A DNA stretch of 64,000 nucleotides from positions 434,001-498,000 of the forward strand of contig JAJDTU010000005.1 of assembly GCA_022826965.1 (NCBI GenBank), written 5' to 3'. A program made the translations under genes and the position numbers. The DNA is from Dehalococcoidia bacterium (GTDB lineage: Bacteria; Chloroflexota; Dehalococcoidia; Bin125). This document shows, in pieces, positions 1 to 64,000 of the stretch (its first letter is position 1; every line of letters starts with the position of its first letter). The notes under the pieces were generated by a model. It saw only the letters and a program-made list of their open reading frames with translations, had not been told where the DNA came from and did no database searches.

Positions 1-1070
1 GTACCGATGAACAGCACGACGACGAACGGACGAATCGTCACGCCGCCGATTAACAGCAGCGCCAGGAGCGCGAGCACGACGGTGATCGAGGTGTTGAGCG
101 AGCGTCCCAGCGACTGCGTGATGGCGGCATTGACGACGCGGCGGAAGTCCTCGCGCGGATCGAGCAACAGGTTTTCGCGGATGCGGTCGAAAACAACGAT
201 GGTGTCGTTGACGCTGTACCCGATGATCGCGAGCAGCGCGGTGACGAACATGGCATTGACTTCGAGGCCGGCGACCTGCCCGCCGATCGCGAATGCGCCC
301 GCGACGATGGTGATGTCGTGCAGCAGCGCGACGATGGCCGCGGAGCCGTAGAGGACCGGGTTGGGTAGTCGGCGGAAGGCCAGCGAGATGTAGATCAGGA
401 TCGCCACCGCTGCGACGGCCAGGGCAACACCTGCGTCACGCGCGATCTCGACCGAGAGCGTTCCCGAGACGGACGAGCTCTGCAGAACCTCGATCCGGCC
501 GATCTCGCTGCGCAGCGACTCGTTAATCCGTTGGCGCAGACGCTCCAGGTCGCCGTCGGCCGGCTGCTCGACTCTGAGGCGGAAAGCGGAGTCGGCCGTG
601 GCCTGGATTCTCGCGCCGCCCAGCCCGACGGTTTCCAGCGCGGCGCGGACCTCATCCTGCGTGACGTTGCCGGGGAACCAGAACTCGCTGCGCACCTGCG
701 ATTCCTCAACATCGAGGTCGAGGCTGATGCTGGCCGGGAGCGAAGCGCCGAGCGTGCTGCCGAGCAGATCGGTGAGCGCGAACGCGTCGTCCAGCGAGGG
801 CGGACTTATTGATCCGGTGACCACGAACGAGCCGCCTTCACCCTCGCTGACGCTGAAATCGGTACCGACGGGTACGTCCTCGATCGCATCAAGGGCCTGG
901 ATCACGTCCTCGCGATCGGTGTCGCCGAGGAAGCGGACCTCGGTCTCGAGGCCGCCGGCGAAGTCGAGGCCGGCTTCGAACTGCCAAATGGCGAGCCCAA
1001 TCAGGGAAGGCACAATCATGAGTAGCGAGACGATGGCGTAGATGCGGCGGCGGCCGACGAAGTCAATCAT
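1..1070 (-). CDS. secF: protein translocase subunit SecF (3' end beyond window)
   Basis: SecF works with SecD in the Sec translocon, using the proton gradient to pull exported proteins across the membrane. The frame opens with ATG at 1070 and stays open for 356 codons to the window edge. The N-terminus reads MIDFVGRRRIYAIVSLLMIVP, a first membrane segment, followed by the conserved GLDFAGG motif of SecF. The start overlaps the secD stop by 4 nt (ATGA), so the pair is translationally coupled. Only the C-terminal end is missing. Identification is firm from the DFAGG motif and the adjacent secD. Confidence 0.93.
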   Translation of the reverse strand, partial: MIDFVGRRRIYAIVSLLMIVPSLIGLAIWQFEAGLDFAGGLETEVRFLGDTDREDVIQALDAIEDVPVGTDFSVSEGEGGSFVVTGSISPPSLDDAFALTDLLGSTLGASLPASISLDLDVEESQVRSEFWFPGNVTQDEVRAALETVGLGGARIQATADSAFRLRVEQPADGDLERLRQRINESLRSEIGRIEVLQSSSVSGTLSVEIARDAGVALAVAAVAILIYISLAFRRLPNPVLYGSAAIVALLHDITIVAGAFAIGGQVAGLEVNAMFVTALLAIIGYSVNDTIVVFDRIRENLLLDPREDFRRVVNAAITQSLGRSLNTSITVVLALLALLLIGGVTIRPFVVVLFIG

Positions 1071-2809
1071 GCGGTCGCGCCCCCTTCACCGCCGCTGCTC
1101 GCCCCGCCGGCCCGCGGCTGGATGGTCATCCGACGCACGCCGAACGGTCTGAGTCCCCGTACCCAACCCGTGCTGACCGCGATGGTCATGAAGTTGCGCG
1201 TGACGAAGATCACGGTGACGAAGCTGAAGCCGGTGCCGACCAACAGCGCCAGGGCGAACGACTTGATCAGGTTCTGATTGAGCGCGTCGGCAAAGAGCCA
1301 GAGGATCGCGACGGTAATGATCGTGGAGACGTTGCCGTCACGGATCGCGGGCCAGGCTCGGGCCCAGGCGGTCTCGACCGCACCCGAGAGGCTGCGGCCG
1401 AGGCGCAGCTCCTCCTTGAGCCGCTCGAAGATCAGCACGTTGCCGTCTACGGCGAAGCCGATCGACAACACCAGGCCGGCCACGCCGGCGAGGGTCAGCG
1501 TGATCGGCACCAGCTTGAACGTCGCCATGACGCCGGCCGCGTAGACGATCAGGGCCAGCGCCGCGACGACGCCGGGTACGCGGTAATAGATCATCATGAA
1601 GACCACGATTGCGACGAAGGCGACCACGCCGGCCTGCACGGTGTCGATCACCGAGTCTTCGCCGAGGGTGGCTGCGACCTCGGTGCTCTGCAGGACGCGC
1701 AGGTTGATCGGCAGGGCGCCGGCGCGGAGCTGACGCCTGAGCGTAATCGCGTCCTCCTCCGAGAGACCGTTGATGATCCCGCTGTCGGAAATGACGGCGT
1801 TGACCGAGGGACTGGAAATCAGTCGCCCGTCGACGAAGATGCCGAGCGGGGCGCGGTTCTCGAATAGCCGGCGGGTGATCTGCTCCATCAGCCGCGCGCC
1901 CTCGTCGTCGAGCGCGAAGGTCAGCGCCGGCGTACCGCCCTGCTCGATCGTGCGGGAGATCGAGTCGGCGATCAGGTGGCGGCCGGTCAGTTGCACGGTC
2001 TTGCCCTCGGCGTTGATTCCGGTCGCCGGCAGCCAGCGGACGCCGTCGCCGATAATCACGTCCTCGTCGGGCGGCGGGATGAAATACGGCTCGGCGCGCC
2101 GAACGAAACGTGCATCCTCGTGCGGCAATGTCGTGTCCCAGACATCGTGAACGGCGGCGCCAATCGAGAGCCGATCCAGCGGCCTCGGCGGCTGCGGCTG
2201 CGCAGCGTCGATCGAGCGGAACTCCAGCAGCGCTGTCGATCCGACGAGGTCGGACGCTTCATCGGCGTCGACGCCGGGAATCTGCGCGTTGATGCGGTCG
2301 CCGCCGACGACGGTGACTTCGGCCTCGGAAATGCCGAAGCCATTGACGCGCTCCTCGATCACGCGCTGCGATTCGGCGACGGCTTCCTCCAGGGCGGCCT
2401 CATCGACATTGAGCGGCAGGACCAGCTCGGGGATGTTGTCGGACAGTGGCAGGTCATACTCGACCGGATCGAGCTCGGACAGGACGGGGTTCAGGTCGAG
2501 GAGGTCACCGAGCTCGACCCCCTCTCGTTCGAGGAATTGGTTGAGCGATTCACCGCGCCGCACCGGCGCCGCCTCGCCCGCGACTTCCAGGGTGATCGAT
2601 ACGCCGCCGGCGAGGTCGAGACCGAGGCGGAACTCGTCGCGGGTCCAGTCGCCCACGCTGACCCCGCCGCCCTCGGGCCAGGGGACGAAGCTGGGCAGGT
2701 AGCGGTCGGGATTGCCCGGCCACGCGGCGGCGATCGCGAAGGCGGTGAGGATGATGATCAGAGCGAAGATGTAGACGTCGCGGAACTTGAATCGTCTGAT
2801 GAAGTCCAT
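1067..2809 (-). CDS. secD: protein translocase subunit SecD
   Basis: 580 aa, the usual size for SecD. An N-terminal membrane helix (about residues 12-32) is followed by the D1 motif (GLDLAGGVSITLEV, about residues 63-76), a large periplasmic P1 domain, and five C-terminal membrane helices beginning near residue 385. The hydrophobic C-terminal block contains the LSIGFAVDGNVLIFERLKEE signature of the RND/SecDF family. It lies between yajC (upstream) and secF (downstream, 4-nt overlap), the classical yajC-secD-secF order. The C-terminal tail is Gly/Ala-rich and probably cytosolic. Confidence 0.96.
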   Translation of the reverse strand: MDFIRRFKFRDVYIFALIIILTAFAIAAAWPGNPDRYLPSFVPWPEGGGVSVGDWTRDEFRLGLDLAGGVSITLEVAGEAAPVRRGESLNQFLEREGVELGDLLDLNPVLSELDPVEYDLPLSDNIPELVLPLNVDEAALEEAVAESQRVIEERVNGFGISEAEVTVVGGDRINAQIPGVDADEASDLVGSTALLEFRSIDAAQPQPPRPLDRLSIGAAVHDVWDTTLPHEDARFVRRAEPYFIPPPDEDVIIGDGVRWLPATGINAEGKTVQLTGRHLIADSISRTIEQGGTPALTFALDDEGARLMEQITRRLFENRAPLGIFVDGRLISSPSVNAVISDSGIINGLSEEDAITLRRQLRAGALPINLRVLQSTEVAATLGEDSVIDTVQAGVVAFVAIVVFMMIYYRVPGVVAALALIVYAAGVMATFKLVPITLTLAGVAGLVLSIGFAVDGNVLIFERLKEELRLGRSLSGAVETAWARAWPAIRDGNVSTIITVAILWLFADALNQNLIKSFALALLVGTGFSFVTVIFVTRNFMTIAVSTGWVRGLRPFGVRRMTIQPRAGGASSGGEGGATA

Positions 2810-2841
2810 TGCCTGAACGGCCGCCCATCAACCGCGCGGAC

Positions 2842-2862
2842 ATGCTGCAATCGCCGCAGCAT
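2842..2862. terminator. hairpin between yajC and secD
   Basis: A perfect 7-bp inverted repeat (ATGCTGC / GCAGCAT) with a 7-nt loop lies in the 143-nt gap between the yajC stop and the secD start. There is no T-run, so it may be a partial terminator or mRNA processing/stability element rather than a strong intrinsic terminator. Confidence 0.35.
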
Positions 2863-2952
2863 CCGACTCAAGTGCTTAGCGCACTCTATCCCGCTTATGT
2901 CGGTTCAGCATAGGCAGGCGCATGGTTGCATTCAGCCAACGCCGGCACGACC

Positions 2953-3267
2953 TCAGCGCTCGTCTGCGCTCGTCTCATCCGTGTCGTCCTCCGACTCGGC
3001 CGCTTCGATCCGTTCCTCCACGGCTCCGGTGCGCGCTCGCACAACCACGTCATCGTTCAGGCGCAGCAGGACCACCATCGGCCCGTCCTCCGGGGTCTCC
3101 ACGCCCTCGACCTCCGCGATCAATCCGCCTCGCGTGAGTACGGTATCGCCGACGCGCAGTTCGTTGAGGTCGCGTTGTCGGCGGCGCTCTTCCGAGCGGG
3201 TCGGGCGGATGAAAAAGAGATAGAACAGCGCCACGACCAGCAGCGTGATCAGGATGACTTCCGTCAT
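2953..3267 (-). CDS. yajC: preprotein translocase subunit YajC
   Basis: 104 aa. A single N-terminal membrane helix (about residues 4-20, ending FFIRP) is followed by a short basic charged stretch (TRSEERRRQRDLNELRVGD) and the YajC core VGDTVLTRGGLIAEV. YajC associates with SecDF in the membrane. ATG at 3267 is preceded by AGGAG 9 nt upstream. An acidic C-terminal tail follows the core. Position just upstream of secD supports the call. Confidence 0.93.
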   Translation of the reverse strand: MTEVILITLLVVALFYLFFIRPTRSEERRRQRDLNELRVGDTVLTRGGLIAEVEGVETPEDGPMVVLLRLNDDVVVRARTGAVEERIEAAESEDDTDETSADER

Positions 3268-3279
3268 GTGGGAGAACTC

Positions 3280-4728
3280 CTAGGCGGTGGTTGAAGCCCG
3301 CAACTCGCGTGCGAGCCGAGTGGCCAGTTCGCGTGCATCGTCGACGCCGGCGATCTCGCCGATCGCCGCGGCTTCGTCAATCTTCGCACGGATTTCGCCG
3401 ACGAGCGGGCCCGGTTCGAGTCCGGTGGCCTGCATGATCGCGTGGCCGTCGAGCATCCGTCCCGTTTCGGACGGCCGCTTGGGTTGCCAGGCCAGGATTC
3501 GGGCGACGTGGGCGGCGTAGCCCCGCCAACGCGGCAGCAGGGCCTCGGGACCGGCGGTCGCCAACGAATCGGCGAGGAAGAGCCAGCAGAGCGGGACGGC
3601 CGCGTCGCCCAGCGCCGTGTGAAAGCGGTGCAGCGCCCGATTGGTTGGTGGCTTGCCCGGCGAGTTGACCTGACCCGGTCGGAGGTGGTGCTCGATCAAC
3701 AACTCGACCTGGCGAATGGTCTTCGACGGGACTCTCAGCTCCGTCAGTCGCCGGCTGGCCATCTCGGCGCCCAGCTCTGAGTGTCCGAAGAAATGCGTGG
3801 AGCCGTCGGCATCGACGGTTCGCGTCTCGGGCTTGCCGATGTCGTGCAGCAGCATGGCGAGCCGGAGCGGCAGGCGCCACTCGTCCAGTGAGTCGCGGAT
3901 GTCTGGGACGCTCAGCAGTGGTTCCAGTTCTTGCCAGATCGCAGACGCTCGCGTCGCTCGCGGAGGTGTCGGCGAGGTCAGCCGAGTAATCCAGCGGACC
4001 GCATCGACCTGGTGCCAGAAGACGTCGCGTCGGTGCACGGGGCGCTGGTCGACGCCTCGTCCGAGCGCCAGCTCGGGCAGGATGCGATCAAGCAGGCCGC
4101 TCTGTTCGAGGCGACGCAGCGCCCATGGGAGTCGGTTGCTGAGGATGATTCGTTGGAGCTCTTCCGATTGACGCTCCGCGGCCGAGTTGTTGATCAGTCC
4201 GGCGTCGCGCTTCATCGCCGACCGCAACGCGGCGTCGGGACGCCACGCGCGCTCGGCCTCAAGTCGGACGGCGCGCAACATGCGCAGTGGGTCGTCTCGG
4301 AGAGCGTTGTCCGAGACCAGGCGCAGGAGCCGCCGGTCGATGTCGTCGCGGCCGCCGAAGGGATCAATCACCGTCGCGTGGATTTGCCCCCGGAGGAAGT
4401 AATCGAGCGGTACCGCCATCGCGTTGATCGTGAAGTCCCGGCGGCGCATATCACGCATGATGTCGTTGTCGGGCAGCTCCCAGACATCGATCTGGCCGTC
4501 CGGGAGAAGAATGCGCCAGATGTCGAAGCGGGCGCTGATCTTGACGGCCGGCGCCTCAAGCGTTTCGCCGGCTTGGTGAGCCCAGGCGTTTGCACCGGCG
4601 ACGGCCAGATCGATGTCGAATCGACCTGAGTTGTCGCCCGCGAACACATCCCGGACTGCTCCGCCGACCACCCAGACGCCGTCTGCCTCGAGCGCGTGCA
4701 GCGCAGCGGGCGGGTCAGTCGTCGTCAT
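3280..4728 (-). CDS. CCA tRNA nucleotidyltransferase / poly(A) polymerase family protein with HD domain
   Basis: 482 aa. The N-terminus carries the nucleotidyltransferase signature WVVGGAVRD and the metal-binding pair in DIDLAVAG (residues about 20-46). The RNA-binding helices follow (RRRDFTINAMA, DPLRMLRAVRLEAE), then an HD phosphohydrolase domain with LHDIGKPET near residue 292 and a matching downstream HLRPG. This is the bacterial class II CCA-adding or poly(A) polymerase architecture; sequence alone cannot separate CCA-adding, A-adding and poly(A) activities. It starts inside the end of def (14-nt overlap), implying coupling. Confidence 0.88.
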   Translation of the reverse strand: MTTTDPPAALHALEADGVWVVGGAVRDVFAGDNSGRFDIDLAVAGANAWAHQAGETLEAPAVKISARFDIWRILLPDGQIDVWELPDNDIMRDMRRRDFTINAMAVPLDYFLRGQIHATVIDPFGGRDDIDRRLLRLVSDNALRDDPLRMLRAVRLEAERAWRPDAALRSAMKRDAGLINNSAAERQSEELQRIILSNRLPWALRRLEQSGLLDRILPELALGRGVDQRPVHRRDVFWHQVDAVRWITRLTSPTPPRATRASAIWQELEPLLSVPDIRDSLDEWRLPLRLAMLLHDIGKPETRTVDADGSTHFFGHSELGAEMASRRLTELRVPSKTIRQVELLIEHHLRPGQVNSPGKPPTNRALHRFHTALGDAAVPLCWLFLADSLATAGPEALLPRWRGYAAHVARILAWQPKRPSETGRMLDGHAIMQATGLEPGPLVGEIRAKIDEAAAIGEIAGVDDARELATRLARELRASTTA

Positions 4729-5233
4729 CGGGCTCGTCTTCGTCGTCGGCGATCATCTCGTCGATGGTCCAGAGCTGATCGATTGAGGGCACGTGGTCGA
4801 TGTACACGCGACCGTTGATGTGGTCTATCTCGTGCTCCAGGCACTGCGCCAACAGATCATCCTCAGCCCGCACGCGGATCTCGCGCCCCGAGATGTCCTG
4901 CGCCTTGGCCAGCACGCGCGTCGAACGCACAACGCGCCCGCGATAGCCGGGCACGCTGAGACAGCCCTCGATCAACGGGCGCTCGCCGCTGCGTTTGACC
5001 ACTTCCGGATTGACCATCACGAACGGCCGCTCGCCGGGCATGCCGATCACGACCACGCGCAGCCCGATGCCGATTTGCGGAGCGGCGATACCGACGCCGT
5101 GGGCGGCGTTCATCGAGTCGATCATGTCCGCGACCAGCGCTCGCAGCGAGGCGTCGAAGTTGCGCACTCGCTTGGCCGGAGTACGCAGCACGGCTGCGTC
5201 TCGCGGCAGCGTGGTGATCGGGTGGACGGCCAT
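4715..5233 (-). CDS. def: peptide deformylase
   Basis: 172 aa. Removes the N-formyl group from nascent proteins. All three family motifs are present: GVGIAAPQIG (motif 1), EGCLSVPG with the metal-binding Cys (motif 2), and QCLEHEIDH with the HExxH metal site (motif 3). The C-terminus ends in an acidic run (DDEDEPDDDD), longer than in minimal deformylases. Transcribed with the downstream CCA-type enzyme (14-nt overlap) and 12 nt after the purE stop. Confidence 0.96.
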   Translation of the reverse strand: MAVHPITTLPRDAAVLRTPAKRVRNFDASLRALVADMIDSMNAAHGVGIAAPQIGIGLRVVVIGMPGERPFVMVNPEVVKRSGERPLIEGCLSVPGYRGRVVRSTRVLAKAQDISGREIRVRAEDDLLAQCLEHEIDHINGRVYIDHVPSIDQLWTIDEMIADDEDEPDDDD

Positions 5234-5245
5234 CGGCCTCGCGGT

Positions 5246-5743
5246 TCAGTCCAGCGTCGGATGCGGTTGGCTGAGTTGCTCTGCGGCTCGCTGTTCGCGG
5301 TCGCGGTTGACGGCGTCGGCGATCTGCGGATCGGAGAGGGCGAGGATGCGTCCGGCGAGCAACGCCGCGTTGACCGCGCCGGTGCGTCCGATCGCGACCG
5401 TGGCGACGGGGACGCCGCGCGGCATTTGGGCCATCGACAGCAGCGAGTCCAGACCGTCGGTGGCCCAGCCCTTGACCGGCACGCCGATCACTGGGACCGG
5501 CGTCTTGGCCGCGACGGCGCCGGGCAGTGCCGCCGCGCCGCCGGCCGCGGCGATGATCACCTTGATCCCGCGACTCTGGGCCTCGGCTGCGTAGTCGGCC
5601 GTTTCGTCGGGCGTACGGTGGGCCGAGAGCACTCGGGCCTCCCAGGAGATGCCCAGCGACTCCAGCGTCGACGCCGTGTTCTTGATCGTGTCCCAGTCCG
5701 AATGCGAACCCATCATCACACCGACCAGCGGTCCGTCCGTCAT
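5246..5743 (-). CDS. purE: N5-carboxyaminoimidazole ribonucleotide mutase
   Basis: 165 aa, typical of class I PurE, which converts N5-CAIR to CAIR in purine synthesis. The signature GSHSDW (residues 12-17) and SAHRTP (residues 40-45) are intact, followed by the Gly/Ala-rich AAAGGAAALPG loop. It heads a minus-strand run with def and the CCA-type enzyme and is divergent from leuS; no purK is visible in the window. The start at 5743 follows a GGAAAT sequence. Confidence 0.95.
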   Translation of the reverse strand: MTDGPLVGVMMGSHSDWDTIKNTASTLESLGISWEARVLSAHRTPDETADYAAEAQSRGIKVIIAAAGGAAALPGAVAAKTPVPVIGVPVKGWATDGLDSLLSMAQMPRGVPVATVAIGRTGAVNAALLAGRILALSDPQIADAVNRDREQRAAEQLSQPHPTLD

Positions 5744-5768
5744 AGGGCCAATTTCCTGTTCTGCGCGG

Positions 5769-5788
5769 GTGTTTCAGTTTCGAAACAC
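5769..5788. promoter_or_regulatory. inverted repeat in divergent purE/leuS promoter region
   Basis: GTGTTTC and GAAACAC form a perfect 7-bp inverted repeat with a 6-nt spacer in the 71-nt gap between the divergent purE and leuS starts. It could be an operator or a structured element acting on either gene; no regulator is identifiable. Confidence 0.4.
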
Positions 5789-5800
5789 AAGATACTCCCG

Positions 5801-5806
5801 TGTAAT
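5801..5806 (+). promoter_or_regulatory. candidate -10 box for leuS (leaderless-type)
   Basis: TGTAAT resembles a -10 hexamer and ends 8 nt before the leuS ATG, and no Shine-Dalgarno sequence precedes that ATG. This spacing would give an essentially leaderless mRNA. No convincing -35 box is visible. Confidence 0.35.
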
Positions 5807-5814
5807 CTGCGGCT

Positions 5815-8289
5815 ATGACGACCACGATGCCTTCGAGTGGGCAGATTCCCGCCTACGACCCGTCCGAGATTGAGCCGCGCTGGCGTGAACGCTGGGAGAT
5901 CGACGGACTCTACCGCGTCGACGACGATGACCCGCGCCCGCCCTACTACTTCCTGACCATGCTTCCCTACACCAGCGGCGATCTGCACATCGGCCACTGG
6001 TACGCGATGGCGCCGTCGGATGTGGCGGCGCGCTGGCATCGGATGCAGGGCAAGAACGTGCTCTTTCCGCTGGGCTTCGACGCCTTCGGTCTGCCGGCGG
6101 AGAACGCCGCGATCAGCAACGACACGCATCCGAAGAAGTGGACATACGCGAACGTCGAGAACATGACCCACCAGCTCAAGACGATGGGCGCGTCGTTCGA
6201 CTGGAATCGCGAGTTCTCGACTTCCGACCCTGAGTACTACCGCTGGACCCAGTGGTGGTTCCTCAAGCTGTACAAGCACGGGCTCGCCTATCGCGGGCTG
6301 GCGGACTGTAACTTCTGTCCCGGCTGCGCCACGATCCTGGCCAACGAGCAGGTCAACCGCAATGACGAGGGCGTCGGCGTTTGTGAGCGCTGCGAATCGA
6401 TCGTCGAGGCCAAGCAGATGGAACAGTGGATGTTCCGCACCACGGCCTACGCCGACGAACTGCTCAACTTCGATGGGATTGACTACCCAGAGCCGATCAA
6501 GCTGATGCAGCGCAACTGGATCGGACGCTCGGAGGGCGCCGAGATCTCCTTCCCATTGGGACGCGACGTCGGAGGCGAGAACCGGATCACGGTCTTCACG
6601 ACCCGTCCCGACACGCTCTTCGGCTGCACCTTCATGGTGCTCGCGCCCGAGCATCCGCTGGTCGCCGAACTCACGACCGACGAGCAACGGCCCGAGGTCG
6701 AGGCATACATCGAGCAGGCGCGTCGGCAGAACGAGATCGAGCGCCAATCGACCACGCGCGAGAAAACCGGCGTCTTCACCGGGGCCTACACAAAGCATCC
6801 GTTCACCGGTGACGACATCCAGATCTGGATCGCCGACTACGTCCTGCTCAGCTACGGCACCGGCGCGGTGATGGGCGTACCGGCCCACGACGAACGCGAC
6901 TTCGCCTTCGCCTCTGAGCGCGGCATCCCGATTCCGGTCGTGATCGCGCCGCCCGACTGGGACGGCAACGACCTCGACGAAGCCTACGTCGGCCCGGGCA
7001 CGATGGTGAACTCGGGACGCTTCGACGGTACCGACTGGCAAGACGGCAAGCTGGCAGTCGCCGACGCACTGGACGAGATGAACCTCGGCGGGCGCACGGT
7101 CTCGTACCGACTGCGCGACTGGCTGATCTCGCGGCAGCGCTATTGGGGTGCGCCGATTCCGATGGTCTACTGCGACTCCTGCGGCGTCGTGCCTGTTCCC
7201 GAAGACGAGCTGCCGGTGCTCTTGCCCGACGACGCGGAGTTCCTGCCGACCGGCGCGTCGCCGCTGGAGCGGCACAAGGTTTTCGTCGAGACGGACTGCC
7301 CCACGTGCGACGAGGCGGCGCGTCGCGAGACCGACACGATGGACACGTTCATGTGCTCCAACTGGTACATGTACCGCTACGTCGATCCGCACAATCACTA
7401 CGCGCCGATCGACGCCGAGTTGGCTCGCCAGTGGCTGCCGATCGACACGTACACCGGCGGCGCGGAGCACGCCGTGATGCACCTGTTCTACGCCCGCTTC
7501 TTCGCCAAGGCGGCGCGCGACATGGGAATCCTCGAGCTCGACGAGCCGTTTGCGCGTCTCTTCAACCAGGGGACGATCACCAAAGACGGCCACAAGATGT
7601 CCAAGTCGCGCGGCAACGTGGTCAACCCGGACGAATGGGTCGATCGCTATGGCGCCGACACAGTGCGGCTCTACCTGATGTTCCTGGGACCCTGGGAAGC
7701 CGGCGGCGACTGGGACGACAGCGGTATCTCCGGTCAGTGGCGTTGGCTCAATCGCGTCTGGAACCTGGTCCTGGGCGAGGTTCAGACAAGTGGGGGCTCC
7801 GCCGACGCAATTCGTCGTGCGACGCACGCGATGATCGGCAAGGTCTCGCAGGACGTGGAACGCTTCCGCTTCAACACAATGATCGCCGCGATGATGGAGT
7901 TCACCAACGAGCTGCAGAGCATCCGCGAACAAGGACCGGTTGACGGCGACGCCTGGCGAGAGGCGATCGAATCGCTGATCCTCTGTCTCGCACCGTCCGC
8001 GCCGCATATCAGCGAGGAGCTCTGGCGTTGGATTGGCAACTCGGGTTCCGTGCACGAGCAGCCGTGGCCGGCATACGACGAAGCGCTGGCACAGGCCGAG
8101 ACGATCACCGTGGTCGTGCAGGTCAACGGCCGGCTGCGCGAGAAGCTGGCCCTGGCACCCGGGTCATCGCAGGAGGATGCCGAGTCGGCGGCTCGTGCTT
8201 CTTCGAGGGTGACCGACCAGCTTGACGGCAAGACCCTGCGCCGAGTGATCTGGGTGCCGGACAAGCTGCTCAACTTCGTCGCCAACTGA
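5815..8289 (+). CDS. leuS: leucine--tRNA ligase
   Basis: 824 aa, within the usual bacterial LeuRS range. The class I signature is HIGHW (about residue 62), and the second signature KMSKSRGNVV lies near residue 595. The CP1 editing domain occupies roughly residues 220-420, with the TTRPDTLFG threonine-rich editing motif and the GTGAVMGVPAHDERD motif. Two Cys pairs (CNFCPGC and CERC near residues 165-200) probably bind zinc. The C-terminal VVVQVNGRLREK stretch is the usual tRNA-binding domain. No ribosome-binding site precedes the start. Confidence 0.97.
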   Translation: MTTTMPSSGQIPAYDPSEIEPRWRERWEIDGLYRVDDDDPRPPYYFLTMLPYTSGDLHIGHWYAMAPSDVAARWHRMQGKNVLFPLGFDAFGLPAENAAISNDTHPKKWTYANVENMTHQLKTMGASFDWNREFSTSDPEYYRWTQWWFLKLYKHGLAYRGLADCNFCPGCATILANEQVNRNDEGVGVCERCESIVEAKQMEQWMFRTTAYADELLNFDGIDYPEPIKLMQRNWIGRSEGAEISFPLGRDVGGENRITVFTTRPDTLFGCTFMVLAPEHPLVAELTTDEQRPEVEAYIEQARRQNEIERQSTTREKTGVFTGAYTKHPFTGDDIQIWIADYVLLSYGTGAVMGVPAHDERDFAFASERGIPIPVVIAPPDWDGNDLDEAYVGPGTMVNSGRFDGTDWQDGKLAVADALDEMNLGGRTVSYRLRDWLISRQRYWGAPIPMVYCDSCGVVPVPEDELPVLLPDDAEFLPTGASPLERHKVFVETDCPTCDEAARRETDTMDTFMCSNWYMYRYVDPHNHYAPIDAELARQWLPIDTYTGGAEHAVMHLFYARFFAKAARDMGILELDEPFARLFNQGTITKDGHKMSKSRGNVVNPDEWVDRYGADTVRLYLMFLGPWEAGGDWDDSGISGQWRWLNRVWNLVLGEVQTSGGSADAIRRATHAMIGKVSQDVERFRFNTMIAAMMEFTNELQSIREQGPVDGDAWREAIESLILCLAPSAPHISEELWRWIGNSGSVHEQPWPAYDEALAQAETITVVVQVNGRLREKLALAPGSSQEDAESAARASSRVTDQLDGKTLRRVIWVPDKLLNFVAN

Positions 8290-8358
8290 CGACCAACCGC
8301 CGTTCTCGCTCAACGTTCATCCGGGGAAGCAGATACACTGGCCCTCGAGGAGCAGACG

Positions 8359-8634
8359 ATGCCCCAACGTCTCTTCCGCGCCCGCTACGCGAACGGCGTC
8401 CTCACACCGCTAGAGCCGCTCGACCTGTCGGAGGGCTGCGAGGTGACCGTGGACGTGTTAGCCGAGGACGAGGGCGGCGATGCGACCTCGCCGGCGGAGC
8501 CCGGCAAGCCCCCCCTCCTCGAAATCGTCGATGAGATTCGCCGCGAGTACCCGGATGCCTTCAGCGGCATGCCGCACGACGGTGCGAAGCACTACAAACA
8601 CTATCTGTACGGGCACCCCCGGGACGGAGATTGA
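8359..8634 (+). CDS. DUF104-family antitoxin
   Basis: 91 aa. The N-terminus (RARYANGVLTPLEPLDLSEG, then CEVTVDV) matches the DUF104/AF2212 family, small beta-rich proteins that pair with PIN-domain toxins. The rest is acidic and likely unstructured until it binds the toxin. It has a good site (GAGGAG) before ATG 8359, and its TGA shares one base with the toxin ATG. The arrangement is that of a VapBC-like module. Family assignment is by N-terminal pattern only. Confidence 0.72.
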   Translation: MPQRLFRARYANGVLTPLEPLDLSEGCEVTVDVLAEDEGGDATSPAEPGKPPLLEIVDEIRREYPDAFSGMPHDGAKHYKHYLYGHPRDGD

Positions 8635-9065
8635 TGCCAGGCGCCTTCGCCGACGCAGGCTATTGGATCGCACTGCTGGACAATGAGGATCCTCTCAACG
8701 CCCGGGCGACAGACCTGGCAATGCAGCAGCCTCCATTGGGCATTGTGACGACAGAAATGGTCCTGGTAGAAGTGTTCAATCACTTCAGCAGGTCGGGACC
8801 GCAAGGACGATTGGCGGTTGAGCGCTTTGTCCGGAGGCTGCGCGAGACAGAACAAGTGGATGTGGTGCCGCAGTCGTCCGAGCAGTTCGCGGCGGCGGCC
8901 AGACGCTACGCTGGCCGGCCAGACCAACGCTGGAGTCTGACCGACTGCGCCAGCTTCCTCGTCATGGAGTCGCGGGGCATTGATGACGCGCTCGCCCACA
9001 ACCGCGACTTCATCCAGGCCGGTTTCAAGGCACTCCTCCGAGACGAATCCGACCGCGGCGGATAG
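8634..9065 (+). CDS. PIN-domain toxin (VapC-like ribonuclease)
   Basis: 143 aa from ATG 8634, which overlaps the antitoxin stop by one base. PIN-domain acidic residues are visible at FADAGYWIALL (first Asp), TTEMVLVEVFNHF (Glu), and TDCASFLVMESRGIDDALAHNRDF (two Asp near the C-terminus), the expected spacing for a PIN nuclease active site. The likely role is RNA cleavage held in check by the upstream DUF104 protein. Base composition looks somewhat lower in GC than its neighbours, consistent with transfer. Confidence 0.85.
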   Translation: MPGAFADAGYWIALLDNEDPLNARATDLAMQQPPLGIVTTEMVLVEVFNHFSRSGPQGRLAVERFVRRLRETEQVDVVPQSSEQFAAAARRYAGRPDQRWSLTDCASFLVMESRGIDDALAHNRDFIQAGFKALLRDESDRGG

Positions 9066-9069
9066 ATGG

Positions 9070-9873
9070 ATGGTCCAGCTACATCTGCCGTCCTACGAAG
9101 GCCCGCTCGACCTGCTGCTTGAACTGATCGAGTCGCACAAGCTTGACATCTCCGAACTCTCGCTGGCGCAAGTCGCCGACCAGTACCTGGCGCAGGTCTC
9201 GGCGATGACTGCTCCTGACGGCGAACTGACTTCCGACCAGGCCGACGCGCTGGCAGCGTTCATCAGCATCGGCGGGCGGCTGGTGCTGCTCAAGGCGAGG
9301 CAGTTGCTCCCGCCCACCGAGGATCCTGAAGACGGTGAGCAGTTGGACGATGACGCCACTGAGCTGGTGGCGATGGCGCAGGCCTACAAGCGATACCGGG
9401 ACGGCATCGCTCAGCTCGGCGACCGCGACCGCGAGCGGCTTCGTTCCTACACACCGATCTCGGCCCCGCTGATCGATCAGACACTGCCGCTGGGCATGTC
9501 CGACAACGTCACGCTCGAGGCGCTGGCCCGAATTGCGCAGGAGGCGCTCGAACGCGCTGCCGAGCGGGAGGCGCAAGCGGACATCGCCCATGACGCGGCG
9601 ATCGAGCGACAGCGGATCACGGTCCGAGACCGCGTCGTCGATCTGCGTGGCCGCCTGATGAGCGGGCACGTCGTCTCATTCCGCGACTGGATTGCCAGTG
9701 CGGAGTCGAGGCTCGAGCTGATCGTCTCGTTCATGGCCGTGCTCGAGTTGCACAAGTCGCTGGCGATCGAGATTCAGCAAGACGAAGATTTCTCCGACAT
9801 CCTGATTACCGAACTGCCCGACGCCCCGGCGACAGCCTGGGCTGCCGCGGACGCCTCCTCACTCGACGAATAG
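9070..9873 (+). CDS. scpA: segregation and condensation protein A
   Basis: 267 aa. ScpA is the kleisin subunit of the SMC-ScpAB condensin. The N-terminal signature LPSYEGPLDLLLELIESHKLDI and the following GGRLVLLKARQLLP are diagnostic. The C-terminal winged-helix part contains VSFMAVLELHKSLAIEI. The start chosen is ATG 9070, giving the conserved MVQLHLPSYEGP; longer in-frame starts lie inside the PIN toxin gene. The gene begins 4 nt after the toxin stop. No scpB or smc is visible in the window. Confidence 0.92.
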   Translation: MVQLHLPSYEGPLDLLLELIESHKLDISELSLAQVADQYLAQVSAMTAPDGELTSDQADALAAFISIGGRLVLLKARQLLPPTEDPEDGEQLDDDATELVAMAQAYKRYRDGIAQLGDRDRERLRSYTPISAPLIDQTLPLGMSDNVTLEALARIAQEALERAAEREAQADIAHDAAIERQRITVRDRVVDLRGRLMSGHVVSFRDWIASAESRLELIVSFMAVLELHKSLAIEIQQDEDFSDILITELPDAPATAWAAADASSLDE

Positions 9874-9899
9874 GGCGGTTCGGGGCCTGGCTGCTGGTA

Positions 9900-9919
9900 C
9901 GCTGAAAGCCCGTTCAGCG
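9900..9919. other. hairpin between scpA and ribF
   Basis: A 7-bp perfect inverted repeat (CGCTGAA / TTCAGCG) with a 6-nt loop sits 26 nt after the scpA stop and 30 nt before ribF. It could be a weak terminator or 5' UTR structure. It has none of the conserved features of an FMN riboswitch. Confidence 0.3.
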
Positions 9920-9949
9920 GACTATTGGAGATTGGAAAGGCCGTAGACG

Positions 9950-10906
9950 GTGGTCACCGATCTCGCCCGCGAGGAGCTGCGTCGAGCCGCTACCGGTCGC
10001 CCGACCGCGCTGACGATCGGCGTCTTCGACGGGGTCCACCGAGGCCACCAGGCGGTTCTCAAGCACGTCGCCGAGAGCGCCAGGCGGCATGGGCTCGCCG
10101 CGGCGGCGATTACCTTCCACCCTCACCCGAAACAGGTGCTCCGGCCCGATCTGACGACCGAATACGTCACCTCGCTGGAGGATCGACTCTCGCTGATCAT
10201 GCAGACCGGCCTCGATGCGGTCGCCACCGTGTCCTTCACCTCGGAGTTCTCCTTGACCGACGCCGGCGACTTCGTCCGCATGCTGGTCGAGGAGTTTCAG
10301 CTTGCCCGCCTGATCATCGGCGAGGACTTCGCCCTCGGCAGGCAGCGCGGCGGCGATCCCGAGACCCTGGCAGCCCTCGGTCGCGAACTTGGCTTTGAGG
10401 TCGAGGTCATCGAGTTGCTGACCAACGATTCAACCGACAAGGTCTCGTCGACGCAGATCCGCGACTCGCTGGCAGAAGGCGACGTTGCCCACGTCGCCGA
10501 CTTGCTCGGCCGCCGATTCTCATTGCACGGACCGGTGATCGTCGGCTTCAAACGGGGACGGTCGATTGGGTTCGCCACCGCCAACGTCGCGGTCGGCAAC
10601 GACCGGGCGATCCCGGCGCCGGGCGTCTACGCCACGATTGCGCATCTGGCGTCCGGGCCGACGCCGTCGGTGACCAACATCGGTATGCGGCCCACCTTCG
10701 ACGATGGCGGCGGATTGTCGATCGAGTGCCACATCATCGACTTCGACGACGACATCTACGGACAGGACCTGCGGGTAGAGTTCGTGGAGCGCCTACGCGG
10801 CGAGAAGAAGTTCGACGGCGTCGACGCGCTGGTCGAGCAAATCGGCAAGGATCGCGACGCTGCGCGCGACCTGTTGGCCGGCATGTCAATCGGATCGAAT
10901 CCATGA
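9950..10906 (+). CDS. ribF: bifunctional riboflavin kinase / FAD synthetase
   Basis: 318 aa. Converts riboflavin to FMN and then FAD. The N-terminal FAD synthetase domain has GVFDGVHRGHQAVL (residues about 24-37) and the TFHPHP motif. The C-terminal riboflavin kinase domain has KRGRSIGFATANV and GVYAT near residues 200-230, with the later TFD and ECHIIDFDDDIYG motifs. The start is GTG 9950, preceded by GGAAAGG; tyrS starts in the last codons (ATGA overlap). Confidence 0.94.
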   Translation: MVTDLAREELRRAATGRPTALTIGVFDGVHRGHQAVLKHVAESARRHGLAAAAITFHPHPKQVLRPDLTTEYVTSLEDRLSLIMQTGLDAVATVSFTSEFSLTDAGDFVRMLVEEFQLARLIIGEDFALGRQRGGDPETLAALGRELGFEVEVIELLTNDSTDKVSSTQIRDSLAEGDVAHVADLLGRRFSLHGPVIVGFKRGRSIGFATANVAVGNDRAIPAPGVYATIAHLASGPTPSVTNIGMRPTFDDGGGLSIECHIIDFDDDIYGQDLRVEFVERLRGEKKFDGVDALVEQIGKDRDAARDLLAGMSIGSNP

Positions 10907-12165
10907 GTGAGCGAATTCCCGCCGAGGTGGCAGCAGAGGTCGAGCGCCAGCACGCCCTGATCATGCGCGGCACCGCCTACGGCGATGATGCGACGCGGGC
11001 GGCAATGGACCGAGAGTTGCGCGCACGGCTGACCGAGTCGCTGATCGAAGACCGACCGTTGCGTGTCTACCTGGGCGTCGACCCAACCTCGCCCGACCTA
11101 CATATCGGCCACTGCGTCACGCTGCGCAAGCTGGCGCTGTTCCAGCAGCTCGGACATCAGTCGATCCTGCTGATCGGCGACTTCACCGGATTGGTCGGCG
11201 ATCCGTCGGACAAGGATTCCCTCCGTCCAATGCAGGCCGAGGAGACACTCAACCGCAACGCGGAAACCTATCGCGATCAAGCGTTCAAGCTGCTCGATCC
11301 GGAGCGCACCGAGGTGCGCCGCAACAGCGAGTGGCTGGGACAGATGTCGTTCGGCGACGTGATTCACCTGGCCTCGAATTTCACCGTGCAGCAGTTCTCG
11401 GAGCGCGACACGTTCAAGAACCGGATCGACGGCGGCCAGCCGGTCTACGTGCACGAGTTCATGTACGGCCTGATGCAGGGATACGACGCCGTCGCCCTCG
11501 AAGCCGACATCCAGCTCGGCGGCACCGACCAGACTTTCAACATCATGTGCGGCCGCACGCTGCAGGAGCGTCAGGAACAGTCGCCGCAGGTCGCTGTCCT
11601 GACCCCGATCCTGGTCGGCACCGACGGCCACCTGCGCATGTCCAAGAGCACCGGCAACTACATCGGCATCGACGAGCCGCCCAACACCCAGTACGGCAAG
11701 GCGATGTCGATCCCCGACGACGCGATCGTTCGCTTCTTCGACCACGGCACGAACGTCGCCGACGATGAGGTCGACCGGATCGAAGCAGACCTCCAGTCGG
11801 GCGTTGTCAAGCCGATGGACGCAAAGCGCCGTCTCGCCAGAGCCATCGTCACGGAGTGGCACGGCGATGCCGCGGCGCAGGAGGCGGAAGAGCAGTGGAC
11901 GCGGACGTTCTCGCAGCGAAACGCGCCCGACGACATCCCCGACGCGCCGATCGAGTTCGGTGGTGCGGACTCGATCGAAATCGCGCTGCCGGTCCTGCTC
12001 CACGACATCGGCGCCGCCGCCAGCCGAGCCGAAGCCAAGCGCCTCGTCTCGCAAGGGGCGGTCCGCGTCGACGACGAAGTCGTCAAGGATCAGAGCACTC
12101 AGATCGTAAACGGAGCCGTCCTCCGAGTCGGCCGCCGCAAGTGGTACCGGATCATCTCGACCTGA
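10903..12165 (+). CDS. tyrS: tyrosine--tRNA ligase
   Basis: 420 aa from ATG 10903, which overlaps the ribF stop by 4 nt; an upstream extension in the same frame lies inside ribF and is rejected. The class I motif HIGH appears in PTSPDLHIGHCVTL, and the KMSKS equivalent is RMSKSTGNY. The tyrosine-binding helix QGYDAV and the QLGGTDQTFN motif are present. The C-terminus is an S4-like RNA-binding domain (ASRAEAKRLVSQGAVRVDD). A strong hairpin follows the stop. Confidence 0.95.
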   Translation: MSERIPAEVAAEVERQHALIMRGTAYGDDATRAAMDRELRARLTESLIEDRPLRVYLGVDPTSPDLHIGHCVTLRKLALFQQLGHQSILLIGDFTGLVGDPSDKDSLRPMQAEETLNRNAETYRDQAFKLLDPERTEVRRNSEWLGQMSFGDVIHLASNFTVQQFSERDTFKNRIDGGQPVYVHEFMYGLMQGYDAVALEADIQLGGTDQTFNIMCGRTLQERQEQSPQVAVLTPILVGTDGHLRMSKSTGNYIGIDEPPNTQYGKAMSIPDDAIVRFFDHGTNVADDEVDRIEADLQSGVVKPMDAKRRLARAIVTEWHGDAAAQEAEEQWTRTFSQRNAPDDIPDAPIEFGGADSIEIALPVLLHDIGAAASRAEAKRLVSQGAVRVDDEVVKDQSTQIVNGAVLRVGRRKWYRIIST

Positions 12166-12175
12166 CCGCACAACC

Positions 12176-12197
12176 GTCCCCGCCTCCGAGCGGGGAC
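12176..12197 (+). terminator. hairpin terminator after tyrS
   Basis: A perfect 8-bp GC-rich stem (GTCCCCGC / GCGGGGAC) with a 6-nt loop begins 11 nt after the tyrS stop. A short T-containing stretch (CTTT) follows. It probably ends the scpA-ribF-tyrS transcript. Confidence 0.6.
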
Positions 12198-12237
12198 CCG
12201 CTTTGGGCTCCTCCCGCTAACCGATAATCTGTCCTCT

Positions 12238-12594
12238 GTGAGAACGTTCGCTTACCTAATCGAAATCGCGGACCTTGACCTGGTACGAACAAACAGGATC
12301 GAGGCAATAGTCAACTCAGGCGTGTTCTACACGATCTCACCATCAACGCTGCTGCGAGAGCTTGGCATAGAGCCGACCGGGACACGACGCTTCCGAATGG
12401 CCGACGGCACGATGCGTGAGATGGACATCGGAAACGTCCGCCTATGGATCGACGGCCAGGAGGGCTACACCATCGTCGCATTCGGTGATGACAGTGAGCC
12501 GATGCTGCTCGGCGAGTACACCCTCATTGGCCTCGCGCTGGCGGCCGATCCCAAGAGGCAGCGTTTCGTCTCCCTGGAGCCTCTACCGCTCTAG
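12238..12594 (+). CDS. retropepsin-like aspartyl protease family protein, catalytic Asp replaced
   Basis: 118 aa from GTG 12238. The layout matches small prokaryotic retropepsin-like proteins: a catalytic-loop region near residue 30, then LLRELGIEPTG, a MADGT strand, and a C-terminal GEYTLIGLALAADPKRQR where the family has a flap/strand with LLG. At the active-site position where the family has D-T-G-A, this protein reads VNSGV, so the catalytic aspartate is Asn. It is probably not a protease; it may keep a binding role. No homologue in the neighbourhood explains it. Confidence 0.6.
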   Translation: MRTFAYLIEIADLDLVRTNRIEAIVNSGVFYTISPSTLLRELGIEPTGTRRFRMADGTMREMDIGNVRLWIDGQEGYTIVAFGDDSEPMLLGEYTLIGLALAADPKRQRFVSLEPLPL

Positions 12595-12676
12595 CGCCCT
12601 CCACCCGTTACCCTCCGACGACAGCGTTGGGCGAAGCGTCTAGACAGTGGAGATCCGGCGAGCGGGAGTGGTCGCA

Positions 12677-13252
12677 ATGAGCCAAATGAAGCTTGGAGTC
12701 GCACGGACACTATTGCGGAAGCACGCTCAAGAGATCGAGTATCGAGAGGTGCCTGGGGCGAAGGCAGTCGGTGCCGCCTGTCTCCAGCTAGCTGGCTACT
12801 CCAGCAACCAGCTGATCCTGTTTGGCAGGCGATATTTCTGGGTCCTCGAAGAAGCAGACAAGGAACTCGCCAGATTAGAGGCCGATGAGGAGTACCAGGG
12901 CACTGAAACCCTCGACGCCTTACATCGTCTAGACGACTATCACGACGGATATCGAGAGGTTGCAGAGGGGGGCAGACTCCCTTGCACATGCGAGCCAAAC
13001 GCATCCGGGAATCTCCCCATTTCCGAATTTGACGTCTGGACTGATAGGTCGTGGTGTTCCATCTGCGACCATTTCCGAGCAGAGGATGGTGAGGAGGCGG
13101 GTTTGAAAGATGGAAGTGCGTTCAGACTGCACGAATCGCGGGAACGAAGAAGAGAAGAGTTGCAGGCGGACTTCCGTGAGCGTCACGAAAGCAGGATCGC
13201 CGCGGGAGGCAGCAACCGCAAAGGCTTGCTTCGACGCCTGATCGGGTTCTGA
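12677..13252 (+). CDS. hypothetical protein with CxC...CxxC motif
   Basis: 191 aa from ATG 12677 (a GGGAG lies upstream); a longer start at 12647 is possible. I do not recognise the family. The N-terminal half is helical and charged (ADKELARLEADEEY, then two repeats of short acidic segments). The middle holds CTC and, about 35 residues later, WCSICDHF, a possible zinc site. The C-terminus is strongly basic/charged (SRERRREELQADFRERHES). Base composition looks less GC-rich than its neighbours, which suggests recent acquisition. Confidence 0.65.
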   Translation: MSQMKLGVARTLLRKHAQEIEYREVPGAKAVGAACLQLAGYSSNQLILFGRRYFWVLEEADKELARLEADEEYQGTETLDALHRLDDYHDGYREVAEGGRLPCTCEPNASGNLPISEFDVWTDRSWCSICDHFRAEDGEEAGLKDGSAFRLHESRERRREELQADFRERHESRIAAGGSNRKGLLRRLIGF

Positions 13253-13289
13253 TCGGCTGGCAGAAAATCGAGACGCTTGGAGGCACCCA

Positions 13290-14210
13290 ATGACCGTCAC
13301 CCTCGACTGGCTTGGCTGCGCGACCTTTCGACTGCAGGTCGATGAGACCGTGATCATGCTTGACGCCTACATCGACCGCGTGCCTTCCGCGCCCGATGTC
13401 GGTCTGACGGCCGGCGACATCTCGCGGGCCGACGCCGTCCTGGTCGGACACTCGCACTTCGACCACATCGCCGGGGCCGAGGTCATCGCGGCGAACACGG
13501 GCGCGCCCGTGATCGGCTCCAACGAGTCCGCGCGCGTGCTGCTGGAAGCGGGCATCTCCGAGGACCAACTGTTGCGCTCACAGGGCGGCGAGCGCCACCG
13601 CATCTCCAAGGACATCACTGTCGAGGTCTTCCCCAGCCTCCATTCCTGCATCTGGACGCAGGGATCGTGGGACCCGGGCAAGGTGGTACTGGGACAGTAC
13701 GGTCTGACCGAGGAGGAACGCTGGGGCGGCCGACGCACCATCGACATCGGCGGCTCATTGGGCGAGCGCTCGCAGGACCTGGGCGCGGAGGCCCAGACCC
13801 AGATGATCGACCATATGGCGACGTGCCTCGGCTCCAACGACACCGGAGGCGCGCTGGCCTACCTGATCGACACGCCCTACGGCTCAATCTTCTACCACGA
13901 CACCTCAGGCTGCTGGACCGGCGTCGTCCAGAACATGCGCCCCGACGTCGGAATTGTCGCCATGGCCGGTCGACCCAACATCGACGGCGAGCCGATCCAG
14001 GGCTCGCTCGCCCAGTTTGTTGGCCGCAAGTCCGACATGCTGCGCGCGCCACGCATCGTGCTCGGACACCACGATGACTGGATGCCCCCGATGACCCACG
14101 ACATGACCGGCCCCGACTCGCTTGCGCCGGTCAAGAACGAGCTCAACCACGTCGCCCCGCGCTCCGAGCTGCTCGACATCCCGCTCGGCGGACGGATCGG
14201 CCTCTACTGA
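13290..14210 (+). CDS. MBL-fold metal-dependent hydrolase (UlaG-like)
   Basis: 306 aa. The metallo-beta-lactamase metal motif is GHSHFDHIAG (HxHxDH, residues about 50-59). Further histidines sit at PSLHSCIW, FYHDTSG and GHHDDW. The N-terminal LDWLGCATFRL resembles UlaG-type lactonases/L-ascorbate-6-phosphate lactonases and other uncharacterised hydrolases of this family. The substrate cannot be read from sequence. Its stop shares one base with the next start, linking it to the LLM oxidoreductase. Confidence 0.85.
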   Translation: MTVTLDWLGCATFRLQVDETVIMLDAYIDRVPSAPDVGLTAGDISRADAVLVGHSHFDHIAGAEVIAANTGAPVIGSNESARVLLEAGISEDQLLRSQGGERHRISKDITVEVFPSLHSCIWTQGSWDPGKVVLGQYGLTEEERWGGRRTIDIGGSLGERSQDLGAEAQTQMIDHMATCLGSNDTGGALAYLIDTPYGSIFYHDTSGCWTGVVQNMRPDVGIVAMAGRPNIDGEPIQGSLAQFVGRKSDMLRAPRIVLGHHDDWMPPMTHDMTGPDSLAPVKNELNHVAPRSELLDIPLGGRIGLY

Positions 14211-15229
14211 TGCCAACAGGACAACCGAAGTTCGGCCTGATCTACGACTTCCGCAATCCGCCCCAGTGGCGCAAGCCCTGGGCCCAGTTCTACGACGAAA
14301 TCCTGGACGAAATCGTCTACGCCGAGCAACTCGGCTACGACCACATCTGGATCACCGAGCACCACTTCATCGACGACGGCTACACGCCGTCCGTATTGCC
14401 CATCGCTGCCGCCATCGCTCGCCTGACCAAGCGCGTGCGGATCGGAACCTGGGTCCTGCTCCTCCCGCTGCACAACGCGATCCGCGTCGCCGAGGACGCC
14501 GCCACCGTCGACATCCTCTCCAACGGCCGGCTCGACCTCGGCGTCGGCCTCGGCTACCGGATCGAGGAGTTCGACGGCTTCGGCGTCAACCGACGCCACC
14601 GACCAAGCATCATGGACGAGTCGCTCGAGATCATCACGCGCACCATGGCCGGCGAATCGGTCACGCTCGACGGCCGCCACTACCAGGTCAAGGACGTGCG
14701 CGTGACCCCGCCGCCGATCCAGCAGCCGTTCCCGCTCTGGGTCGGCGCACGCTCCGAAGCCGCCGCGCGACGCGCGGCCCGAATCAAGGCCAACCTGATG
14801 ATCGTCGCCGACCGACCCGTCTACGACGCATGGGCCGACGCCCTGCGCGAACAGGGCGACGACCCCGACGACTTCGAGGTCCTGCTCTCGGCCGGCGGAT
14901 ACGTGTCGGACGATCCTGACGCGCTCTGGGAAGAACTCAAGCCGCACCAGCGCTACCTGCGCGACACCTACGGCAAGTGGTACAACGACGCCTCCGACCT
15001 CGGCGAGCAGGATCCGCTCGGTCAGTTCCTGCACCACACCGACGAGGACCTCCGCGCGCGGTTCGTCGCCGGCACGCCCGACGACGTCGCCGCCGCCATC
15101 GAGCGCACCCTCGACTGGATCCCCGCCGACCACATCATCACCTCGCCCGTCCCGCCCGGCGCATCGCGCGACCTCGCCCGCAGGAGCATCGAACTCTTCG
15201 CCCGCGAGGTGATGCCGCGGTTTCGATAG
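14210..15229 (+). CDS. LLM class flavin-dependent oxidoreductase
   Basis: 339 aa. Bacterial luciferase-like TIM barrel, a family that uses FMN or coenzyme F420. Typical landmarks are GYDHIWITEHHF near residue 43, the RIGTWVLLLPLHNAIRVAED block, GRLDLGVGLGY and PPIQQPFPLWVGARSE. Members oxidise alkanes, aldehydes, sulfonates or secondary alcohols, so the substrate is open. It is coupled to the upstream MBL hydrolase (1-nt overlap) and is followed by a P450-type ferredoxin, which suggests an oxidative pathway. Confidence 0.9.
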   Translation: MPTGQPKFGLIYDFRNPPQWRKPWAQFYDEILDEIVYAEQLGYDHIWITEHHFIDDGYTPSVLPIAAAIARLTKRVRIGTWVLLLPLHNAIRVAEDAATVDILSNGRLDLGVGLGYRIEEFDGFGVNRRHRPSIMDESLEIITRTMAGESVTLDGRHYQVKDVRVTPPPIQQPFPLWVGARSEAAARRAARIKANLMIVADRPVYDAWADALREQGDDPDDFEVLLSAGGYVSDDPDALWEELKPHQRYLRDTYGKWYNDASDLGEQDPLGQFLHHTDEDLRARFVAGTPDDVAAAIERTLDWIPADHIITSPVPPGASRDLARRSIELFAREVMPRFR

Positions 15230-15238
15230 ACTGACTCC
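15224..15238 (+). promoter_or_regulatory. shared 15-bp motif upstream of the ferredoxin gene
   Basis: CGATAGACTGACTCC occurs here across the end of the LLM oxidoreductase gene, 33 nt before the ferredoxin start, and identically at 26442-26456 before the alpha/beta hydrolase gene. TAGACT resembles a -10 box, so it is a candidate common promoter. Confidence 0.4.
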
Positions 15239-15270
15239 ACGAATCCAGAGCGAAGGATGGGGAGGCCGAG

Positions 15271-15462
15271 ATGAAGGTCAAGATCGACACGAGCCTCTGT
15301 GAAGGCCACGCCAAGTGCATGGAGGCCACCGAGGTCGTCTTCGAAGTCCGAGACGACGACCTCTCCCACGTCCTCGTCGACACCGTCCCCGCCGAAGAAG
15401 AAGCCAACGTCGTCCGAGCGGTCCGTACCTGCCCCCGCGCCGCCATCTCCATTGAGGACTAG
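15271..15462 (+). CDS. [3Fe-4S]-type ferredoxin (P450 partner)
   Basis: 63 aa. Cluster ligands are Cys10, Cys16 and Cys54 (C-E-G-H-A-K-C and later R-T-C-P); His13 occupies the position of the fourth Cys. This CxxHxxC...CP pattern is typical of small ferredoxins that deliver electrons to bacterial cytochrome P450s. A good site (GGGGAGG) precedes ATG 15271. The only P450 genes in the window are the three at 22.3-26.4 kb, making it their likely electron donor; no ferredoxin reductase is seen. Confidence 0.88.
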   Translation: MKVKIDTSLCEGHAKCMEATEVVFEVRDDDLSHVLVDTVPAEEEANVVRAVRTCPRAAISIED

Positions 15463-15541
15463 GTTCTTGGGCCGCGACCTGTCAAGCGCATGTTGGAGAC
15501 ATCGCGTTCGGCGGTAGCGCGGTCCCTGCACCGAACCCAGA

Positions 15542-18500
15542 TCAGTCGTCGCCGAACGATACGATCCATCGTCGACTACCAAGCCCGATCTCGGCGGCGA
15601 TAACTTCGAAGTCCTCTGGAACCTCGAACGCGTGGCGATAGCGGGTGTAGAACTCATCCGCTGGGTCAGTCGAGTACGCAGTACCGGCCCAATGTCCTTC
15701 GAGCACCTGTCCATCTCTGCCGATGAGCGCCGCATGCCAGTACGTGTCTCTGGATACTTGCTCCGTAAACTCCAGGACCACTCCATGCGTGTGACGCCAC
15801 GGACATCGAATCGGCGCGCCGTAGCGAACGAAGGTGACCTCGCCGACCGAGATCTGCGAACGATGCAACGTTTCTGCGACAAGCCCGTCCCCATCACGAC
15901 CCAGATTCTCGCTGCAAGTCGTAGCAGAATCGGAGTCGTCACCGCTTGTCGGAGACGAACGCGCCCCACCCAGTCCATCTCCTGACACGATCAGTCTGGA
16001 TGCCTTTGCATCGCCAAGGTTGAAGCGCCAGGCTCTCACGTCCGGATCGACGTCGCTGCCCTGACGACTGCCCGAATGCTCCTCCTCGTCGGCGTCGACA
16101 AGCTTGACGCTCAGCTTCGAATGATCAACATCGCCTGTGAATCTGAGGCGCACGTAGTGAGTGGACGCCCAATTCTCTGCGTTCCCTCGCAGTCCAGGAC
16201 ACGGCTTCCGTACAAACTCGATCGCTTGCACCAGTTCGACCCCCTCCGGCAGCGACGGAGAGAGATCGACCGTCGTGCGCGGCGAACGCGGGGACCATGG
16301 TTCAGCGCATAGCAGTTGAGGCACCTCGTCCGAGCGATACTCGACGATGAACACTTTGCCGCTCCACCCGCACTTCGAGATCGATACCTCTCGACCATCA
16401 GCGACTGCCATCACCTGTGACGAGGCGGCGGAAACGAGGTAGACGGCATAGATGACGTCGTATCGCTCGGAAGACCTGACGTTACAAATCCACCCTCCGA
16501 AGTCAGGCTGTTCGGTGCTCAGATAGATCGGGCTATCAAGCAGCGCAATCGAACCGTGCAGTCTTGGCCCTGCTTCCGGAGCTGGCAGTGGCGTTCGTTG
16601 CTTGCGCAGCTCGCTGATCGCCGCAACGGCTGTCTCCGAGCGCAACGCGGTGTGATTCCCTCTCGAGACTCCGATCACGTGACGCGTGCATGGATCAACA
16701 ATCGGGGCTCCGGCCCGATCCCAACCCCAGCCGTCGTGCCAGAAAAGCCGTTCCGTCACGTTCTCCACCTCCAGCCGAGTCATGGCGAACCGGTCTGACT
16801 CTCCCCAGGGATACGCAACAAGAACTGGCCTACTCTCCTCGGCCTCCTCAGTTCGTTCGGCAAAGACTGGCGGAGTGTGATCACGCAGCGCCGCGTCGTC
16901 GCCGATCACTTCAGCCAGAGCAAGGCCATTCCGAAGATCGGTGGCCACGCGAGCCACCGGCAGCGATACGTTGCCCTGCGAAACCACTCCCCACGGGGTC
17001 TCATCGCTGAACAGGTGTATCGCGGTAATGAACTGGTTGTCACCGACGTACAGCGCGCTTCCGTCCTGGCCTAGACCGGTCATTTGCCAGGCCAGGTCTC
17101 CTAAATCGCTTGTCAATGCACAGCTCGGACCCTCCGGCTGAATCCCCTCATCGACCGCGACGGACCAGATCACCGCGCCCGAGCGACGCCAGCCCGCCGG
17201 ATCGGCTCCGGCCTGCGACGCAATACGCGACGGACAGGCAATGTCACCATTCTCGAACTGCAGACACGCAAGCACGCCGCCGATTCGCGAATCGGCGCGA
17301 ACAACTATTCGCGCTCGTTGCGCGATCTCCGGCCCGCGATCGGGCGGTTGGATTTCCACCAGGTATTGCTGATCGCCGATGACAACTCGAAACGCCCGAG
17401 GTTCGAAGTCGTCCGGTGCCCGCCAAGATTGCAACAGCGAAGTGTAGGCGCCGCTGTCCAGATTGCTGCCCCACCTGGTGCCCCGCCCCCCACCGCGTAT
17501 GACTGCGCCATCCGCACTGATCAAGTCTGCGCGCAGCTCCTTGCCAGTGAGCGGTCGCGCCAGTTGGACGCGGAGTTCGTGCGTGAAGTGCTCAGGACAC
17601 CACTCCAGCGCCCCCAGAGTGCCAAGCACGGTGTCCCCGAACTCCTCGCTGGACTCGTGGAGTATCGAAGTCAACACAGGATCTCGAGGGCCGTGCTGCG
17701 GGAGACAGGTCACACCATCGCGGGCAATGTCGGGAGCCTTCCGGAATCCAATGACAGCGATGTCGCCATACCCACAGCGTCCTGCGTAGGGCTCGACCCA
17801 ATCGATCCGACCCCATGAGCCTCCGGCAACACCAACCCACCAGTCACCTTCGGTGCCGGCACAGTCGACATCAGCCGGCGGGTCGGCGCCATAGTGCCAG
17901 ACGACGGCGTCATGCGGGATGTCGAATCCACCGGGAACCTCGGGCAACGCTGGCAATGGGCCTGCCAGTTCCTCCAAAGTCCGTCTCAGTGTGTTCCCGG
18001 AGTGAGAGAAGTTTCGGGCCGCTGAGCCGGCCCAGATCACGCCGATCACTTCACCGCACGAGTCAAACATTGGTCCGCCGCTGTTCCCTCCCTGCGAGGA
18101 CGTGTTGGTGAGGATTTCGTCCTCCCAGACTCGAGCGACCACGCCCGCCGCCGCGGTCAAGGCCCCGGCCGACGGATAGCCAACCAGGTAGACCGTCTCG
18201 CCTATGTCGTCCACCGTCGGATCGCGAAATGCGACGCTGGGAACATCCAGCACGTGGAACGGATCGAACACTTCCAGGAGTGCCACGTCGTGTTCCCGAT
18301 CTGAGCCAACGACTGCAGCCACCACCGAGCGATCACCGTGGGTCAGGACGACAATGGGCGGTGCTTGCTCAATGACATGTTGTGCGGTCACAAACCGGCC
18401 GCCGCCGATATGGAATGCCGATCCGAGTCCCCGAATGCTCGCCACCTTCCAGGTCGCCGCAAACATCCGTTCAAAGTCCGGCTCGCAAGATGTCCGCAGA

Positions 18501-18862
18501 GGCGAGAGCGTGCGCGGACGCACGATTCGCTGCGGATCGATGGCGACATTCCACTCGATGGGGCTGCTGCGTGTCCATCGATCGGACCGCAGTCGCTCTG
18601 GTCGGAGGAGCCGAGCCGAAGGACAGATGATGCCGTGTCCGGTCGGTTGGAAGCAAAGCTCCACACGACCGTCGCTGCGTTCGCGAGTAACGATGCGCCC
18701 GCTGAGCTGGTAATGAGGACCTGCGAGGGCGGACACCGCCTGTGATCCCCCCGGTTCGAGTGCAGGCTCTTCCCCCTCGATCAGAACCGTGGAGAGGAAC
18801 ATGGCCAGCACGAAACAGGCAGCGGCCGTAACAGCGAAAGCTCGATTGCGGATCACAGTCAT
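15542..18862 (-). CDS. giant secreted protein with one intact and one degenerate trypsin-like domain (paralogue 1)
   Basis: 1106 aa. An N-terminal hydrophobic segment (residues 8-28) is a signal peptide or anchor. A Cys-containing beta module precedes trypsin domain 1 (about 145-275), whose triad is intact: His162 (VTAQHV), Asp192 (EHDVALL), Ser261 (GGNSGGP). After a linker the beta module recurs (about 510-570), then trypsin domain 2 (about 600-735). There His616 survives, but Asp is Gly646 and Ser is Ala717 (RAGAP), so it is inactive. The Cys-rich C-terminal part (about 760-1106) matches that of the 19262-22258 paralogue. No Shine-Dalgarno is visible at ATG 18862. Confidence 0.82.
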   Translation of the reverse strand: MTVIRNRAFAVTAAACFVLAMFLSTVLIEGEEPALEPGGSQAVSALAGPHYQLSGRIVTRERSDGRVELCFQPTGHGIICPSARLLRPERLRSDRWTRSSPIEWNVAIDPQRIVRPRTLSPLRTSCEPDFERMFAATWKVASIRGLGSAFHIGGGRFVTAQHVIEQAPPIVVLTHGDRSVVAAVVGSDREHDVALLEVFDPFHVLDVPSVAFRDPTVDDIGETVYLVGYPSAGALTAAAGVVARVWEDEILTNTSSQGGNSGGPMFDSCGEVIGVIWAGSAARNFSHSGNTLRRTLEELAGPLPALPEVPGGFDIPHDAVVWHYGADPPADVDCAGTEGDWWVGVAGGSWGRIDWVEPYAGRCGYGDIAVIGFRKAPDIARDGVTCLPQHGPRDPVLTSILHESSEEFGDTVLGTLGALEWCPEHFTHELRVQLARPLTGKELRADLISADGAVIRGGGRGTRWGSNLDSGAYTSLLQSWRAPDDFEPRAFRVVIGDQQYLVEIQPPDRGPEIAQRARIVVRADSRIGGVLACLQFENGDIACPSRIASQAGADPAGWRRSGAVIWSVAVDEGIQPEGPSCALTSDLGDLAWQMTGLGQDGSALYVGDNQFITAIHLFSDETPWGVVSQGNVSLPVARVATDLRNGLALAEVIGDDAALRDHTPPVFAERTEEAEESRPVLVAYPWGESDRFAMTRLEVENVTERLFWHDGWGWDRAGAPIVDPCTRHVIGVSRGNHTALRSETAVAAISELRKQRTPLPAPEAGPRLHGSIALLDSPIYLSTEQPDFGGWICNVRSSERYDVIYAVYLVSAASSQVMAVADGREVSISKCGWSGKVFIVEYRSDEVPQLLCAEPWSPRSPRTTVDLSPSLPEGVELVQAIEFVRKPCPGLRGNAENWASTHYVRLRFTGDVDHSKLSVKLVDADEEEHSGSRQGSDVDPDVRAWRFNLGDAKASRLIVSGDGLGGARSSPTSGDDSDSATTCSENLGRDGDGLVAETLHRSQISVGEVTFVRYGAPIRCPWRHTHGVVLEFTEQVSRDTYWHAALIGRDGQVLEGHWAGTAYSTDPADEFYTRYRHAFEVPEDFEVIAAEIGLGSRRWIVSFGDD

Positions 18863-19261
18863 CGGTTTGGCAACAAAGGTACCGCGACCGCTGCCGCTGG
18901 CTAACTGACGTCCCGCTCAGCACGGTCGTGACCGGCAATCCCGTGTCACCCCGACGCCCGGTGTCGCTCAGCCAACTCCGACACCGGCAACCCCTCCACA
19001 AGCACTTATGTTCGTACACAATCGCTGGTGCTCAGTGTTGGATGTGCCATCGACAGGAGACGAACGTGACTAGCACTTCCCCCCGGACCCTCCTGGATCA
19101 GCCAGGAAACACCTGGACGCACACTGACGAATACTGGCCACAACTGGTCGAACCTGGACACATCTGGACTTACCTGGACACTCCCGAGCCGAATTCCCAG
19201 CCCACGGCGGCAGATCAGCCCCACCCGTCCAGAATTCCTGCCGATCCACCCCAGCGACAAC
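18863..19261. other. intergenic region between the two giant protease genes
   Basis: 399 nt without a supportable gene, upstream of paralogue 1 (start 18862) and downstream of the paralogue 2 stop. Its main content is the 10-bp-phased CTGG array at 19091-19180, listed separately. A plus-strand open frame spanning it has no family resemblance and no ribosome-binding site. Confidence 0.7.
19091..19180. repeat. array of decamers carrying CTGG at strict 10-bp spacing
   Basis: CTGG starts at 19093, 19113, 19134, 19144, 19154, 19164 and 19174, with the inverse CCAGG at 19102 and CTGA at 19124 filling the gaps. Consecutive ten-base units read TCCTGGATCA, GCCAGGAAAC, ACCTGGACGC, ACACTGACGA, ATACTGGCCA, CAACTGGTCG, AACCTGGACA, CATCTGGACT and TACCTGGACA. 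The rough consensus is A-A-C-CTGGAC-A. The period is not a multiple of three, so it is a DNA- or RNA-level signal about 230-310 bp upstream of the paralogue 1 start. Confidence 0.75.
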
Positions 19262-22258
19262 CTACCGAACCGTCACCACCACCCTCACCGCCTCGCCGTC
19301 CTTGACGTTCACCCTCCAGCCCCACACATCCGAGTCGGCATACGTGTAGATGTCTCGGCGGGGGATGTAGCGCTGGTCGGCGTCGTTGTAGACGCGCACC
19401 GTCAATTGGTCGAAGTCATGCCGACTGGTGTTGCGCAGCTTGAAGTAGTGGGTGGAGAACCACCGGCTCTGTTCCAGCGTGGATAGCCCCGGACAATCGT
19501 TGCGCGGGAAGCTCGTGGCCAGCAACAACTCGATCCCATCCGGCGCCTCCAGCTCCCACTGCACGTCCGAGACCGCAGTCAGCGGCCGTCGCGGTTCGAT
19601 GCAGACCGCTTCCGGTTCCTCGTCGGCCCGGTACTCGACGATGAAGATCTTGTCGCCGAAATCGCAGGTGTCGGGCCGGGCGCCGTCCTTCTCATAGACC
19701 TGCCAGACATCCGGGTTGTCGACCGAGGCCGCATAGACCGCGTAGTGGGTGTCGAACCGCTCCGATGGATGCACGTCGCAGATTCTGCCGGAGAACTCCG
19801 GCTGGATTGGTCCGGCGTACAACGGTCGCGCGTGAATCGCAGCCGAACCGTGGGCAGGAGGCCCGTCCTGGGAATAGACCGGACGCTCGGCGCGACTGCG
19901 CATGTCATCGAGCGCGGCCCGTACCGTCTCGGCCCGCAAGAGATCGTCGCCGCCAATCGACATCCCGAGCAGTTCGCCACTGCAGAGATCGATCAACGGA
20001 GCCCCATGGCGCCTGATGCCCGTCGGTTCGACGCGAATCACCCGCTGCGTGACCTCGGCCACGTCGAGCAGGGTCAGCAGGTGTCGCTCGGCGATCCCCG
20101 AGGGATACGAGAGCAGATGGGCGTGACCGCCGATCAGGCCGTCCCCGGTGCTGCCGAACCTGGCCGGAGCGCCCAGGTCGGCTGCGTCTTCCGGATCGAA
20201 CAGCTCAACCAGGGCCAGGTCATTGCGTTCGTCGAAGGCGACGCGAATCACCGGAAGCGACACATCGCCCCGCGACACGACGCCCCACGGAGCAGTCTCG
20301 GGAGCCTGGCGACCATTGACGAGGAACTGACGCTCACCGACATGAACGGCCGTCCCACTGCCGGCCAGCGAGTTGAATTGCCAGGCGTACAGCTCGTCGG
20401 GGTCTCGATACGCGCAGGTCAACGCCGGCCGGGCGACGTGCTCAAGCAGGGGAGTCGCCTCGACCGGCAGGTCTGCGGTCCAGCGAATCGGAGCCGACGC
20501 TCGCCAGCGTCCGCCGATGGACGGATACGCAAGCACGCCCCCGTCGGCGCCGCATTCCACCCCGTCCGGGCTGCGCAGGCAGGCCCGAACCGTGCCGCTC
20601 TCCTCGTCGACGCGGACCACGATGCGAACGACCTGCTCGACCGTGAGCCCAGTAGCCGCGAGCCCAGTAGCCGCGAGCCCGGTGGCGGCGGACCGATCGG
20701 GCGCCTCCGACGCAATCGGGAGCAGCCAACGGCCTTCCCCAACAGCGATGCGAAGCGCCGCCGGCTCAACGTCCGATGGTATGGTCCATTCTTGCCACAG
20801 AGTGGTGATGAGCCCGTCCGGCGCATCGCCCAGGGTGCGGAACGAACGCCGCGCCCAGCCGCCGACATGGAGCGATCCGTCGGAGCCGACCAACGTCGCT
20901 CCCAGCCCGGCGCCGCTACCGACCGGATCATCGAGCGCGACGAGCAGCCGATAGCGGAGCAGATCGGGGCAGTACGGTCCGAGCCCGTGCCTCGTCAGTC
21001 TCAGGTCGCCGAACGCCTGCCGTCCCTGGTAGAGCTCGGTCTCGACGAAGGCGAGTTCGGCATCTGAGCAATCGATCAGCGGCCGCGGCCCAATACGCTC
21101 CAGGGCCGCGATGTAGGTGCGTCCGTTGTCGAAGTCGTCCGGTCCGTCGGCGCCGCAGACGCCGGCCTGGCGCCAGCCGGTCCGCTCCAGGTCGCTACGC
21201 ACCTCGGCTTCGTCGGCCACGGCCGAGACTCCAAGCCACCAGTCGCCGTCCAGCTCGGAGCAGTCCACGCCCTGCGGCGGCTCAGGGCCGTAGTGCCAGA
21301 TCAACCGGCCCGCCGCGCGCAGCGTCGCGGGAACTGTCTCAGGCTCTCGCGGCCAACTCGGCCAACGCTCGTTGATCCGCCGCAGCGACGTCTGCACGGC
21401 ACGACCCGAGTGTGTGTACGCCCAGGAGCTGCCGCCCGCCCAGAGCACGCCAATGACATACCCACAGGCATCGAACATCGGACCGCCGCTGTTCCCGCCC
21501 CGAATCGCGCTGGAGGTTTGGATGTTGTTGTCCCACACCTGGATCACCACTCCGCCGCCCGAGACCGTCAGCGCCTCACCACCGGGGTAACCGACGACCA
21601 TCACGGGCTGGCCGAGATCCTCCTGAGTCGGGGCGCGCAACTGCAGGCTCGGCACGTCGGATACCAGCTCGGGCGTCTCCACCTCCAGCAAGGCGAGGTC
21701 GAACTCCGGATCGACCCCAAGCACCGCCGCCCCGATCGTTCGATCTCCATGAATCAGCGACACGAACGGGGGTCGACCGTCGACGACGTGATGCGCGGTG
21801 ATAAAGCGCCCGTTCCCGATATGAAACGCCGTGCCGAACGTTCCGGAAGTCTCGACCTTCCAGCTAGCCGACAGCATCCGCTCCACGCTCGGCTGGCAGC
21901 CCGTTTCGTCCCCTGGAACTGCGGAGTCCGTGACCTGATAGAGGATGCGATCCTGATCGATCGGTGCGTTCCAGGCGATCTCGCCGCTCGCGATCCAGCG
22001 ATCCGTCGTTACCGCGTCCGGATGCAGGAATCGGGCCTGCGGACAGACCACCTGACCGTCGTCGGTGCGCAAGCAGAGTTCGATCCGGCCGCGATCATCG
22101 ACGCGGGAAAGCACCTGAGCGCTCAGTCCGTACGCCGGATCGGCCGGCGCCGGTCCCTGAGCCCCGGTCAGATCAAGGGTCAGGAACGCGCAGGCGGATG
22201 CGATTACCGCCAGTACGAGAACCATTTGGGCCCGGACGTTCCCGATGGAGAACAGCAT
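19262..22258 (-). CDS. giant secreted protein with one intact and one degenerate trypsin-like domain (paralogue 2)
   Basis: 998 aa from ATG 22258; a longer frame to 22471 runs antisense-like into the P450 gene and is rejected. A hydrophobic N-terminus (residues 9-30) is a signal peptide or anchor. Trypsin domain 1 (about 140-275) has His157 (TAHHV), Asp187 (EFDLALL) and Ser257 (GGNSGGP). Domain 2 (about 633-770) keeps Asp680 but has Arg650 for His and His751 for Ser, so it is inactive by a different loss from paralogue 1. A three-fold ATGLA repeat lies at about 525-539. The gene starts 28 nt after the first P450 gene and may share its transcript. Confidence 0.82.
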   Translation of the reverse strand: MLFSIGNVRAQMVLVLAVIASACAFLTLDLTGAQGPAPADPAYGLSAQVLSRVDDRGRIELCLRTDDGQVVCPQARFLHPDAVTTDRWIASGEIAWNAPIDQDRILYQVTDSAVPGDETGCQPSVERMLSASWKVETSGTFGTAFHIGNGRFITAHHVVDGRPPFVSLIHGDRTIGAAVLGVDPEFDLALLEVETPELVSDVPSLQLRAPTQEDLGQPVMVVGYPGGEALTVSGGGVVIQVWDNNIQTSSAIRGGNSGGPMFDACGYVIGVLWAGGSSWAYTHSGRAVQTSLRRINERWPSWPREPETVPATLRAAGRLIWHYGPEPPQGVDCSELDGDWWLGVSAVADEAEVRSDLERTGWRQAGVCGADGPDDFDNGRTYIAALERIGPRPLIDCSDAELAFVETELYQGRQAFGDLRLTRHGLGPYCPDLLRYRLLVALDDPVGSGAGLGATLVGSDGSLHVGGWARRSFRTLGDAPDGLITTLWQEWTIPSDVEPAALRIAVGEGRWLLPIASEAPDRSAATGLAATGLAATGLTVEQVVRIVVRVDEESGTVRACLRSPDGVECGADGGVLAYPSIGGRWRASAPIRWTADLPVEATPLLEHVARPALTCAYRDPDELYAWQFNSLAGSGTAVHVGERQFLVNGRQAPETAPWGVVSRGDVSLPVIRVAFDERNDLALVELFDPEDAADLGAPARFGSTGDGLIGGHAHLLSYPSGIAERHLLTLLDVAEVTQRVIRVEPTGIRRHGAPLIDLCSGELLGMSIGGDDLLRAETVRAALDDMRSRAERPVYSQDGPPAHGSAAIHARPLYAGPIQPEFSGRICDVHPSERFDTHYAVYAASVDNPDVWQVYEKDGARPDTCDFGDKIFIVEYRADEEPEAVCIEPRRPLTAVSDVQWELEAPDGIELLLATSFPRNDCPGLSTLEQSRWFSTHYFKLRNTSRHDFDQLTVRVYNDADQRYIPRRDIYTYADSDVWGWRVNVKDGEAVRVVVTVR
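20643..20687 (-). repeat. 15-bp tandem repeat (3 copies) inside the paralogue 2 gene
   Basis: Three 15-bp units of the form G-(T/C)-GAGCCC-(A/G)-GT-(A/G)-GCC-type sequence, the third slightly diverged, encode the ATGLA pentapeptide repeats in the linker between the first trypsin half and the second beta module. A slippage-type expansion in a flexible linker. Confidence 0.6.
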
Positions 22259-22286
22259 CTCCACCACTGTATGGGACGAGCGCGAC

Positions 22287-23615
22287 TTACTGCGCCCGGT
22301 AGCGAACCATCTGCCGCTTGATTCCGCCCACGTGCAGCGACTGCGGCACCATCTCCGGTTCGCCGGCCAGTTCCAGGTTGAGCAGGATCGGCAAGAGCGC
22401 ATGGAAGATTGAGCGCATCTCCCAACGGGCCAGATTCGCGCCCAGGCAGAAGTGCTCGCCGTAGCCGCCAAACGCGAAGTGGTCGTTGGGATCGCGGCGA
22501 ATGTCGAACTTGTAGGGGTCTGGGAAGACCTCCTCGTCGCGATTGGCCGACGGGTACCACATCACGATCGAGTCGCCCTTGCGCAGCGTCTTGCCGCGCA
22601 GTTCCAGATCCTCGGTCACCGTGCGTTGGAACTGGATCACAATCGAGGTCCAGCGCAGAATCTCCTCGACCGCCGAAGGGATCAGCTCAGGGTTGGCGAC
22701 CAGATCGTCGAGTTGATCGCGATGATCCAGCAGCGCCTTGATCCCGCCCGTGATCGAGTTGCGCGTGGTCTCGTTGCCCGCTCCGATCAGGAGGCGGAAG
22801 TAGGAAGAAATCTCGCGCGGCGTCAGGTGCTCGCCGTCCACCTCTGCCCGCATCAGATCGCTCAGCAAGTCGTCTCCGAGTCCGTTCGATTCCCGCTCGC
22901 GCACAAGTCCCTCGTTGTAGACGTTGAACTCCAGGTTCACCCGACGGATCGTCTGCTCGCGATCCTCCCCGGGCAGCCGGAACTCCGGGTCGGCCGCGCC
23001 CGCGCTGGTCTCGGTCCAGTGGAAGATCTGCGACCAGTCGTCCTCTGGCACGCCGGCCATGTCGCAGATCGCCGCCACCGGCAGCAGCGCCGACACCTCG
23101 TGCACCACATCCAGGGCGCTGGTCGCGCCACGCTCGGCGAAGTCGGCGACGATTCGGTCCGCAAAGGTCGAGATGTAGTTCTCCGACATCTCGGCAAAAT
23201 GGTCCTCAAGCCGTTTCATCATCCGCGGTGTGAAGTGATGCGCCACCAGCCGCCGATGTTCCCGGTGCTCGGGTGGGTCCATGAAGATGAAGTCGGGCGG
23301 CTCCGAGGGATGCCCGCCGTAGCGGTTCGCGTTGACCTCGCGCCCGCGCTCCGTGATCCCGACCGACTCGGTGTCGTTGATCCGCAGGATCTGAGTATTG
23401 GAGAACAGCTCCGGGTGGGAGGAGATGTAGCGGATGTCCGCGTGCTTGCTGATCGCCCAGAACGGCTCGAAGTTGGGCCGCTGGTACCAGTAGACCGGCG
23501 CCTCGCGGCGCAGGATGTCCCAGGCCTCCCACGGGTAGCCGTAGTCGACGTACAGCGAAGTGTCGGTGATGTTCAGGTTGTCAAGCGTCAGTGCGGGTCG
23601 TGCGGCGGTAACCAT
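22287..23615 (-). CDS. cytochrome P450 (copy 1)
   Basis: 442 aa from ATG 23615, preceded by GGAGG. The heme loop FGGYGEHFCLG has the thiolate Cys390, the I-helix has GAGNETTR, and the K-helix has EEILR. Copies 2 and 3 share the N-terminal pattern GYPW..W..LRREAP-YWYQRP.FEPFWAI, so the three arose by tandem duplication. The family is a bacterial soluble P450 of the kind acting on terpenoids, sterols or alkyl chains; the substrate is unknown. Electrons probably come from the ferredoxin at 15271. It is third in a P450 run on the minus strand. Confidence 0.93.
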   Translation of the reverse strand: MVTAARPALTLDNLNITDTSLYVDYGYPWEAWDILRREAPVYWYQRPNFEPFWAISKHADIRYISSHPELFSNTQILRINDTESVGITERGREVNANRYGGHPSEPPDFIFMDPPEHREHRRLVAHHFTPRMMKRLEDHFAEMSENYISTFADRIVADFAERGATSALDVVHEVSALLPVAAICDMAGVPEDDWSQIFHWTETSAGAADPEFRLPGEDREQTIRRVNLEFNVYNEGLVRERESNGLGDDLLSDLMRAEVDGEHLTPREISSYFRLLIGAGNETTRNSITGGIKALLDHRDQLDDLVANPELIPSAVEEILRWTSIVIQFQRTVTEDLELRGKTLRKGDSIVMWYPSANRDEEVFPDPYKFDIRRDPNDHFAFGGYGEHFCLGANLARWEMRSIFHALLPILLNLELAGEPEMVPQSLHVGGIKRQMVRYRAQ

Positions 23616-23687
23616 TCCAAGCCTCCATGGCAGTCTCCGACCGGGAGATCCCAATGAAGATACCTGTTCGCGCCGACGAATTGAACG

Positions 23688-25013
23688 CTACGCAGGCCGA
23701 TAGCGGACCATCTGGCGCTTGATCCCGCCGACGTGGAGGAAGCCAATCACGTGCTCCGGATCGGCGGTGAGCTCGAGTTGCGGCAGGATCGGCCGCAGCG
23801 CATGGAAAATCGAGCGCATCTCCCAGCGAGCCAGATTCGCTCCCAGGCAGAAGTGCTCGCCGTAGCCGCCGAACGCGAAGTGGTCGTTGTCCTCGCGGGT
23901 GATGTCGAACCGGTAGGGGTCCTCAAACACATCCTCATCGCGATTCGCCGACGGATACCAGAGCACCACCGACTCGCCCTTGCGGATCGTCTGGCCGCGC
24001 AGCTCGACATCCTCCACCGCGGTGCGCTGGAACTGGATCACGATAGAGGTCCAGCGCAGGATCTCTTCGACTGCCGACGGGACCAGCGAGGCGTCGTCGA
24101 CGAGCATCTGCATCTGTTCGGGGTGATCGATCAACGCCTTGACACCGCCGGAGATGGAGTTCCGCGTCGTCTCGTTGCCGGCCGCCAGCAGCAGAACGAA
24201 GTAGCCGTGGATTTCGCCCGGCGTAAGCTTGCGTCCGTCGACTTCGGCCCGCAGCAGATCGCTGAGCAGGTCGTCGCCGAGATTGCGCTTGCGTTCCTCG
24301 ATCAGGTTGTTGTTGTAGTGGAACCACTCCACCGAGATCCGCTGGCTCGCCTGGCTCGCGGTCTCACCCGGCAGTCGATACTCCGGGTCCTCCGCGCCGA
24401 CGAGCACCTCGGTCCACTCGAAGATCTGATCCCAGTCTTCCTCCGGCACGCCGCCCATCGAGCAGATCGCGGCGACCGGCAGCTTCGCCGAGAGCTCGTG
24501 CACCACGTCAACCGCCGACTTCGAGCCGCGCTCCGCGAAATCGGCGACGACCTTGTCGGCGAAGTCCGAGACATAGTTCTCCGCCATGTGGGCGAAGTGA
24601 TCCTCGAGCATCTTCATCATGCGCGGGGTGAAATGCCGCGCGACGAGGCTGCGGTGCTGACGATGCTCAGGCGGGTCCATGTAGATGAAGTCAGGCGGAT
24701 CGTCCGGGTGTCCTCCGGTGCGATTCGTGCCCGCCTCGCGTTGTCGCTGGGCCGAAGCTAGCTTCGACGCCTTGTTCAATCGCAGCATCTGGGTGTTCGA
24801 GAACAGCTCGGGGTGCGAGGAGATGAAGCGGATATCGGCGTGCCTGGTGATCGCCCAGAACGGCTCGAAGCCCGGCCGCTGGTACCAGTAGACCGGCGCT
24901 TCGCGGCGTAGCAGAGCCCACTCGGCCCACGGATAACCAACGTCGCGGTAGCGATCCGCATCGGTGATATCGACGCTGTCGAGTGTCAGTCCTGGCGCTT
25001 CGGCGATAACCAT
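23688..25013 (-). CDS. cytochrome P450 (copy 2)
   Basis: 441 aa from ATG 25013, with AGAGGAGC as ribosome-binding site; an upstream in-frame ATG at 25103 gives a 30-residue tail absent from its paralogues. Heme ligand Cys389 lies in FGGYGEHFCLG, the I-helix is AAGNETTRNS and the K-helix EEILR. Closest in the window to copy 3 (both have VGYPWAEW- or HGYPWAEW-like N-termini and the ITRHADIR segment). Middle gene of the tandem run; 72 nt separate its stop from copy 1's start. Confidence 0.93.
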   Translation of the reverse strand: MVIAEAPGLTLDSVDITDADRYRDVGYPWAEWALLRREAPVYWYQRPGFEPFWAITRHADIRFISSHPELFSNTQMLRLNKASKLASAQRQREAGTNRTGGHPDDPPDFIYMDPPEHRQHRSLVARHFTPRMMKMLEDHFAHMAENYVSDFADKVVADFAERGSKSAVDVVHELSAKLPVAAICSMGGVPEEDWDQIFEWTEVLVGAEDPEYRLPGETASQASQRISVEWFHYNNNLIEERKRNLGDDLLSDLLRAEVDGRKLTPGEIHGYFVLLLAAGNETTRNSISGGVKALIDHPEQMQMLVDDASLVPSAVEEILRWTSIVIQFQRTAVEDVELRGQTIRKGESVVLWYPSANRDEDVFEDPYRFDITREDNDHFAFGGYGEHFCLGANLARWEMRSIFHALRPILPQLELTADPEHVIGFLHVGGIKRQMVRYRPA

Positions 25014-25062
25014 GGGAGCTCCTCTTCGTCCTGTTGGGCGAAATGCTACGACACCGGCTCGG

Positions 25063-26391
25063 CTAGGCCGGGCGGTGACGCACCATCTGGCGCTTGATCC
25101 CACCGACGTGAAGGAAGGAGATCACGTACTCCGGGTCAGCCGCGATCTCCAGTTGCGGCAGGATCGGACGCAGCGCGTGGAAGATCGAGCGCATCTCCCA
25201 GCGCGCGAGGCTGGCGCCGAGGCAGAAGTGCTCGCCGTATCCCCCAAAGGCAAAATGGTCGTTCTCCTTGCGCGTGATGTCGAACTTGTAGGGATCCTCG
25301 AAGATCTCCTCGTCGCGGTTGGCCGACGGGTACCAAAGCACCACCGACTCGCCCTTGCGGATCGTCTGGCCGCGCAGTTCGACATCCTGCACCGCGGTTC
25401 GCTGGAACTGGATCACGATCGACGTCCAGCGCAGGATCTCCTCGACCGCCGATGGAACCAGCGACTCGTCCTCGACCAGCATCTGCATCTGTTCGGGATG
25501 GTCGAGCAGGGCCTTGACGCCGCCGGTGATCGCATTGCGCGTCGTCTCGTTGCCCGCGCCCAGCAGCAGGAAGAAGTAGTTATGCACCTCGTCCGGCGTC
25601 AGGTTGCGACCGTCGATCTCCGCTTGCAGCAGGTCGCTGAGCAGGTCCTCGCCGAATCCGTTGCGATGGCGCTCTTCGATCAATCCCTGGGTGTGTCGGA
25701 ACCATTGCCCGACGACCCGCTGGGTCGCCTGGAACGAGTTCTCTCCCGGTTCCCAGTACTCGGGGTCGTCTTGTCCGGCGAAGGCCTCCGTCCACTCGAA
25801 AATCTTCTCCCAGTCCTCCTCCGGCACGCCGCCCATGTCGCAGATTGCGGCGACCGGCAGCTTGGCCGAGAGTTCGTGAACGACGTCAACCGCCGAGTCG
25901 GCTCCTTTGTCGGCGAAACTCGCGACCACTTTGTCGGCAAAGTCGGAAACGTAGTTCTCCGCCAGCTCGCCGAAGTGATCCTCGAGTGTCTTCATCACGC
26001 GCGGCGTGAAATGACGCGCAACGATGCCACGATGTTGGCGATGTTCCGGCGGATCCATCCAGATGAAGTCCTGCGGATCGGACGGATCGCCGCCGTGCCG
26101 ATTGGTCTGGAACTCCCGCTCGGTCTGTTGCTGGGTGAGTTTCTGCGCCGTGTTCAGCCGCAGCATCTGCGAGTTCGAGAACAGCTCGGGATGTGCGCTG
26201 ATGTAGCGAATATCAGCGTGCCTGGTGATCGCCCAGAACGGTTCGAACCCGGGTCGTTGGTACCAGTAGATCGGCGCCTCGCGACGGAGCAGATCCCACT
26301 CCGCCCACGGATAGCCGTGGTCGCGGTAGCGGTCGGAGTCGGTGATATCGAGCGTGTCGAGTGTGAGTCGCGGTGCTTCGCTGGTAACCAT
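25063..26391 (-). CDS. cytochrome P450 (copy 3, first in transcription order)
   Basis: 442 aa from ATG 26391, preceded by GGGAGG; a longer start at 26514 overlaps the divergent hydrolase and is rejected. Cys390 in FGGYGEHFCLG is the heme ligand, the I-helix reads GAGNETTRNA and the K-helix EEILR. It heads the minus-strand run copy 3, copy 2, copy 1, paralogue 2 protease. The divergent alpha/beta hydrolase starts 85 nt away, and a palindrome lies in the shared control region. Confidence 0.93.
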   Translation of the reverse strand: MVTSEAPRLTLDTLDITDSDRYRDHGYPWAEWDLLRREAPIYWYQRPGFEPFWAITRHADIRYISAHPELFSNSQMLRLNTAQKLTQQQTEREFQTNRHGGDPSDPQDFIWMDPPEHRQHRGIVARHFTPRVMKTLEDHFGELAENYVSDFADKVVASFADKGADSAVDVVHELSAKLPVAAICDMGGVPEEDWEKIFEWTEAFAGQDDPEYWEPGENSFQATQRVVGQWFRHTQGLIEERHRNGFGEDLLSDLLQAEIDGRNLTPDEVHNYFFLLLGAGNETTRNAITGGVKALLDHPEQMQMLVEDESLVPSAVEEILRWTSIVIQFQRTAVQDVELRGQTIRKGESVVLWYPSANRDEEIFEDPYKFDITRKENDHFAFGGYGEHFCLGASLARWEMRSIFHALRPILPQLEIAADPEYVISFLHVGGIKRQMVRHRPA

Positions 26392-26401
26392 GGTCGGTCC
26401 T

Positions 26402-26413
26402 CCCAGTTCTGGG
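26402..26413. promoter_or_regulatory. palindrome in the P450/hydrolase divergent control region
   Basis: CCCAG-TT-CTGGG is a perfect 12-bp palindrome 11 nt upstream of the P450 copy 3 start. Candidate operator for the P450 run; no regulator gene is adjacent. Confidence 0.35.
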
Positions 26414-26441
26414 TAGTGAGAGAGTAACGAAATCGGCCTGC

Positions 26442-26456
26442 CGATAGACTGACTCC
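26442..26456 (+). promoter_or_regulatory. shared 15-bp motif upstream of the alpha/beta hydrolase gene
   Basis: Second exact copy of CGATAGACTGACTCC, 20 nt before the hydrolase ATG. TAGACT is a plausible -10 box. The other copy precedes the P450-type ferredoxin gene. Confidence 0.4.
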
Positions 26457-26475
26457 GCTTGATTGGAGCGCGGCA

Positions 26476-27336
26476 ATGGCTGACGTGATGCGACCGGACG
26501 GCACGACGATCCACTACGAGGTGTTCGGCGAGAGCAACGGCGGCACGCCGCTACTGCTGCTGGCCCCGGGCGGCGTGAACTCGCAGATCGAGTTCTGGCA
26601 GCGCTCGGTCATCAACCCGATCGAGTCGTTCACCGACGAGTTCATGGTGATCGGCATGGATCAGCGCCACTGCGGCGGGAGCAAGACCTCGCTCGAGCCG
26701 TTCAGCTACGACAAGGCGATGCTGGACCAGATCGCCGTGCTCAACGACCTCAACGTGCAGCGAGCGCACATCATGGGCGGTTGCATCGGCTGCGCCTACG
26801 CGCTGCGTCTCGGCGACCAGGCGCCTGCTCGCGTTGGCGGCCTGATCATGCAGGATCCCGTCGGGCTCGACGAAACGAACTCGCCCGAGACGTTCTACGA
26901 CATGTTCAACCCCACGATCCGCCTGGCCCGGGCGGAAGGACTGGAAGCGGTGATCGAGTCGGCCAACCGTGATCCCGTGTTCATGCAGAACAACGAAGCG
27001 GGACCGTTTGCACAGCGAATCCACGACGATCCGCTCTACGCCGACGCGCTGCGAACGATGCGGCGGGAGGCCTACATCGCCCTCGTGGTCGAGTTCCGCG
27101 ACGGGATGTGGCCAACTGGATCGCCGTACTTCGCCGTCAACGAGGTCGCGGTGCGGCGCACACACTCGCCGATGCTGGTGCTTCCGGGGGCCGACCCGTT
27201 CCATCCCACCGGTATCGGTCACCGAATCTGCAACGAAGCGCCCAACGCCCGCTGCCTCGACGTCGACGCCAGGTCTCCCGAGAAGCTGCCAGAAACCCTC
27301 GAAGCAATCCGCCAGTTCATGCGCGACTGCAGCTAG
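26476..27336 (+). CDS. alpha/beta hydrolase with cysteine at the nucleophile elbow
   Basis: 286 aa. The fold is shown by LLLLAPGGVNSQIEFW (oxyanion strand and loop), the GMDQRHCGGS segment and the elbow HIMGGCIGCAYAL near residue 100. The elbow is G-G-C-I-G, so the nucleophile position is Cys rather than the usual Ser. A late acidic/His candidate pair lies in PGADPFHPTG. Related haloperoxidase-like and dienelactone-type hydrolases exist, but the substrate is open. It is divergent from the P450 run and shares a promoter-like motif with the ferredoxin gene. Confidence 0.86.
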   Translation: MADVMRPDGTTIHYEVFGESNGGTPLLLLAPGGVNSQIEFWQRSVINPIESFTDEFMVIGMDQRHCGGSKTSLEPFSYDKAMLDQIAVLNDLNVQRAHIMGGCIGCAYALRLGDQAPARVGGLIMQDPVGLDETNSPETFYDMFNPTIRLARAEGLEAVIESANRDPVFMQNNEAGPFAQRIHDDPLYADALRTMRREAYIALVVEFRDGMWPTGSPYFAVNEVAVRRTHSPMLVLPGADPFHPTGIGHRICNEAPNARCLDVDARSPEKLPETLEAIRQFMRDCS

Positions 27337-27368
27337 CCCGCCCGCCGTGGGAGAGACTTCTTTCCGGT

Positions 27369-27402
27369 CCCCTCTCCCCGAGGGAGAGGGTTAGGGTGAG
27401 GG
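27369..27402 (+). repeat. 34-bp hairpin repeat, copy A
   Basis: A 9-bp stem (CCCTCTCCC / GGGAGAGGG) is followed by a TTAGGGTGAGGG tail. The reverse complement recurs exactly at 60679-60712. It lies 32 nt after the hydrolase stop and may also act as a terminator. Confidence 0.7.
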
Positions 27403-27620
27403 CCGCCGCGCGCCGGTTCCTTCCCGATGCCCCGCGCCGCGACGCGGGGCCCAGACCTCGAGCGCCGTTCGCAGCGCGATCGCATCCCTGACCACAATCG
27501 TCAACTCGAACACATATCCCGAACACATATACGTATATCATCCTTCCCGCACATCCCAGGTGCAAGGAATCGGGATTACCTCCGCCCGACGATCAGGCCC
27601 CCATCTCAACCCCAACCGGC

Positions 27621-27755
27621 GGAACCGAACGGAAGCGAACAAATGCGAACACCAACACCCACCGAAACCAACCGTCCCTGCGCGGCCTCCGTTGACCCCC
27701 TTCTCGACCGCGAACAAACCGAACCCTGCCGAACAAAGCCGAACAAGGCCGAACG
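27621..27755. repeat. two arrays of CGAAC at 10-bp spacing
   Basis: CGAAC starts at 27626, 27636 and 27646 (array 1) and at 27711, 27720, 27730, 27740 and 27750 (array 2). The flanks vary (CGAACGGAAG, CGAACAAATG, CGAACCCTGC, CGAACAAAGC, CGAACAAGGC), so only the pentamer and its spacing are conserved. Two more CGAAC copies lie at 27507 and 27520. The spacing places all copies on one face of the helix. It sits about 230-360 bp upstream of the AIM24-family gene. Confidence 0.75.
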
Positions 27756-27981
27756 CCGAAACTACTCAAAACGTGCCCAAAATCTTCCATTTTTGTCCAC
27801 CTCGATCGCACGATCTCCCGCAAAACACTGGGTTTCCTCGCCTCGACCGCCCGAGAGAAAAATTCTGCCGAATCGCGAGATCGGACGAAAAATCGCGCAG
27901 CGCGAACACGCGCTCAGCCCATGGTTCCGTATCTGACATAGAGTGAGTTCGACCCTGAGCCAACGCAAAGGAACCAATCAC

Positions 27982-28650
27982 ATGCAGTACGAGATTCTCC
28001 ACCGCCCCTCCTACGCCCTGGCGCAGATTGAACTGGCCTCCGGCGAACAACTGCAGGCCGAAGCCGGCGCCATGGTCTCGATGTCCGCCAGCGTCTCCAT
28101 CGAAACCGGCATGAAGGGCGGGCTGCTTGGAGGACTCAAGCGCTCCATGCTGGGCGGCGAGAGTTTCTTCATCAACACCTTCACGGCTGAGCAGTCGGGC
28201 GAGGTCACGATTGCGCCAGGTTTGCCTGGTGACATCCAGGCAATCGAGATGAACGGCAACTCGGTACTCGTGCAGTCGGGATCATTTCTCGCGGCAACAC
28301 CCGAGATTGAGGTCGATACGTCCTGGGGCGGCTCGAAGAGCTTCTTCTCGGGCGAGGGACTGATCCTCCTCCGTTGCACCGGATATGGCCTGCTGTTTCT
28401 CTCCAGCTACGGCGCGATCCATCTCAAGGAACTCAACGTCGGCGAGGAATACACCGTCGACACCGGCCACATGGTCGCCTTCGACGAGTCGGTCAAGTAC
28501 AGCGTCGGCCGCTCGGGCGGCTGGAAGACCACGCTGCTGTCCGGCGAGGGTCTGGTCTGCAAGCTTGAAGGCCCGGGCCGCTTCTACATGCAGACCCGCA
28601 GCCAGGACGCCTTCCTGAGCTGGCTGCTGCCCAAGATTCCGAAGCAGTAA
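27982..28650 (+). CDS. AIM24/TIGR00266 family protein
   Basis: 222 aa from ATG 27982 (AAAGGAACC upstream). Family marks are the LQAEAGAMVSMS segment, the Gly-rich GGLLGGLKRSMLGGESFFINTF, then LLFLSSYGAIH and VDTGHMVAFDESVKYSVGRSG. These proteins form compact beta-sandwich structures of unknown biochemical role; mitochondrial Aim24 affects cristae organisation, and bacterial members are uncharacterised. The large repeat-bearing gap upstream is unusual. Followed 31 nt later by the TauE/SafE gene. Confidence 0.9.
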   Translation: MQYEILHRPSYALAQIELASGEQLQAEAGAMVSMSASVSIETGMKGGLLGGLKRSMLGGESFFINTFTAEQSGEVTIAPGLPGDIQAIEMNGNSVLVQSGSFLAATPEIEVDTSWGGSKSFFSGEGLILLRCTGYGLLFLSSYGAIHLKELNVGEEYTVDTGHMVAFDESVKYSVGRSGGWKTTLLSGEGLVCKLEGPGRFYMQTRSQDAFLSWLLPKIPKQ

Positions 28651-28681
28651 GGCTCGCGGCGGGCGGTCGTAGCCTGAGGGC

Positions 28682-29494
28682 ATGGACTGGATTGAGTTCG
28701 TCGCCCTGATTGGAGTCGGCATCGCGGTCGGCGTCTACGCCACTGCCGTGGGGGCCGGCGGCGGATTCCTCTTCGCCCCCGTGCTGCTGACCAGGAACGC
28801 CGAAGCCAGCCCCGCCGAGGTTGCGCTCGCTTCGATGTGCCTGGTCCTGGCCACCTCAGGACTGGCAGCCGCTCGATTGGCGAGGGAGAAGCGAGTCGAT
28901 TACCGAGCTGTGGGCATGGCGGCAGCCATCGCGGTGCCTGCCGGATTGATCGGCGCGACCGGCACCGCCCAGTTGCCGAGAGAGGTCTTCGCCGCTGGCT
29001 TCACCGCGCTCCTGGCGGCGCTGGGTACCTACCTCATCTGGCGGCCAACCGGCGACGCCGGAACCCTCGGGCGGCGCGGCTGGCGACGCATGATCCGCGA
29101 TCGTCGCGGCGAGCTGTATCTCTACTGGATTCCCGTCCGTCGCTCGCTGGCCATCATCGGCGCGACATCGGTTCTGACGTCGCTCGCCGGCATCGGCGGA
29201 GGGTTGTTCTTCGCGACGATTACGATCCGCGTCATGCGTATGCCGGCCTGGCTGGGAGTTCCCGCCTCGCACGCGATCGTGACCAGCATCGCGTTCGTCG
29301 TGGTCATCTTTCACACGGCGACACAGCACTTTGGCGATCCGCTCTCGGATGTGCCGCCCCTCTTGATCGGCGCGATCATCGCCAATCCGATCGGGCTCGT
29401 GGTCGCCTCAAGGATCAGGGAGTCGTGGCTCTCGCGCCTGCTCGCGGTCGGCATGCTGCTCGTGGCGGTCCGCGTGGCGTTCGAGGCGTTCTAG
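28682..29494 (+). CDS. sulfite exporter TauE/SafE family membrane protein
   Basis: 270 aa, highly hydrophobic with about eight membrane helices. The N-terminal VGVYATAVGAGGGFLFAPVLL is the family's glycine-rich first repeat; the second repeat appears as SLAGIGGGLFFATITIRVM near residue 172. Members export sulfite, sulfoacetate or related C1/C2 sulfonates, or are of unknown substrate. Its stop overlaps the convergent priA stop by 4 nt. Confidence 0.88.
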   Translation: MDWIEFVALIGVGIAVGVYATAVGAGGGFLFAPVLLTRNAEASPAEVALASMCLVLATSGLAAARLAREKRVDYRAVGMAAAIAVPAGLIGATGTAQLPREVFAAGFTALLAALGTYLIWRPTGDAGTLGRRGWRRMIRDRRGELYLYWIPVRRSLAIIGATSVLTSLAGIGGGLFFATITIRVMRMPAWLGVPASHAIVTSIAFVVVIFHTATQHFGDPLSDVPPLLIGAIIANPIGLVVASRIRESWLSRLLAVGMLLVAVRVAFEAF

Positions 29495-31935
29495 TCCACC
29501 GGATCGATGTCGACCGACCAGCCACGACCCAACTCGATCTGCGTGAGTAGACGGGCCGGATCCTCGCCCTTCAACAACACCTGGCGCCGCCATTGACCGC
29601 GTCGCCGGGCCGGACTCGCCGGAGCGGGTCCGATCACTTGCGCAACAGCGCCGGGGGTCGTTGCCCGCAACCGGGACAGCTCACGGACCGCGCGCTCAGC
29701 TTCCTGGTCGGCTTCGTTCGCCGTGGAGCGCGAGACTGTCAGGCGGGCCAGACGTCCAAACGGCGGATAGTCGAGCCGGGATCGGAGCTCCATCTCTGGC
29801 CGGTAGAACGCCTCGTAGTCGTGCGTCGCCGCGGCGGTGACCGCGAAGTGATCGGGCGAGTAGGTCTGGACGATCACGCGGCCTCCCAACTCGCCTCGGC
29901 CGGCTCGACCAGCCACCTGCGCGAGCAGCTGAAAGGTCCGCTCCGACGCGGTGTAGTCGGATTCGCGCAGGGACAGGTCGGCGTTGACGATTCCCGCCAC
30001 CGTGACGCTGGGCAGATCGAGACCCTTGGCGATCATTTGCGTGCCGACCAGGACCTGCGAGCGACCCTCGGCGAACTCCCGCAACAGCGCTTCATGCGAG
30101 CCTGCCGAGCGTGACGTGTCGCGGTCCCATCTGGTGATCGGCACATCTCCCCAGCGACGGCGAACTTCCGACTCCAGCTGTGCGGTGCCGAAACTCATCG
30201 CGCCGATGCGCCGGTCAAGGCAGGATGGACACTCCCGCGCGGCGGGCTGACGCCGCCCGCATTCGTGACATTGGAGATACGGTCCAGGTCGGTGCAAGGT
30301 CATCGCCACCTCGCAACGCTCGCACTCGACCGCGTTGCCGCACGCCCGGCAGACCAGCGCGGCCATCCCTCTGCGATTAAGGAAGAGCAGGACCTGTTCA
30401 TCGCGCACCAGCGCCTCCGACACCGCGGCATCCAACACTCGACTGAACACCGAGCGGATACCGTCCGCCAGTTCATCTCGCATGTCGACGACATCCACCG
30501 TTGGCTGCGGGATGACGACTGGGGCGTCGGAACCGGCTTGAATCCGGTCGGGCAAGGTTATGAGTCGGCTGTTGCCGGCGCGAGCATCCGCCATGGACAC
30601 CAGGTCGGGCGTCGCGGAGCCGAGCACAGTGACGACGCCCCAGCTTCGAGCGATCTCCTGCGCCACCGTACGGGCGTGGTATCGCGGTTGCGGATCGGCC
30701 TGCTTGTATGTCCACTCGTGCTCTTCATCGAGAATGACGAGAACCGGGTCGTGCATCGGTCCAAACAGGGCGGAGCGAGCGCCGATCAGGATTCGCTTCT
30801 CGCCCGCGTTCACCTGCCGCCACTGCTCGCGCGCATCCCGCGCGGACAATCCGGAATGCCTGACTGCCACGTGACCGGGGAACCGGGCTTCGAAGCGAGC
30901 GATGGTCTGCGGCGCGAGCGCGATCTCGGGAACGAGCACGACCACACCGTGACCCGTATCGAGCGCGTGCTGCGCAGCGGCCAGATAGACCTCCGTCTTC
31001 CCGCTTCCGGTCACGCCGTGAAGGACGAATGTCGCGCCTCGATCGGCGTCAATGGCGGAGACGATTTCGCTGGCGGCCGACTCCTGGGCAGCGGTCAGCC
31101 GAGCAGCCGGAATCGCTCTTGAGCGTTCAGCCACTGGGGATTCGGCGAACCGCTTCAGATACCCCATCTGCTCGAGCGCGTCGACGTCCGCGGCGGTCGC
31201 GCCGGTCGATCTCCGCGCCTCCATCTCATCCACGTCGCCCGCCTCAAGCATCCGCATCAGGGCGAGTTGCCTGCGCTCGGCCGCGGTACGACGAAGTGAG
31301 TCCGCAGCCGAGCGAGCATCCTGCGCACCGATCGCGAGACGAATCACGTCGGAATCGCGGAGAGCCATCGATGTTGCAGCAAGCCAACTGTCAAGGGAGC
31401 CCGTCCCTCCCAACACGCGCGCGGCCTCATCCATCGGGAGGGGACCATCGATCAGTCGGAGCAAGAGCTTGGCCGGGCGAGAGGATTTGCTCATCGGCCA
31501 GCGTCCGCTGACCTCCCGAAGCCTCTGCGGACTTATGTCGAGTTTCAGTCGCTTCGGTGCTCTCGGTCGAGCAGGAATGATCGGCCTGAACGAGCTGGGG
31601 TCGCCTCTCGGTCTGGCGGGCGTTCCCGGGGGGAGGAACAAGGCGACGCAGCGTGCGATCGGAGCGAGATAGTAGTCGCTGATCCAGCCCGCCAGTTCCA
31701 GCTGACTTGTCCTGAGGACGGGCTTCGGATCGAGCACGCGATCGACGGACCGCGGCTCCGCGATTTCCGAGTCATCGGTCACCTCGATGACGACTCCTGC
31801 GGCCCACTGCGTCCTCCAGGGCACAACGACCGCCATGCCGCGTCGCAGCGGCATGTCATCGGGCACCGCATAGGTGAAGCTGCCGCGTTGCGGGCTGCCG
31901 TTGAGGACTGCGACTTCGGCGTAACGCTCGGTCAT
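29491..31935 (-). CDS. priA: primosomal replication protein N' (PriA helicase)
   Basis: 814 aa from ATG 31935. PriA restarts stalled replication forks. Helicase motifs: Walker A in HGVTGSGKTEVY, DEEH in LVILDEEHEWTYKQ, and motifs V/VI in GTQMIAKGLDLPSV and QVAGRAGRGELGG. Two zinc clusters occur between residues about 460 and 510 (CRACGNAVECERC, then CHECGRR...CPSC). Size and motif order match bacterial PriA. It ends convergent with the TauE/SafE gene and starts 57 nt from the divergent CoA-transferase start. Confidence 0.95.
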   Translation of the reverse strand: MTERYAEVAVLNGSPQRGSFTYAVPDDMPLRRGMAVVVPWRTQWAAGVVIEVTDDSEIAEPRSVDRVLDPKPVLRTSQLELAGWISDYYLAPIARCVALFLPPGTPARPRGDPSSFRPIIPARPRAPKRLKLDISPQRLREVSGRWPMSKSSRPAKLLLRLIDGPLPMDEAARVLGGTGSLDSWLAATSMALRDSDVIRLAIGAQDARSAADSLRRTAAERRQLALMRMLEAGDVDEMEARRSTGATAADVDALEQMGYLKRFAESPVAERSRAIPAARLTAAQESAASEIVSAIDADRGATFVLHGVTGSGKTEVYLAAAQHALDTGHGVVVLVPEIALAPQTIARFEARFPGHVAVRHSGLSARDAREQWRQVNAGEKRILIGARSALFGPMHDPVLVILDEEHEWTYKQADPQPRYHARTVAQEIARSWGVVTVLGSATPDLVSMADARAGNSRLITLPDRIQAGSDAPVVIPQPTVDVVDMRDELADGIRSVFSRVLDAAVSEALVRDEQVLLFLNRRGMAALVCRACGNAVECERCEVAMTLHRPGPYLQCHECGRRQPAARECPSCLDRRIGAMSFGTAQLESEVRRRWGDVPITRWDRDTSRSAGSHEALLREFAEGRSQVLVGTQMIAKGLDLPSVTVAGIVNADLSLRESDYTASERTFQLLAQVAGRAGRGELGGRVIVQTYSPDHFAVTAAATHDYEAFYRPEMELRSRLDYPPFGRLARLTVSRSTANEADQEAERAVRELSRLRATTPGAVAQVIGPAPASPARRRGQWRRQVLLKGEDPARLLTQIELGRGWSVDIDPVD

Positions 31936-31992
31936 TCGATGCTCGTGCAGGTGGTAGCGTCCCACTGGAAGGTTGACGAAGAGGAGCGCCCG

Positions 31993-33282
31993 ATGTCCAG
32001 TGATACACCCGATCCAGCGAGCGAGCAGCCGTTCGAGGGTATTCGGGTTGTGGAATTCGGCCAGTTCGTTGCGGTGCCGTTTGCGGCCCAGCTACTGGCC
32101 GAGGGTGGCGCGGAGGTGATCAAGATCGAGTCGCTCGAAGGAGATCCGACACGACGCCTGGCGCAACTCGCGCCGATGGAGTCTCGCATCTACCTGTCGC
32201 GGAACCGGGGCAAACGATCACTGCCGCTTCATCTTCGGCAGGAGGGGGCATCGGAGATCATCGATGCGCTGCTCGGCCGCGCCGATGTGGCGTTGATGAA
32301 CTTCCGTCCCGGGTTAGCTGCCCAAATCGGCCTCGATGCTGAAACGCTCCGGGAACGATTCCCACGATTGATCGTCGCTACTGTGACGCCGTTCGGACGC
32401 TACGGACCCGACGCGGGGCTCGCCGGGATGGACATCGTGGTGCAGGCCCGCAGTGGACTGATGGTCGCGAATGGCCGAGAAGGCGACGGCCGTCCACTGA
32501 GCGGCGACCCGGTCAGCGCGGATTACATGGCGGCGATGTCGCTGGCGTTCGGCATCGCCTCGGCCCTGTATCGACGGGCGAGTTCGGGTCGGGGCGGCGA
32601 GGTCCACGCCTCGTTGATGCAGGCGGCGATGACCTTGAACAACAACCAGATGCTGCGTGTGGAGTCGGCCGACGGCCCAATCCACGACGAGTCGAGGCGG
32701 GAACTGGCCGAGATGCGTTCGCGCGGCGCTCCGTACGCCGAGCAACGGATGGCGCAACCGTCGGCACGGGCGCGGATCATGGCCGATATCTACTTCCGTA
32801 CGTACACGACCTCGGACGGCTGGCTCGCGGTGGCCTGCGGCAGTACCCGACTGCGCGCCGCCTTCAGTCTGGCGATCGGGCTGGAGGACGAGTACACGGG
32901 TGACGATCCGAACCACCACGCGGACCATTACGAGCGCCTGCGCGAGGCGGCGGAGCAGATCATGCGGTCACGCCCGACCAGCGAGTGGGAGGCGCTGCTT
33001 GCCGAAGCGGGAGTGCCAGCGTCGAGGGTTGTGATGCCGTTCGAGATACTCGACGATCCCCAGACCGCCGCCAACGACATGCTGTACGACCTCGATCATC
33101 CACAGATTGGGCCAGTCCGGATCCTCGCGCCGCCGGTCGCGCTCGACCAAGAGGGCTTCCAGCAACCGGCGGCAACCAAGCCATTCGCCAGTGAGACGCG
33201 AGACATCCTGGGCGAGCTGGGTTTCAATGGATCGCAGATTGACGGGTTCGTCGAGTCGGGCGTAACCAGGGATTCAATCTGA
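31993..33282 (+). CDS. family III CoA-transferase (CaiB/BaiF type)
   Basis: 429 aa from ATG 31993, with GAGGAG upstream. The N-terminus GIRVVEFGQFVAVPFAAQLLAEGGAEVIKIE is the family signature; the catalytic Asp is in GMDIVVQARSG near residue 142. The GEVHASLMQAAM strand and the C-terminal PQIGPVRILAPPVALD follow. These enzymes move CoA between acyl groups (carnitine, formyl, succinyl, racemase relatives). The substrate is unknown. The last 9 nt overlap the convergent lysS stop. Confidence 0.9.
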   Translation: MSSDTPDPASEQPFEGIRVVEFGQFVAVPFAAQLLAEGGAEVIKIESLEGDPTRRLAQLAPMESRIYLSRNRGKRSLPLHLRQEGASEIIDALLGRADVALMNFRPGLAAQIGLDAETLRERFPRLIVATVTPFGRYGPDAGLAGMDIVVQARSGLMVANGREGDGRPLSGDPVSADYMAAMSLAFGIASALYRRASSGRGGEVHASLMQAAMTLNNNQMLRVESADGPIHDESRRELAEMRSRGAPYAEQRMAQPSARARIMADIYFRTYTTSDGWLAVACGSTRLRAAFSLAIGLEDEYTGDDPNHHADHYERLREAAEQIMRSRPTSEWEALLAEAGVPASRVVMPFEILDDPQTAANDMLYDLDHPQIGPVRILAPPVALDQEGFQQPAATKPFASETRDILGELGFNGSQIDGFVESGVTRDSI

Positions 33283-34785
33283 CAGCTTGCGCATCTGTGG
33301 GAAGAGGATGACGTCGCGGATGGACTGGGAGTTGGTCAGCAGCATGGCCAGCCGATCCATTCCCATCCCGAGGCCACCGGTCGGCGGCATGCCGTGCTCG
33401 AGTGCGACGATGAAGTCTTCGTCGAGCAGTTCGGCCTCATCGTCTCCGGCAGCTTTCAGCCGAAGCTGTTCCTCGAACCGCTCTCGCTGATCGACCGGAT
33501 CATTGAGTTCGGTGTAGGCGTTCGCGAGTTCCCAACCACCGACGAAGAGCTCGAATCGTTCGACCAACGTGTCGTCGTACTCGGTTCGCTTGGCCAGCGG
33601 CGAGATGGCCAGCGGATAGTCGAGCAGGAAGGTCGGTTGCTGCAGGTGCGGCTCAACCCGTTCCGAGACGAGCTCGTCGAACAGCTTCCCCCAGCCCGCG
33701 TCGGGCGGGATGCCGACGCCGTTCTCGCGGAGCAGCCCCTCCATCAACTCGACGGTCGGATACTCGCGGAAGTCGACGCCGACGTGCTCCCGCACCGCGT
33801 CGACCATCGTGATTCGCTCGAAGGGCGGTGTGAAGTCGATTTCGCCATCTCGCCAGGGTACCTTCGTGGAGCCTGTCACCTCTTCGGAGACGTACGCGAG
33901 CAGCGCCTCAACCATCTCGGCTACCCCGTGGTAGTCGGTGTATGCCTCGTAGCTCTCGAGCATCGTGAACTCGGGGTTCCAACGGTTGCCGAAACCCTCG
34001 TTGCGAAAGATCCGGCCGATCTCGTAGACGCTGTCGAACCCACCCACGATCAGCCGCTTGAGATGCAGTTCCAGCGCGATTCGCAACTGGCGGGGCTCGT
34101 CGAGCGCGTTGAAGTGGGTCAGAAACGGTCGGGCGGCGGCGCCGCCGGCCTCAGACTGCAAAACCGGAGTTTCGACCTCGAGGAAGCCGCGATCATCCAT
34201 GAAGCGGCGCACCGCGGAGACCACACGGGATCTCGTACGCAGCACTTCCTTTGCCTCGTGATTGGCGATCAGGTCGAGATAGCGCTGGCGGTAGCGGGTC
34301 TCGACGTCTTGTAAACCGTGGTACTTCTCGGGCGGCGGCCGTAGTGACTTGCTGAGCATGGCGACCGAGTCCGCCTGGACCGATATCTCTCCTCGCCGCG
34401 AACGGATCAGGGGGCCGGTTGCTTCGAGGAAATCTCCGAGGTCGAACGTATCGAGCAGGGCCCACGATTCGCTCAGTGCCCGTTTGCTCGCGAGTACCTG
34501 GATGAGTCCGCTGTCGTCCTCGAGATCGACGAATGCGATCCGTCCCATGTTGCGAATCGCGGCCACCCGGCCTCCCAAGGTGACCGTTGGTCCGTCGGTC
34601 TCGGGCGACTCGGCTTCATGCGCGGCGAAAAGACTGATGGCTTCGCCAATAGTGTGGGTTCGGCTAGTCCGCTGCGGATAGGGATCGACGCCGATGGCTC
34701 GCAGCGAGGTTGCCTTGGCCTGGCGATCGGCCATGATCTCGCGGAGGTAGCGGGTGTCGGATACCGGTTGCTGAGAGTCGGTCAT
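33274..34785 (-). CDS. lysS: lysine--tRNA ligase (class II)
   Basis: 503 aa from ATG 34785; an upstream in-frame start at 34836 lies in the gap to greA and is not supported. Class II motifs: the anticodon-binding OB fold at the N-terminus (VTLGGRVAAIRNMG, FVDLEDDSGLIQV), motif 2 in YEIGRIFRNEG, and motif 3 in MGMDRLAMLLTNS near the end. LysRS marks include ELHLKRLIVGGFDSVYEIG. It follows greA in the same direction (57-nt gap). Confidence 0.96.
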   Translation of the reverse strand: MTDSQQPVSDTRYLREIMADRQAKATSLRAIGVDPYPQRTSRTHTIGEAISLFAAHEAESPETDGPTVTLGGRVAAIRNMGRIAFVDLEDDSGLIQVLASKRALSESWALLDTFDLGDFLEATGPLIRSRRGEISVQADSVAMLSKSLRPPPEKYHGLQDVETRYRQRYLDLIANHEAKEVLRTRSRVVSAVRRFMDDRGFLEVETPVLQSEAGGAAARPFLTHFNALDEPRQLRIALELHLKRLIVGGFDSVYEIGRIFRNEGFGNRWNPEFTMLESYEAYTDYHGVAEMVEALLAYVSEEVTGSTKVPWRDGEIDFTPPFERITMVDAVREHVGVDFREYPTVELMEGLLRENGVGIPPDAGWGKLFDELVSERVEPHLQQPTFLLDYPLAISPLAKRTEYDDTLVERFELFVGGWELANAYTELNDPVDQRERFEEQLRLKAAGDDEAELLDEDFIVALEHGMPPTGGLGMGMDRLAMLLTNSQSIRDVILFPQMRKLSD

Positions 34786-34842
34786 CGTGAGCGCGTTCCT
34801 CAGGCTGCGGCCTCCTGCCGCCAAGCCGGAGACCACGCTCGT

Positions 34843-35322
34843 CTAGGAGATTGCCTTGACCTTGAACTTGCGCACGCCGGTCGGCGTCGCTACTTCAACG
34901 GTGTCACCGACCCTGGCGCCGAGCAATGCCCGGCCGACCGGCGACTCATCGGACAGGAACCCGTTCTTCGGGTCGACTTCGGCAGGTCCGACGATGCGAT
35001 AGTTCACATCGGTCCGCTTGGGCATGGGTCGCACGGTGACGGTGGAACCCAGCCGCACGACATCCGAACCCTGAACCTCCTGCTCGTCGATCAACTGCGC
35101 GGCTGAGATGACCGCTTCGATTTCGCGAATTCGGCCCTCGATGAAGGCCTGTTCGTTCTTGGTCTCGTTGCCTTCACCTTCGTCGCGCGCGCCCGGCGAA
35201 TCCTCGCGCGATTGCTGGATCAGTTCGGCCGCCTGGCGGCGCCGCTCCTTCAGCGTGACCAGCTCGTTTCGCAAACGCTGCAGACCATCTGCGGTGATGG
35301 GAACTGAACGTCGGAGTACCAC
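34843..35322 (-). CDS. greA: transcription elongation factor GreA
   Basis: 159 aa from GTG 35322. GreA stimulates transcript cleavage in backtracked RNA polymerase. The N-terminal coiled coil ends in the acidic tip (SREDSPGARDEGEGNE), and the C-terminal FKBP-like half has VRLGSTVTV and LSDESPVGRALLGARVGDTVEV. Length and order are typical. It probably starts the greA-lysS transcript. Confidence 0.95.
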   Translation of the reverse strand: MVLRRSVPITADGLQRLRNELVTLKERRRQAAELIQQSREDSPGARDEGEGNETKNEQAFIEGRIREIEAVISAAQLIDEQEVQGSDVVRLGSTVTVRPMPKRTDVNYRIVGPAEVDPKNGFLSDESPVGRALLGARVGDTVEVATPTGVRKFKVKAIS

Positions 35323-35363
35323 GAATCCTGCCTGTCCTGTTCAACCTGCGCGATTTCTAAGGA

Positions 35364-35392
35364 CTTTATGGCAGGGTACGATAGCAGCCAAG
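35364..35392 (-). promoter_or_regulatory. candidate promoter for greA-lysS
   Basis: On the minus strand TTGGCT (35387-35392) and TAAAGT (35364-35369) are separated by 17 bp, close to a -35/-10 pair, and lie about 40 nt upstream of the greA start in the divergent greA/htrA region. Confidence 0.4.
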
Positions 35393-35432
35393 AACGACCG
35401 ATCAGGCAGTCGCACTCAGGCATCCGTGTAAC

Positions 35433-36617
35433 GTGCGTCACATTTTCACAATCTCCTTGATTTCAGCACTGATAGGCGCCGTATGCGGCGCAGTCGTGGT
35501 CGCGATTGTGGGAGGTGGTGATGGCCGTTCGCAGGAAGAGTTGGACGCCGCCATGCAAGCGGTGGTCGAGCAAGCCGTGGGCCAGGCCGTCGAACGAGCG
35601 ATGCAGGATTCCACAGATGAACTGGCATCTCGCATGGAGCGCTCGATGGCGGCGCAGGAGAACCGAATCGCGGAGGTGTATGAGCGGGTCGCCGCGTCGG
35701 TCGTGATCATCGACGCCGAAGGGCCTGAGCGGACCAACGAGGAAGGCGTAGTCGTCGTTCCGGCGGCGTTGGCGACCGGCTTTGTGCTGGACGACGCGGG
35801 TCACATCGTGACCGCGGCGCACGTTCTCGAAGACAAGACCAGCTTTGTCGTCATCTTCCCCAACGGTGACCGTCATTCGGCTCGCCCGCTCGGTGACGAT
35901 GTGCCGTTCTCCGACGTCGCCGTGCTGCGAATCGACGCGACTGAAGAGATTGAAGAGCTTGTCGTTCCGTCGTTTGGAAGCTCAAGCTCTGTTGCCGCCG
36001 GCGAGACCGTTCTGGCGATTGGGAATACGCTTCTGGGCCAGGAGATAGCGGTCACCCTGGGTATCGTGAGCAATCCCGACACCTCGTTCTTCAGGGAGCG
36101 CTATGAACAGGACAACCTGATCCAGACCGATGCGGCGCTCAATCACGGCAACTCCGGCGGAATCCTGGTGGACCTGAACGGTGACATCATTGGCATGACC
36201 GCAGTGATTGCTCGAACCACGCACGAAGGCGAGTTTGTGGACGGTGTGGGATTTGCCGTCCAGATAGATGCAGTCCTCGAGGTCGCACGCGCAATCGCGG
36301 AGCAGGGATTCTATCCCCGGCCCACATTCGGAGTCGTGGATGAGCGGCTGCTCACGCCGACCGCGGCGAAACAGCTCGACCTTGAGGTGAGCGAAGGATC
36401 GTTCCTGATTGAGCTGAAGCGCCGAGGCGCATTCGCGCGGGCGGGCATCCGCCCGGGCGATGTACTGCGTGAACTCAACGGCACACCAATCAACGCCGAG
36501 TCTCCATACCTGAACGTCCTGGCCACGCTGGAGCCCAATGTCCCGGTCATCGTTCACATTCACCGCGAGGGCGAGGAGTATCGGCTGAGCATCACACCCG
36601 ACCTGCGGGCACCGTGA
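35433..36617 (+). CDS. HtrA/DegP-like serine protease with PDZ domain
   Basis: 394 aa from GTG 35433. A membrane helix (residues about 5-27) anchors it, followed by a coiled-coil-like spacer (residues about 33-80). The trypsin-like domain has the triad His (VTAAHVLE), Asp (FSDVAVLRI) and Ser (NHGNSGG). A PDZ domain follows (RRGAFARAGIRPGDVLRELNG, about residues 325-380). This is the layout of periplasmic or surface quality-control proteases. The start has no clear ribosome-binding site. Its TGA overlaps the next GTG by 4 nt. Confidence 0.93.
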   Translation: MRHIFTISLISALIGAVCGAVVVAIVGGGDGRSQEELDAAMQAVVEQAVGQAVERAMQDSTDELASRMERSMAAQENRIAEVYERVAASVVIIDAEGPERTNEEGVVVVPAALATGFVLDDAGHIVTAAHVLEDKTSFVVIFPNGDRHSARPLGDDVPFSDVAVLRIDATEEIEELVVPSFGSSSSVAAGETVLAIGNTLLGQEIAVTLGIVSNPDTSFFRERYEQDNLIQTDAALNHGNSGGILVDLNGDIIGMTAVIARTTHEGEFVDGVGFAVQIDAVLEVARAIAEQGFYPRPTFGVVDERLLTPTAAKQLDLEVSEGSFLIELKRRGAFARAGIRPGDVLRELNGTPINAESPYLNVLATLEPNVPVIVHIHREGEEYRLSITPDLRAP

Positions 36618-38464
36618 CGACGCGCGACGGCGGCCAGTGGCAGCCGCGGCCGGTTCGACGTATCGGCGAGCCTCCCGCGCAGCCGCCTCGGCGGGGCCGC
36701 CGCGCAGCGCAGCCCGAACGCTCGGCGCCGTTCGAGCCGGATCCGGAGCAGCCGCCTGCTCCTGTTCCGACGCCTTCGAGGCGACTCGGGCCGCCCGGCC
36801 AACGCGGAGGCGGAGGCCGGGGCGTCCCGCCGACGGGCGGCCGCGGCCTCGGCGTCACGCTGATCTTGATCATCGCTGCGCTCCTCGCAGCGGTGATCAT
36901 TGTGCTCTTCTTTGAGCCGGGATTGATCGACACGGGCTTCAATTCGGATGAGACAACCGGAGCTGCGGCCGGCGACGACCTGGATGCGTCCCTGCCAGTG
37001 TTGTACGAGGCACGGCTGATGGACCCCGTCCCGCCGATCCCGGATGTGCTGGGCGCGGCTTCGCCGATCTATGAGTTTCGCTACCCGGAGGGCCGTCAAC
37101 CACCATTCGAGTTCGAGCTTCGCCTGACGACGCCAACACAGGATGCGAGAAATCTGGGCGCGTACACCTGGGATGGAGAGGACTGGATCCGGCTCGGCGA
37201 CGCGGTGCTGAGCAGCGATCGCGTCTCGGCGCGCATCACGCTGAGCCAGCCGCCAGACAACCTGGCAATTCTGCGACGCCTCCAATTCAGGGATGTCATC
37301 GCAGGACGATTGCCGCACGGCCAGGAGCCGCAATCCATCCTCGCCGGCTCCCTGACACTGGTCCATCCCGACGGCTGGCAACCGGGCGGCGACGGGTCCT
37401 TGATGGGCAGCGTGAGCTTTTCCGCGACTGCGGTGCCTCAGAACATCTGGCCGACCGTGTTCGCCAGCGCGGATCAGGCCGAGTTGGTCAACGACATCCT
37501 CGCCTCCGACGACTTGCGGCGGCAGCACATCGCGAACATTCAGCACGGGATCAATAGCGGGCGGTACGACGGTGTCGACATCCACTATCTCCACGTGTCT
37601 CCGGCACTGCGATCGCAGTTCACTTCCTTCATCAGTGAGCTCGCGGACCGGCTCCACCGAGACGATCGCGGCATTGCCGTGCACATTCCGATCAGCGCAG
37701 CCGGCGGCGTGGGCGAGGGCGCCTACGACCTCTCGCAACTGGGCGCTTCGGCCGATTTCATCGTGATTGAACCGCCGCTGGACCCGACTCTCTTTCAGGC
37801 TGCGATCGACGCTTCATTGCCGACGCTGATCGAGCGGATCGAATCGAACAAGCTGTTGCTTGCGCTGCGCTCGAATGCCGTGGTTCGAGATTCGACCGGC
37901 TTCCGAGAGATGACGCAGCGGGACGCGTTGGGCACCGCGTCCGAACTCAGCATCCGCGAACCGGGCCCCTACCGACCTGGATCGAGGGTGACGCTTCAGG
38001 GCACGTCCATCCTGCTCGACAATCTCGCCGGTGGGATTCGCTGGGACAACGTGAACCGGATCGTCACGTTCACGTATCCCGATCAAACGGGAGCGGCGGT
38101 CACAGTCTGGATCCACAACCGATTCAGCGCAGCGTTCCGGCTGGAGGTGGTCTCGCAGCACGGGCTGGGCGGCGTGTACATCAGCAATGCGGCTGCCGAC
38201 CCGGCCAACGCGAATCTCTGGCCGGCCGTGGCGGCATTCTTCGAGGCCGGCATTCCCGACCTTCGGCTGCCCAACGCGATCCTGTTCGACCCGATCTTCA
38301 GCGTGGAGGCGGGCGATCTCTCGGGCGCAAGCGGCAGCGGCTGGCAGTTCTGGGATCTGCCCACGACGCCAGGAGACTATCGGGCGCAGCTCGTCGTCTC
38401 GGACGGTGATGTCCGCGTGGGGCACGTGATCACCGTGCCGATTCGCGGTGAGGAGGCGGAGTGA
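36614..38464 (+). CDS. membrane-anchored protein with GH18-like domain lacking catalytic residues
   Basis: 616 aa from GTG 36614. A proline/arginine-rich cytoplasmic region (residues 1-78) precedes one membrane helix (about 79-101). The extracytoplasmic part (from about 105) includes a GH18-like segment near residues 316-326, DGVDIHYLHV. In active GH18 enzymes the motif is D-G-x-D-x-D-x-E; here the third Asp is His and the Glu is Leu. Catalysis is therefore unlikely; a peptidoglycan- or sugar-binding role is possible. Coupled to the HtrA-type gene upstream, suggesting an envelope function. Confidence 0.7.
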   Translation: MTTRDGGQWQPRPVRRIGEPPAQPPRRGRRAAQPERSAPFEPDPEQPPAPVPTPSRRLGPPGQRGGGGRGVPPTGGRGLGVTLILIIAALLAAVIIVLFFEPGLIDTGFNSDETTGAAAGDDLDASLPVLYEARLMDPVPPIPDVLGAASPIYEFRYPEGRQPPFEFELRLTTPTQDARNLGAYTWDGEDWIRLGDAVLSSDRVSARITLSQPPDNLAILRRLQFRDVIAGRLPHGQEPQSILAGSLTLVHPDGWQPGGDGSLMGSVSFSATAVPQNIWPTVFASADQAELVNDILASDDLRRQHIANIQHGINSGRYDGVDIHYLHVSPALRSQFTSFISELADRLHRDDRGIAVHIPISAAGGVGEGAYDLSQLGASADFIVIEPPLDPTLFQAAIDASLPTLIERIESNKLLLALRSNAVVRDSTGFREMTQRDALGTASELSIREPGPYRPGSRVTLQGTSILLDNLAGGIRWDNVNRIVTFTYPDQTGAAVTVWIHNRFSAAFRLEVVSQHGLGGVYISNAAADPANANLWPAVAAFFEAGIPDLRLPNAILFDPIFSVEAGDLSGASGSGWQFWDLPTTPGDYRAQLVVSDGDVRVGHVITVPIRGEEAE

Positions 38465-39045
38465 TGTCCAGGTCGCAGCCGCGAATCGTCGGAGGGGTGC
38501 TGGCCGGTCGGCGCTTGCGATCGCCGGCCAACGGCACGCGCCCGGCCACGGCGGTCGTTCGCTCGGCCATCTTCGACCGACCGGAGATACTGGAAGTGGT
38601 CGAGGGGGCGCGGGTCCTGGACCTCTACGCGGGGGCGGGCTACCTCGGTCTCGAGGCGCTGAGCCGGGGCGCCGAATCGGTCGACTTCGTCGAACGTAAC
38701 GGTCCAGCCTGCGCGGTGATTCGCCGCAATCTCCAGGAACTGGGACTGACCGGGCTGGCGCGCGTGCATCGCGTACCGGTGGAACGCTGCTTCTCGCGGA
38801 TTGCGCTCGATCCCGACCTGGTCTTCATCGACCCGCCGTATCGAGTCGACGCGAGGCCGGTGGTCGAAGCGCTGATGGAGCGGGCGAGCCTGCCGCCCGG
38901 CGCGATCGCCGTCTGGAGACGCTTGACCCGGGCCTCGGGCGGAGTTCCCGCGCCGCCCGAGCGGATCGGTGGGCTAGTGCGGATTGACCAACGGCGCTAT
39001 GGTGACGGCGCTGTCGACACGTATCGCGCGGAGGCCCAGTCATGA
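38464..39045 (+). CDS. rsmD: 16S rRNA (guanine(966)-N2)-methyltransferase
   Basis: 193 aa from ATG 38464; GTG 38461 is an alternative. Family marks are the RIVGGVLAGRRL start, the SAM-binding LDLYAGAGYLGLEALSRGA and the catalytic VFIDPPYR. It methylates G966 in helix 31 of 16S rRNA. It overlaps the previous stop and its own stop overlaps the coaD start (ATGA), the usual rsmD-coaD pairing. Confidence 0.93.
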   Translation: MSRSQPRIVGGVLAGRRLRSPANGTRPATAVVRSAIFDRPEILEVVEGARVLDLYAGAGYLGLEALSRGAESVDFVERNGPACAVIRRNLQELGLTGLARVHRVPVERCFSRIALDPDLVFIDPPYRVDARPVVEALMERASLPPGAIAVWRRLTRASGGVPAPPERIGGLVRIDQRRYGDGAVDTYRAEAQS

Positions 39046-39524
39046 CGATCGCGCTCTATCCCGGCGGATTCGACCCAATCACCAACGGTCATCTGGACAT
39101 TGTGCAGCGTGCTGCGGGGATGTTCGACGAGGTGGTGATGGCGATCTACCCGCGCTCGAGCGAGACATTCGACGTGGACGAGCGTCTGGCGATGATCGCG
39201 GGCGCGACGAAGCACTGTCACAATGTCCGTGCGGCCAAGTTCACCGGCCTGGTCGTGAACTTCGCTGATGAAGTGGGAGCCAGCGTACTCGTCCGCGGTA
39301 TCCGCGCGGTGACGGGATTTGAGGCTGAGTTCGATATGGCGCTGATGAACAAGAAGATGGCGCCACACATCGAATCGGTCTTTCTGATGGCGGGCCACGA
39401 GCACCTGTTCATCTCGGCGAGTCGGATTCGAGAACTGGCTTCGCTGCGCCAGGCGGTCGATGATCTGGTGCCGCCCAACGTCAATGAGGCGCTGATCAAG
39501 CGCTATGGACCGCCTCGGACCTGA
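39042..39524 (+). CDS. coaD: pantetheine-phosphate adenylyltransferase
   Basis: 160 aa. Penultimate step of coenzyme A synthesis. The nucleotidyltransferase signature is YPGGFDPITNGHLDIV (TxGH type), with the RGIRAVTGFEAEFDMALMN and ISASRIRELA motifs in place. Normal length. Coupled to rsmD by a 4-nt overlap. Confidence 0.96.
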   Translation: MTIALYPGGFDPITNGHLDIVQRAAGMFDEVVMAIYPRSSETFDVDERLAMIAGATKHCHNVRAAKFTGLVVNFADEVGASVLVRGIRAVTGFEAEFDMALMNKKMAPHIESVFLMAGHEHLFISASRIRELASLRQAVDDLVPPNVNEALIKRYGPPRT

Positions 39525-39609
39525 ATCTGCTCTCCGATCCGCGTGCCACGCCCTGCGATAGAGTCAACAACAGGGTTGACCGGGACGGGTTGCCAGGCAG
39601 GAGTTCATC

Positions 39610-40194
39610 ATCGACCTGCTTGAACTGATTGACCAGATCGAGGCCGCTGTCCTCGACGGCCGACGCAGTCGCTTCGGTTCCGGCTGGACTGTTGATCGCG
39701 AACAACTGCTCGACCTGATCGATCGCCTGCGCATGGCTGCGCCTGCGTCGGCTGATCAAGCGCAGCGGCTGCTCGAGGAACGTGAACGACTGCTGCAGAA
39801 CACGCAGGAAGAGGCGGCAATTCTCGCGCAACAGGCTCGACAGGATGCGGAACAGCAGATCTCCGTCCACGAGTTGGTGCAGGCTGCGGAGACGCGAGCC
39901 CAGAGCATCGTCGACCAGGCCTACCAGTCGGCAACGGAGGCGACCACCCGAGCCAACCAGGAAGCGGCGGCGATTCGCGGTCAAGCGACGACCGAGGCGG
40001 TCTCGCAGGCCCTCGAGGCGGACCGGTATTCGCTGGAGATGCTGCGTCGCCTCAGTGACCAGATCCGCACGATGCAGACATCGGTCTCGACTGCGGTGGA
40101 CCAGCTTGAGGTGAAGGTTCAGCAGAGCGAGCAGTCGCAAGCCGCCGACCAGCGCGACGAGGCCGCCCGCCGCGCACTTACGAGCGAGCTTTAG
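39610..40194 (+). CDS. coiled-coil V-type ATPase subunit H/DivIVA-like protein with apparent ATC start
   Basis: 194 aa if it begins at ATC 39610, which lies 7 nt after the GCAGGAG site. The N-terminal segment (IIDLLELIDQIEAAVLDGRR, then VDREQLLDLIDRLR) resembles the conserved start of small coiled-coil proteins commonly encoded next to coaD. No ATG, GTG or TTG exists in frame between the TGA at 39577 and ATG 39733. From about residue 50 the protein is a long Gln/Ala-rich coiled coil. A start at 39733 (153 aa) would drop the conserved head. Its function is not known; relatives are annotated as ATPase-like or DivIVA-related. Confidence 0.62.
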   Translation: MDLLELIDQIEAAVLDGRRSRFGSGWTVDREQLLDLIDRLRMAAPASADQAQRLLEERERLLQNTQEEAAILAQQARQDAEQQISVHELVQAAETRAQSIVDQAYQSATEATTRANQEAAAIRGQATTEAVSQALEADRYSLEMLRRLSDQIRTMQTSVSTAVDQLEVKVQQSEQSQAADQRDEAARRALTSEL

Positions 40195-40231
40195 CAACGC
40201 CCCCAACCGCGATCACGCGAAGCAGCGAATT

Positions 40232-40259
40232 TGCCATTCCAGCGGAGGCTGGAATGGCA
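40232..40259. terminator. bidirectional hairpin terminator
   Basis: A perfect 12-bp stem (TGCCATTCCAGC / GCTGGAATGGCA) with a 4-nt loop lies in the 88-nt gap between two convergent genes. A TTTG run precedes it and GCAA follows, fitting termination in both directions. Confidence 0.75.
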
Positions 40260-40282
40260 GCAATGATGCTGCCGCCGCGTGC

Positions 40283-41338
40283 CTAGTCGGCGACGGCTGC
40301 GGCGGCGAGTTGCGGCTGCGGCGCCAGCGGATGACCGACGGCTTCGCCCACGCGCTCAAGCGAGCGCATCAGCGTGTCGAAGTTCTCGAACGTCAGCGAC
40401 TGCGGACCGTCAGACATGGCGTGGTCCGGGTTCGGGTGCACCTCGACCATCAGGCCGTCTGCCCCGACAGCCATTGAGGCACGGGCCATCGGCTCGACGA
40501 GGTACCAGTGGCCGGTGCCGTGTGCCGGATCGCTGACGACCGGCAGGTGACTGAGCCGCTTGACGACCGGCACCGCCGCGAGGTCGAGCGTGTTGCGCGT
40601 GGCGGTCTCGAAGGTGCGGATACCGCGCTCGCAGAGGATCACGTCGCGGTTGCCCTTGGCCATGATGTACTCGGCTGCGAGCAGCCACTCGTCGATGGTG
40701 GCTGAGAGTCCGCGTTTGAGCATCACCGGCTTGCGAGCCAGGCCGACCTCGTCGAGCAGCATGAAGTTCTGCATGTTGCGCGTGCCGATCTGGAGGATGT
40801 CGGCGTAGCGTGCGACGAGTTCGACGTCGCGCGCATCCATGACCTCAGTAATGACCGGCAGACCGGTTTCCTCTCGGGCGGTCGCCAAGTGTTGGAGGCC
40901 CTCTTCACCGAGCCCGCGGAAGGCGTAGGGCGATGTGCGCGGCTTGAACGCACCGCCGCGCAGGATCTGCGCGCCCGAGGCAGCGACGGCCCTGGCGGTG
41001 CCGACCATGTGGTCTTCGCTCTCGATCGAGCAGGGACCGGCCATCACGACCATCGTCCCGTCGCCGATCCTGACACCGCCCACGTCTATGACGGTGTCTT
41101 CCTTCTGGAACTCTCGCCCGGTCAGCTTGTACGGGCGGGAGATCGCGATCACCTCATCGACGCCACTCATCCGTGACATCTGGGTGCGGATGTCGGGGTC
41201 GCCGATCACACCCACCGCGCCGATCACGACGCGCTCCTTGCCGGGCGACAGGTGGCCTTCGAGATCGAACTCCTTGAGTCGTGCGAGCACGCCCCGAACC
41301 TGTTCGTCGGTCGCGCCCATTCTCATGACAATCAGCAT
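40283..41338 (-). CDS. aroF: 3-deoxy-7-phosphoheptulonate synthase (DAHP synthase)
   Basis: 351 aa. First committed step of the shikimate pathway (PEP plus erythrose 4-phosphate). It is the type Ibeta form with an N-terminal ferredoxin-like regulatory domain (residues 1-68, [18 protein letters not shown]), followed by the barrel with [33 protein letters not shown] and DPAHGTGHW. The C-terminus ends VEVHPNP...ALSD-like signature as MSDGPQSL. Last gene of the minus-strand aromatic block. Confidence 0.95.
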
Positions 41339-41354
41339 GTCGTTACCTTCTCGC

Positions 41355-41816
41355 TCACTCGCTGTACGGCTCGGGTTCCCTAAATCTTCTCAGGAGATCC
41401 CCGACCGAACGTGATGATTCTGTGTTAACGGTTAAGTCGGTTCGTAACACCCGCGCTCCGCGCAGATACACGTGCTGGATCTGGCTCTGCCTGAGCGGCG
41501 TGTTGACGTGCAACAGAATCCGCAAACAGGAGGGCAACGCTCCAGGCACCTGCATCTCATGCCCGCACATCAGGGCGGCGTGACTCCACTTGAACGTGAG
41601 GCGCGCCGCAACGGCCGGGAATTCGGCATTGAGGTCCGGCGTGGTCGTGAACCAGACGGAAGCCACTTCGCTCGAATCGATGTCGTTCTGCACGATCATT
41701 TCGGCCAGCAGCTCTTCGGTTGCCTCGATGATGTCTCCGCGCGTGTTGGCGTCGACCGTGGTCGCGCCGCGGATGCCGCGTAGTCGCCAGACAGGCTCGG
41801 AATCGCGTGTGGCCAT
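41355..41816 (-). CDS. aroH: chorismate mutase, AroH type
   Basis: 153 aa. Converts chorismate to prephenate, entering the Phe/Tyr branch. The AroH signature [17 protein letters not shown] is at the N-terminus, with DLNAEFPA and [12 protein letters not shown] in the middle and the RILLHVN motif; [10 protein letters not shown] closes the core. This is the trimeric, pseudo-alpha/beta-barrel monofunctional class seen in Bacillus. It lies 16 nt upstream of aroF and 175 nt downstream of the trpA stop, so it may have its own promoter. Confidence 0.93.
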
Positions 41817-41991
41817 ATTCAGGGGCTCAGGAGTTCCAGACGTACGGGTACAGGGCTGTGGGTGCTACGGCGGTGCGATCAGCGGTTCGACGAATCTCGT
41901 CGGCACGCGATCTAGCGACCGGCCTCAAAGATGCCGGCCGCGGAGATATAGACGCAGTTATCGAACATTGGAACCGTCCCGGTTCGGTTGC

Positions 41992-42867
41992 TCATCTGCT
42001 TGTCTCTTCACTCCGGCGGCCGGTGACCACCTCAAGATATCGCTCGACGGCCTGAGCGCGGCCGTCAACCGGCGCCGATGCGATCGTCGTCGTCAGCGCT
42101 GAACCGATGATAGCAGCGGGCACCAGTTTTCCGACCTCGACGACGTGTTCGCGGCGGCCGATGCCGAATCCGACTGCCAACGGCGTGTCAGTCAGAGCCC
42201 GTACGCGACCGACGAACGCCTTGAAATCGGCGGCTACCTGATCTCGGGCGCCGGTCACGCCAGTCAGAGAGACGAGATAGATGAAGCCCGACGCGCGCTC
42301 GGCCACGGCCGCGATTCGCTCGTTGGTGGAGGTGGGTGCGAGCAGGTAGACCATGGAGATGCCGTGTGCCGCGAACACTTCGCGGGCCGCATCCGACTCA
42401 TCCACGGGCAGGTCGACGATGATCACGCCGTCGACGCCTGCTTCCGCTGCTCGCTGGGCCAACGGTTGCATGGGATCGCCGATGGCCTCGCCCGGGTCGA
42501 GGGTGCCGTCGCTGCTGGCGGATCCATAGGAGAGGAACGGGTTGAGGTAGCCCATCAGCGTGACGGGGATGTCCGGCGCTGTCTGGCGTGCGGTGCGGCA
42601 GGCATCGAGCGCCGTCTCGACCGTCGCGCCGGCGGCCAGGGCGACCGTGTACGCATCTTGATGCACCGGACCGTCGGCCAGCGGGTCGGAGAAGGGCACT
42701 CCGATCTCGAATCCCGCCGCGCCTCCGCGAATGGCGGCGCGGACCAGGTCGGGGGTCTCCTCGGCCGTGGGGAACCCGGCCACGATGAACGGGAACAGCA
42801 GAGGTCCGTCGCCGCGCGCCGCCGAAGCAGCGAAGGCGTCGCGGTAACGCTTGCCAAGGTCCGCCAT
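41992..42867 (-). CDS. trpA: tryptophan synthase alpha subunit
   Basis: 291 aa. Cleaves indole-3-glycerol phosphate to indole, passed to TrpB. Catalytic Glu and Asp are in GFEIGVPFSDPLADGP. The MGYLNPFL strand and the C-terminal VGFGIGRREHV phosphate-binding loop are intact. ATG 42867 is preceded by GAGGAG. It is separated from trpB by two CPBP-family genes, an unusual interruption of the trpBA pair. Confidence 0.95.
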   Translation of the reverse strand: MADLGKRYRDAFAASAARGDGPLLFPFIVAGFPTAEETPDLVRAAIRGGAAGFEIGVPFSDPLADGPVHQDAYTVALAAGATVETALDACRTARQTAPDIPVTLMGYLNPFLSYGSASSDGTLDPGEAIGDPMQPLAQRAAEAGVDGVIIVDLPVDESDAAREVFAAHGISMVYLLAPTSTNERIAAVAERASGFIYLVSLTGVTGARDQVAADFKAFVGRVRALTDTPLAVGFGIGRREHVVEVGKLVPAAIIGSALTTTIASAPVDGRAQAVERYLEVVTGRRSEETSR

Positions 42868-42877
42868 CCGTGTCTCC

Positions 42878-43627
42878 TCAACCGAGTTGCTGTACCAGCG
42901 TCGCGGAGAATCCGATTACGTTGAAGCCAACGTGCGCCATAGACGCCGCTGTCAGCGATTCGGTGCGCAGGTAGACGATCCCGAGTATCACCCCGGCGAT
43001 CGCAAACGGGATCAGGCTGCCAAGATCGGCGTGCAAGGCGGAGAACACCGCCGCCGAGATGATGAACGCCGGGATGATGCCCCAGTGAGGCCGCAGGCCG
43101 CCCAGTACGAATCCGCGAGAGAACGCCTCCTCGTAGATCGGCGCGCAGACGATCACCAGTATTCCAAGCGCGATCATCACCGACGTATGGACAAACAGCC
43201 GATCGTCATCGATGGTCGATTCGGGTTGGAGCGAGTCTGAGCCGGCCGCATCGATCAGCGCGGTGTAGGCAAAGAGGACCGCGTAGATCAGCAGCAGTCC
43301 GCCGATCGCCCAAGCGACGTCTGAGCCTGTCGGACGCCGCCAGGAGATGATCTGTGCCGTCCGCCGTCGGCGCATGATGACTCTGGGCAGGATCAGCCAG
43401 CCGATCAGGCCGGCCGCGCCCTGACCGATGACGAATGCGAGCAATCCGGCCTCGCTGGTCGCCTCGTCGGCGTTGTCGATGGCACTGACGACCATGCCAG
43501 TGATGACGATCACCAGCAGCCAGACGAGGGTGCACAGAAGGCCCCAGCCAACCAGTTTGAAGCCCTCGATGCCTCGATCGGGCGGCTGCTCGGCCTGTTC
43601 GTCTTCGGCGCTGGAACGCTCGATCAT
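42878..43627 (-). CDS. CPBP family intramembrane metalloprotease (copy 1)
   Basis: 249 aa from ATG 43627; longer frames reach into the neighbouring CPBP gene and are rejected. About eight membrane helices. The Rce1-like active-site motifs are EEAFSRGFVLGGL (EExxxR) and FSALHADLG (FxxxH), with a third His/Asn pattern in ASMAHVGFNVIG. Members process membrane proteins or act in bacteriocin maturation and immunity. It overlaps the next CPBP gene by 4 nt and sits 10 nt before trpA. Confidence 0.85.
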   Translation of the reverse strand: MIERSSAEDEQAEQPPDRGIEGFKLVGWGLLCTLVWLLVIVITGMVVSAIDNADEATSEAGLLAFVIGQGAAGLIGWLILPRVIMRRRRTAQIISWRRPTGSDVAWAIGGLLLIYAVLFAYTALIDAAGSDSLQPESTIDDDRLFVHTSVMIALGILVIVCAPIYEEAFSRGFVLGGLRPHWGIIPAFIISAAVFSALHADLGSLIPFAIAGVILGIVYLRTESLTAASMAHVGFNVIGFSATLVQQLG

Positions 43628-44495
43628 CCGACGCCGTACTCCACGATCAGCATCGCAGTGGCTCCGAGATTCCAGCAGGCATGCGCCAGAGCGGGAGCGG
43701 TCAGGTGCTTCGTGCGAAGGTACAGCGCACCGAGGACCAGTCCGAACACGGCGAACGGGATGATGACCCGGAGATTGAGGTGCACGGCCGAGAACAGGGC
43801 GGCACTGAGCAACAGCGAGGGGATCAGCCACCAGACGCGATTCAGGCCGCCGAGCATGAAGCCGCGGAAGAATGTCTCTTCAACGATTGGCGCAACGATG
43901 ACCGCGCTGGCCGCGAAGATCGCTGCGTGCCACCAGGAGACGAATGCGACGACGTTTGTGTCGTCGGGCAGTGGGACGGGGAGAGCCCAATCCCAACCGG
44001 TCCAGGGAACGATCTCCCAGTAGACAAGCCAGCATCCGACCATGACGGCCAGTCCGGCGCAGACCCAGTTGACATCCTGCCGCGTCGGCCGGCGCCAGGC
44101 GACAAGCGCACTGGATTGATGCCGCTTGAGGATCCAACGCGGGATCACGACCCAGCAGACGACGATGACCAGGGTGATGCCGGCCAGTATGACCACGAAC
44201 CACCACTCCCAGCCGAGGTGTTCGTCGAGTGAGGTTCGGCGCAGGAGGACGGCCCAGCCCGCGACGAGCGCGAACGTGAGGACGGTGAGGAAGAGGACCC
44301 GCGTTGGCATCCGGACCCGACCGAGGGTTCGCGCCGGAGTTAGCTGGGCGGAATCGGGTTCGGGCAGCTCCAACCAGGCGCCAGGCACGTACGAGACTGA
44401 GGCCGCAATCGACTGGGGCGCGGGTTGGGCGACCAGCTTGATCGTCGACTGTTGTTCAGCAGGTCGCGCCATGAGGTCCAGCGCGTCCTGCGCCA

Positions 44496-44496
<1 letters not shown>
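43624..44496 (-). CDS. CPBP family intramembrane metalloprotease (copy 2)
   Basis: 290 aa. A long N-terminal cytosolic tail (residues 1-60) precedes the membrane part. Active-site motifs are EETFFRGFMLGGL and FSAVHLNLR with a late AHACWNLGA. The two copies share the HxS-...-WRRPT-QDV- and FMLGGL/FVLGGL segments, so they are tandem paralogues. Its start shares a base with the trpB stop (1-nt overlap), placing both inside the trp operon. No substrate is evident. Confidence 0.85.
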
Positions 44497-45673
<1,177 letters not shown>

Positions 45674-45677
<4 letters not shown>

Positions 45678-46357
45678 GACACACTCCCGCCCTTGGCCGC
45701 GGCGATGAACGCGCGGATTTTCTCGCGATCCTTGGTTCCATCGGTTTCGAGGCCGGAGGACGCATCAACGGCCCAGGGTTGGACGGCGCGAACTGCATCC
45801 GCGACGTTGTCGGGGTTGAGGCCGCCGGCGAGAACCAACGGACGGTTCGATGCCACCTCGGCTGCGATCGACCAGTCGATGCGCTGTCCCATCCCGCCGC
45901 CCTGGGTTGATCTGGCATCGAGCATCGTGATCGTATTCGGGGCTCGATCGATCTCGCGCAGCACGGAATCGGCGTCCATGCCATCGGCGACGTGAATGAC
46001 GCGCACGACCGGGCGGCGTATTCGCCCTGCCAGAGCCGGATGCTCTCCGCCGCTGAGTTGAATCAGATCGAGATCGACCTGATCCAGGACCCGCTCGATC
46101 TCTTCGACCGACTGTCTCGCGAACACGCCAACGAGCAGCGGCTGATTGGCTGCGCGGCGCTCTCGCTCGACAGCTTCGGTTGTCGACTCAACGATCTCAA
46201 CCCGAGGCCCGAGCTCGTGACGGACTGCGCGCGCGACCTTGAGGTCGATGCGTCTCGGCGCATCGGCGAAGATCATTCCGATTTCATCCGCTCCTGCTTC
46301 GCGCGCCCAGACGGCGTGCTCGACGGCTCGCACCGAACAGATTTTGACGAAGGTCAT
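45674..46357 (-). CDS. trpF: phosphoribosylanthranilate isomerase
   Basis: 227 aa from ATG 46357, overlapping trpC by 4 nt; a longer start at 46441 lies inside trpC. The barrel begins [27 protein letters not shown], with VGVFARQ and the later [10 protein letters not shown] and VDASSGLE phosphate loops. The first motif has Cys (KICSVR) where the family's catalytic cysteine sits. Isomerises PRA to CdRP. Confidence 0.94.
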
Positions 46358-47139
46358 CGGCCCAGCAACTCTCGCGCCTTGGCGGGTGGATTGGCGGCTG
46401 AGGACAGCGCTTCGCCGATCAGGACCGCATTCACGCCGCAATCCTCCATCCGCTTCATGTCGTCCCGGGTTCGCACGCCGCTCGCGGCGACGACGGGAAT
46501 CGAGTCCGGGATGGATCGACGGAGTCGTTCCGTCGTGCCGAGATCCTCTTCAAATGTATGCAGGTCGCGGTTGTTGATCCCGATTGCTCGGGCTCCGGCA
46601 TCGAGTGCTATGGAGGTTTCCATCTCGTCAGTCACTTCGACGAACGCCGTCAGTCGGTATTGCTCGCCGGCGAGCGACAGTTCCCTCAGCTCGGATGCCC
46701 CCAGCGTCTTGGCGATCAGCAGGTAGGCGTCCGCTCCCAGGGCTGCCGCTTCGGCGACCTGGTACGGGTCGACATGGAACTCCTTGCGCAGTAGCGGAAT
46801 GGCGCTGTCGGCGAGCGCGGTGACGGCGGCGCAGAGATCGTCGTCGGTGGCGAAGAACGCGGGCGCGGTCAGGACTGAAACGGCAACCGCTCCGATATCT
46901 CGATAGGTCCGAGCCAAATCGGCGGGCACCAGATCGGGCGCGAATAGCCCCTTTGAGGGGGAGCCGCGCTTGATCTCGGCGATCAGGCCCACGCCGGGCT
47001 GGTTCAGTGCGTTGATGAAGCTGTTGCGTTCAGTTCGCAGGCCGGCCGCGCGCTCGAGATCCTCGATCGGAGTCTGCCGCTTGCGCTCAGCGACGGAGGA
47101 CCGCGTGTCGGCGACGATGCCTTCGAGCACTGAGGGCAT
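46354..47139 (-). CDS. trpC: indole-3-glycerol phosphate synthase
   Basis: 261 aa. Closes CdRP to indole-3-glycerol phosphate. Key loops: IAEIKRGSPSKG, LRKEFHVDPYQVAEAAALGADAYLLI, FVEVTDEME and GINNRDLHTFE; the C-terminal ASGVRTRDDMKRM and VLIGEAL close the barrel. It shares a base with the trpD stop. Standalone, not fused to trpF. Confidence 0.95.
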   Translation of the reverse strand: MPSVLEGIVADTRSSVAERKRQTPIEDLERAAGLRTERNSFINALNQPGVGLIAEIKRGSPSKGLFAPDLVPADLARTYRDIGAVAVSVLTAPAFFATDDDLCAAVTALADSAIPLLRKEFHVDPYQVAEAAALGADAYLLIAKTLGASELRELSLAGEQYRLTAFVEVTDEMETSIALDAGARAIGINNRDLHTFEEDLGTTERLRRSIPDSIPVVAASGVRTRDDMKRMEDCGVNAVLIGEALSSAANPPAKARELLGR

Positions 47140-48195
47140 TATGTCGCCTCAGTTGCTTCGGTTGGATCGGCGATCGCCTGCGAGCGGTTGACCCAGAGTT
47201 CGAGCTTGCGCAGGGCGCGCTGGTCGTCGATGCACTCCGCCGCGCGGCTGACGCCTTCAGCGAACGTGGGGACCTCTTCGGCCGCGAGCAGGCCGGCGGC
47301 GGCGTTGAGCGTGACGAAGCCCGTGAGTGCGGAGGTCTTGCCGCCCAGCACTTCGCGCATCATGGACGCTGATTGCTCGGCTGTCTCGCCGCCGCGCACG
47401 GCTGCGAGGGCCACGGGTCGGATCTGGAAGTCTTGGGGTGTAACGGTGAACTCGGTCAACTCGTCGCCGTCGACTTGCCAGCAGGTGGTCTCGCTTGCGG
47501 GGGATACTTCATCGAGTCCCTCGTGGCCGTGGACCACGAGTCCGCGACGAACGCCGAGGCGGCCCAGTGCGGTGGCCATCAGAGGACCGAGCTCGGGGCG
47601 GGCGACGCCGATCAGCTGGTGCGTCGCCCGCGCGGGGTTGGTCAGCGGGCCGAGGATGTTGAACACGGTTCGGATGCCGATCCGTCGACGGATCGGCGCG
47701 ACGAAGCGCATGGCCGGATGAAAGGCCTGTGCGAAGAGGAAGCCGAATCCGACTTCGCGAATCAGACGCGCAGCCTGATCGGGGCTGACACTGATTTGCC
47801 CGCCTAGCGCTTCGAGCACATCGGCGCTGCCGACGCTTGAGGACATCGCTCGATTTCCGTGCTTGGCAACGGGCACTCCGCATCCGGCGAGCACGAACGC
47901 AGCCGCCGTCGACGAGTTGAAGGTGTGTTTGCCCGAACCGCCGGTCCCGGCGGTGTCGGCCAACCGGGGGAGGGCGGACAGGTTGACTCGGAGCGCGTGC
48001 TCGCGCATCGCGCGGGCCAGGCCGACCACTTCGTCGACCGACTCGCCCTTCGTGCGTAGGCCGGTGAGCAGGGCAGCGGCCTGGATTTCATCGGCCTCGC
48101 CCGACATGAGCGCGTTCATCGCCGCCGACGCTTCGGCATCGCTCAGGCTGCGGCCTTCGTCGATGACGGCCGTCAGCGCCGGTCCCAGGTCAGCA

Positions 48196-48215
<20 letters not shown>
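47139..48215 (-). CDS. trpD: anthranilate phosphoribosyltransferase
   Basis: 358 aa from ATG 48215, which lies inside the end of trpG (20-nt overlap). Adds PRPP ribose phosphate to anthranilate. PRPP-binding glycine loop GTGGSGKHTFNSSTAAAFV, the VAKHGNRAMSSSVGSAD motif and HPAMRFVAPIRRRIGIRTVFN are all present. The last 10 residues are an Ala/Thr tail. Normal length for TrpD without fusion to TrpG. Confidence 0.95.
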
Positions 48216-48793
<578 letters not shown>

Positions 48794-48804
<11 letters not shown>

Positions 48805-49600
48805 CGTTGCCCTCCTCGCGTTCGCGGAGCACGCGGCGCATAGTGCGGAAGCCCTCGACGGCGCGGGGGAAGCCGCAGTAGGGGGCAGCGGTCGCCATGA
48901 CGCCCTCCAGTTCTGTTTCGGTGACGCCGTGGTTGAGGGCGCCGGGGATATGGAACTGGAGCTCCTCAGTCTTGTTCAATGCCACGAGAATTGAGACCAC
49001 GACCAGTGAGCGGTCGCGACGCGAGAGCTGCGAACGCGACCACAGGTCGCCGAAGGCGAACTCGAAGGCGAGCTTGCCGACCGGGCCGATCCGCTCCATG
49101 CCGGCCAGTGCTTCGGCGGGATCCTGCGCTTCCTCGCGTCCGTTGAGCGTGCGCATCACGTCGACGGCGTCGCGGTGGCGCTGGTCGTCGTCTTTGTATT
49201 CGGCAGGCGGAATTAAGTAGGGCTTGCCATCGGCCTCACCCCACATGTTGACGAGCACGTTGATCATCTCGTTGCCGGCCGGGAATCCTGAGTAGCCGGC
49301 GATTTGCAGCGCGACCTCGGTCATTTCTTCGCGTGTGACGCCGTTGGCCGGGCCGAACGAGGCGTGGAACTGGACTGCTTGCAGGCGCTCGAGCGCGCCC
49401 AGCATGGCCAACGCGACGATGTTGCGGTCGCGCCGGGATAGCTCGTCGCCCTGCCAAACCTGGCCGAAGATGTAGTCGACGACATAGCTGCCGAATGCGC
49501 CGGTTCGTTGCTCGGCGGCGGAAGCGAAGCCGACCGGCTGCCCGGTCATTTCGGCCAGCAACTCACTGCCTGCTTTGCGTCGTTCTGCGTGAGTCGCCAT
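48794..49600 (-). CDS. protein with two carboxymuconolactone decarboxylase (CMD) domains
   Basis: 268 aa from ATG 49600 (GAGGAACTGAG upstream); longer frames are not supported. The two halves are homologous: DYIFGQVWQGDELSRRDRNIVAL with ALQIAGYSGFP in the first, and FAFGDLWSRSQLSRRDRSLVVVS with APYCGFPRAV in the second. This is the tandem layout of carboxymuconolactone decarboxylase relatives. No AhpD-type CxxC thiol motif is seen. The last 11 nt overlap trpG, so it is in the trp operon; the role there is unknown. Confidence 0.82.
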
Positions 49601-49650
49601 CTCAGTTCCTCGTTTCCGCGCGTCTCTCGTTGGCGCGCATTCTAGGTAGG

Positions 49651-50925
49651 TCAGCCGGCTTGGCCGCGCAGCCGCTGGAGGATGCGGGCCGCGTCGGTGG
49701 CGCGGGGGAGGCCACAGAATGCGGACGCGATGGCAATGACGCCGTCGAGCTCGTCCCAGCTGCAGCCCAGTCGACTTGCAGTTCGCAGATCGGATTCCAG
49801 TTCGGGTTCGCGGCCCGCTGATAGATGCATCGCGAGGACCGCCAAGGCGCGATCCCTGTGGGATAGCTGGTCGCGGCTCCACACGTCACCCCAGGCCCAG
49901 TCGACGGTGAGGCGACCCACGGAGCCGAGTTGGCCCTGGGCATCTTCGGCGATGCTCTGTGCATCTGCGTGCCGGCCCAGTAGAGCCGAAGCGATGTCTG
50001 CCGCATCCTGTCGGCGTTGCTCATCGTCCTTGCCCGTTGCGGCATTGGGCTGGTACGGCGTGCCGGACTCTCTCCAGTCGGACAAGACCCGCGTCAGCGC
50101 GAGATTCGCATACGGGAACCCGCACTCGACCGCGAGTTGGACGCAGACCTCGACGATCTCTTCGCGCCTCAGTCCGTTGCGCAGTCCGATCGAGGCGTTG
50201 AACGCGAATCCGTCGATCTGCATCAACGCGCCCGCCGCCGACATCGCGGCCAAGCTCCGATCGCGTCCTGAGAGCTGGCCGTCTTGCCAGATGTCTCCCC
50301 AAATGTGATCGACGAGGTACGAGCCGAACGGCCCCATGCGGGACTCGATCGCCTCCGCGAACCCGACCTGACCGGTGAGTTCGGAGAGAATCGCGTCGCC
50401 GGCCGCACGCCGTTCAACGTGTACTCGATTGGGAACGGCGTGAGACGGTGTTGGAGCCGACTCTGCGAAGAGGTCGTCGAGGGTTGAGTCCAGGTCGAAG
50501 TCCCAGCCGGACTCGCGGCGTTGGACGACCGTTGACAGCAACTCGGCCTGCGGCTCGGGCAGCTCTGCCACGGCGGAGGACACGTCCCACCACTCCATCG
50601 CGTCGAATGGATTCGTTTCGTCGTCGGGCGCGCCGTCGAGTGACTGTTCGACTGTGACCAGGTACACGTTGTGCACGGTGTGTCGTCCGCTGGACGGCTC
50701 TTCGCCGTAGACGGTGTGCGCGTAGGCGGCGCGGACGCGCTGGCGCAGCAGGTGCTCGAAGAGACGAGGGACCGTGTCGTCGGGTTCCTCGTCGAGCGGG
50801 GTGACATCGCCGGGCAGCCACCATTGGCCCGGCCAGAGCGACTCGTGCGCCCGCCGGCGCAGCAGCATGACGCGGCCTTCGTCGTCGAGTACGACGCCGT
50901 AGCCGATGATCAGCGACTCGGGCAT
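49651..50925 (-). CDS. Nudix-like domain fused to two CMD domains
   Basis: 424 aa. Residues about 1-130 look like a Nudix fold (GYGVVLDDEGRVMLLRRR, WWLPGDVTP), but the Nudix box reads R-L-F-E-H-L-L where active enzymes have R-E-U-x-E-E, so hydrolase activity is doubtful. Residues about 175-424 are two CMD domains (DHIWGDIWQDGQLSGRDRSLAAM, DWAWGDVWSRDQLSHRDRALAVL) similar to the next gene. It shares a base with the trpE stop. I know no characterised precedent for this fusion in a trp operon. Confidence 0.75.
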   Translation of the reverse strand: MPESLIIGYGVVLDDEGRVMLLRRRAHESLWPGQWWLPGDVTPLDEEPDDTVPRLFEHLLRQRVRAAYAHTVYGEEPSSGRHTVHNVYLVTVEQSLDGAPDDETNPFDAMEWWDVSSAVAELPEPQAELLSTVVQRRESGWDFDLDSTLDDLFAESAPTPSHAVPNRVHVERRAAGDAILSELTGQVGFAEAIESRMGPFGSYLVDHIWGDIWQDGQLSGRDRSLAAMSAAGALMQIDGFAFNASIGLRNGLRREEIVEVCVQLAVECGFPYANLALTRVLSDWRESGTPYQPNAATGKDDEQRRQDAADIASALLGRHADAQSIAEDAQGQLGSVGRLTVDWAWGDVWSRDQLSHRDRALAVLAMHLSAGREPELESDLRTASRLGCSWDELDGVIAIASAFCGLPRATDAARILQRLRGQAG

Positions 50926-52433
50926 CAGTAGCCCCGGACTCCACCGTCGGCCGCACCGGCGCGCGAGCGCTCTTCGGCCAGGTCGAGGGCGGTGAACATG
51001 CCCATCGCCTTGTTCACGGTCTCGTCGAACTCGTTGGTCGGCCTCGAGTCGAAGACGATGCCGCCGCCGGCCTGCACCGAGGCGACGCCGTCCTGCATGA
51101 TGATCGTGCGAATCGTGATCGCGGTCTCCATGTTGCCGCCGAAGCCGAAGTAGCCCAGCGCTCCGGCGTATGGGCCGCGCTGGTCTTCCTCCAGCTCAGA
51201 GATGATCTCCATGGCGCGAATCTTGGGCGCGCCGGAGACCGTGCCGGCGGGGAATGTCGCGCGGACGGCGTCGAAGGATGTGGCGCCTTCAGCGAGGTCG
51301 GCTTCGACGTGCGAGACGAGGTGCATGACATGGCTGTAGCGCTCGACGTCGAGCTCCTGGGTCACGCGAACGGTGCCCGGCCTGGCGACGCGGCCGATGT
51401 CGTTGCGGCCGAGGTCGAGCAGCATCACGTGTTCCGCGATCTCCTTCTCGTCGGCGCGGAGTTCGGCCTCGAGCTCGGCGTCTTCCTCGTCGCTGAAGCC
51501 ACGGCGTCGCGTTCCCGCGATCGGATGGGTTGAGACCTTGCCCTCCTCGACGATGACGAGCAGCTCCGGCGAGGTGCCGACGATCTGGTGGTCTTCCATC
51601 TCGAGGTAGTAGGTGTAGGGCGAGGGATTCACGGTGCGCAGCGTGCGGTAGACGTTGAAGGGATGGACGAAGGTCTCGCGCGAGAATCGCTGCGAGTAGA
51701 CGCACTGGATGATGTCGCCGGCGATCACGTAGTCGATGATCTGCTTGATGTCGGAGAAGTAGGCCTCGCGCTCCATGTTGGAGCGGATCGCGCTCGAGTG
51801 ACCGAGTGGCTCGGGCGCGTCGCCGGGGGGGATCGGTGGTCCCGACTGCAGGCGCTCAACGAGTTCGTTGATGCGGAACTCGGCGGCGCGGTAGGCGGAC
51901 TCGACATCGCCGTCGAGCCGGGCGTGGGTGACGACCTTGATGACGTGCTTGAGGTGATCGAAGAGCAGCACGGTATCGACGAACTGGAAGAGCGCCTCGG
52001 GGAGACCGTGCGGATCGTGGTGCGCCGGTTGGACTCGCGGCTCGAAGTGTCGGATCGACTCGTATGACAGGTATCCGACGGCTCCGCCGTGGAAGGGCGG
52101 GAGATCGGGATTGGCGACGAGGTCGAAGCGGTCCAGCTCGGCCTCGACCTCTTTGAGGGGGTCGATGTCGCCGCCGGCCGGCGCGCGGAAGATGCGGTAC
52201 GGCTCGGTGCCGATGAAGGAGTAGCGGCTGGGGCGCTCGCCGCCTTCGACTGATTCGAGCAGGAAGGAGTAGGCCCCGCGCTTCACCTTGAGGAATGCGG
52301 AGACGGGGGTTTCGAGATCGGCGAGGACCTCGCGGTAGATCGCGGCGTAGTTGCCCGCGCGCGACGCGTGCGCGTCGGCGGCGAGCTGTTTGAATTCGTC
52401 AAGGCTGGGGGTGAGTTCGCCGGTCAACGGCAT
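50925..52433 (-). CDS. trpE: anthranilate synthase component I
   Basis: 502 aa from ATG 52433; a longer frame to 52586 is rejected because it lies in the leader region. Converts chorismate to anthranilate with TrpG. The tryptophan feedback-site motif LLES is present (SFLLESVEGG), followed by the catalytic C-terminal half with GTRRRG, ELRADEKEIAEHVMLLDLGRNDIGR and FPAGTVSGAPKIRAMEII. Intact feedback motif suggests normal Trp inhibition. Confidence 0.95.
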   Translation of the reverse strand: MPLTGELTPSLDEFKQLAADAHASRAGNYAAIYREVLADLETPVSAFLKVKRGAYSFLLESVEGGERPSRYSFIGTEPYRIFRAPAGGDIDPLKEVEAELDRFDLVANPDLPPFHGGAVGYLSYESIRHFEPRVQPAHHDPHGLPEALFQFVDTVLLFDHLKHVIKVVTHARLDGDVESAYRAAEFRINELVERLQSGPPIPPGDAPEPLGHSSAIRSNMEREAYFSDIKQIIDYVIAGDIIQCVYSQRFSRETFVHPFNVYRTLRTVNPSPYTYYLEMEDHQIVGTSPELLVIVEEGKVSTHPIAGTRRRGFSDEEDAELEAELRADEKEIAEHVMLLDLGRNDIGRVARPGTVRVTQELDVERYSHVMHLVSHVEADLAEGATSFDAVRATFPAGTVSGAPKIRAMEIISELEEDQRGPYAGALGYFGFGGNMETAITIRTIIMQDGVASVQAGGGIVFDSRPTNEFDETVNKAMGMFTALDLAEERSRAGAADGGVRGY

Positions 52434-52463
52434 GGGAACAGGCTCCTGGGTTGGACGCGGTCG

Positions 52464-52478
52464 TGGCGTTGGACGCCA
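52464..52478 (-). promoter_or_regulatory. hairpin and direct repeats in the trpE leader
   Basis: TGGCGT and ACGCCA form a perfect 6-bp stem with a 3-nt loop ending 31 nt upstream of trpE. GTTGGACGC occurs twice (52450-52458 and 52468-52476, plus strand). It may take part in control of trpE; no T-run is present. Confidence 0.35.
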
Positions 52479-52503
52479 GACGACATCGCGTCGGCGGGAC
52501 GAC

Positions 52504-52605
52504 TTAGTGTCGGCCTCGCCAGACCCCCTGGCCGCCCGACGTGTGGCAGAGCGCGGACGGACGCCGGTGCGTCCCTGTCTCGACACTGGACCACTTGGCG
52601 GACAT
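52504..52605 (-). CDS. possible trp leader peptide
   Basis: 33 codons between ATG 52605 and TAA 52504, preceded by CAGGAGCAGGAG 6-7 nt upstream, the best Shine-Dalgarno of the region. It begins MSAKWSSVE and ends VWRGRH, with Trp at positions 5 and 29. Lying 70 nt before trpE, it could be a regulatory leader, but Trp codons are not tandem as in classic attenuators. An unconserved chance frame is a real alternative. Confidence 0.3.
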   Translation of the reverse strand: MSAKWSSVETGTHRRPSALCHTSGGQGVWRGRH

Positions 52606-52674
52606 CTTGAACTCCTGCTCCTGATCGAATCGTAGGGGAGTTGCAGGCGATGTCAATGGTCGGGGGCGACAGAG

Positions 52675-53349
52675 TCAGCGAACCGCGTCGCCGTCTGCGG
52701 CGCGCGCACTGCCCCCTCCGCCCCTCCGGGGCACCTCCCCCAGAGGGGGAGGTCTTCGTCTCGCTCGTCTGGCGGAGATGGCGTTCACAAGCTCCTGGGC
52801 GGCGTTGTGGTGGGCCGCGTCTTCGTTGACGATGACCAGGTCGAAGCGGTCTGCTTCGGCCATTTCGGCTTCGGCCTCGGCCAGGCGGGCGGCGATCTCG
52901 GTGTCGGTTTCGGCGTCGCGTGAGCGCATGCGCCGTTCGAGCGACTCGATGTCGGGGGCGGTGATGAAGACGAGCAGCGGATCGTCGAGGTTCGTTCTCA
53001 GGGTGCGCGCACCTTCGACGTCGGTGCGCAGGATCACGGTGCGACCCTGGGCGAGCAGCTCGTTGACGGCGGCGCGCGGGACTCCGCTGCGGTGGCCGTA
53101 GGACATGACGTGTTCGAGGAAGGCATCCGCGGCCACCCAGCGCTCGAACTCCTCATCGGTCAGGAAGACGTGGTGCACGCCGTCGACCTCGCCCGGGCGC
53201 GGCGCTCTCGTCTTCGCCGTAGCCACCTTGGCAAGGGAATCGTCTAGCGCCATGGCCTCGTTGATGACCGTGTCTTTGCCGGCGCCCGAGGGTCCGGAGA
53301 TCACGACCACGAGCGGGGGTGGTTCAGGCTGGGACTCAGACCGGGACAT
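52675..53349 (-). CDS. gmk: guanylate kinase with repeat-derived C-terminal tail
   Basis: 224 aa. Phosphorylates GMP to GDP. The P-loop is SGPSGAGKDTVI, followed by TAKTRAPRPGEVDGVHHVFLT, the GMP-binding region, ILRTDVEGARTLR and the lid RMRSRDAETDTEIAARL. Residues from about 200 (RRARRRPPPLGEVPRRGGG...) are not part of the fold: they are translated from the double-hairpin repeat at 52712-52753. The start overlaps aroA by 14 nt. Confidence 0.92.
   Translation of the reverse strand: MSRSESQPEPPPLVVVISGPSGAGKDTVINEAMALDDSLAKVATAKTRAPRPGEVDGVHHVFLTDEEFERWVAADAFLEHVMSYGHRSGVPRAAVNELLAQGRTVILRTDVEGARTLRTNLDDPLLVFITAPDIESLERRMRSRDAETDTEIAARLAEAEAEMAEADRFDLVIVNEDAAHHNAAQELVNAISARRARRRPPPLGEVPRRGGGGSARAADGDAVR
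52712..52753. repeat. double-hairpin repeat element, copy in gmk 3' end
   Basis: Small hairpin GCCCC-TCC-GGGGC (52720-52732) followed by ACCTCCCCC-AGA-GGGGGAGGT (52733-52753), preceded by CCCCCTCC. The same order of a CCCCCTC lead, small hairpin and C-run hairpin occurs at 58408-58460 and 61611-61663. It is translated as the gmk tail. Confidence 0.75.
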
Positions 53350-54637
53350 GACGCAATCGGTCGAGGTCGCGCCAGAAGGTTGGGTAGGAGATGTCGACGG
53401 CGGACGCGCGACGGATCGTGGTCGGCCCGAACTCGGGCTGGGCGGCCATTGCGGCGACGGCGGCAGCCATCGCCAACCTGTGATCGCCGTGGGAATCGAC
53501 GGTTGCGCCGTGCAACTGTCCGCCGACGATCCGCATCCCGTCGGACCAGTCGGCGACCTTCACGCCCATTGCACGCAGCATCTCCGTCGTGGTCGCGATG
53601 CGGTCCGATTCCTTGACCCGCAGTTCCGCTGCGTCGTGGATCTCGGTCTCGCCGTAGGCAACAGCCGCCGCTACCGCGAGCGTCGGCAGCTCATCTAACG
53701 CTCTCACGATGAGATCACCGTCGATCCTGGTGCAGTGCAGGAAGGAGCCTGTGACCGTGATGTCGGCGACCGGCTCGCCCGACATTTCGCGCAGGTTGCG
53801 CAAATCGACCATCGCACCCATCGATCGGAGGATGTCGACGACGACTCTGCGCCGGGGATTGATGCCCACGTTGGGCAGGGTGATTCGCGAACCAGGGATC
53901 ATGGCGGCCGCGATCATCCAAAATGCTGCCGCGCTGATGTCGCCGGGTACGTCCACGTCTTGAGGCTGCAGTTCCGCACCGGGGTTTAGACGTATCGAGC
54001 CGCGAGCGATGTCGATATCCGCACCCATCGAGGCCAGCATGCGCTCGGTGTGATCTCGGGACGGACCGGGCTCGACGATCCGGCTTGGCTGGCCGGCACG
54101 TAAGGCGGCAAAGATGATGCAGCTTTTGACCTGCGCGCTGGCCATCGGAATCGCGGCATCGAATCCGTTCAACTCTGCCCCGGAGCCATCGATCCAGAAT
54201 GGCGCCGTTTCATTGTCGGATACGGCTGCGCCCATGGAGGCGAGGGGGTCGAGAACGCGGCGCATTGGACGCTGGCGCAGCGATTCATCGCCGTCGAAGT
54301 GACTGCGGAAGGGCAGGCCGGCGGCGACCCCGCTGAGTAGGCGGATCGATGTGCCGCTGTTGCCGCAATCGAGCACGCCCGGTGCGGGTCGGAATCCGTC
54401 CTGACCAGGACTGCGCACGATGACGGTGTCACCGTGCTCCTCGAACTCCACTCCCCACTGACGCAGACAGGCCATCGTCGAACGACAATCGGCGCTGTCG
54501 AGCAGGCCTCGAATTTGCGCTTCGCCCTCGGCGAGCGCGTTGCAGATCAAGGCTCGGTGGGAGATTGACTTGTCTCCGGGCACGCGCAACTCGCCGCGCA
54601 AGGGACCACCCGGATCGACGGTGATCTCCGACGCCAT
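53336..54637 (-). CDS. aroA: 5-enolpyruvylshikimate-3-phosphate synthase
   Basis: 433 aa. Adds enolpyruvate from PEP to shikimate 3-phosphate. Key segments: LRVPGDKSISHRALI, DCGNSGTSIRLLSG (PEP loop, of the GNSGT type rather than GNAGT), DGDESLRQRPM, the RSRD-type catalytic GPSRDHTERML and the late KESDRIATTTEMLRAMG plus DHRLAMA. It ends 4 nt... that is, starts 3 nt after the tyrA stop and overlaps gmk by 14 nt. Confidence 0.96.
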   Translation of the reverse strand: MASEITVDPGGPLRGELRVPGDKSISHRALICNALAEGEAQIRGLLDSADCRSTMACLRQWGVEFEEHGDTVIVRSPGQDGFRPAPGVLDCGNSGTSIRLLSGVAAGLPFRSHFDGDESLRQRPMRRVLDPLASMGAAVSDNETAPFWIDGSGAELNGFDAAIPMASAQVKSCIIFAALRAGQPSRIVEPGPSRDHTERMLASMGADIDIARGSIRLNPGAELQPQDVDVPGDISAAAFWMIAAAMIPGSRITLPNVGINPRRRVVVDILRSMGAMVDLRNLREMSGEPVADITVTGSFLHCTRIDGDLIVRALDELPTLAVAAAVAYGETEIHDAAELRVKESDRIATTTEMLRAMGVKVADWSDGMRIVGGQLHGATVDSHGDHRLAMAAAVAAMAAQPEFGPTTIRRASAVDISYPTFWRDLDRLRHVPV

Positions 54638-54640
54638 TGG

Positions 54641-55669
54641 CTATCCCCGTCCCCAGCGGCGCCCGCGCGCTTCTCGCTCTTTCTCCTTTTCATCGGTCCG
54701 CTTGGTCATCTGGCGAACCTTGTCGTAGAGGCGGGGACTGATCAGCAGGGCGGCCATCTGCGAGGTGGCGTCGGGGATGTCGGGCTGCGCGCCGGCATCG
54801 GGGTCGAGGTCGTCGCCGCCGAGGAACTTGGCGTGGTTGATTTGCGCGCTGGAGTACTCGCGGAAGAGGTCTTCCTCCTCTTCGTCCAGCAGATTGCGGA
54901 CGCGGTTGAGTTCGAGGACGTAGCGATCGATCCAGTGCTTGATCTGCTCGCGGTTGGTGAAGGCGATTTCGGTGGTCATGCTGGGGTCGCCGGAGTTGAA
55001 GGCGGTCATGGTGCGGAAGGTCTCGCCGGCGGCGCGGCCGAAGTCGGGCCAGCCGTCGGAGCTGCGCAGCATGGTAAACATCGCGTAGGACGCGAGCAGC
55101 GGGAGATGCGAGACGCCGGCCATGACGAAGTCGTGCTCCTCGGGGTCGAGGAAGTGAGGCGTTGCGCCTAGCTCGCGGACCATGCCGAGCACCGACTTGA
55201 CGGCGCTGTCGGAGGCGCTGGGCGCGGGACTGACGAACCAACGTTTGCCCTGGAAGAGGTCGGCGCTGGCGTTGTCGATGCCGAAGGCGGAGGCGTCGCC
55301 GGCCATGGGATGGCCGCCGATGAAGGAGACGCCCCTGGGCAGATGCTGGTCGGCCCAGTCGCCGACCTTGACCTTGGAGGCGGCGGTGTCGGTGACCGCT
55401 GCGCCGCGGCCCAGACTCGGGGCGATCTCCGCCAGCAACTCAGATGTGGCGGCCGGCGGCGTGGCGAGGATGACGAGGCCAGCGCCGTCGACGGCCTCGC
55501 GCGGGCTTCCGACGATCTGGTCGACGGCGTCCTGCTTGTTGGCGGCGTTTCGCGCGGCTCGCCAATCGTCGAAGCCGACAATCTCGGTGTCTCGCAGCCT
55601 GGCCGCACGCAGGCCCATGCCGATGGAGCCTCCGATGTAGCCCAGCCCGATAATCGCAATGCGCGCCAC
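54641..55669 (-). CDS. tyrA: prephenate dehydrogenase
   Basis: 342 aa from GTG 55669, chosen because AGGAGG lies 5 nt upstream; GTG 55675 would leave no spacing. Oxidises prephenate to 4-hydroxyphenylpyruvate. The NAD site is IIGLGYIGGSIGMGLRAA, then ATPPAATSELL, TDTAASKV and FIGGHPMAGD; helical dimerisation domain from about residue 180 has MAGVSHLPLLASYAMF. The C-terminal tail from about residue 300 is extra and highly charged. No ACT domain is seen. Confidence 0.94.
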   Translation of the reverse strand: MARIAIIGLGYIGGSIGMGLRAARLRDTEIVGFDDWRAARNAANKQDAVDQIVGSPREAVDGAGLVILATPPAATSELLAEIAPSLGRGAAVTDTAASKVKVGDWADQHLPRGVSFIGGHPMAGDASAFGIDNASADLFQGKRWFVSPAPSASDSAVKSVLGMVRELGATPHFLDPEEHDFVMAGVSHLPLLASYAMFTMLRSSDGWPDFGRAAGETFRTMTAFNSGDPSMTTEIAFTNREQIKHWIDRYVLELNRVRNLLDEEEEDLFREYSSAQINHAKFLGGDDLDPDAGAQPDIPDATSQMAALLISPRLYDKVRQMTKRTDEKEKEREARGRRWGRG

Positions 55670-55775
55670 GCGCACCTCCTGTCCGCGTCCCGGTTCGTCT
55701 TCCGGTCGTTCACCCGATGCTGCTCACAGTATCGCAGCGTTGGGCAGTGAACGCCCGTGATAGAGTCGGAACGCG

Positions 55776-55803
55776 TGACGGCGCTTGACGGCGCTTGACG
55801 GCG
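55776..55803. repeat. 10-bp tandem repeat upstream of the transglycosylase gene
   Basis: TGACGGCGCT is repeated exactly at 55776 and 55786, followed by TGACGGCG at 55796. The run lies in the 161-nt gap between the divergent tyrA and transglycosylase starts, 28 nt before the latter. Confidence 0.65.
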
Positions 55804-55830
55804 TGCGGCTCGGGCGGGGCCGACGGGACG

Positions 55831-57231
55831 ATGTTGCGAGTGGACGGGACCTGGTTCAAAGCACGCCGTCGGCGGCGGACGCTCATCTGGTTGGGTGTTG
55901 GGTTGGTGCTGCTGCTGGGGATCGTGCTGGGCCTGCTGGTGCCGCACGCGGCGACGAAGATCGAGATCTGGTCTGGCGCGAGCGCAGCGCCGAGCAGTTG
56001 CCCGTACAGCGGCGGCGGACCGCCGTTCGCGTTGCAATCGTTCGAGGCGCAAATGTCGCGCCAAACTTATCTGGAGACGCTGCGGCTCGCGGCAGGGGAT
56101 CGGCTGTTCCCCCACGACCCTGACTTCCGATTGCCGACGCTGACCGTAGGTGAGCCGCGGAGAGCGGACGCTTCGGCGACGATCCCCGCTCAGTTGCTGT
56201 ACGCGATCGCGTGGATTGAGAGCAAGATTGCGATGGCTCCGTTCGACGTCGATTGGGGCACGCTGGGGCCGCCGTTGCTCTCGCCGGACTGCGGGTACGG
56301 GATCATGCAGATCACGAGCACGATTCACAATGACGGCGGGTTGCCGTCGCGCTACGAAGCGTTGGCGGGCTCGCACTTTGCCTACAACATTGCGGCGGGC
56401 GCGAGGATCCTGGCGGAGAAGTGGAACGAGGACTACTTCCCGGTGGTCGGCGAGAGCGATCCAAGCTTCATTGAGTCGTGGTACTTCGCGCTGTGGGCGT
56501 ACAACGGCTGGGCCTGGATTAACCATCCCGGCAACCCGACATACGATCCTGGCCGGCAGCCGTACGACTGCGACGCCGACAGAAGCGACTACTGGGACTA
56601 CCCGTACCAGGAACGGGTGCTGGGCTGCGTGATCAACCCGCCGATGGTTGGCGGACAGCGGTTGTGGGAACCGCATTCGGTGGCACTGCCCGATGTGGCG
56701 AGACTGACCGCGCCGGGCGGGGCGCTGGACCCGGATGTGTTCTGGCAGACGTTCGACCAGATCCGGGAGCGAATGAGCCTCGAGTTGCCGGCGCAGGCGT
56801 ACTCGGCCGATCTTGGGATCGGTCATAGCAATGCGGACCGAACGACGCTGCTGGGGATGCCGCTGTTGGACGGGTTGCCGGACGAACTGGAGCTGCGGTC
56901 GAGCGAGTTCTCGAACCGCGGCGCGGCTCTGACGATCGGCAACTCGGGCAGCGGTCTGCTGGCGTGGCGAGTGACCAGCACGCCGAGCTGGCTCGATGTG
57001 GGCGTCCAGGCCGGCGTGGCGCTGGGGAGCGGCTACGGGTTTACGAGCGGGCCGGACCAATCGGTGATTCCGATCCTGGCGGCGGCGGACGGGGTGCCGG
57101 AGGGGTCGCATCGAGGTCGGATTGTGCTGGAGTTTGTCTACCCGGACGGCCGGTCGGAGACGGAGAGCATCGCCATATCATTGGACAAGCGGGGCGCCGC
57201 GTACTACGAGGCCGGCCGCCCGCAAAGCTGA
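55831..57231 (+). CDS. membrane-anchored lytic transglycosylase-like protein
   Basis: 466 aa from ATG 55831; a TTG at 55795 would add 12 residues. A membrane helix (about residues 18-38) follows a basic stretch. The SLT/GEWL-like domain has the catalytic Glu in AIAWIESK (near residue 130) and the GYGIMQITS motif (about 154-162), then AAGARILAEKW and WAYNGW. A later beta-rich domain (from about residue 330, SSEFSNRGAALTIGNSGSGLLAW) resembles BACON/Ig-like surface domains. It probably cleaves peptidoglycan at the cell surface. Its TGA abuts the tRNA gene. Confidence 0.8.
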   Translation: MLRVDGTWFKARRRRRTLIWLGVGLVLLLGIVLGLLVPHAATKIEIWSGASAAPSSCPYSGGGPPFALQSFEAQMSRQTYLETLRLAAGDRLFPHDPDFRLPTLTVGEPRRADASATIPAQLLYAIAWIESKIAMAPFDVDWGTLGPPLLSPDCGYGIMQITSTIHNDGGLPSRYEALAGSHFAYNIAAGARILAEKWNEDYFPVVGESDPSFIESWYFALWAYNGWAWINHPGNPTYDPGRQPYDCDADRSDYWDYPYQERVLGCVINPPMVGGQRLWEPHSVALPDVARLTAPGGALDPDVFWQTFDQIRERMSLELPAQAYSADLGIGHSNADRTTLLGMPLLDGLPDELELRSSEFSNRGAALTIGNSGSGLLAWRVTSTPSWLDVGVQAGVALGSGYGFTSGPDQSVIPILAAADGVPEGSHRGRIVLEFVYPDGRSETESIAISLDKRGAAYYEAGRPQS

Positions 57232-57308
57232 CCCCCCGTAGCTCAACCGGACAGAGCGACGGACTTCTAATCCGTAGGCTGGAGGTTCGAGTCCTCCCGG
57301 GGGGACCA
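57232..57308 (+). tRNA. tRNA-Arg (anticodon TCT), CCA encoded
   Basis: Acceptor stem CCCCCCG / CGGGGGG (57232-57238 with 57298-57304), D-arm GCTC/GAGC, anticodon arm ACGGA-CTTCTAA-TCCGT with TCT as anticodon, T-arm GGAGG-TTCGAGT-CCTCC, discriminator A and CCA at 57306-57308. All stems pair perfectly. The first tRNA base directly follows the TGA of the transglycosylase gene, so the two are probably cotranscribed. Confidence 0.96.
57246..57308 (+). repeat. 63-bp direct repeat, left copy (within the tRNA gene)
   Basis: From ACCGGACAGAGC to the CCA end of tRNA-Arg this 63-bp stretch is identical to 58197-58259. The pair flanks a 951-bp islet (57309-58259) and looks like attL/attR of an element that inserted at the tRNA 3' half. 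Confidence 0.85.
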
Positions 57309-57328
57309 TGTCCTCGGTCTGGTCAGAC

Positions 57329-57643
57329 TTACCGGCTTACTTCCAAGGGACGGATGCTATCGATCTGCTCCGCCTCGTCCTGCTGTGCGTAGAACAGATC
57401 CCAGCGCAGCTGCAGGTTCATCCAGAAGTCGGGGGAGGTTCCCAGGAACCTGGACAGGCGCAGCGCCGTGCTGGGGGTGACGCCGCGTCTACCGCGCACG
57501 ATTTCGTTCACCCGCTGAAACGGCACATGGATCGACGTGGCCAGTTCGCGCTGGGTCAGGTCCATGGGCTGCAGGAACTCCTGGAGCAACATTTCGCCGG
57601 GGTGAGTCGGTACTCGGTCAGTGGGAATGCGGACCACAGGCAT
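57329..57643 (-). CDS. higA: HigA-type antitoxin (XRE family)
   Basis: 104 aa. The helix-turn-helix runs LTQRELATSIHVPFQRVNEIVRG (about residues 29-51), followed by the HigA marks GVTPSTALRLSRFLGTSPDFWMNLQ. It neutralises the HigB toxin encoded 8 nt upstream and should repress its own promoter. ATG 57643 has AGGAG 5 nt upstream. Enclosed in the tRNA-bounded islet. Confidence 0.92.
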   Translation of the reverse strand: MPVVRIPTDRVPTHPGEMLLQEFLQPMDLTQRELATSIHVPFQRVNEIVRGRRGVTPSTALRLSRFLGTSPDFWMNLQLRWDLFYAQQDEAEQIDSIRPLEVSR

Positions 57644-57651
57644 CTCCTCTC

Positions 57652-57945
57652 CTAGTGATAGTCGGTGATCTCTACTTGATCCGGGCCTGCATCGGTCCAG
57701 CGGAAACAGATGCGGTACTGCTCGTTGATTCGAATGCTGTGCTGACCAATGCGATCTCCGCTGAGCCGCTCCAGCCTGTTGCCGGGAGGCACGGCGAGGT
57801 CGTTCAAGACGGCGGCGGAATCAAGCATGTCCAGCTTCCTCCGAGCGACGCTCCAAATCGAGGCGGGACAACAGCGTCGCGCGCGGCGAGTGTCGCGACC
57901 GTTGAACACGTCCTCGGTACCGGCGGCCTCGAATGTGACGATCAT
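57652..57945 (-). CDS. higB: HigB/RelE-type toxin
   Basis: 97 aa. Family marks: RKLDMLDSAAVLNDLAVPPGNRLERLSGDR, IGQHSIRINEQYRICFRW and the VEITDYH end, with the catalytic His/Arg pattern of HigB mRNA endonucleases. Ribosome-dependent mRNA cleavage is the known activity of the family. No ribosome-binding site is visible before ATG 57945; the start may be leaderless. An inverted repeat operator overlaps the upstream region. Confidence 0.9.
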   Translation of the reverse strand: MIVTFEAAGTEDVFNGRDTRRARRCCPASIWSVARRKLDMLDSAAVLNDLAVPPGNRLERLSGDRIGQHSIRINEQYRICFRWTDAGPDQVEITDYH

Positions 57946-57953
57946 GGTAGCAC

Positions 57954-57976
57954 GCTAGCACGGTATCCATGCTAGC
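57954..57976 (-). promoter_or_regulatory. inverted repeat upstream of higB (candidate operator)
   Basis: GCTAGCA and TGCTAGC form a perfect 7-bp inverted repeat with a 9-bp spacer, 9-31 nt upstream of the higB ATG. TAGCACG also occurs twice at 57947 and 57955. HigA antitoxins usually repress their own promoter through such sites. Confidence 0.5.
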
Positions 57977-58129
57977 AGCCATTTTGGGCCGCTTGAGTCG
58001 TATCGACCGCCGCAAGCTTCTCCGTTGACGAATCGATGCGGCCGGCCGATCCAGCCGGAGCGTCCGATCCCTTGCGAGGCCTGTTGAAGCCAGGCGGAAG
58101 GGCAGACGGTTGGCCGGGCGGCAGAGCGG

Positions 58130-58228
58130 ATGGGGCTGAATCGCGACTTCGAGGAGACGATACACGCCCAGGCCCAGCAGGATCCGGCGTTGGCAGACCG
58201 GACAGAGCGACGGACTTCTAATCCGTAG
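58130..58228 (+). pseudogene. possible antitoxin-gene remnant running into the tRNA fragment
   Basis: ATG 58130 opens a 32-codon frame, MGLNRDFEETIHAQAQQDP and so on, resembling the N-terminus of HTH antitoxins of RelE-type pairs (pattern LxRDFxETxxxRxQxDPAF). At the edge of the tRNA repeat (58197) the sequence changes to tRNA-encoded residues and stops. It suggests the tRNA-bounded recombination event cut the gene. Too short to be certain. Confidence 0.35.
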
Positions 58229-58259
58229 GCTGGAGGTTCGAGTCCTCCCGGGGGGACCA
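58197..58259 (+). repeat. truncated second copy of the tRNA-Arg 3' part (63-bp direct repeat, right copy)
   Basis: Identical to 57246-57308. It contains the anticodon arm, T-arm, acceptor 3' strand and CCA but no 5' acceptor strand or full D-arm, so it is not a functional tRNA. It marks the right end of the 951-bp islet. Confidence 0.9.
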
Positions 58260-58265
58260 GGGCGG

Positions 58266-59150
58266 CTACTTGCCATAGAGGCGGGCCAGTTTGTCCAGGG
58301 CTCTGATCTCGGCGAGCGGGTCGCTGTTCTGCTCGGCGGCGTGCACCTGCTGGGTGAGACGGATGGCCTCTGCTTCCAGATGGGGTGGGAGATCAGTTGC
58401 CGGCGTTGGGAGCCCCCCTCTGCCTTCGGCATCTCCCCCCGCTCCGCGGGGGGAGAGGGGAAGAGGAGGAACACGCACAGGTCCCAGAGCGGGAGGGCTG
58501 GAGGACTGGGGGTGGCAGTGTTTGCGTTTGCGTCCGCTTCCGCAGGGACAGGGCTTGTTGCGTCCGGTGTTTCGGGGCAGGTTTTCGGTCGCATTCAGGT
58601 TTTCGGAAGAATTTTTTTCTGAGGCCGGCTGAGGCTCGATTTCCCGTGTTTTGCTGGTCCTGGCGGGTTGAGGATTTTCAGGTTTTTTCAGGTTTCTTCG
58701 CGGAACTTCAGGGTCGGCGAGCTCGTGATCGGGGTAATCGTCGAATTCGTCCTCGGTGATCTCGCCGCTTTCCGGCTGGACCGCACAGGGGAGTTCGCGG
58801 AGGAGCATGCGGAACTTGCGACAGGCGGCATTGAGGTTGCGGGTATGGAGGGCCTCAATGCGGATGACCTCATCGGGGGTGAGCGGGGACTCCGGGCCTG
58901 GAGGCTGGCGGTTGAGCAGTCGGCCGATGCGTCGGTTGACGCGGGTGATCTGCTGGAGGAGGAGGTCCTGGCGGGTGGCCTGGGCAAACTCGTTCCAGTT
59001 GGTCTCGAGGAGCCGGAGGTCGGCGTGGACGGTGGCGACGGAGACTCCGAGCTTGTCGGCGATGTACTGGAGGGTGTTTCCGTTCTGCCGGAGCTGGTGT
59101 TCGCGCTGCATGCGTCGGCGTCGTCTGGGTGAGATGTTGGGGCTGTTCAT
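58266..59150 (-). CDS. HTH protein with SEC-C zinc motif and inserted repeat
   Basis: 294 aa from ATG 59150, with GAGGAGGAA upstream; a longer frame to 59333 is rejected. A basic N-terminus leads into a helix-turn-helix (LQYIADKLGVSVATVHADLR, about residues 28-47). After a charged region with short Asn/Glu-rich repeats (ENLNATENL) comes a SEC-C motif CPCGSGRKRKHCH. Then VPPLPLSPRGAGG and EGRGGLPTP are translated from the double-hairpin repeat at 58408-58460, and a helical end follows (AIRLTQQVHAAEQNSDP). The HTH resembles small phage-terminase or DeoR-like domains; function unknown. Confidence 0.62.
   Translation of the reverse strand: MNSPNISPRRRRRMQREHQLRQNGNTLQYIADKLGVSVATVHADLRLLETNWNEFAQATRQDLLLQQITRVNRRIGRLLNRQPPGPESPLTPDEVIRIEALHTRNLNAACRKFRMLLRELPCAVQPESGEITEDEFDDYPDHELADPEVPRRNLKKPENPQPARTSKTREIEPQPASEKNSSENLNATENLPRNTGRNKPCPCGSGRKRKHCHPQSSSPPALGPVRVPPLPLSPRGAGGDAEGRGGLPTPATDLPPHLEAEAIRLTQQVHAAEQNSDPLAEIRALDKLARLYGK
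58408..58460. repeat. double-hairpin repeat element, copy inside the HTH/SEC-C gene
   Basis: Lead GGGAGCCCCCCTCT, small hairpin GCC-TTC-GGC (58422-58430), then CTCCCCCCGC-TCC-GCGGGGGGAG (58433-58455), ending GAGGGG. Lead and C-run hairpin are almost identical to the copy at 61611. The repeat is in frame with the host gene. Confidence 0.8.
58675..58694. repeat. perfect decamer tandem in the HTH/SEC-C gene
   Basis: TTTTCAGGTT is repeated exactly at 58675 and 58685. A related CAGGTTTTCGG pair lies at 58578 and 58596. The 10-bp unit is not a codon multiple, so it is not simply a protein repeat. Confidence 0.6.
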
Positions 59151-59358
59151 GGGTTCCTCCTCTGCATCCGCTTCGGTCGCTCTTGGTACATTAGTGCGAT
59201 ATGTACATGTGTGCCAGGTATTGGGTGTGTCGGAGTTAGCGGAGGGGTGATTGGCGAGGCTTGTGATCTGCTGTCTGGTAGCCCACAGCGCGAGAGGAAA
59301 CAGCCAGGCGCGATTCTGTGCGCTTGACTGCATATGATTTCAGGAGCATAGTGAGCGT

Positions 59359-59721
59359 ATGGCGTGGACCGTCGACTTCGATCCAGCTTTCGAGGTCGAG
59401 TTTCGCAGCCTGGATCGGAACGTGCAGGATGCGTTGTTGGCGCACGCCCTGTTGCTGAAGGAGTTTGGGCCAACCCTAGGACGGCCTCGGGCCGACACCC
59501 TAAACGGTTCTCGCTTCTCGAACATGAAGGAGCTTCGATTTCGGGTTGCCAACGATGTCTGGAGAATCGCCTTCGCGTTTGATTCCGCGCAGCACGCGAT
59601 CCTATTGGCGGCCGGCAACAAGCGAGGCCAGAACGAGCGGCGATTCTATGGGCGGCTGATCAGGTTGGCAGACGATCGATTCGCGTCGCACCTCGACCGA
59701 CAAGTGAGAAGACGGAGCTAG
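59359..59721 (+). CDS. RelE/HigB2-type toxin
   Basis: 120 aa. The pattern DFDPAFEVEFRSL, LLKEFGPTLGRPRADTLNGSRFSNMKELRFR and WRIAFAFDSAQHAILLAAGNK is that of HigB2/Gp49-like toxins, ribosome-dependent mRNA interferases. TTGACT and TATGAT sequences lie upstream. It precedes its antitoxin by 2 nt, the toxin-first order of the family. Confidence 0.88.
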   Translation: MAWTVDFDPAFEVEFRSLDRNVQDALLAHALLLKEFGPTLGRPRADTLNGSRFSNMKELRFRVANDVWRIAFAFDSAQHAILLAAGNKRGQNERRFYGRLIRLADDRFASHLDRQVRRRS

Positions 59722-59723
59722 AG

Positions 59724-60068
59724 ATGACCACTCTCGACGAGATCCTGGACGAGTTGCCTGCGGACCGCCGCGAGCTAATCGAAGCACACGCAGCCACGCT
59801 GATTGGGGAAGAGATGTCGTTGCGGGAGTTGCGAGAGGCTCTTCACGAGACGCAAGTGAGCCTTGCTGAGCAGTTGGGTATCAACCAGGAAAACGTCTCG
59901 CGATTGGAACGACGAAGCGACCTCCTGTTGTCGACGTTGAACAAGTATGTGGGCGCGATGGGCGGGAAGCTCAGCCTGGTGGTCGAGTACCCGGACCGTC
60001 CGCCTGTTGTGCTGACAGGGATCGGGGACATCTCCGAACGCGTTGAAGACAACGACCGATCGACCTGA
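59724..60068 (+). CDS. XRE-family antitoxin (HigA2-like)
   Basis: 114 aa. The N-terminal helix (LDEILDELPADRRELIEAHA) is followed by a helix-turn-helix, VSLAEQLGINQENVSRLERRSD (about residues 46-67), and a C-terminal YVGAMGGKLSLVVEYPDRPPV strand that binds the toxin in this family. It starts 2 nt after the toxin stop. Together they form a second HigB/HigA-type module, 1.4 kb from the first. Confidence 0.88.
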   Translation: MTTLDEILDELPADRRELIEAHAATLIGEEMSLRELREALHETQVSLAEQLGINQENVSRLERRSDLLLSTLNKYVGAMGGKLSLVVEYPDRPPVVLTGIGDISERVEDNDRST

Positions 60069-60124
60069 GGATCCTGGTTGGCAGGAACCGACAGCTGTCA
60101 GGAATGTCTTCGGGCGCTACGGCA

Positions 60125-60150
60125 AGCGGCCCGTCTTGCGACGGGCCGCT
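60125..60150. terminator. bidirectional hairpin terminator
   Basis: A perfect 11-bp stem (AGCGGCCCGTC / GACGGGCCGCT) with TTGC loop in the 104-nt gap between the convergent antitoxin and Ni-SOD genes. Confidence 0.7.
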
Positions 60151-60172
60151 GTGAGCTGCCGGAGTTGGGGGG

Positions 60173-60577
60173 CTACTGGGCGTAGACGCCGGCTCCGGGG
60201 CCTTCGGCGGTGGCCCAGAACTTTTCTGCGATCTGGTCGATGAGGTCGATGAGTTCCTGGCCTTTGGCGACGTCGTTGGTCTTCTTGGCTTCGCCCGCGA
60301 CCTTGGTGGCGTTCCACATGAGCTCGTGGATTGAGGCGTCGGCCTCGAGATGGTGGGGCTTGAAGAAGTCGGTCCAGAGGACCCAGAGGTGGTGCTTGAC
60401 TTCGTCGGCGCGCTGTTCCTTGACGATCGTGCAGCGGGCCTTGAAGTCGTGGTCGTCGGAGTCGTTGTACTTCTCCATCGACTTGAGGACGGACATGGCT
60501 TCGATCTTGGCCTGGGCGGGGTCGTAGACGCCGCAGGGAAGGTCGCAGTGGGCCGAGACGGTCTGGAACAAGGACAT
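60173..60577 (-). CDS. sodN: nickel superoxide dismutase
   Basis: 134 aa. Ni-SOD disproportionates superoxide. The nickel hook HCDLPCGVY (H10, C11, C15 in the precursor numbering) follows a short nine-residue leader (MSLFQTVSA) that must be removed to free His1, normally by the peptidase SodX. The rest is the four-helix bundle (KHHLWVLWTDFFKPHHLE). A good site precedes ATG 60577. No SodX-type S26 peptidase gene is adjacent in the window. Confidence 0.94.
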   Translation of the reverse strand: MSLFQTVSAHCDLPCGVYDPAQAKIEAMSVLKSMEKYNDSDDHDFKARCTIVKEQRADEVKHHLWVLWTDFFKPHHLEADASIHELMWNATKVAGEAKKTNDVAKGQELIDLIDQIAEKFWATAEGPGAGVYAQ

Positions 60578-60678
60578 TCGGTGCTCCTCTAGGGGTGTTC
60601 GCTGGTTTGGTGCAGTTTGAGGCTATCGAGTGGGTTGGAGTCGGGCAACTTGTGCGGTGATTGGGCGCGGGGGGAGAG

Positions 60679-60712
60679 CCCTCACCCTAACCCTCTCCCT
60701 CGGGGAGAGGGG
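60679..60712 (-). repeat. 34-bp hairpin repeat, copy B
   Basis: Exact reverse complement of copy A at 27369-27402, including the CCCTAACCC tail. It lies between sodN and the Cu/Zn-SOD gene; orientation is opposite, with the stem toward the sodC stop side. Confidence 0.7.
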
Positions 60713-60741
60713 ATCAGAGGGAACGGGCGAGGGTTGGGGGG

Positions 60742-61515
60742 TCAGTCGAGGGTGATGACTCCGCAGGCGATTCGGGGGCCGGCGGCGGGGTCGGCTGCGT
60801 AGGTGTCGGGGCTCTCGTGGACGATGATGGCGGAGCCGTCGGCGTCGAAGAGGGAGGCTGCGGCGGCTGGGCCTTCACCGAGGGTGACGTCGAGCGTGTA
60901 CTGGTCGGCGTTGGCGGTGCCGTCGGCGTGGGCGTAGATGTTGACGGTGTCGCCCGGGTGGTGGCCGTCCTCGTGCAGGACGCCGTGGCCGATGCCGGTC
61001 GGGTTGTAGTGTCCGCCGGCGGCGGAGAAATCGGGCTCGCAGGATCCGGTTTCGTGGATGTGGAATCCGTGCCAGCCTTCGGGCACGCCGGTCAAGCGGG
61101 CCTGGATCAGGACTCCGCGGGGCCCCTGAATGAAGTTGACTTCGCCCATGGGCTCGCCGTCGGGGCTGCTGAGTGCGGCGGTGGCGGTGCGGCCGACGGC
61201 GGCGGGATCGACGGCTTCTTCGGCTTCGATGTGAATCGTGGTGCTGGAGCGCCAGCGGCCGGGCTCGGAGTCGGCCGGGAGGAATCGCTCGCGGGGGAGG
61301 ATGGGGCTATCCCATGAGTGGTCGTCACTGCGGACCTGCAGTGCAATCTCGGTTGCGCCGCTCTCGGTCTGACGGGCCTGGATGCGGACGTCGGTGCCGT
61401 GGTCTCGGGAATCGCCGGCGGTGATGACGGCGACTAACGAAGCCGCGACCAAGGCCACGACGCTGAGCGCGGCAAATCCAATCAGGTTCTTTCTCATGTT
61501 GCGAATATCGATCAC
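60742..61515 (-). CDS. sodC: Cu/Zn superoxide dismutase, membrane-anchored or exported
   Basis: 257 aa from GTG 61515, with AGAGAGG upstream; ATG 61497 is an alternative. A hydrophobic N-terminus (about residues 9-33) is a signal or anchor. Copper ligands appear in GFHIHETG and IIVHES, the bridging His in AAGGHYNPTG, and zinc ligands in GHGVLHEDGHHPGD. The C-terminal RIACGVI is typical. The region before residue 100 is an extra extracytoplasmic part. It lies upstream of sodN in the same direction. Confidence 0.92.
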   Translation of the reverse strand: MIDIRNMRKNLIGFAALSVVALVAASLVAVITAGDSRDHGTDVRIQARQTESGATEIALQVRSDDHSWDSPILPRERFLPADSEPGRWRSSTTIHIEAEEAVDPAAVGRTATAALSSPDGEPMGEVNFIQGPRGVLIQARLTGVPEGWHGFHIHETGSCEPDFSAAGGHYNPTGIGHGVLHEDGHHPGDTVNIYAHADGTANADQYTLDVTLGEGPAAAASLFDADGSAIIVHESPDTYAADPAAGPRIACGVITLD

Positions 61516-61610
61516 TGGGACCTCTCTCGTTCTCTATGCAGTACACCAAATGGCAAGATATCGAACCTGGTATTACCGGGCAGCCAGCTGCCGGGAGCTG
61601 GCGATCCACG

Positions 61611-61663
61611 GGGAGCCCCCCTCTGTCGCTCCGCGACATCTCCCCCCGCTGCGCGGGGGGAGA
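61611..61663. repeat. double-hairpin repeat element, intergenic copy
   Basis: Lead GGGAGCCCCCCTCT, small hairpin GTCGC-TCC-GCGAC (61625-61637), then CTCCCCCCGC-TGC-GCGGGGGGAG (61640-61662). It matches the 58408 copy except in the small hairpin, where both arms changed together. It lies between the sodC start and the ABC permease stop. Confidence 0.8.
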
Positions 61664-61749
61664 AAAGAAGGCGCTTTCGTTTCCCAACGCCTGGACAGAG
61701 CAGGGAGAGACAACGTAGATAAGCCAGAGAGGTCAGCTGCTATCAACCC

Positions 61750-62619
61750 TCAGTCGGCGCGGGTTCGGGCTCGGAGGGCGAGGGCGGCGATGGTGAGGGT
61801 GAAGACGCTGAAACCGGCGAGAGAGACGAAGGCCCAGTGGAGGGCGGGCGGGTTCTTGACGCCGACGACCTGGCCGTCCTCGAAGATGGGCCACATGTAA
61901 CCCTCCATGACGAGTCCGCGCATGCCTTCCATGATGTAGGTAACGGGGTTGACGGTGGCGATCCACTTGAGCCAGGAGTCGAAGACGTCGAGCGGGGCGA
62001 AGGCGGGGGCCATGAAGAGCAGCGGGAAGAAGAGCAGGAATCCGGCCTGGGCGGCCTGGGCGTTACCGGTGCGCATGGCGATGAAGATGCCGATGCCGCT
62101 GTAGGCGCCGCCGAAGAGTCCGGCGATGACGAGGATGAGGATCGCGCCGGGGACGCCGGAGGCCATGCCGGAGCCCGCGAGGAGGGCGGCGATGAGCATG
62201 ATCGAGGCGAAGAAGACGGCGCGGACGGCGTCGGCCCAGACGCGGCCGATGATCAGCGACCAGCGCGAGGCAGGGGTGAGCAGCAGCTTGTCGAAGTAGC
62301 CGCGCTCCATGTCGAGGACGATGGCGATGCCGGAGGCGGAGGAGGATCCGGCGACGGCCTGGAGGACGGCGACGGGGAGCTGGAAGGCGAGGTAGTTTTC
62401 GACGCCGAAGCCGCGCTCGGAGAAGTTGGCGATGGCGCCGGTGGAGACGGCGAGGAAGAAGAGCGGGATGAAGATGTTGGTGATCTCGACGCCGGGCTGG
62501 CGCACGGATTCGCGGATGGCGCGACCGGCGAGATAGCGTGCGTCGACCAGGATGCGGAGCAGTCCCGACTCCTGGGAGGCGGAGGTGCGGGCCGGGTCCT
62601 GAGTCTCGATGGCGCTCAT
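61750..62619 (-). CDS. ABC-2 type transporter permease (DrrB-like)
   Basis: 289 aa with about six membrane helices. The C-terminal FFPLLFMAPAFAPLD and W-x5-NPVTYIMEGMRGLV segment is the ABC-2 permease signature. It pairs with the ATPase encoded upstream (ATGA overlap). This type of exporter carries drugs, lipids or polysaccharides; the substrate is unknown. Confidence 0.9.
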   Translation of the reverse strand: MSAIETQDPARTSASQESGLLRILVDARYLAGRAIRESVRQPGVEITNIFIPLFFLAVSTGAIANFSERGFGVENYLAFQLPVAVLQAVAGSSSASGIAIVLDMERGYFDKLLLTPASRWSLIIGRVWADAVRAVFFASIMLIAALLAGSGMASGVPGAILILVIAGLFGGAYSGIGIFIAMRTGNAQAAQAGFLLFFPLLFMAPAFAPLDVFDSWLKWIATVNPVTYIMEGMRGLVMEGYMWPIFEDGQVVGVKNPPALHWAFVSLAGFSVFTLTIAALALRARTRAD

Positions 62620-63683
62620 GCCGGAGCGCCCGGAGTCGGCTGGGTTGTCGCATCGCCGGGTTCGATGCGGTGTCCGGTCGCCTTGAAGAAGACATCGTCG
62701 AGGGTGGCTCGGGCCAGCCGCAGGTTGCTGAAGGGGAGGTTCTCGTCGTCAAGAGTGCGGACGACACGGGGCAGGGTGTCGTGGCCGCTCTTGCTGTAGA
62801 CGGCGATGCCCTCGTTGAAGTCCCACTGCGCGTCCTCGACGTTGGGCAGGAGCAAGAGCGCGCCGACGGCACGCTGCTGGGCCTGCTCGTCGCCCTCGAC
62901 CTGTACGTAGATCACGTCGGCGGAAACGGTCGCCTTGAGTCCGTCGGGGGTGCCTTGCTGGACGATTTCGCCGGCGTCGAGGATGGCGATTTCGTCGCAG
63001 AGCTGGTCGGCCTCTTCGAGGTACTGAGTGGTGAGGAAGAAGGTAACGCCGTCCTCGCGGTTGAGTCGCTGGATGTACTCCCACAGGTTTTGCCGCGAGA
63101 CGGGATCGAGGCCGGTGGTCGGCTCGTCGAGGAAGATGATCGAAGGTGAATGGACGAGGGCGGAGGCGAGGTCGAGACGTCGTTGCATGCCGCCGGAATA
63201 TCCACCGATGCGGCGGTCAGCGTCCTCGGTCAGGTCTACGACGTCGAGCAAGTGGGCGATTCGGTCTTCGATCTCGCCGCGGGGCACGTTGTAGAGGCGC
63301 GACTGGAGGCGCAGGAGTTCGCGGCCAGTCTGAAGAATATCAAGACCGGCTTCCTGCAGGGCGACGCCGATGGCTCGGCGGACCTGTCGATCCTGCGCGA
63401 GGACATCGAATCCGGCCACGCGGGCGTGGCCGGCGGTGGGGCGGAGCAGCGTCGTGAGCATGCGGACCGTGGTTGTCTTGCCGCTGCCGTTTTCGCCGAG
63501 GAAGCCGAAGATGTGACCCGGCGGCACCGCCAGATCGATGCCGTTGACGGCATGGATCTCGCCGAAGTGCTTGACCAGGCCGTTGGCCTCGATCGCGAGG
63601 TCGGCATCGCGATCATGCTGCGGCGCCGGAGTGACGATCTGATCGATCAATCGCTCGGCGATGGTCGGGGGTCGGCTGGACAT
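62616..63683 (-). CDS. ABC transporter ATPase (DrrA family)
   Basis: 355 aa. Walker A GENGSGKTTTVRML, signature YSGGMQRRLDLASAL, Walker B IIFLDEPTTGLDP, Q-loop and H-loop (TTQYLEEADQLCD) are all intact. The C-terminal DUF4162-like tail (SADVIYVQVEGDE) is typical of daunorubicin-resistance-type ATPases. First gene of the pair; two palindromes lie just upstream of its start. Confidence 0.93.
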   Translation of the reverse strand: MSSRPPTIAERLIDQIVTPAPQHDRDADLAIEANGLVKHFGEIHAVNGIDLAVPPGHIFGFLGENGSGKTTTVRMLTTLLRPTAGHARVAGFDVLAQDRQVRRAIGVALQEAGLDILQTGRELLRLQSRLYNVPRGEIEDRIAHLLDVVDLTEDADRRIGGYSGGMQRRLDLASALVHSPSIIFLDEPTTGLDPVSRQNLWEYIQRLNREDGVTFFLTTQYLEEADQLCDEIAILDAGEIVQQGTPDGLKATVSADVIYVQVEGDEQAQQRAVGALLLLPNVEDAQWDFNEGIAVYSKSGHDTLPRVVRTLDDENLPFSNLRLARATLDDVFFKATGHRIEPGDATTQPTPGAPA

Positions 63684-63729
63684 GAACCAGAGCGTATCGG
63701 TTCAACGGGCTCGATCGGGCATTCCAGAC

Positions 63730-63763
63730 CGTTCTGTGATAAGAACGTGTGTCCTAGAACACA
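63730..63763 (-). promoter_or_regulatory. tandem palindromes upstream of the ABC ATPase gene
   Basis: CGTTCT-GTGATA-AGAACG (63730-63747) is a perfect 6-bp inverted repeat with 6-bp spacer; TGTGT-CCTAGA-ACACA (63748-63763) follows directly. They lie 47-80 nt before the ATPase start, a likely operator region for a TetR- or similar repressor whose gene is not seen. Confidence 0.4.
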
Positions 63764-63771
63764 TTCCCGTA

Positions 63772-64000
63772 TCAGACGGGGCGGAAGACGGGGATCGGGT
63801 ATGCGTCTTCGCCGGCCTGGTCTTCGAACTCGACTTTGACTCGCTGGCCGATGTGAATGTCTGTGGTCGGGTCGTCGACGCCGACGATGGTGCTCATCAT
63901 GCGGAAGCCCTCATCGAGGTCGACGTAGGCGACGGCATAGGCTCCGAGCTCCTGGAATCCGGGCATGCGGTTCTGGCGGACGACGGAGTAGGTGTAGACG
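63772..64000 (-). CDS. DUF35 / OB-fold acyl-CoA-associated protein (3' part)
   Basis: The frame continues to the window edge, giving at least 76 residues, ending at TGA 63772. The OB-fold pattern YTYSVV...GAYAVAYVDLDEGFRMMSTIVGVD and IGQRVKVEFED matches the C-terminal half of DUF35 proteins. These partner with thiolase-like or acyl-CoA enzymes; the N-terminal zinc ribbon would be beyond the window. Confidence 0.82.
   Translation of the reverse strand, partial: VYTYSVVRQNRMPGFQELGAYAVAYVDLDEGFRMMSTIVGVDDPTTDIHIGQRVKVEFEDQAGEDAYPIPVFRPV

Follow-up and report, generated by a model that had tools for sequence, protein, structure and literature searches.

What are the two arrays of the pentamer CGAAC that lie in front of an AIM24-family gene in this Dehalococcoidia bacterium, and what might bind them? 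Within the window, by which we mean the whole 64,000-nucleotide stretch analysed here, both arrays occupy a 645-nt gap between the stop codon of an abhydrolase gene (position 27336) and the start of the AIM24-family gene (27982..28650, + strand; Pfam PF01987, E 3e-73). The first-pass annotation had described eight CGAAC copies spaced by 9-10 bp in groups of three and five, and their start positions were confirmed. Array 1 (27626..27650, + strand) has three units at a 10-bp pitch, starting at 27626, 27636 and 27646 (lags of 10 and 10), and array 2 (27711..27754, + strand) has five units at a 9-10-bp pitch, starting at 27711, 27720, 27730, 27740 and 27750 (lags of 9, 10, 10 and 10). An order-3 Markov simulation of the window produced 0.04 four-unit and zero five-unit chains of 5-mers (lag 9-11) per window, and when an order-2 model was trained on the array, 3 of 2000 runs yielded a five-unit chain. 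Elsewhere in the window, at 22287-26391, three tandem related genes of 455, 471 and 483 aa look by sequence like cytochrome P450 paralogs.

The arrays are a genome-wide family. The exact three-unit pattern CGAAC-N5-CGAAC-N5-CGAAC has 28 matches in the organism's own 3.0-Mb genome and its reversed control has 0, while relatives have up to 65 matches versus 0 reversed; the recurrence at lag 10 thus goes beyond what a GAAC-rich composition would give. In 853 kb of the same genome, 5-mer chains of at least three units lying between genes numbered 21 at lag 10 and 0-1 at lags 7, 8, 13 and 14; the count at lag 9 was also 21, but lags that are multiples of three are raised by coding-like sequence. 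When 61 genomes were scanned, the three-unit pattern was found in 13 of the 15 members of the genus (1 to 65 matches each) and, with 57 matches, in G017, which belongs to another genus of the same family; the rest contributed a single match. Matches in wider collections fell in scattered organisms, near the chance expectation for collections of that size. These genomes are draft MAGs, the copy counts rest on exact or near-exact patterns, and the gene calls are codon-model calls made in the analysis. A regular 100-kb spacing of arrays, seen on contig C4, was absent on the other contigs.

Taken over 114 arrays, the repeat unit reads YCGAAC and then a purine-rich spacer, most arrays have 3-5 units, and the interval between units is 10 bp in 266 of 284 cases and 9 bp in 14. 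The pentamers are direct, as had been noted, with all units of the window on the + strand; a LexA box, which needs inverted half-sites, is thereby rejected. The arrays form one part of a composite of ~150-250 bp, in which the CGAAC array is followed by a second 10-bp array with another core (the CCTGAAAAAA, TTGACCAAAA or CAAAA types), then by the palindrome CGATCYCCMGYRAAACACTGGA and then by the A-tract GAAAAAAATTC. In the window, the variable second module is a CAAAA/TGTCCACC stretch (CTCAAAACGTGCCCAAAATCTTCCATTTTTGTCCACC; 27765..27801, + strand), at the position where other copies have CAAAA, TTGACC or CTGAA arrays. The palindrome module CGATCTCCCGCAAAACACTGGG (27811..27832, + strand) stands 56 bp past the array with one mismatch to the consensus, a level of match at which shuffles give 0 expected palindromes, and the A-tract AGAGAAAAATTC (27854..27865, + strand) recurs in other copies. 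On the 3' side of the whole element, the -10-like TAGAGT (27939..27944, + strand) is a candidate for the AIM24 promoter; it is kept in G000, G004, G001, G011 and G002, whether or not the element is present, and G009 shows ATAAAGTG at its position. On three contigs of G014 (C40, C9 and C38), tandem copies of the palindrome lie ~168-221 bp apart, which suggests multiplied composite blocks.

That lag-10 elements form a class whose cores differ, as was proposed, is borne out by 10-bp arrays of CGAAC, CTGAA, CAAAA/TTGACC-like and CGATC units in the same composites or in sister genes. The particular likeness drawn to the CTGG array at 19.1 kb (19134..19177, + strand, 10-bp pitch) held up less well: in the relative L377 a CTGGAC 10-bp array lies directly 5' of a CGAAC array, but the four-unit CTGG pattern occurs nowhere else in the genome, and this array is a possible relative with another core by a weak link. 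The first reading had missed the downstream palindrome, the A-tract, the directional placement of the arrays and a helix-turn-helix (HTH) gene family that bears the same modules, one copy of which lies in the window.

The distances from array to palindrome are stepwise, at 45-46, 55-58, 66-69, 77-79 and 87-88 bp. Since pooled counts are inflated by shared descent, we added a test that took a single member from each downstream gene family (n = 32), in which the phasing at ~11 bp had a vector length R of 0.76; for the 28 distances of 40-90 bp, the observed phasing was reached by 0 of 5000 random sets. The array-palindrome distances had no preference for multiples of three. Distances in helical steps favour a complex that forms at the DNA level, along one face of the helix.

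The placement of the arrays is directional. For 88 of 99 intergenic arrays the next downstream gene has the same sense, in co-directional gaps 61 arrays run with the genes and 5 against them, and divergent gaps hold 25 arrays versus 5 in convergent gaps, orthologous loci being counted in all three tallies. Two classes of array can be told apart. Those of the first lie roughly 100-500 bp upstream of a gene, usually with the composite, and often have a -10-like TANNNT downstream of the array and near the start codon; those of the second have no palindrome and stop 13-25 bp short of a start codon, in gaps that are mostly short. The downstream genes fall into 60 families, 20 of which have arrays in at least two genomes; they include what we take, from reading the proteins, to be efp, gltX, nuoB, uvrB, argG, LLM and CoA transferase genes. 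At an orthologous LLM promoter compared between G000 and G009, all four CGAAC units are retained over diverged spacers, and a CTGAA array in one species stands at the place of the other's CGAAC. At the AIM24, VOC and efp loci, where -10 or start regions are conserved, some species have the block beside them and others lack it; the flanks there are too diverged to define the ends of the block, and no target-site duplication was seen. Two further observations concern these loci. The array-free genomes among VOC loci L451-L459 share another conserved upstream stretch (GTGAACGTTNGATTAANGTA ... GTCAATAG ... GTCGATA). At L332 (G001), the short gap or composite element that other relatives have 5' of AIM24 is replaced by an insertion with a small gene and then a truncated frame similar to the beginning of a phage terminase large subunit.

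Which protein might read these sites? G017 has a dispersed multicopy gene, ~225-250 codons long and with an N-terminal HTH, that contains long arrays of up to ~15 units, and in the organism's own genus most arrays flagged as coding sit in homologues of this gene. A profile search found 7 copies in the organism's own genome and 0-17 in others. The window holds one of the seven (58266..59150, - strand), which encodes 294 aa with an N-terminal HTH, a disordered middle and a SEC-C zinc motif; its structure prediction was of low confidence, too poor for use. This gene abuts the second of two tRNA-Arg(TCT) genes that form a direct repeat at 57232-58259, 951 bp apart and with an XRE/HigA-like gene between them. 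HTH genes are solitary and dispersed, several at contig ends, and they are often convergent with their neighbour, which leaves the in-gene module copy without an obvious promoter role. Within the class, the family was found in 12 of 294 sampled genomes, all 12 in one bacterial family.

The copy numbers of these genes co-vary with those of the sites. Given as HTH genes/array matches/palindromes, the counts were 7/28/17 in G000, 14/65/29 in G001, 12/48/24 in G004, 14/11/39 in G005, 10/62/30 in G009, 9/63/22 in G011, 17/32/29 in G013, 17/38/61 in G014 and 10/57/1 in G017, with intermediate values in G008 (2/2/4) and G010 (5/3/4). The others had 0/0/0 (G002, G015, G016 and G019), 0/2/1 (G003), 0/5/5 (G006), 0/0/1 (G007), 0/1/1 (G012) and 1/0/0 (G018). 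Over the 20 genomes, the Spearman coefficient of HTH genes was 0.81 with arrays and 0.84 with palindromes. This co-variation is partly expected, since the HTH genes themselves contain modules, yet most array matches are intergenic. In a three-protein tree the rich genomes belong to three lineages: a main clade, G013, whose sisters are poor or intermediate, and G017. There are exceptions, namely G005, rich in HTH genes and palindromes with only 11 array matches, and G006, with five arrays, five palindromes and no HTH match.

The modules inside the genes differ by subfamily, as judged from 74 HTH genes, some of them truncated. CGAAC arrays are carried by 9 of the 11 HTH genes of the MSYPNFPNPARR type and by all six classified G017 copies; the G017 paralogs L589 and L515 also carry CGATC arrays, of ten and five units. 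An intergenic stretch of the same genome (L516) mixes CGATC and CGAAC 10-bp arrays. Genes of the NISPRRRRR type, to which the window copy (59150-58266) belongs, have the CTGAA pair in 10 of 11 cases and the palindrome in 11 of 11, and the RALKVHELRQ type has the palindrome in 5 of 5. In the window copy, a CTGAA pair, a palindrome with five mismatches and an A-tract lie at 58575..58725 (- strand, limits approximate). The in-gene array units are distributed over the codon phases as 62, 47 and 45. A 10-bp pitch makes the use of all three phases necessary, whereas a peptide repeat under selection purely as protein would not need it; we relied on this use alone, because codon preference within arrays that are defined by CGAAC is partly circular. 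The intergenic composites are not plainly decayed HTH genes, as no HTH remnant was found within 900 bp upstream of them (best E 0.19). Nor do they appear to be coding, since an open sense frame is missing from 21 of 55, the reverse strand is the more open one and there is no mod-3 preference in their distances. The gene-type frame is open in 25 of them, versus 16 and 11 for the other frames, and given this excess they may descend from the coding half of the HTH genes.

With moderate confidence, judging from sequence, we take the CGAAC arrays to be DNA sites that form one module of the composite, with the dispersed HTH family as their likeliest ligand and a role that is probably regulatory. This reading is supported by the genome-wide family with its zero controls, the helical steps, the 61:5 direction, the retention of cores over spacers, the blocks that come and go whole next to conserved -10 or start regions, the same modules in the HTH genes, the difference in core by subfamily and the co-variation in copy number. 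HTH protomers would line up next to one another along a single face of the double helix, each on its own pentamer and with one pentamer per helical turn, and may multimerise; a component bound at the palindrome would share that face with the array-bound oligomer; subfamilies would read different cores; and the complex, bound upstream, could modulate the promoter of the downstream gene. In G017 the palindrome is essentially missing although HTH genes and arrays are there, so that this module may have another ligand. Arrays ending 13-25 bp before start codons are unexplained by an upstream-activator model.

The main rival is a parasitic interspersed repeat of the BOX or MITE kind, in which a mobile unit consists of the HTH genes or carries them, the intergenic composites derive from its 3' half and have spread through intergenic DNA without host function, and the phasing is due to binding by the mobilising protein. 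Pneumococcal BOX repeats offer a precedent, being modular, intergenic, present in many copies, patchy among relatives and in some cases provided with reading frames (PMC3049150). The patchy copy number among close relatives, the blocks present or absent at orthologous sites, the solitary and dispersed HTH genes with several at contig ends, and the more often open gene-type frame all fit such a repeat. The copies, however, fall short of near-identity and lack sharp ends; unlike in BOX, what is constant is spacing and cores, not sequence, placement is strongly directional and 5' of genes, and there is a DNA-binding gene family to match. Array positions are moreover common to several species, and no transposase domain was found. 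By itself, a BOX-like repeat leaves the phasing, the direction and the conservation of the cores unexplained, and we regard the parasitic account as possible though not probable.

We consider it unlikely that the element acts as RNA, with the arrays serving in leader or operon transcripts as sites of an RNA-binding protein, or else forming an unstructured leader that is A/C-rich. The sense orientation of the arrays relative to genes and their occurrence in short gaps right before start codons, as at efp, are compatible with this, and the palindrome could, from its letters, form an RNA hairpin. Helical phasing disfavours it, the distances being quantised in turns of DNA, as do the conserved -10-like boxes 3' of the arrays at AIM24 and VOC, where promoters further upstream are nonetheless possible.

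Response regulators of the OmpR/PhoB type recognise direct repeats at a pitch of ~9-11 bp. BldC (PMC5859096) and, in Mollicutes, MraZ (PMC5282649) bind direct repeats of similar pitch, and the arrays might be sites of one such known regulator, which we hold to be very improbable. MraZ boxes resemble the arrays as short direct repeats at a 10-bp pitch and differ in core; the MraZ gene is present in 20 of 20 genomes, with or without arrays, and the mraZ promoters read in G001, G002, G012 and G017 keep their own TGGGG-type repeats rather than CGAAC, so MraZ was rejected as the binder. HTH_17 proteins likewise occur in 20 of 20 genomes regardless of arrays, and a BldC-like member was rejected for this want of co-variation. 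Streptomyces BldC, a small HTH-type protein, forms cooperative head-to-tail multimers on direct repeats that vary in number, with a subunit for roughly each turn, on 9-bp sites with the core AATTXXXXC (PMC5859096). The arrays share the variable number of direct repeats, here 3-5 units at a 10-bp pitch, but the fold class and core are different, and no sites inside bldC's own gene are reported there (PMC5859096). A counterpart for that last trait is the phage small terminase, whose HTH motifs lie about one B-DNA turn apart and whose gene is overlapped by the repeat-bearing pac (PMC4737164, PMC6316719), much as arrays or palindrome modules lie inside the HTH genes here; the present family, in contrast, is chromosomal and multicopy. 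Searches of the HTH proteins gave only weak HTH matches, with terminase models at E 0.03, and no viral relatives, and a terminase identity was rejected, no homologs being found. BldC multimers and the small-terminase HTHs are thus precedents for parts of the proposed mechanism, but none of BldC, MraZ and the small terminase fits as the family of the array binder.

Finally, a compositional accident in A/C-rich intergenic DNA, which the region is, stands refuted by the reversed controls (28:0 in this genome, up to 65:0 in relatives) and by the concentration of lag-10 chains in intergenic DNA.

The pairing of phased sites with the HTH family suggests a lineage-specific protein-and-site system that has not been described. 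A wider reading, which we put forward tentatively and think rather doubtful, is that HTH paralogs carry phased arrays of their subfamily's core within their reading frames and that copies of these self-encoded sites front dozens of unrelated genes, proteins and sites thus spreading and diversifying hand in hand. The arrays offer a concrete case for choosing between a domesticated regulatory network and a selfish repeat. If the pairing is true, uncultured Chloroflexota would have a family of DNA-binding proteins not described so far, with sites inside the HTH genes themselves as well as in front of core genes such as efp, gltX, nuoB, uvrB and argG. The core of each paralog would then be predictable from its own gene, and the co-evolution of binding specificity with site networks would be directly testable.
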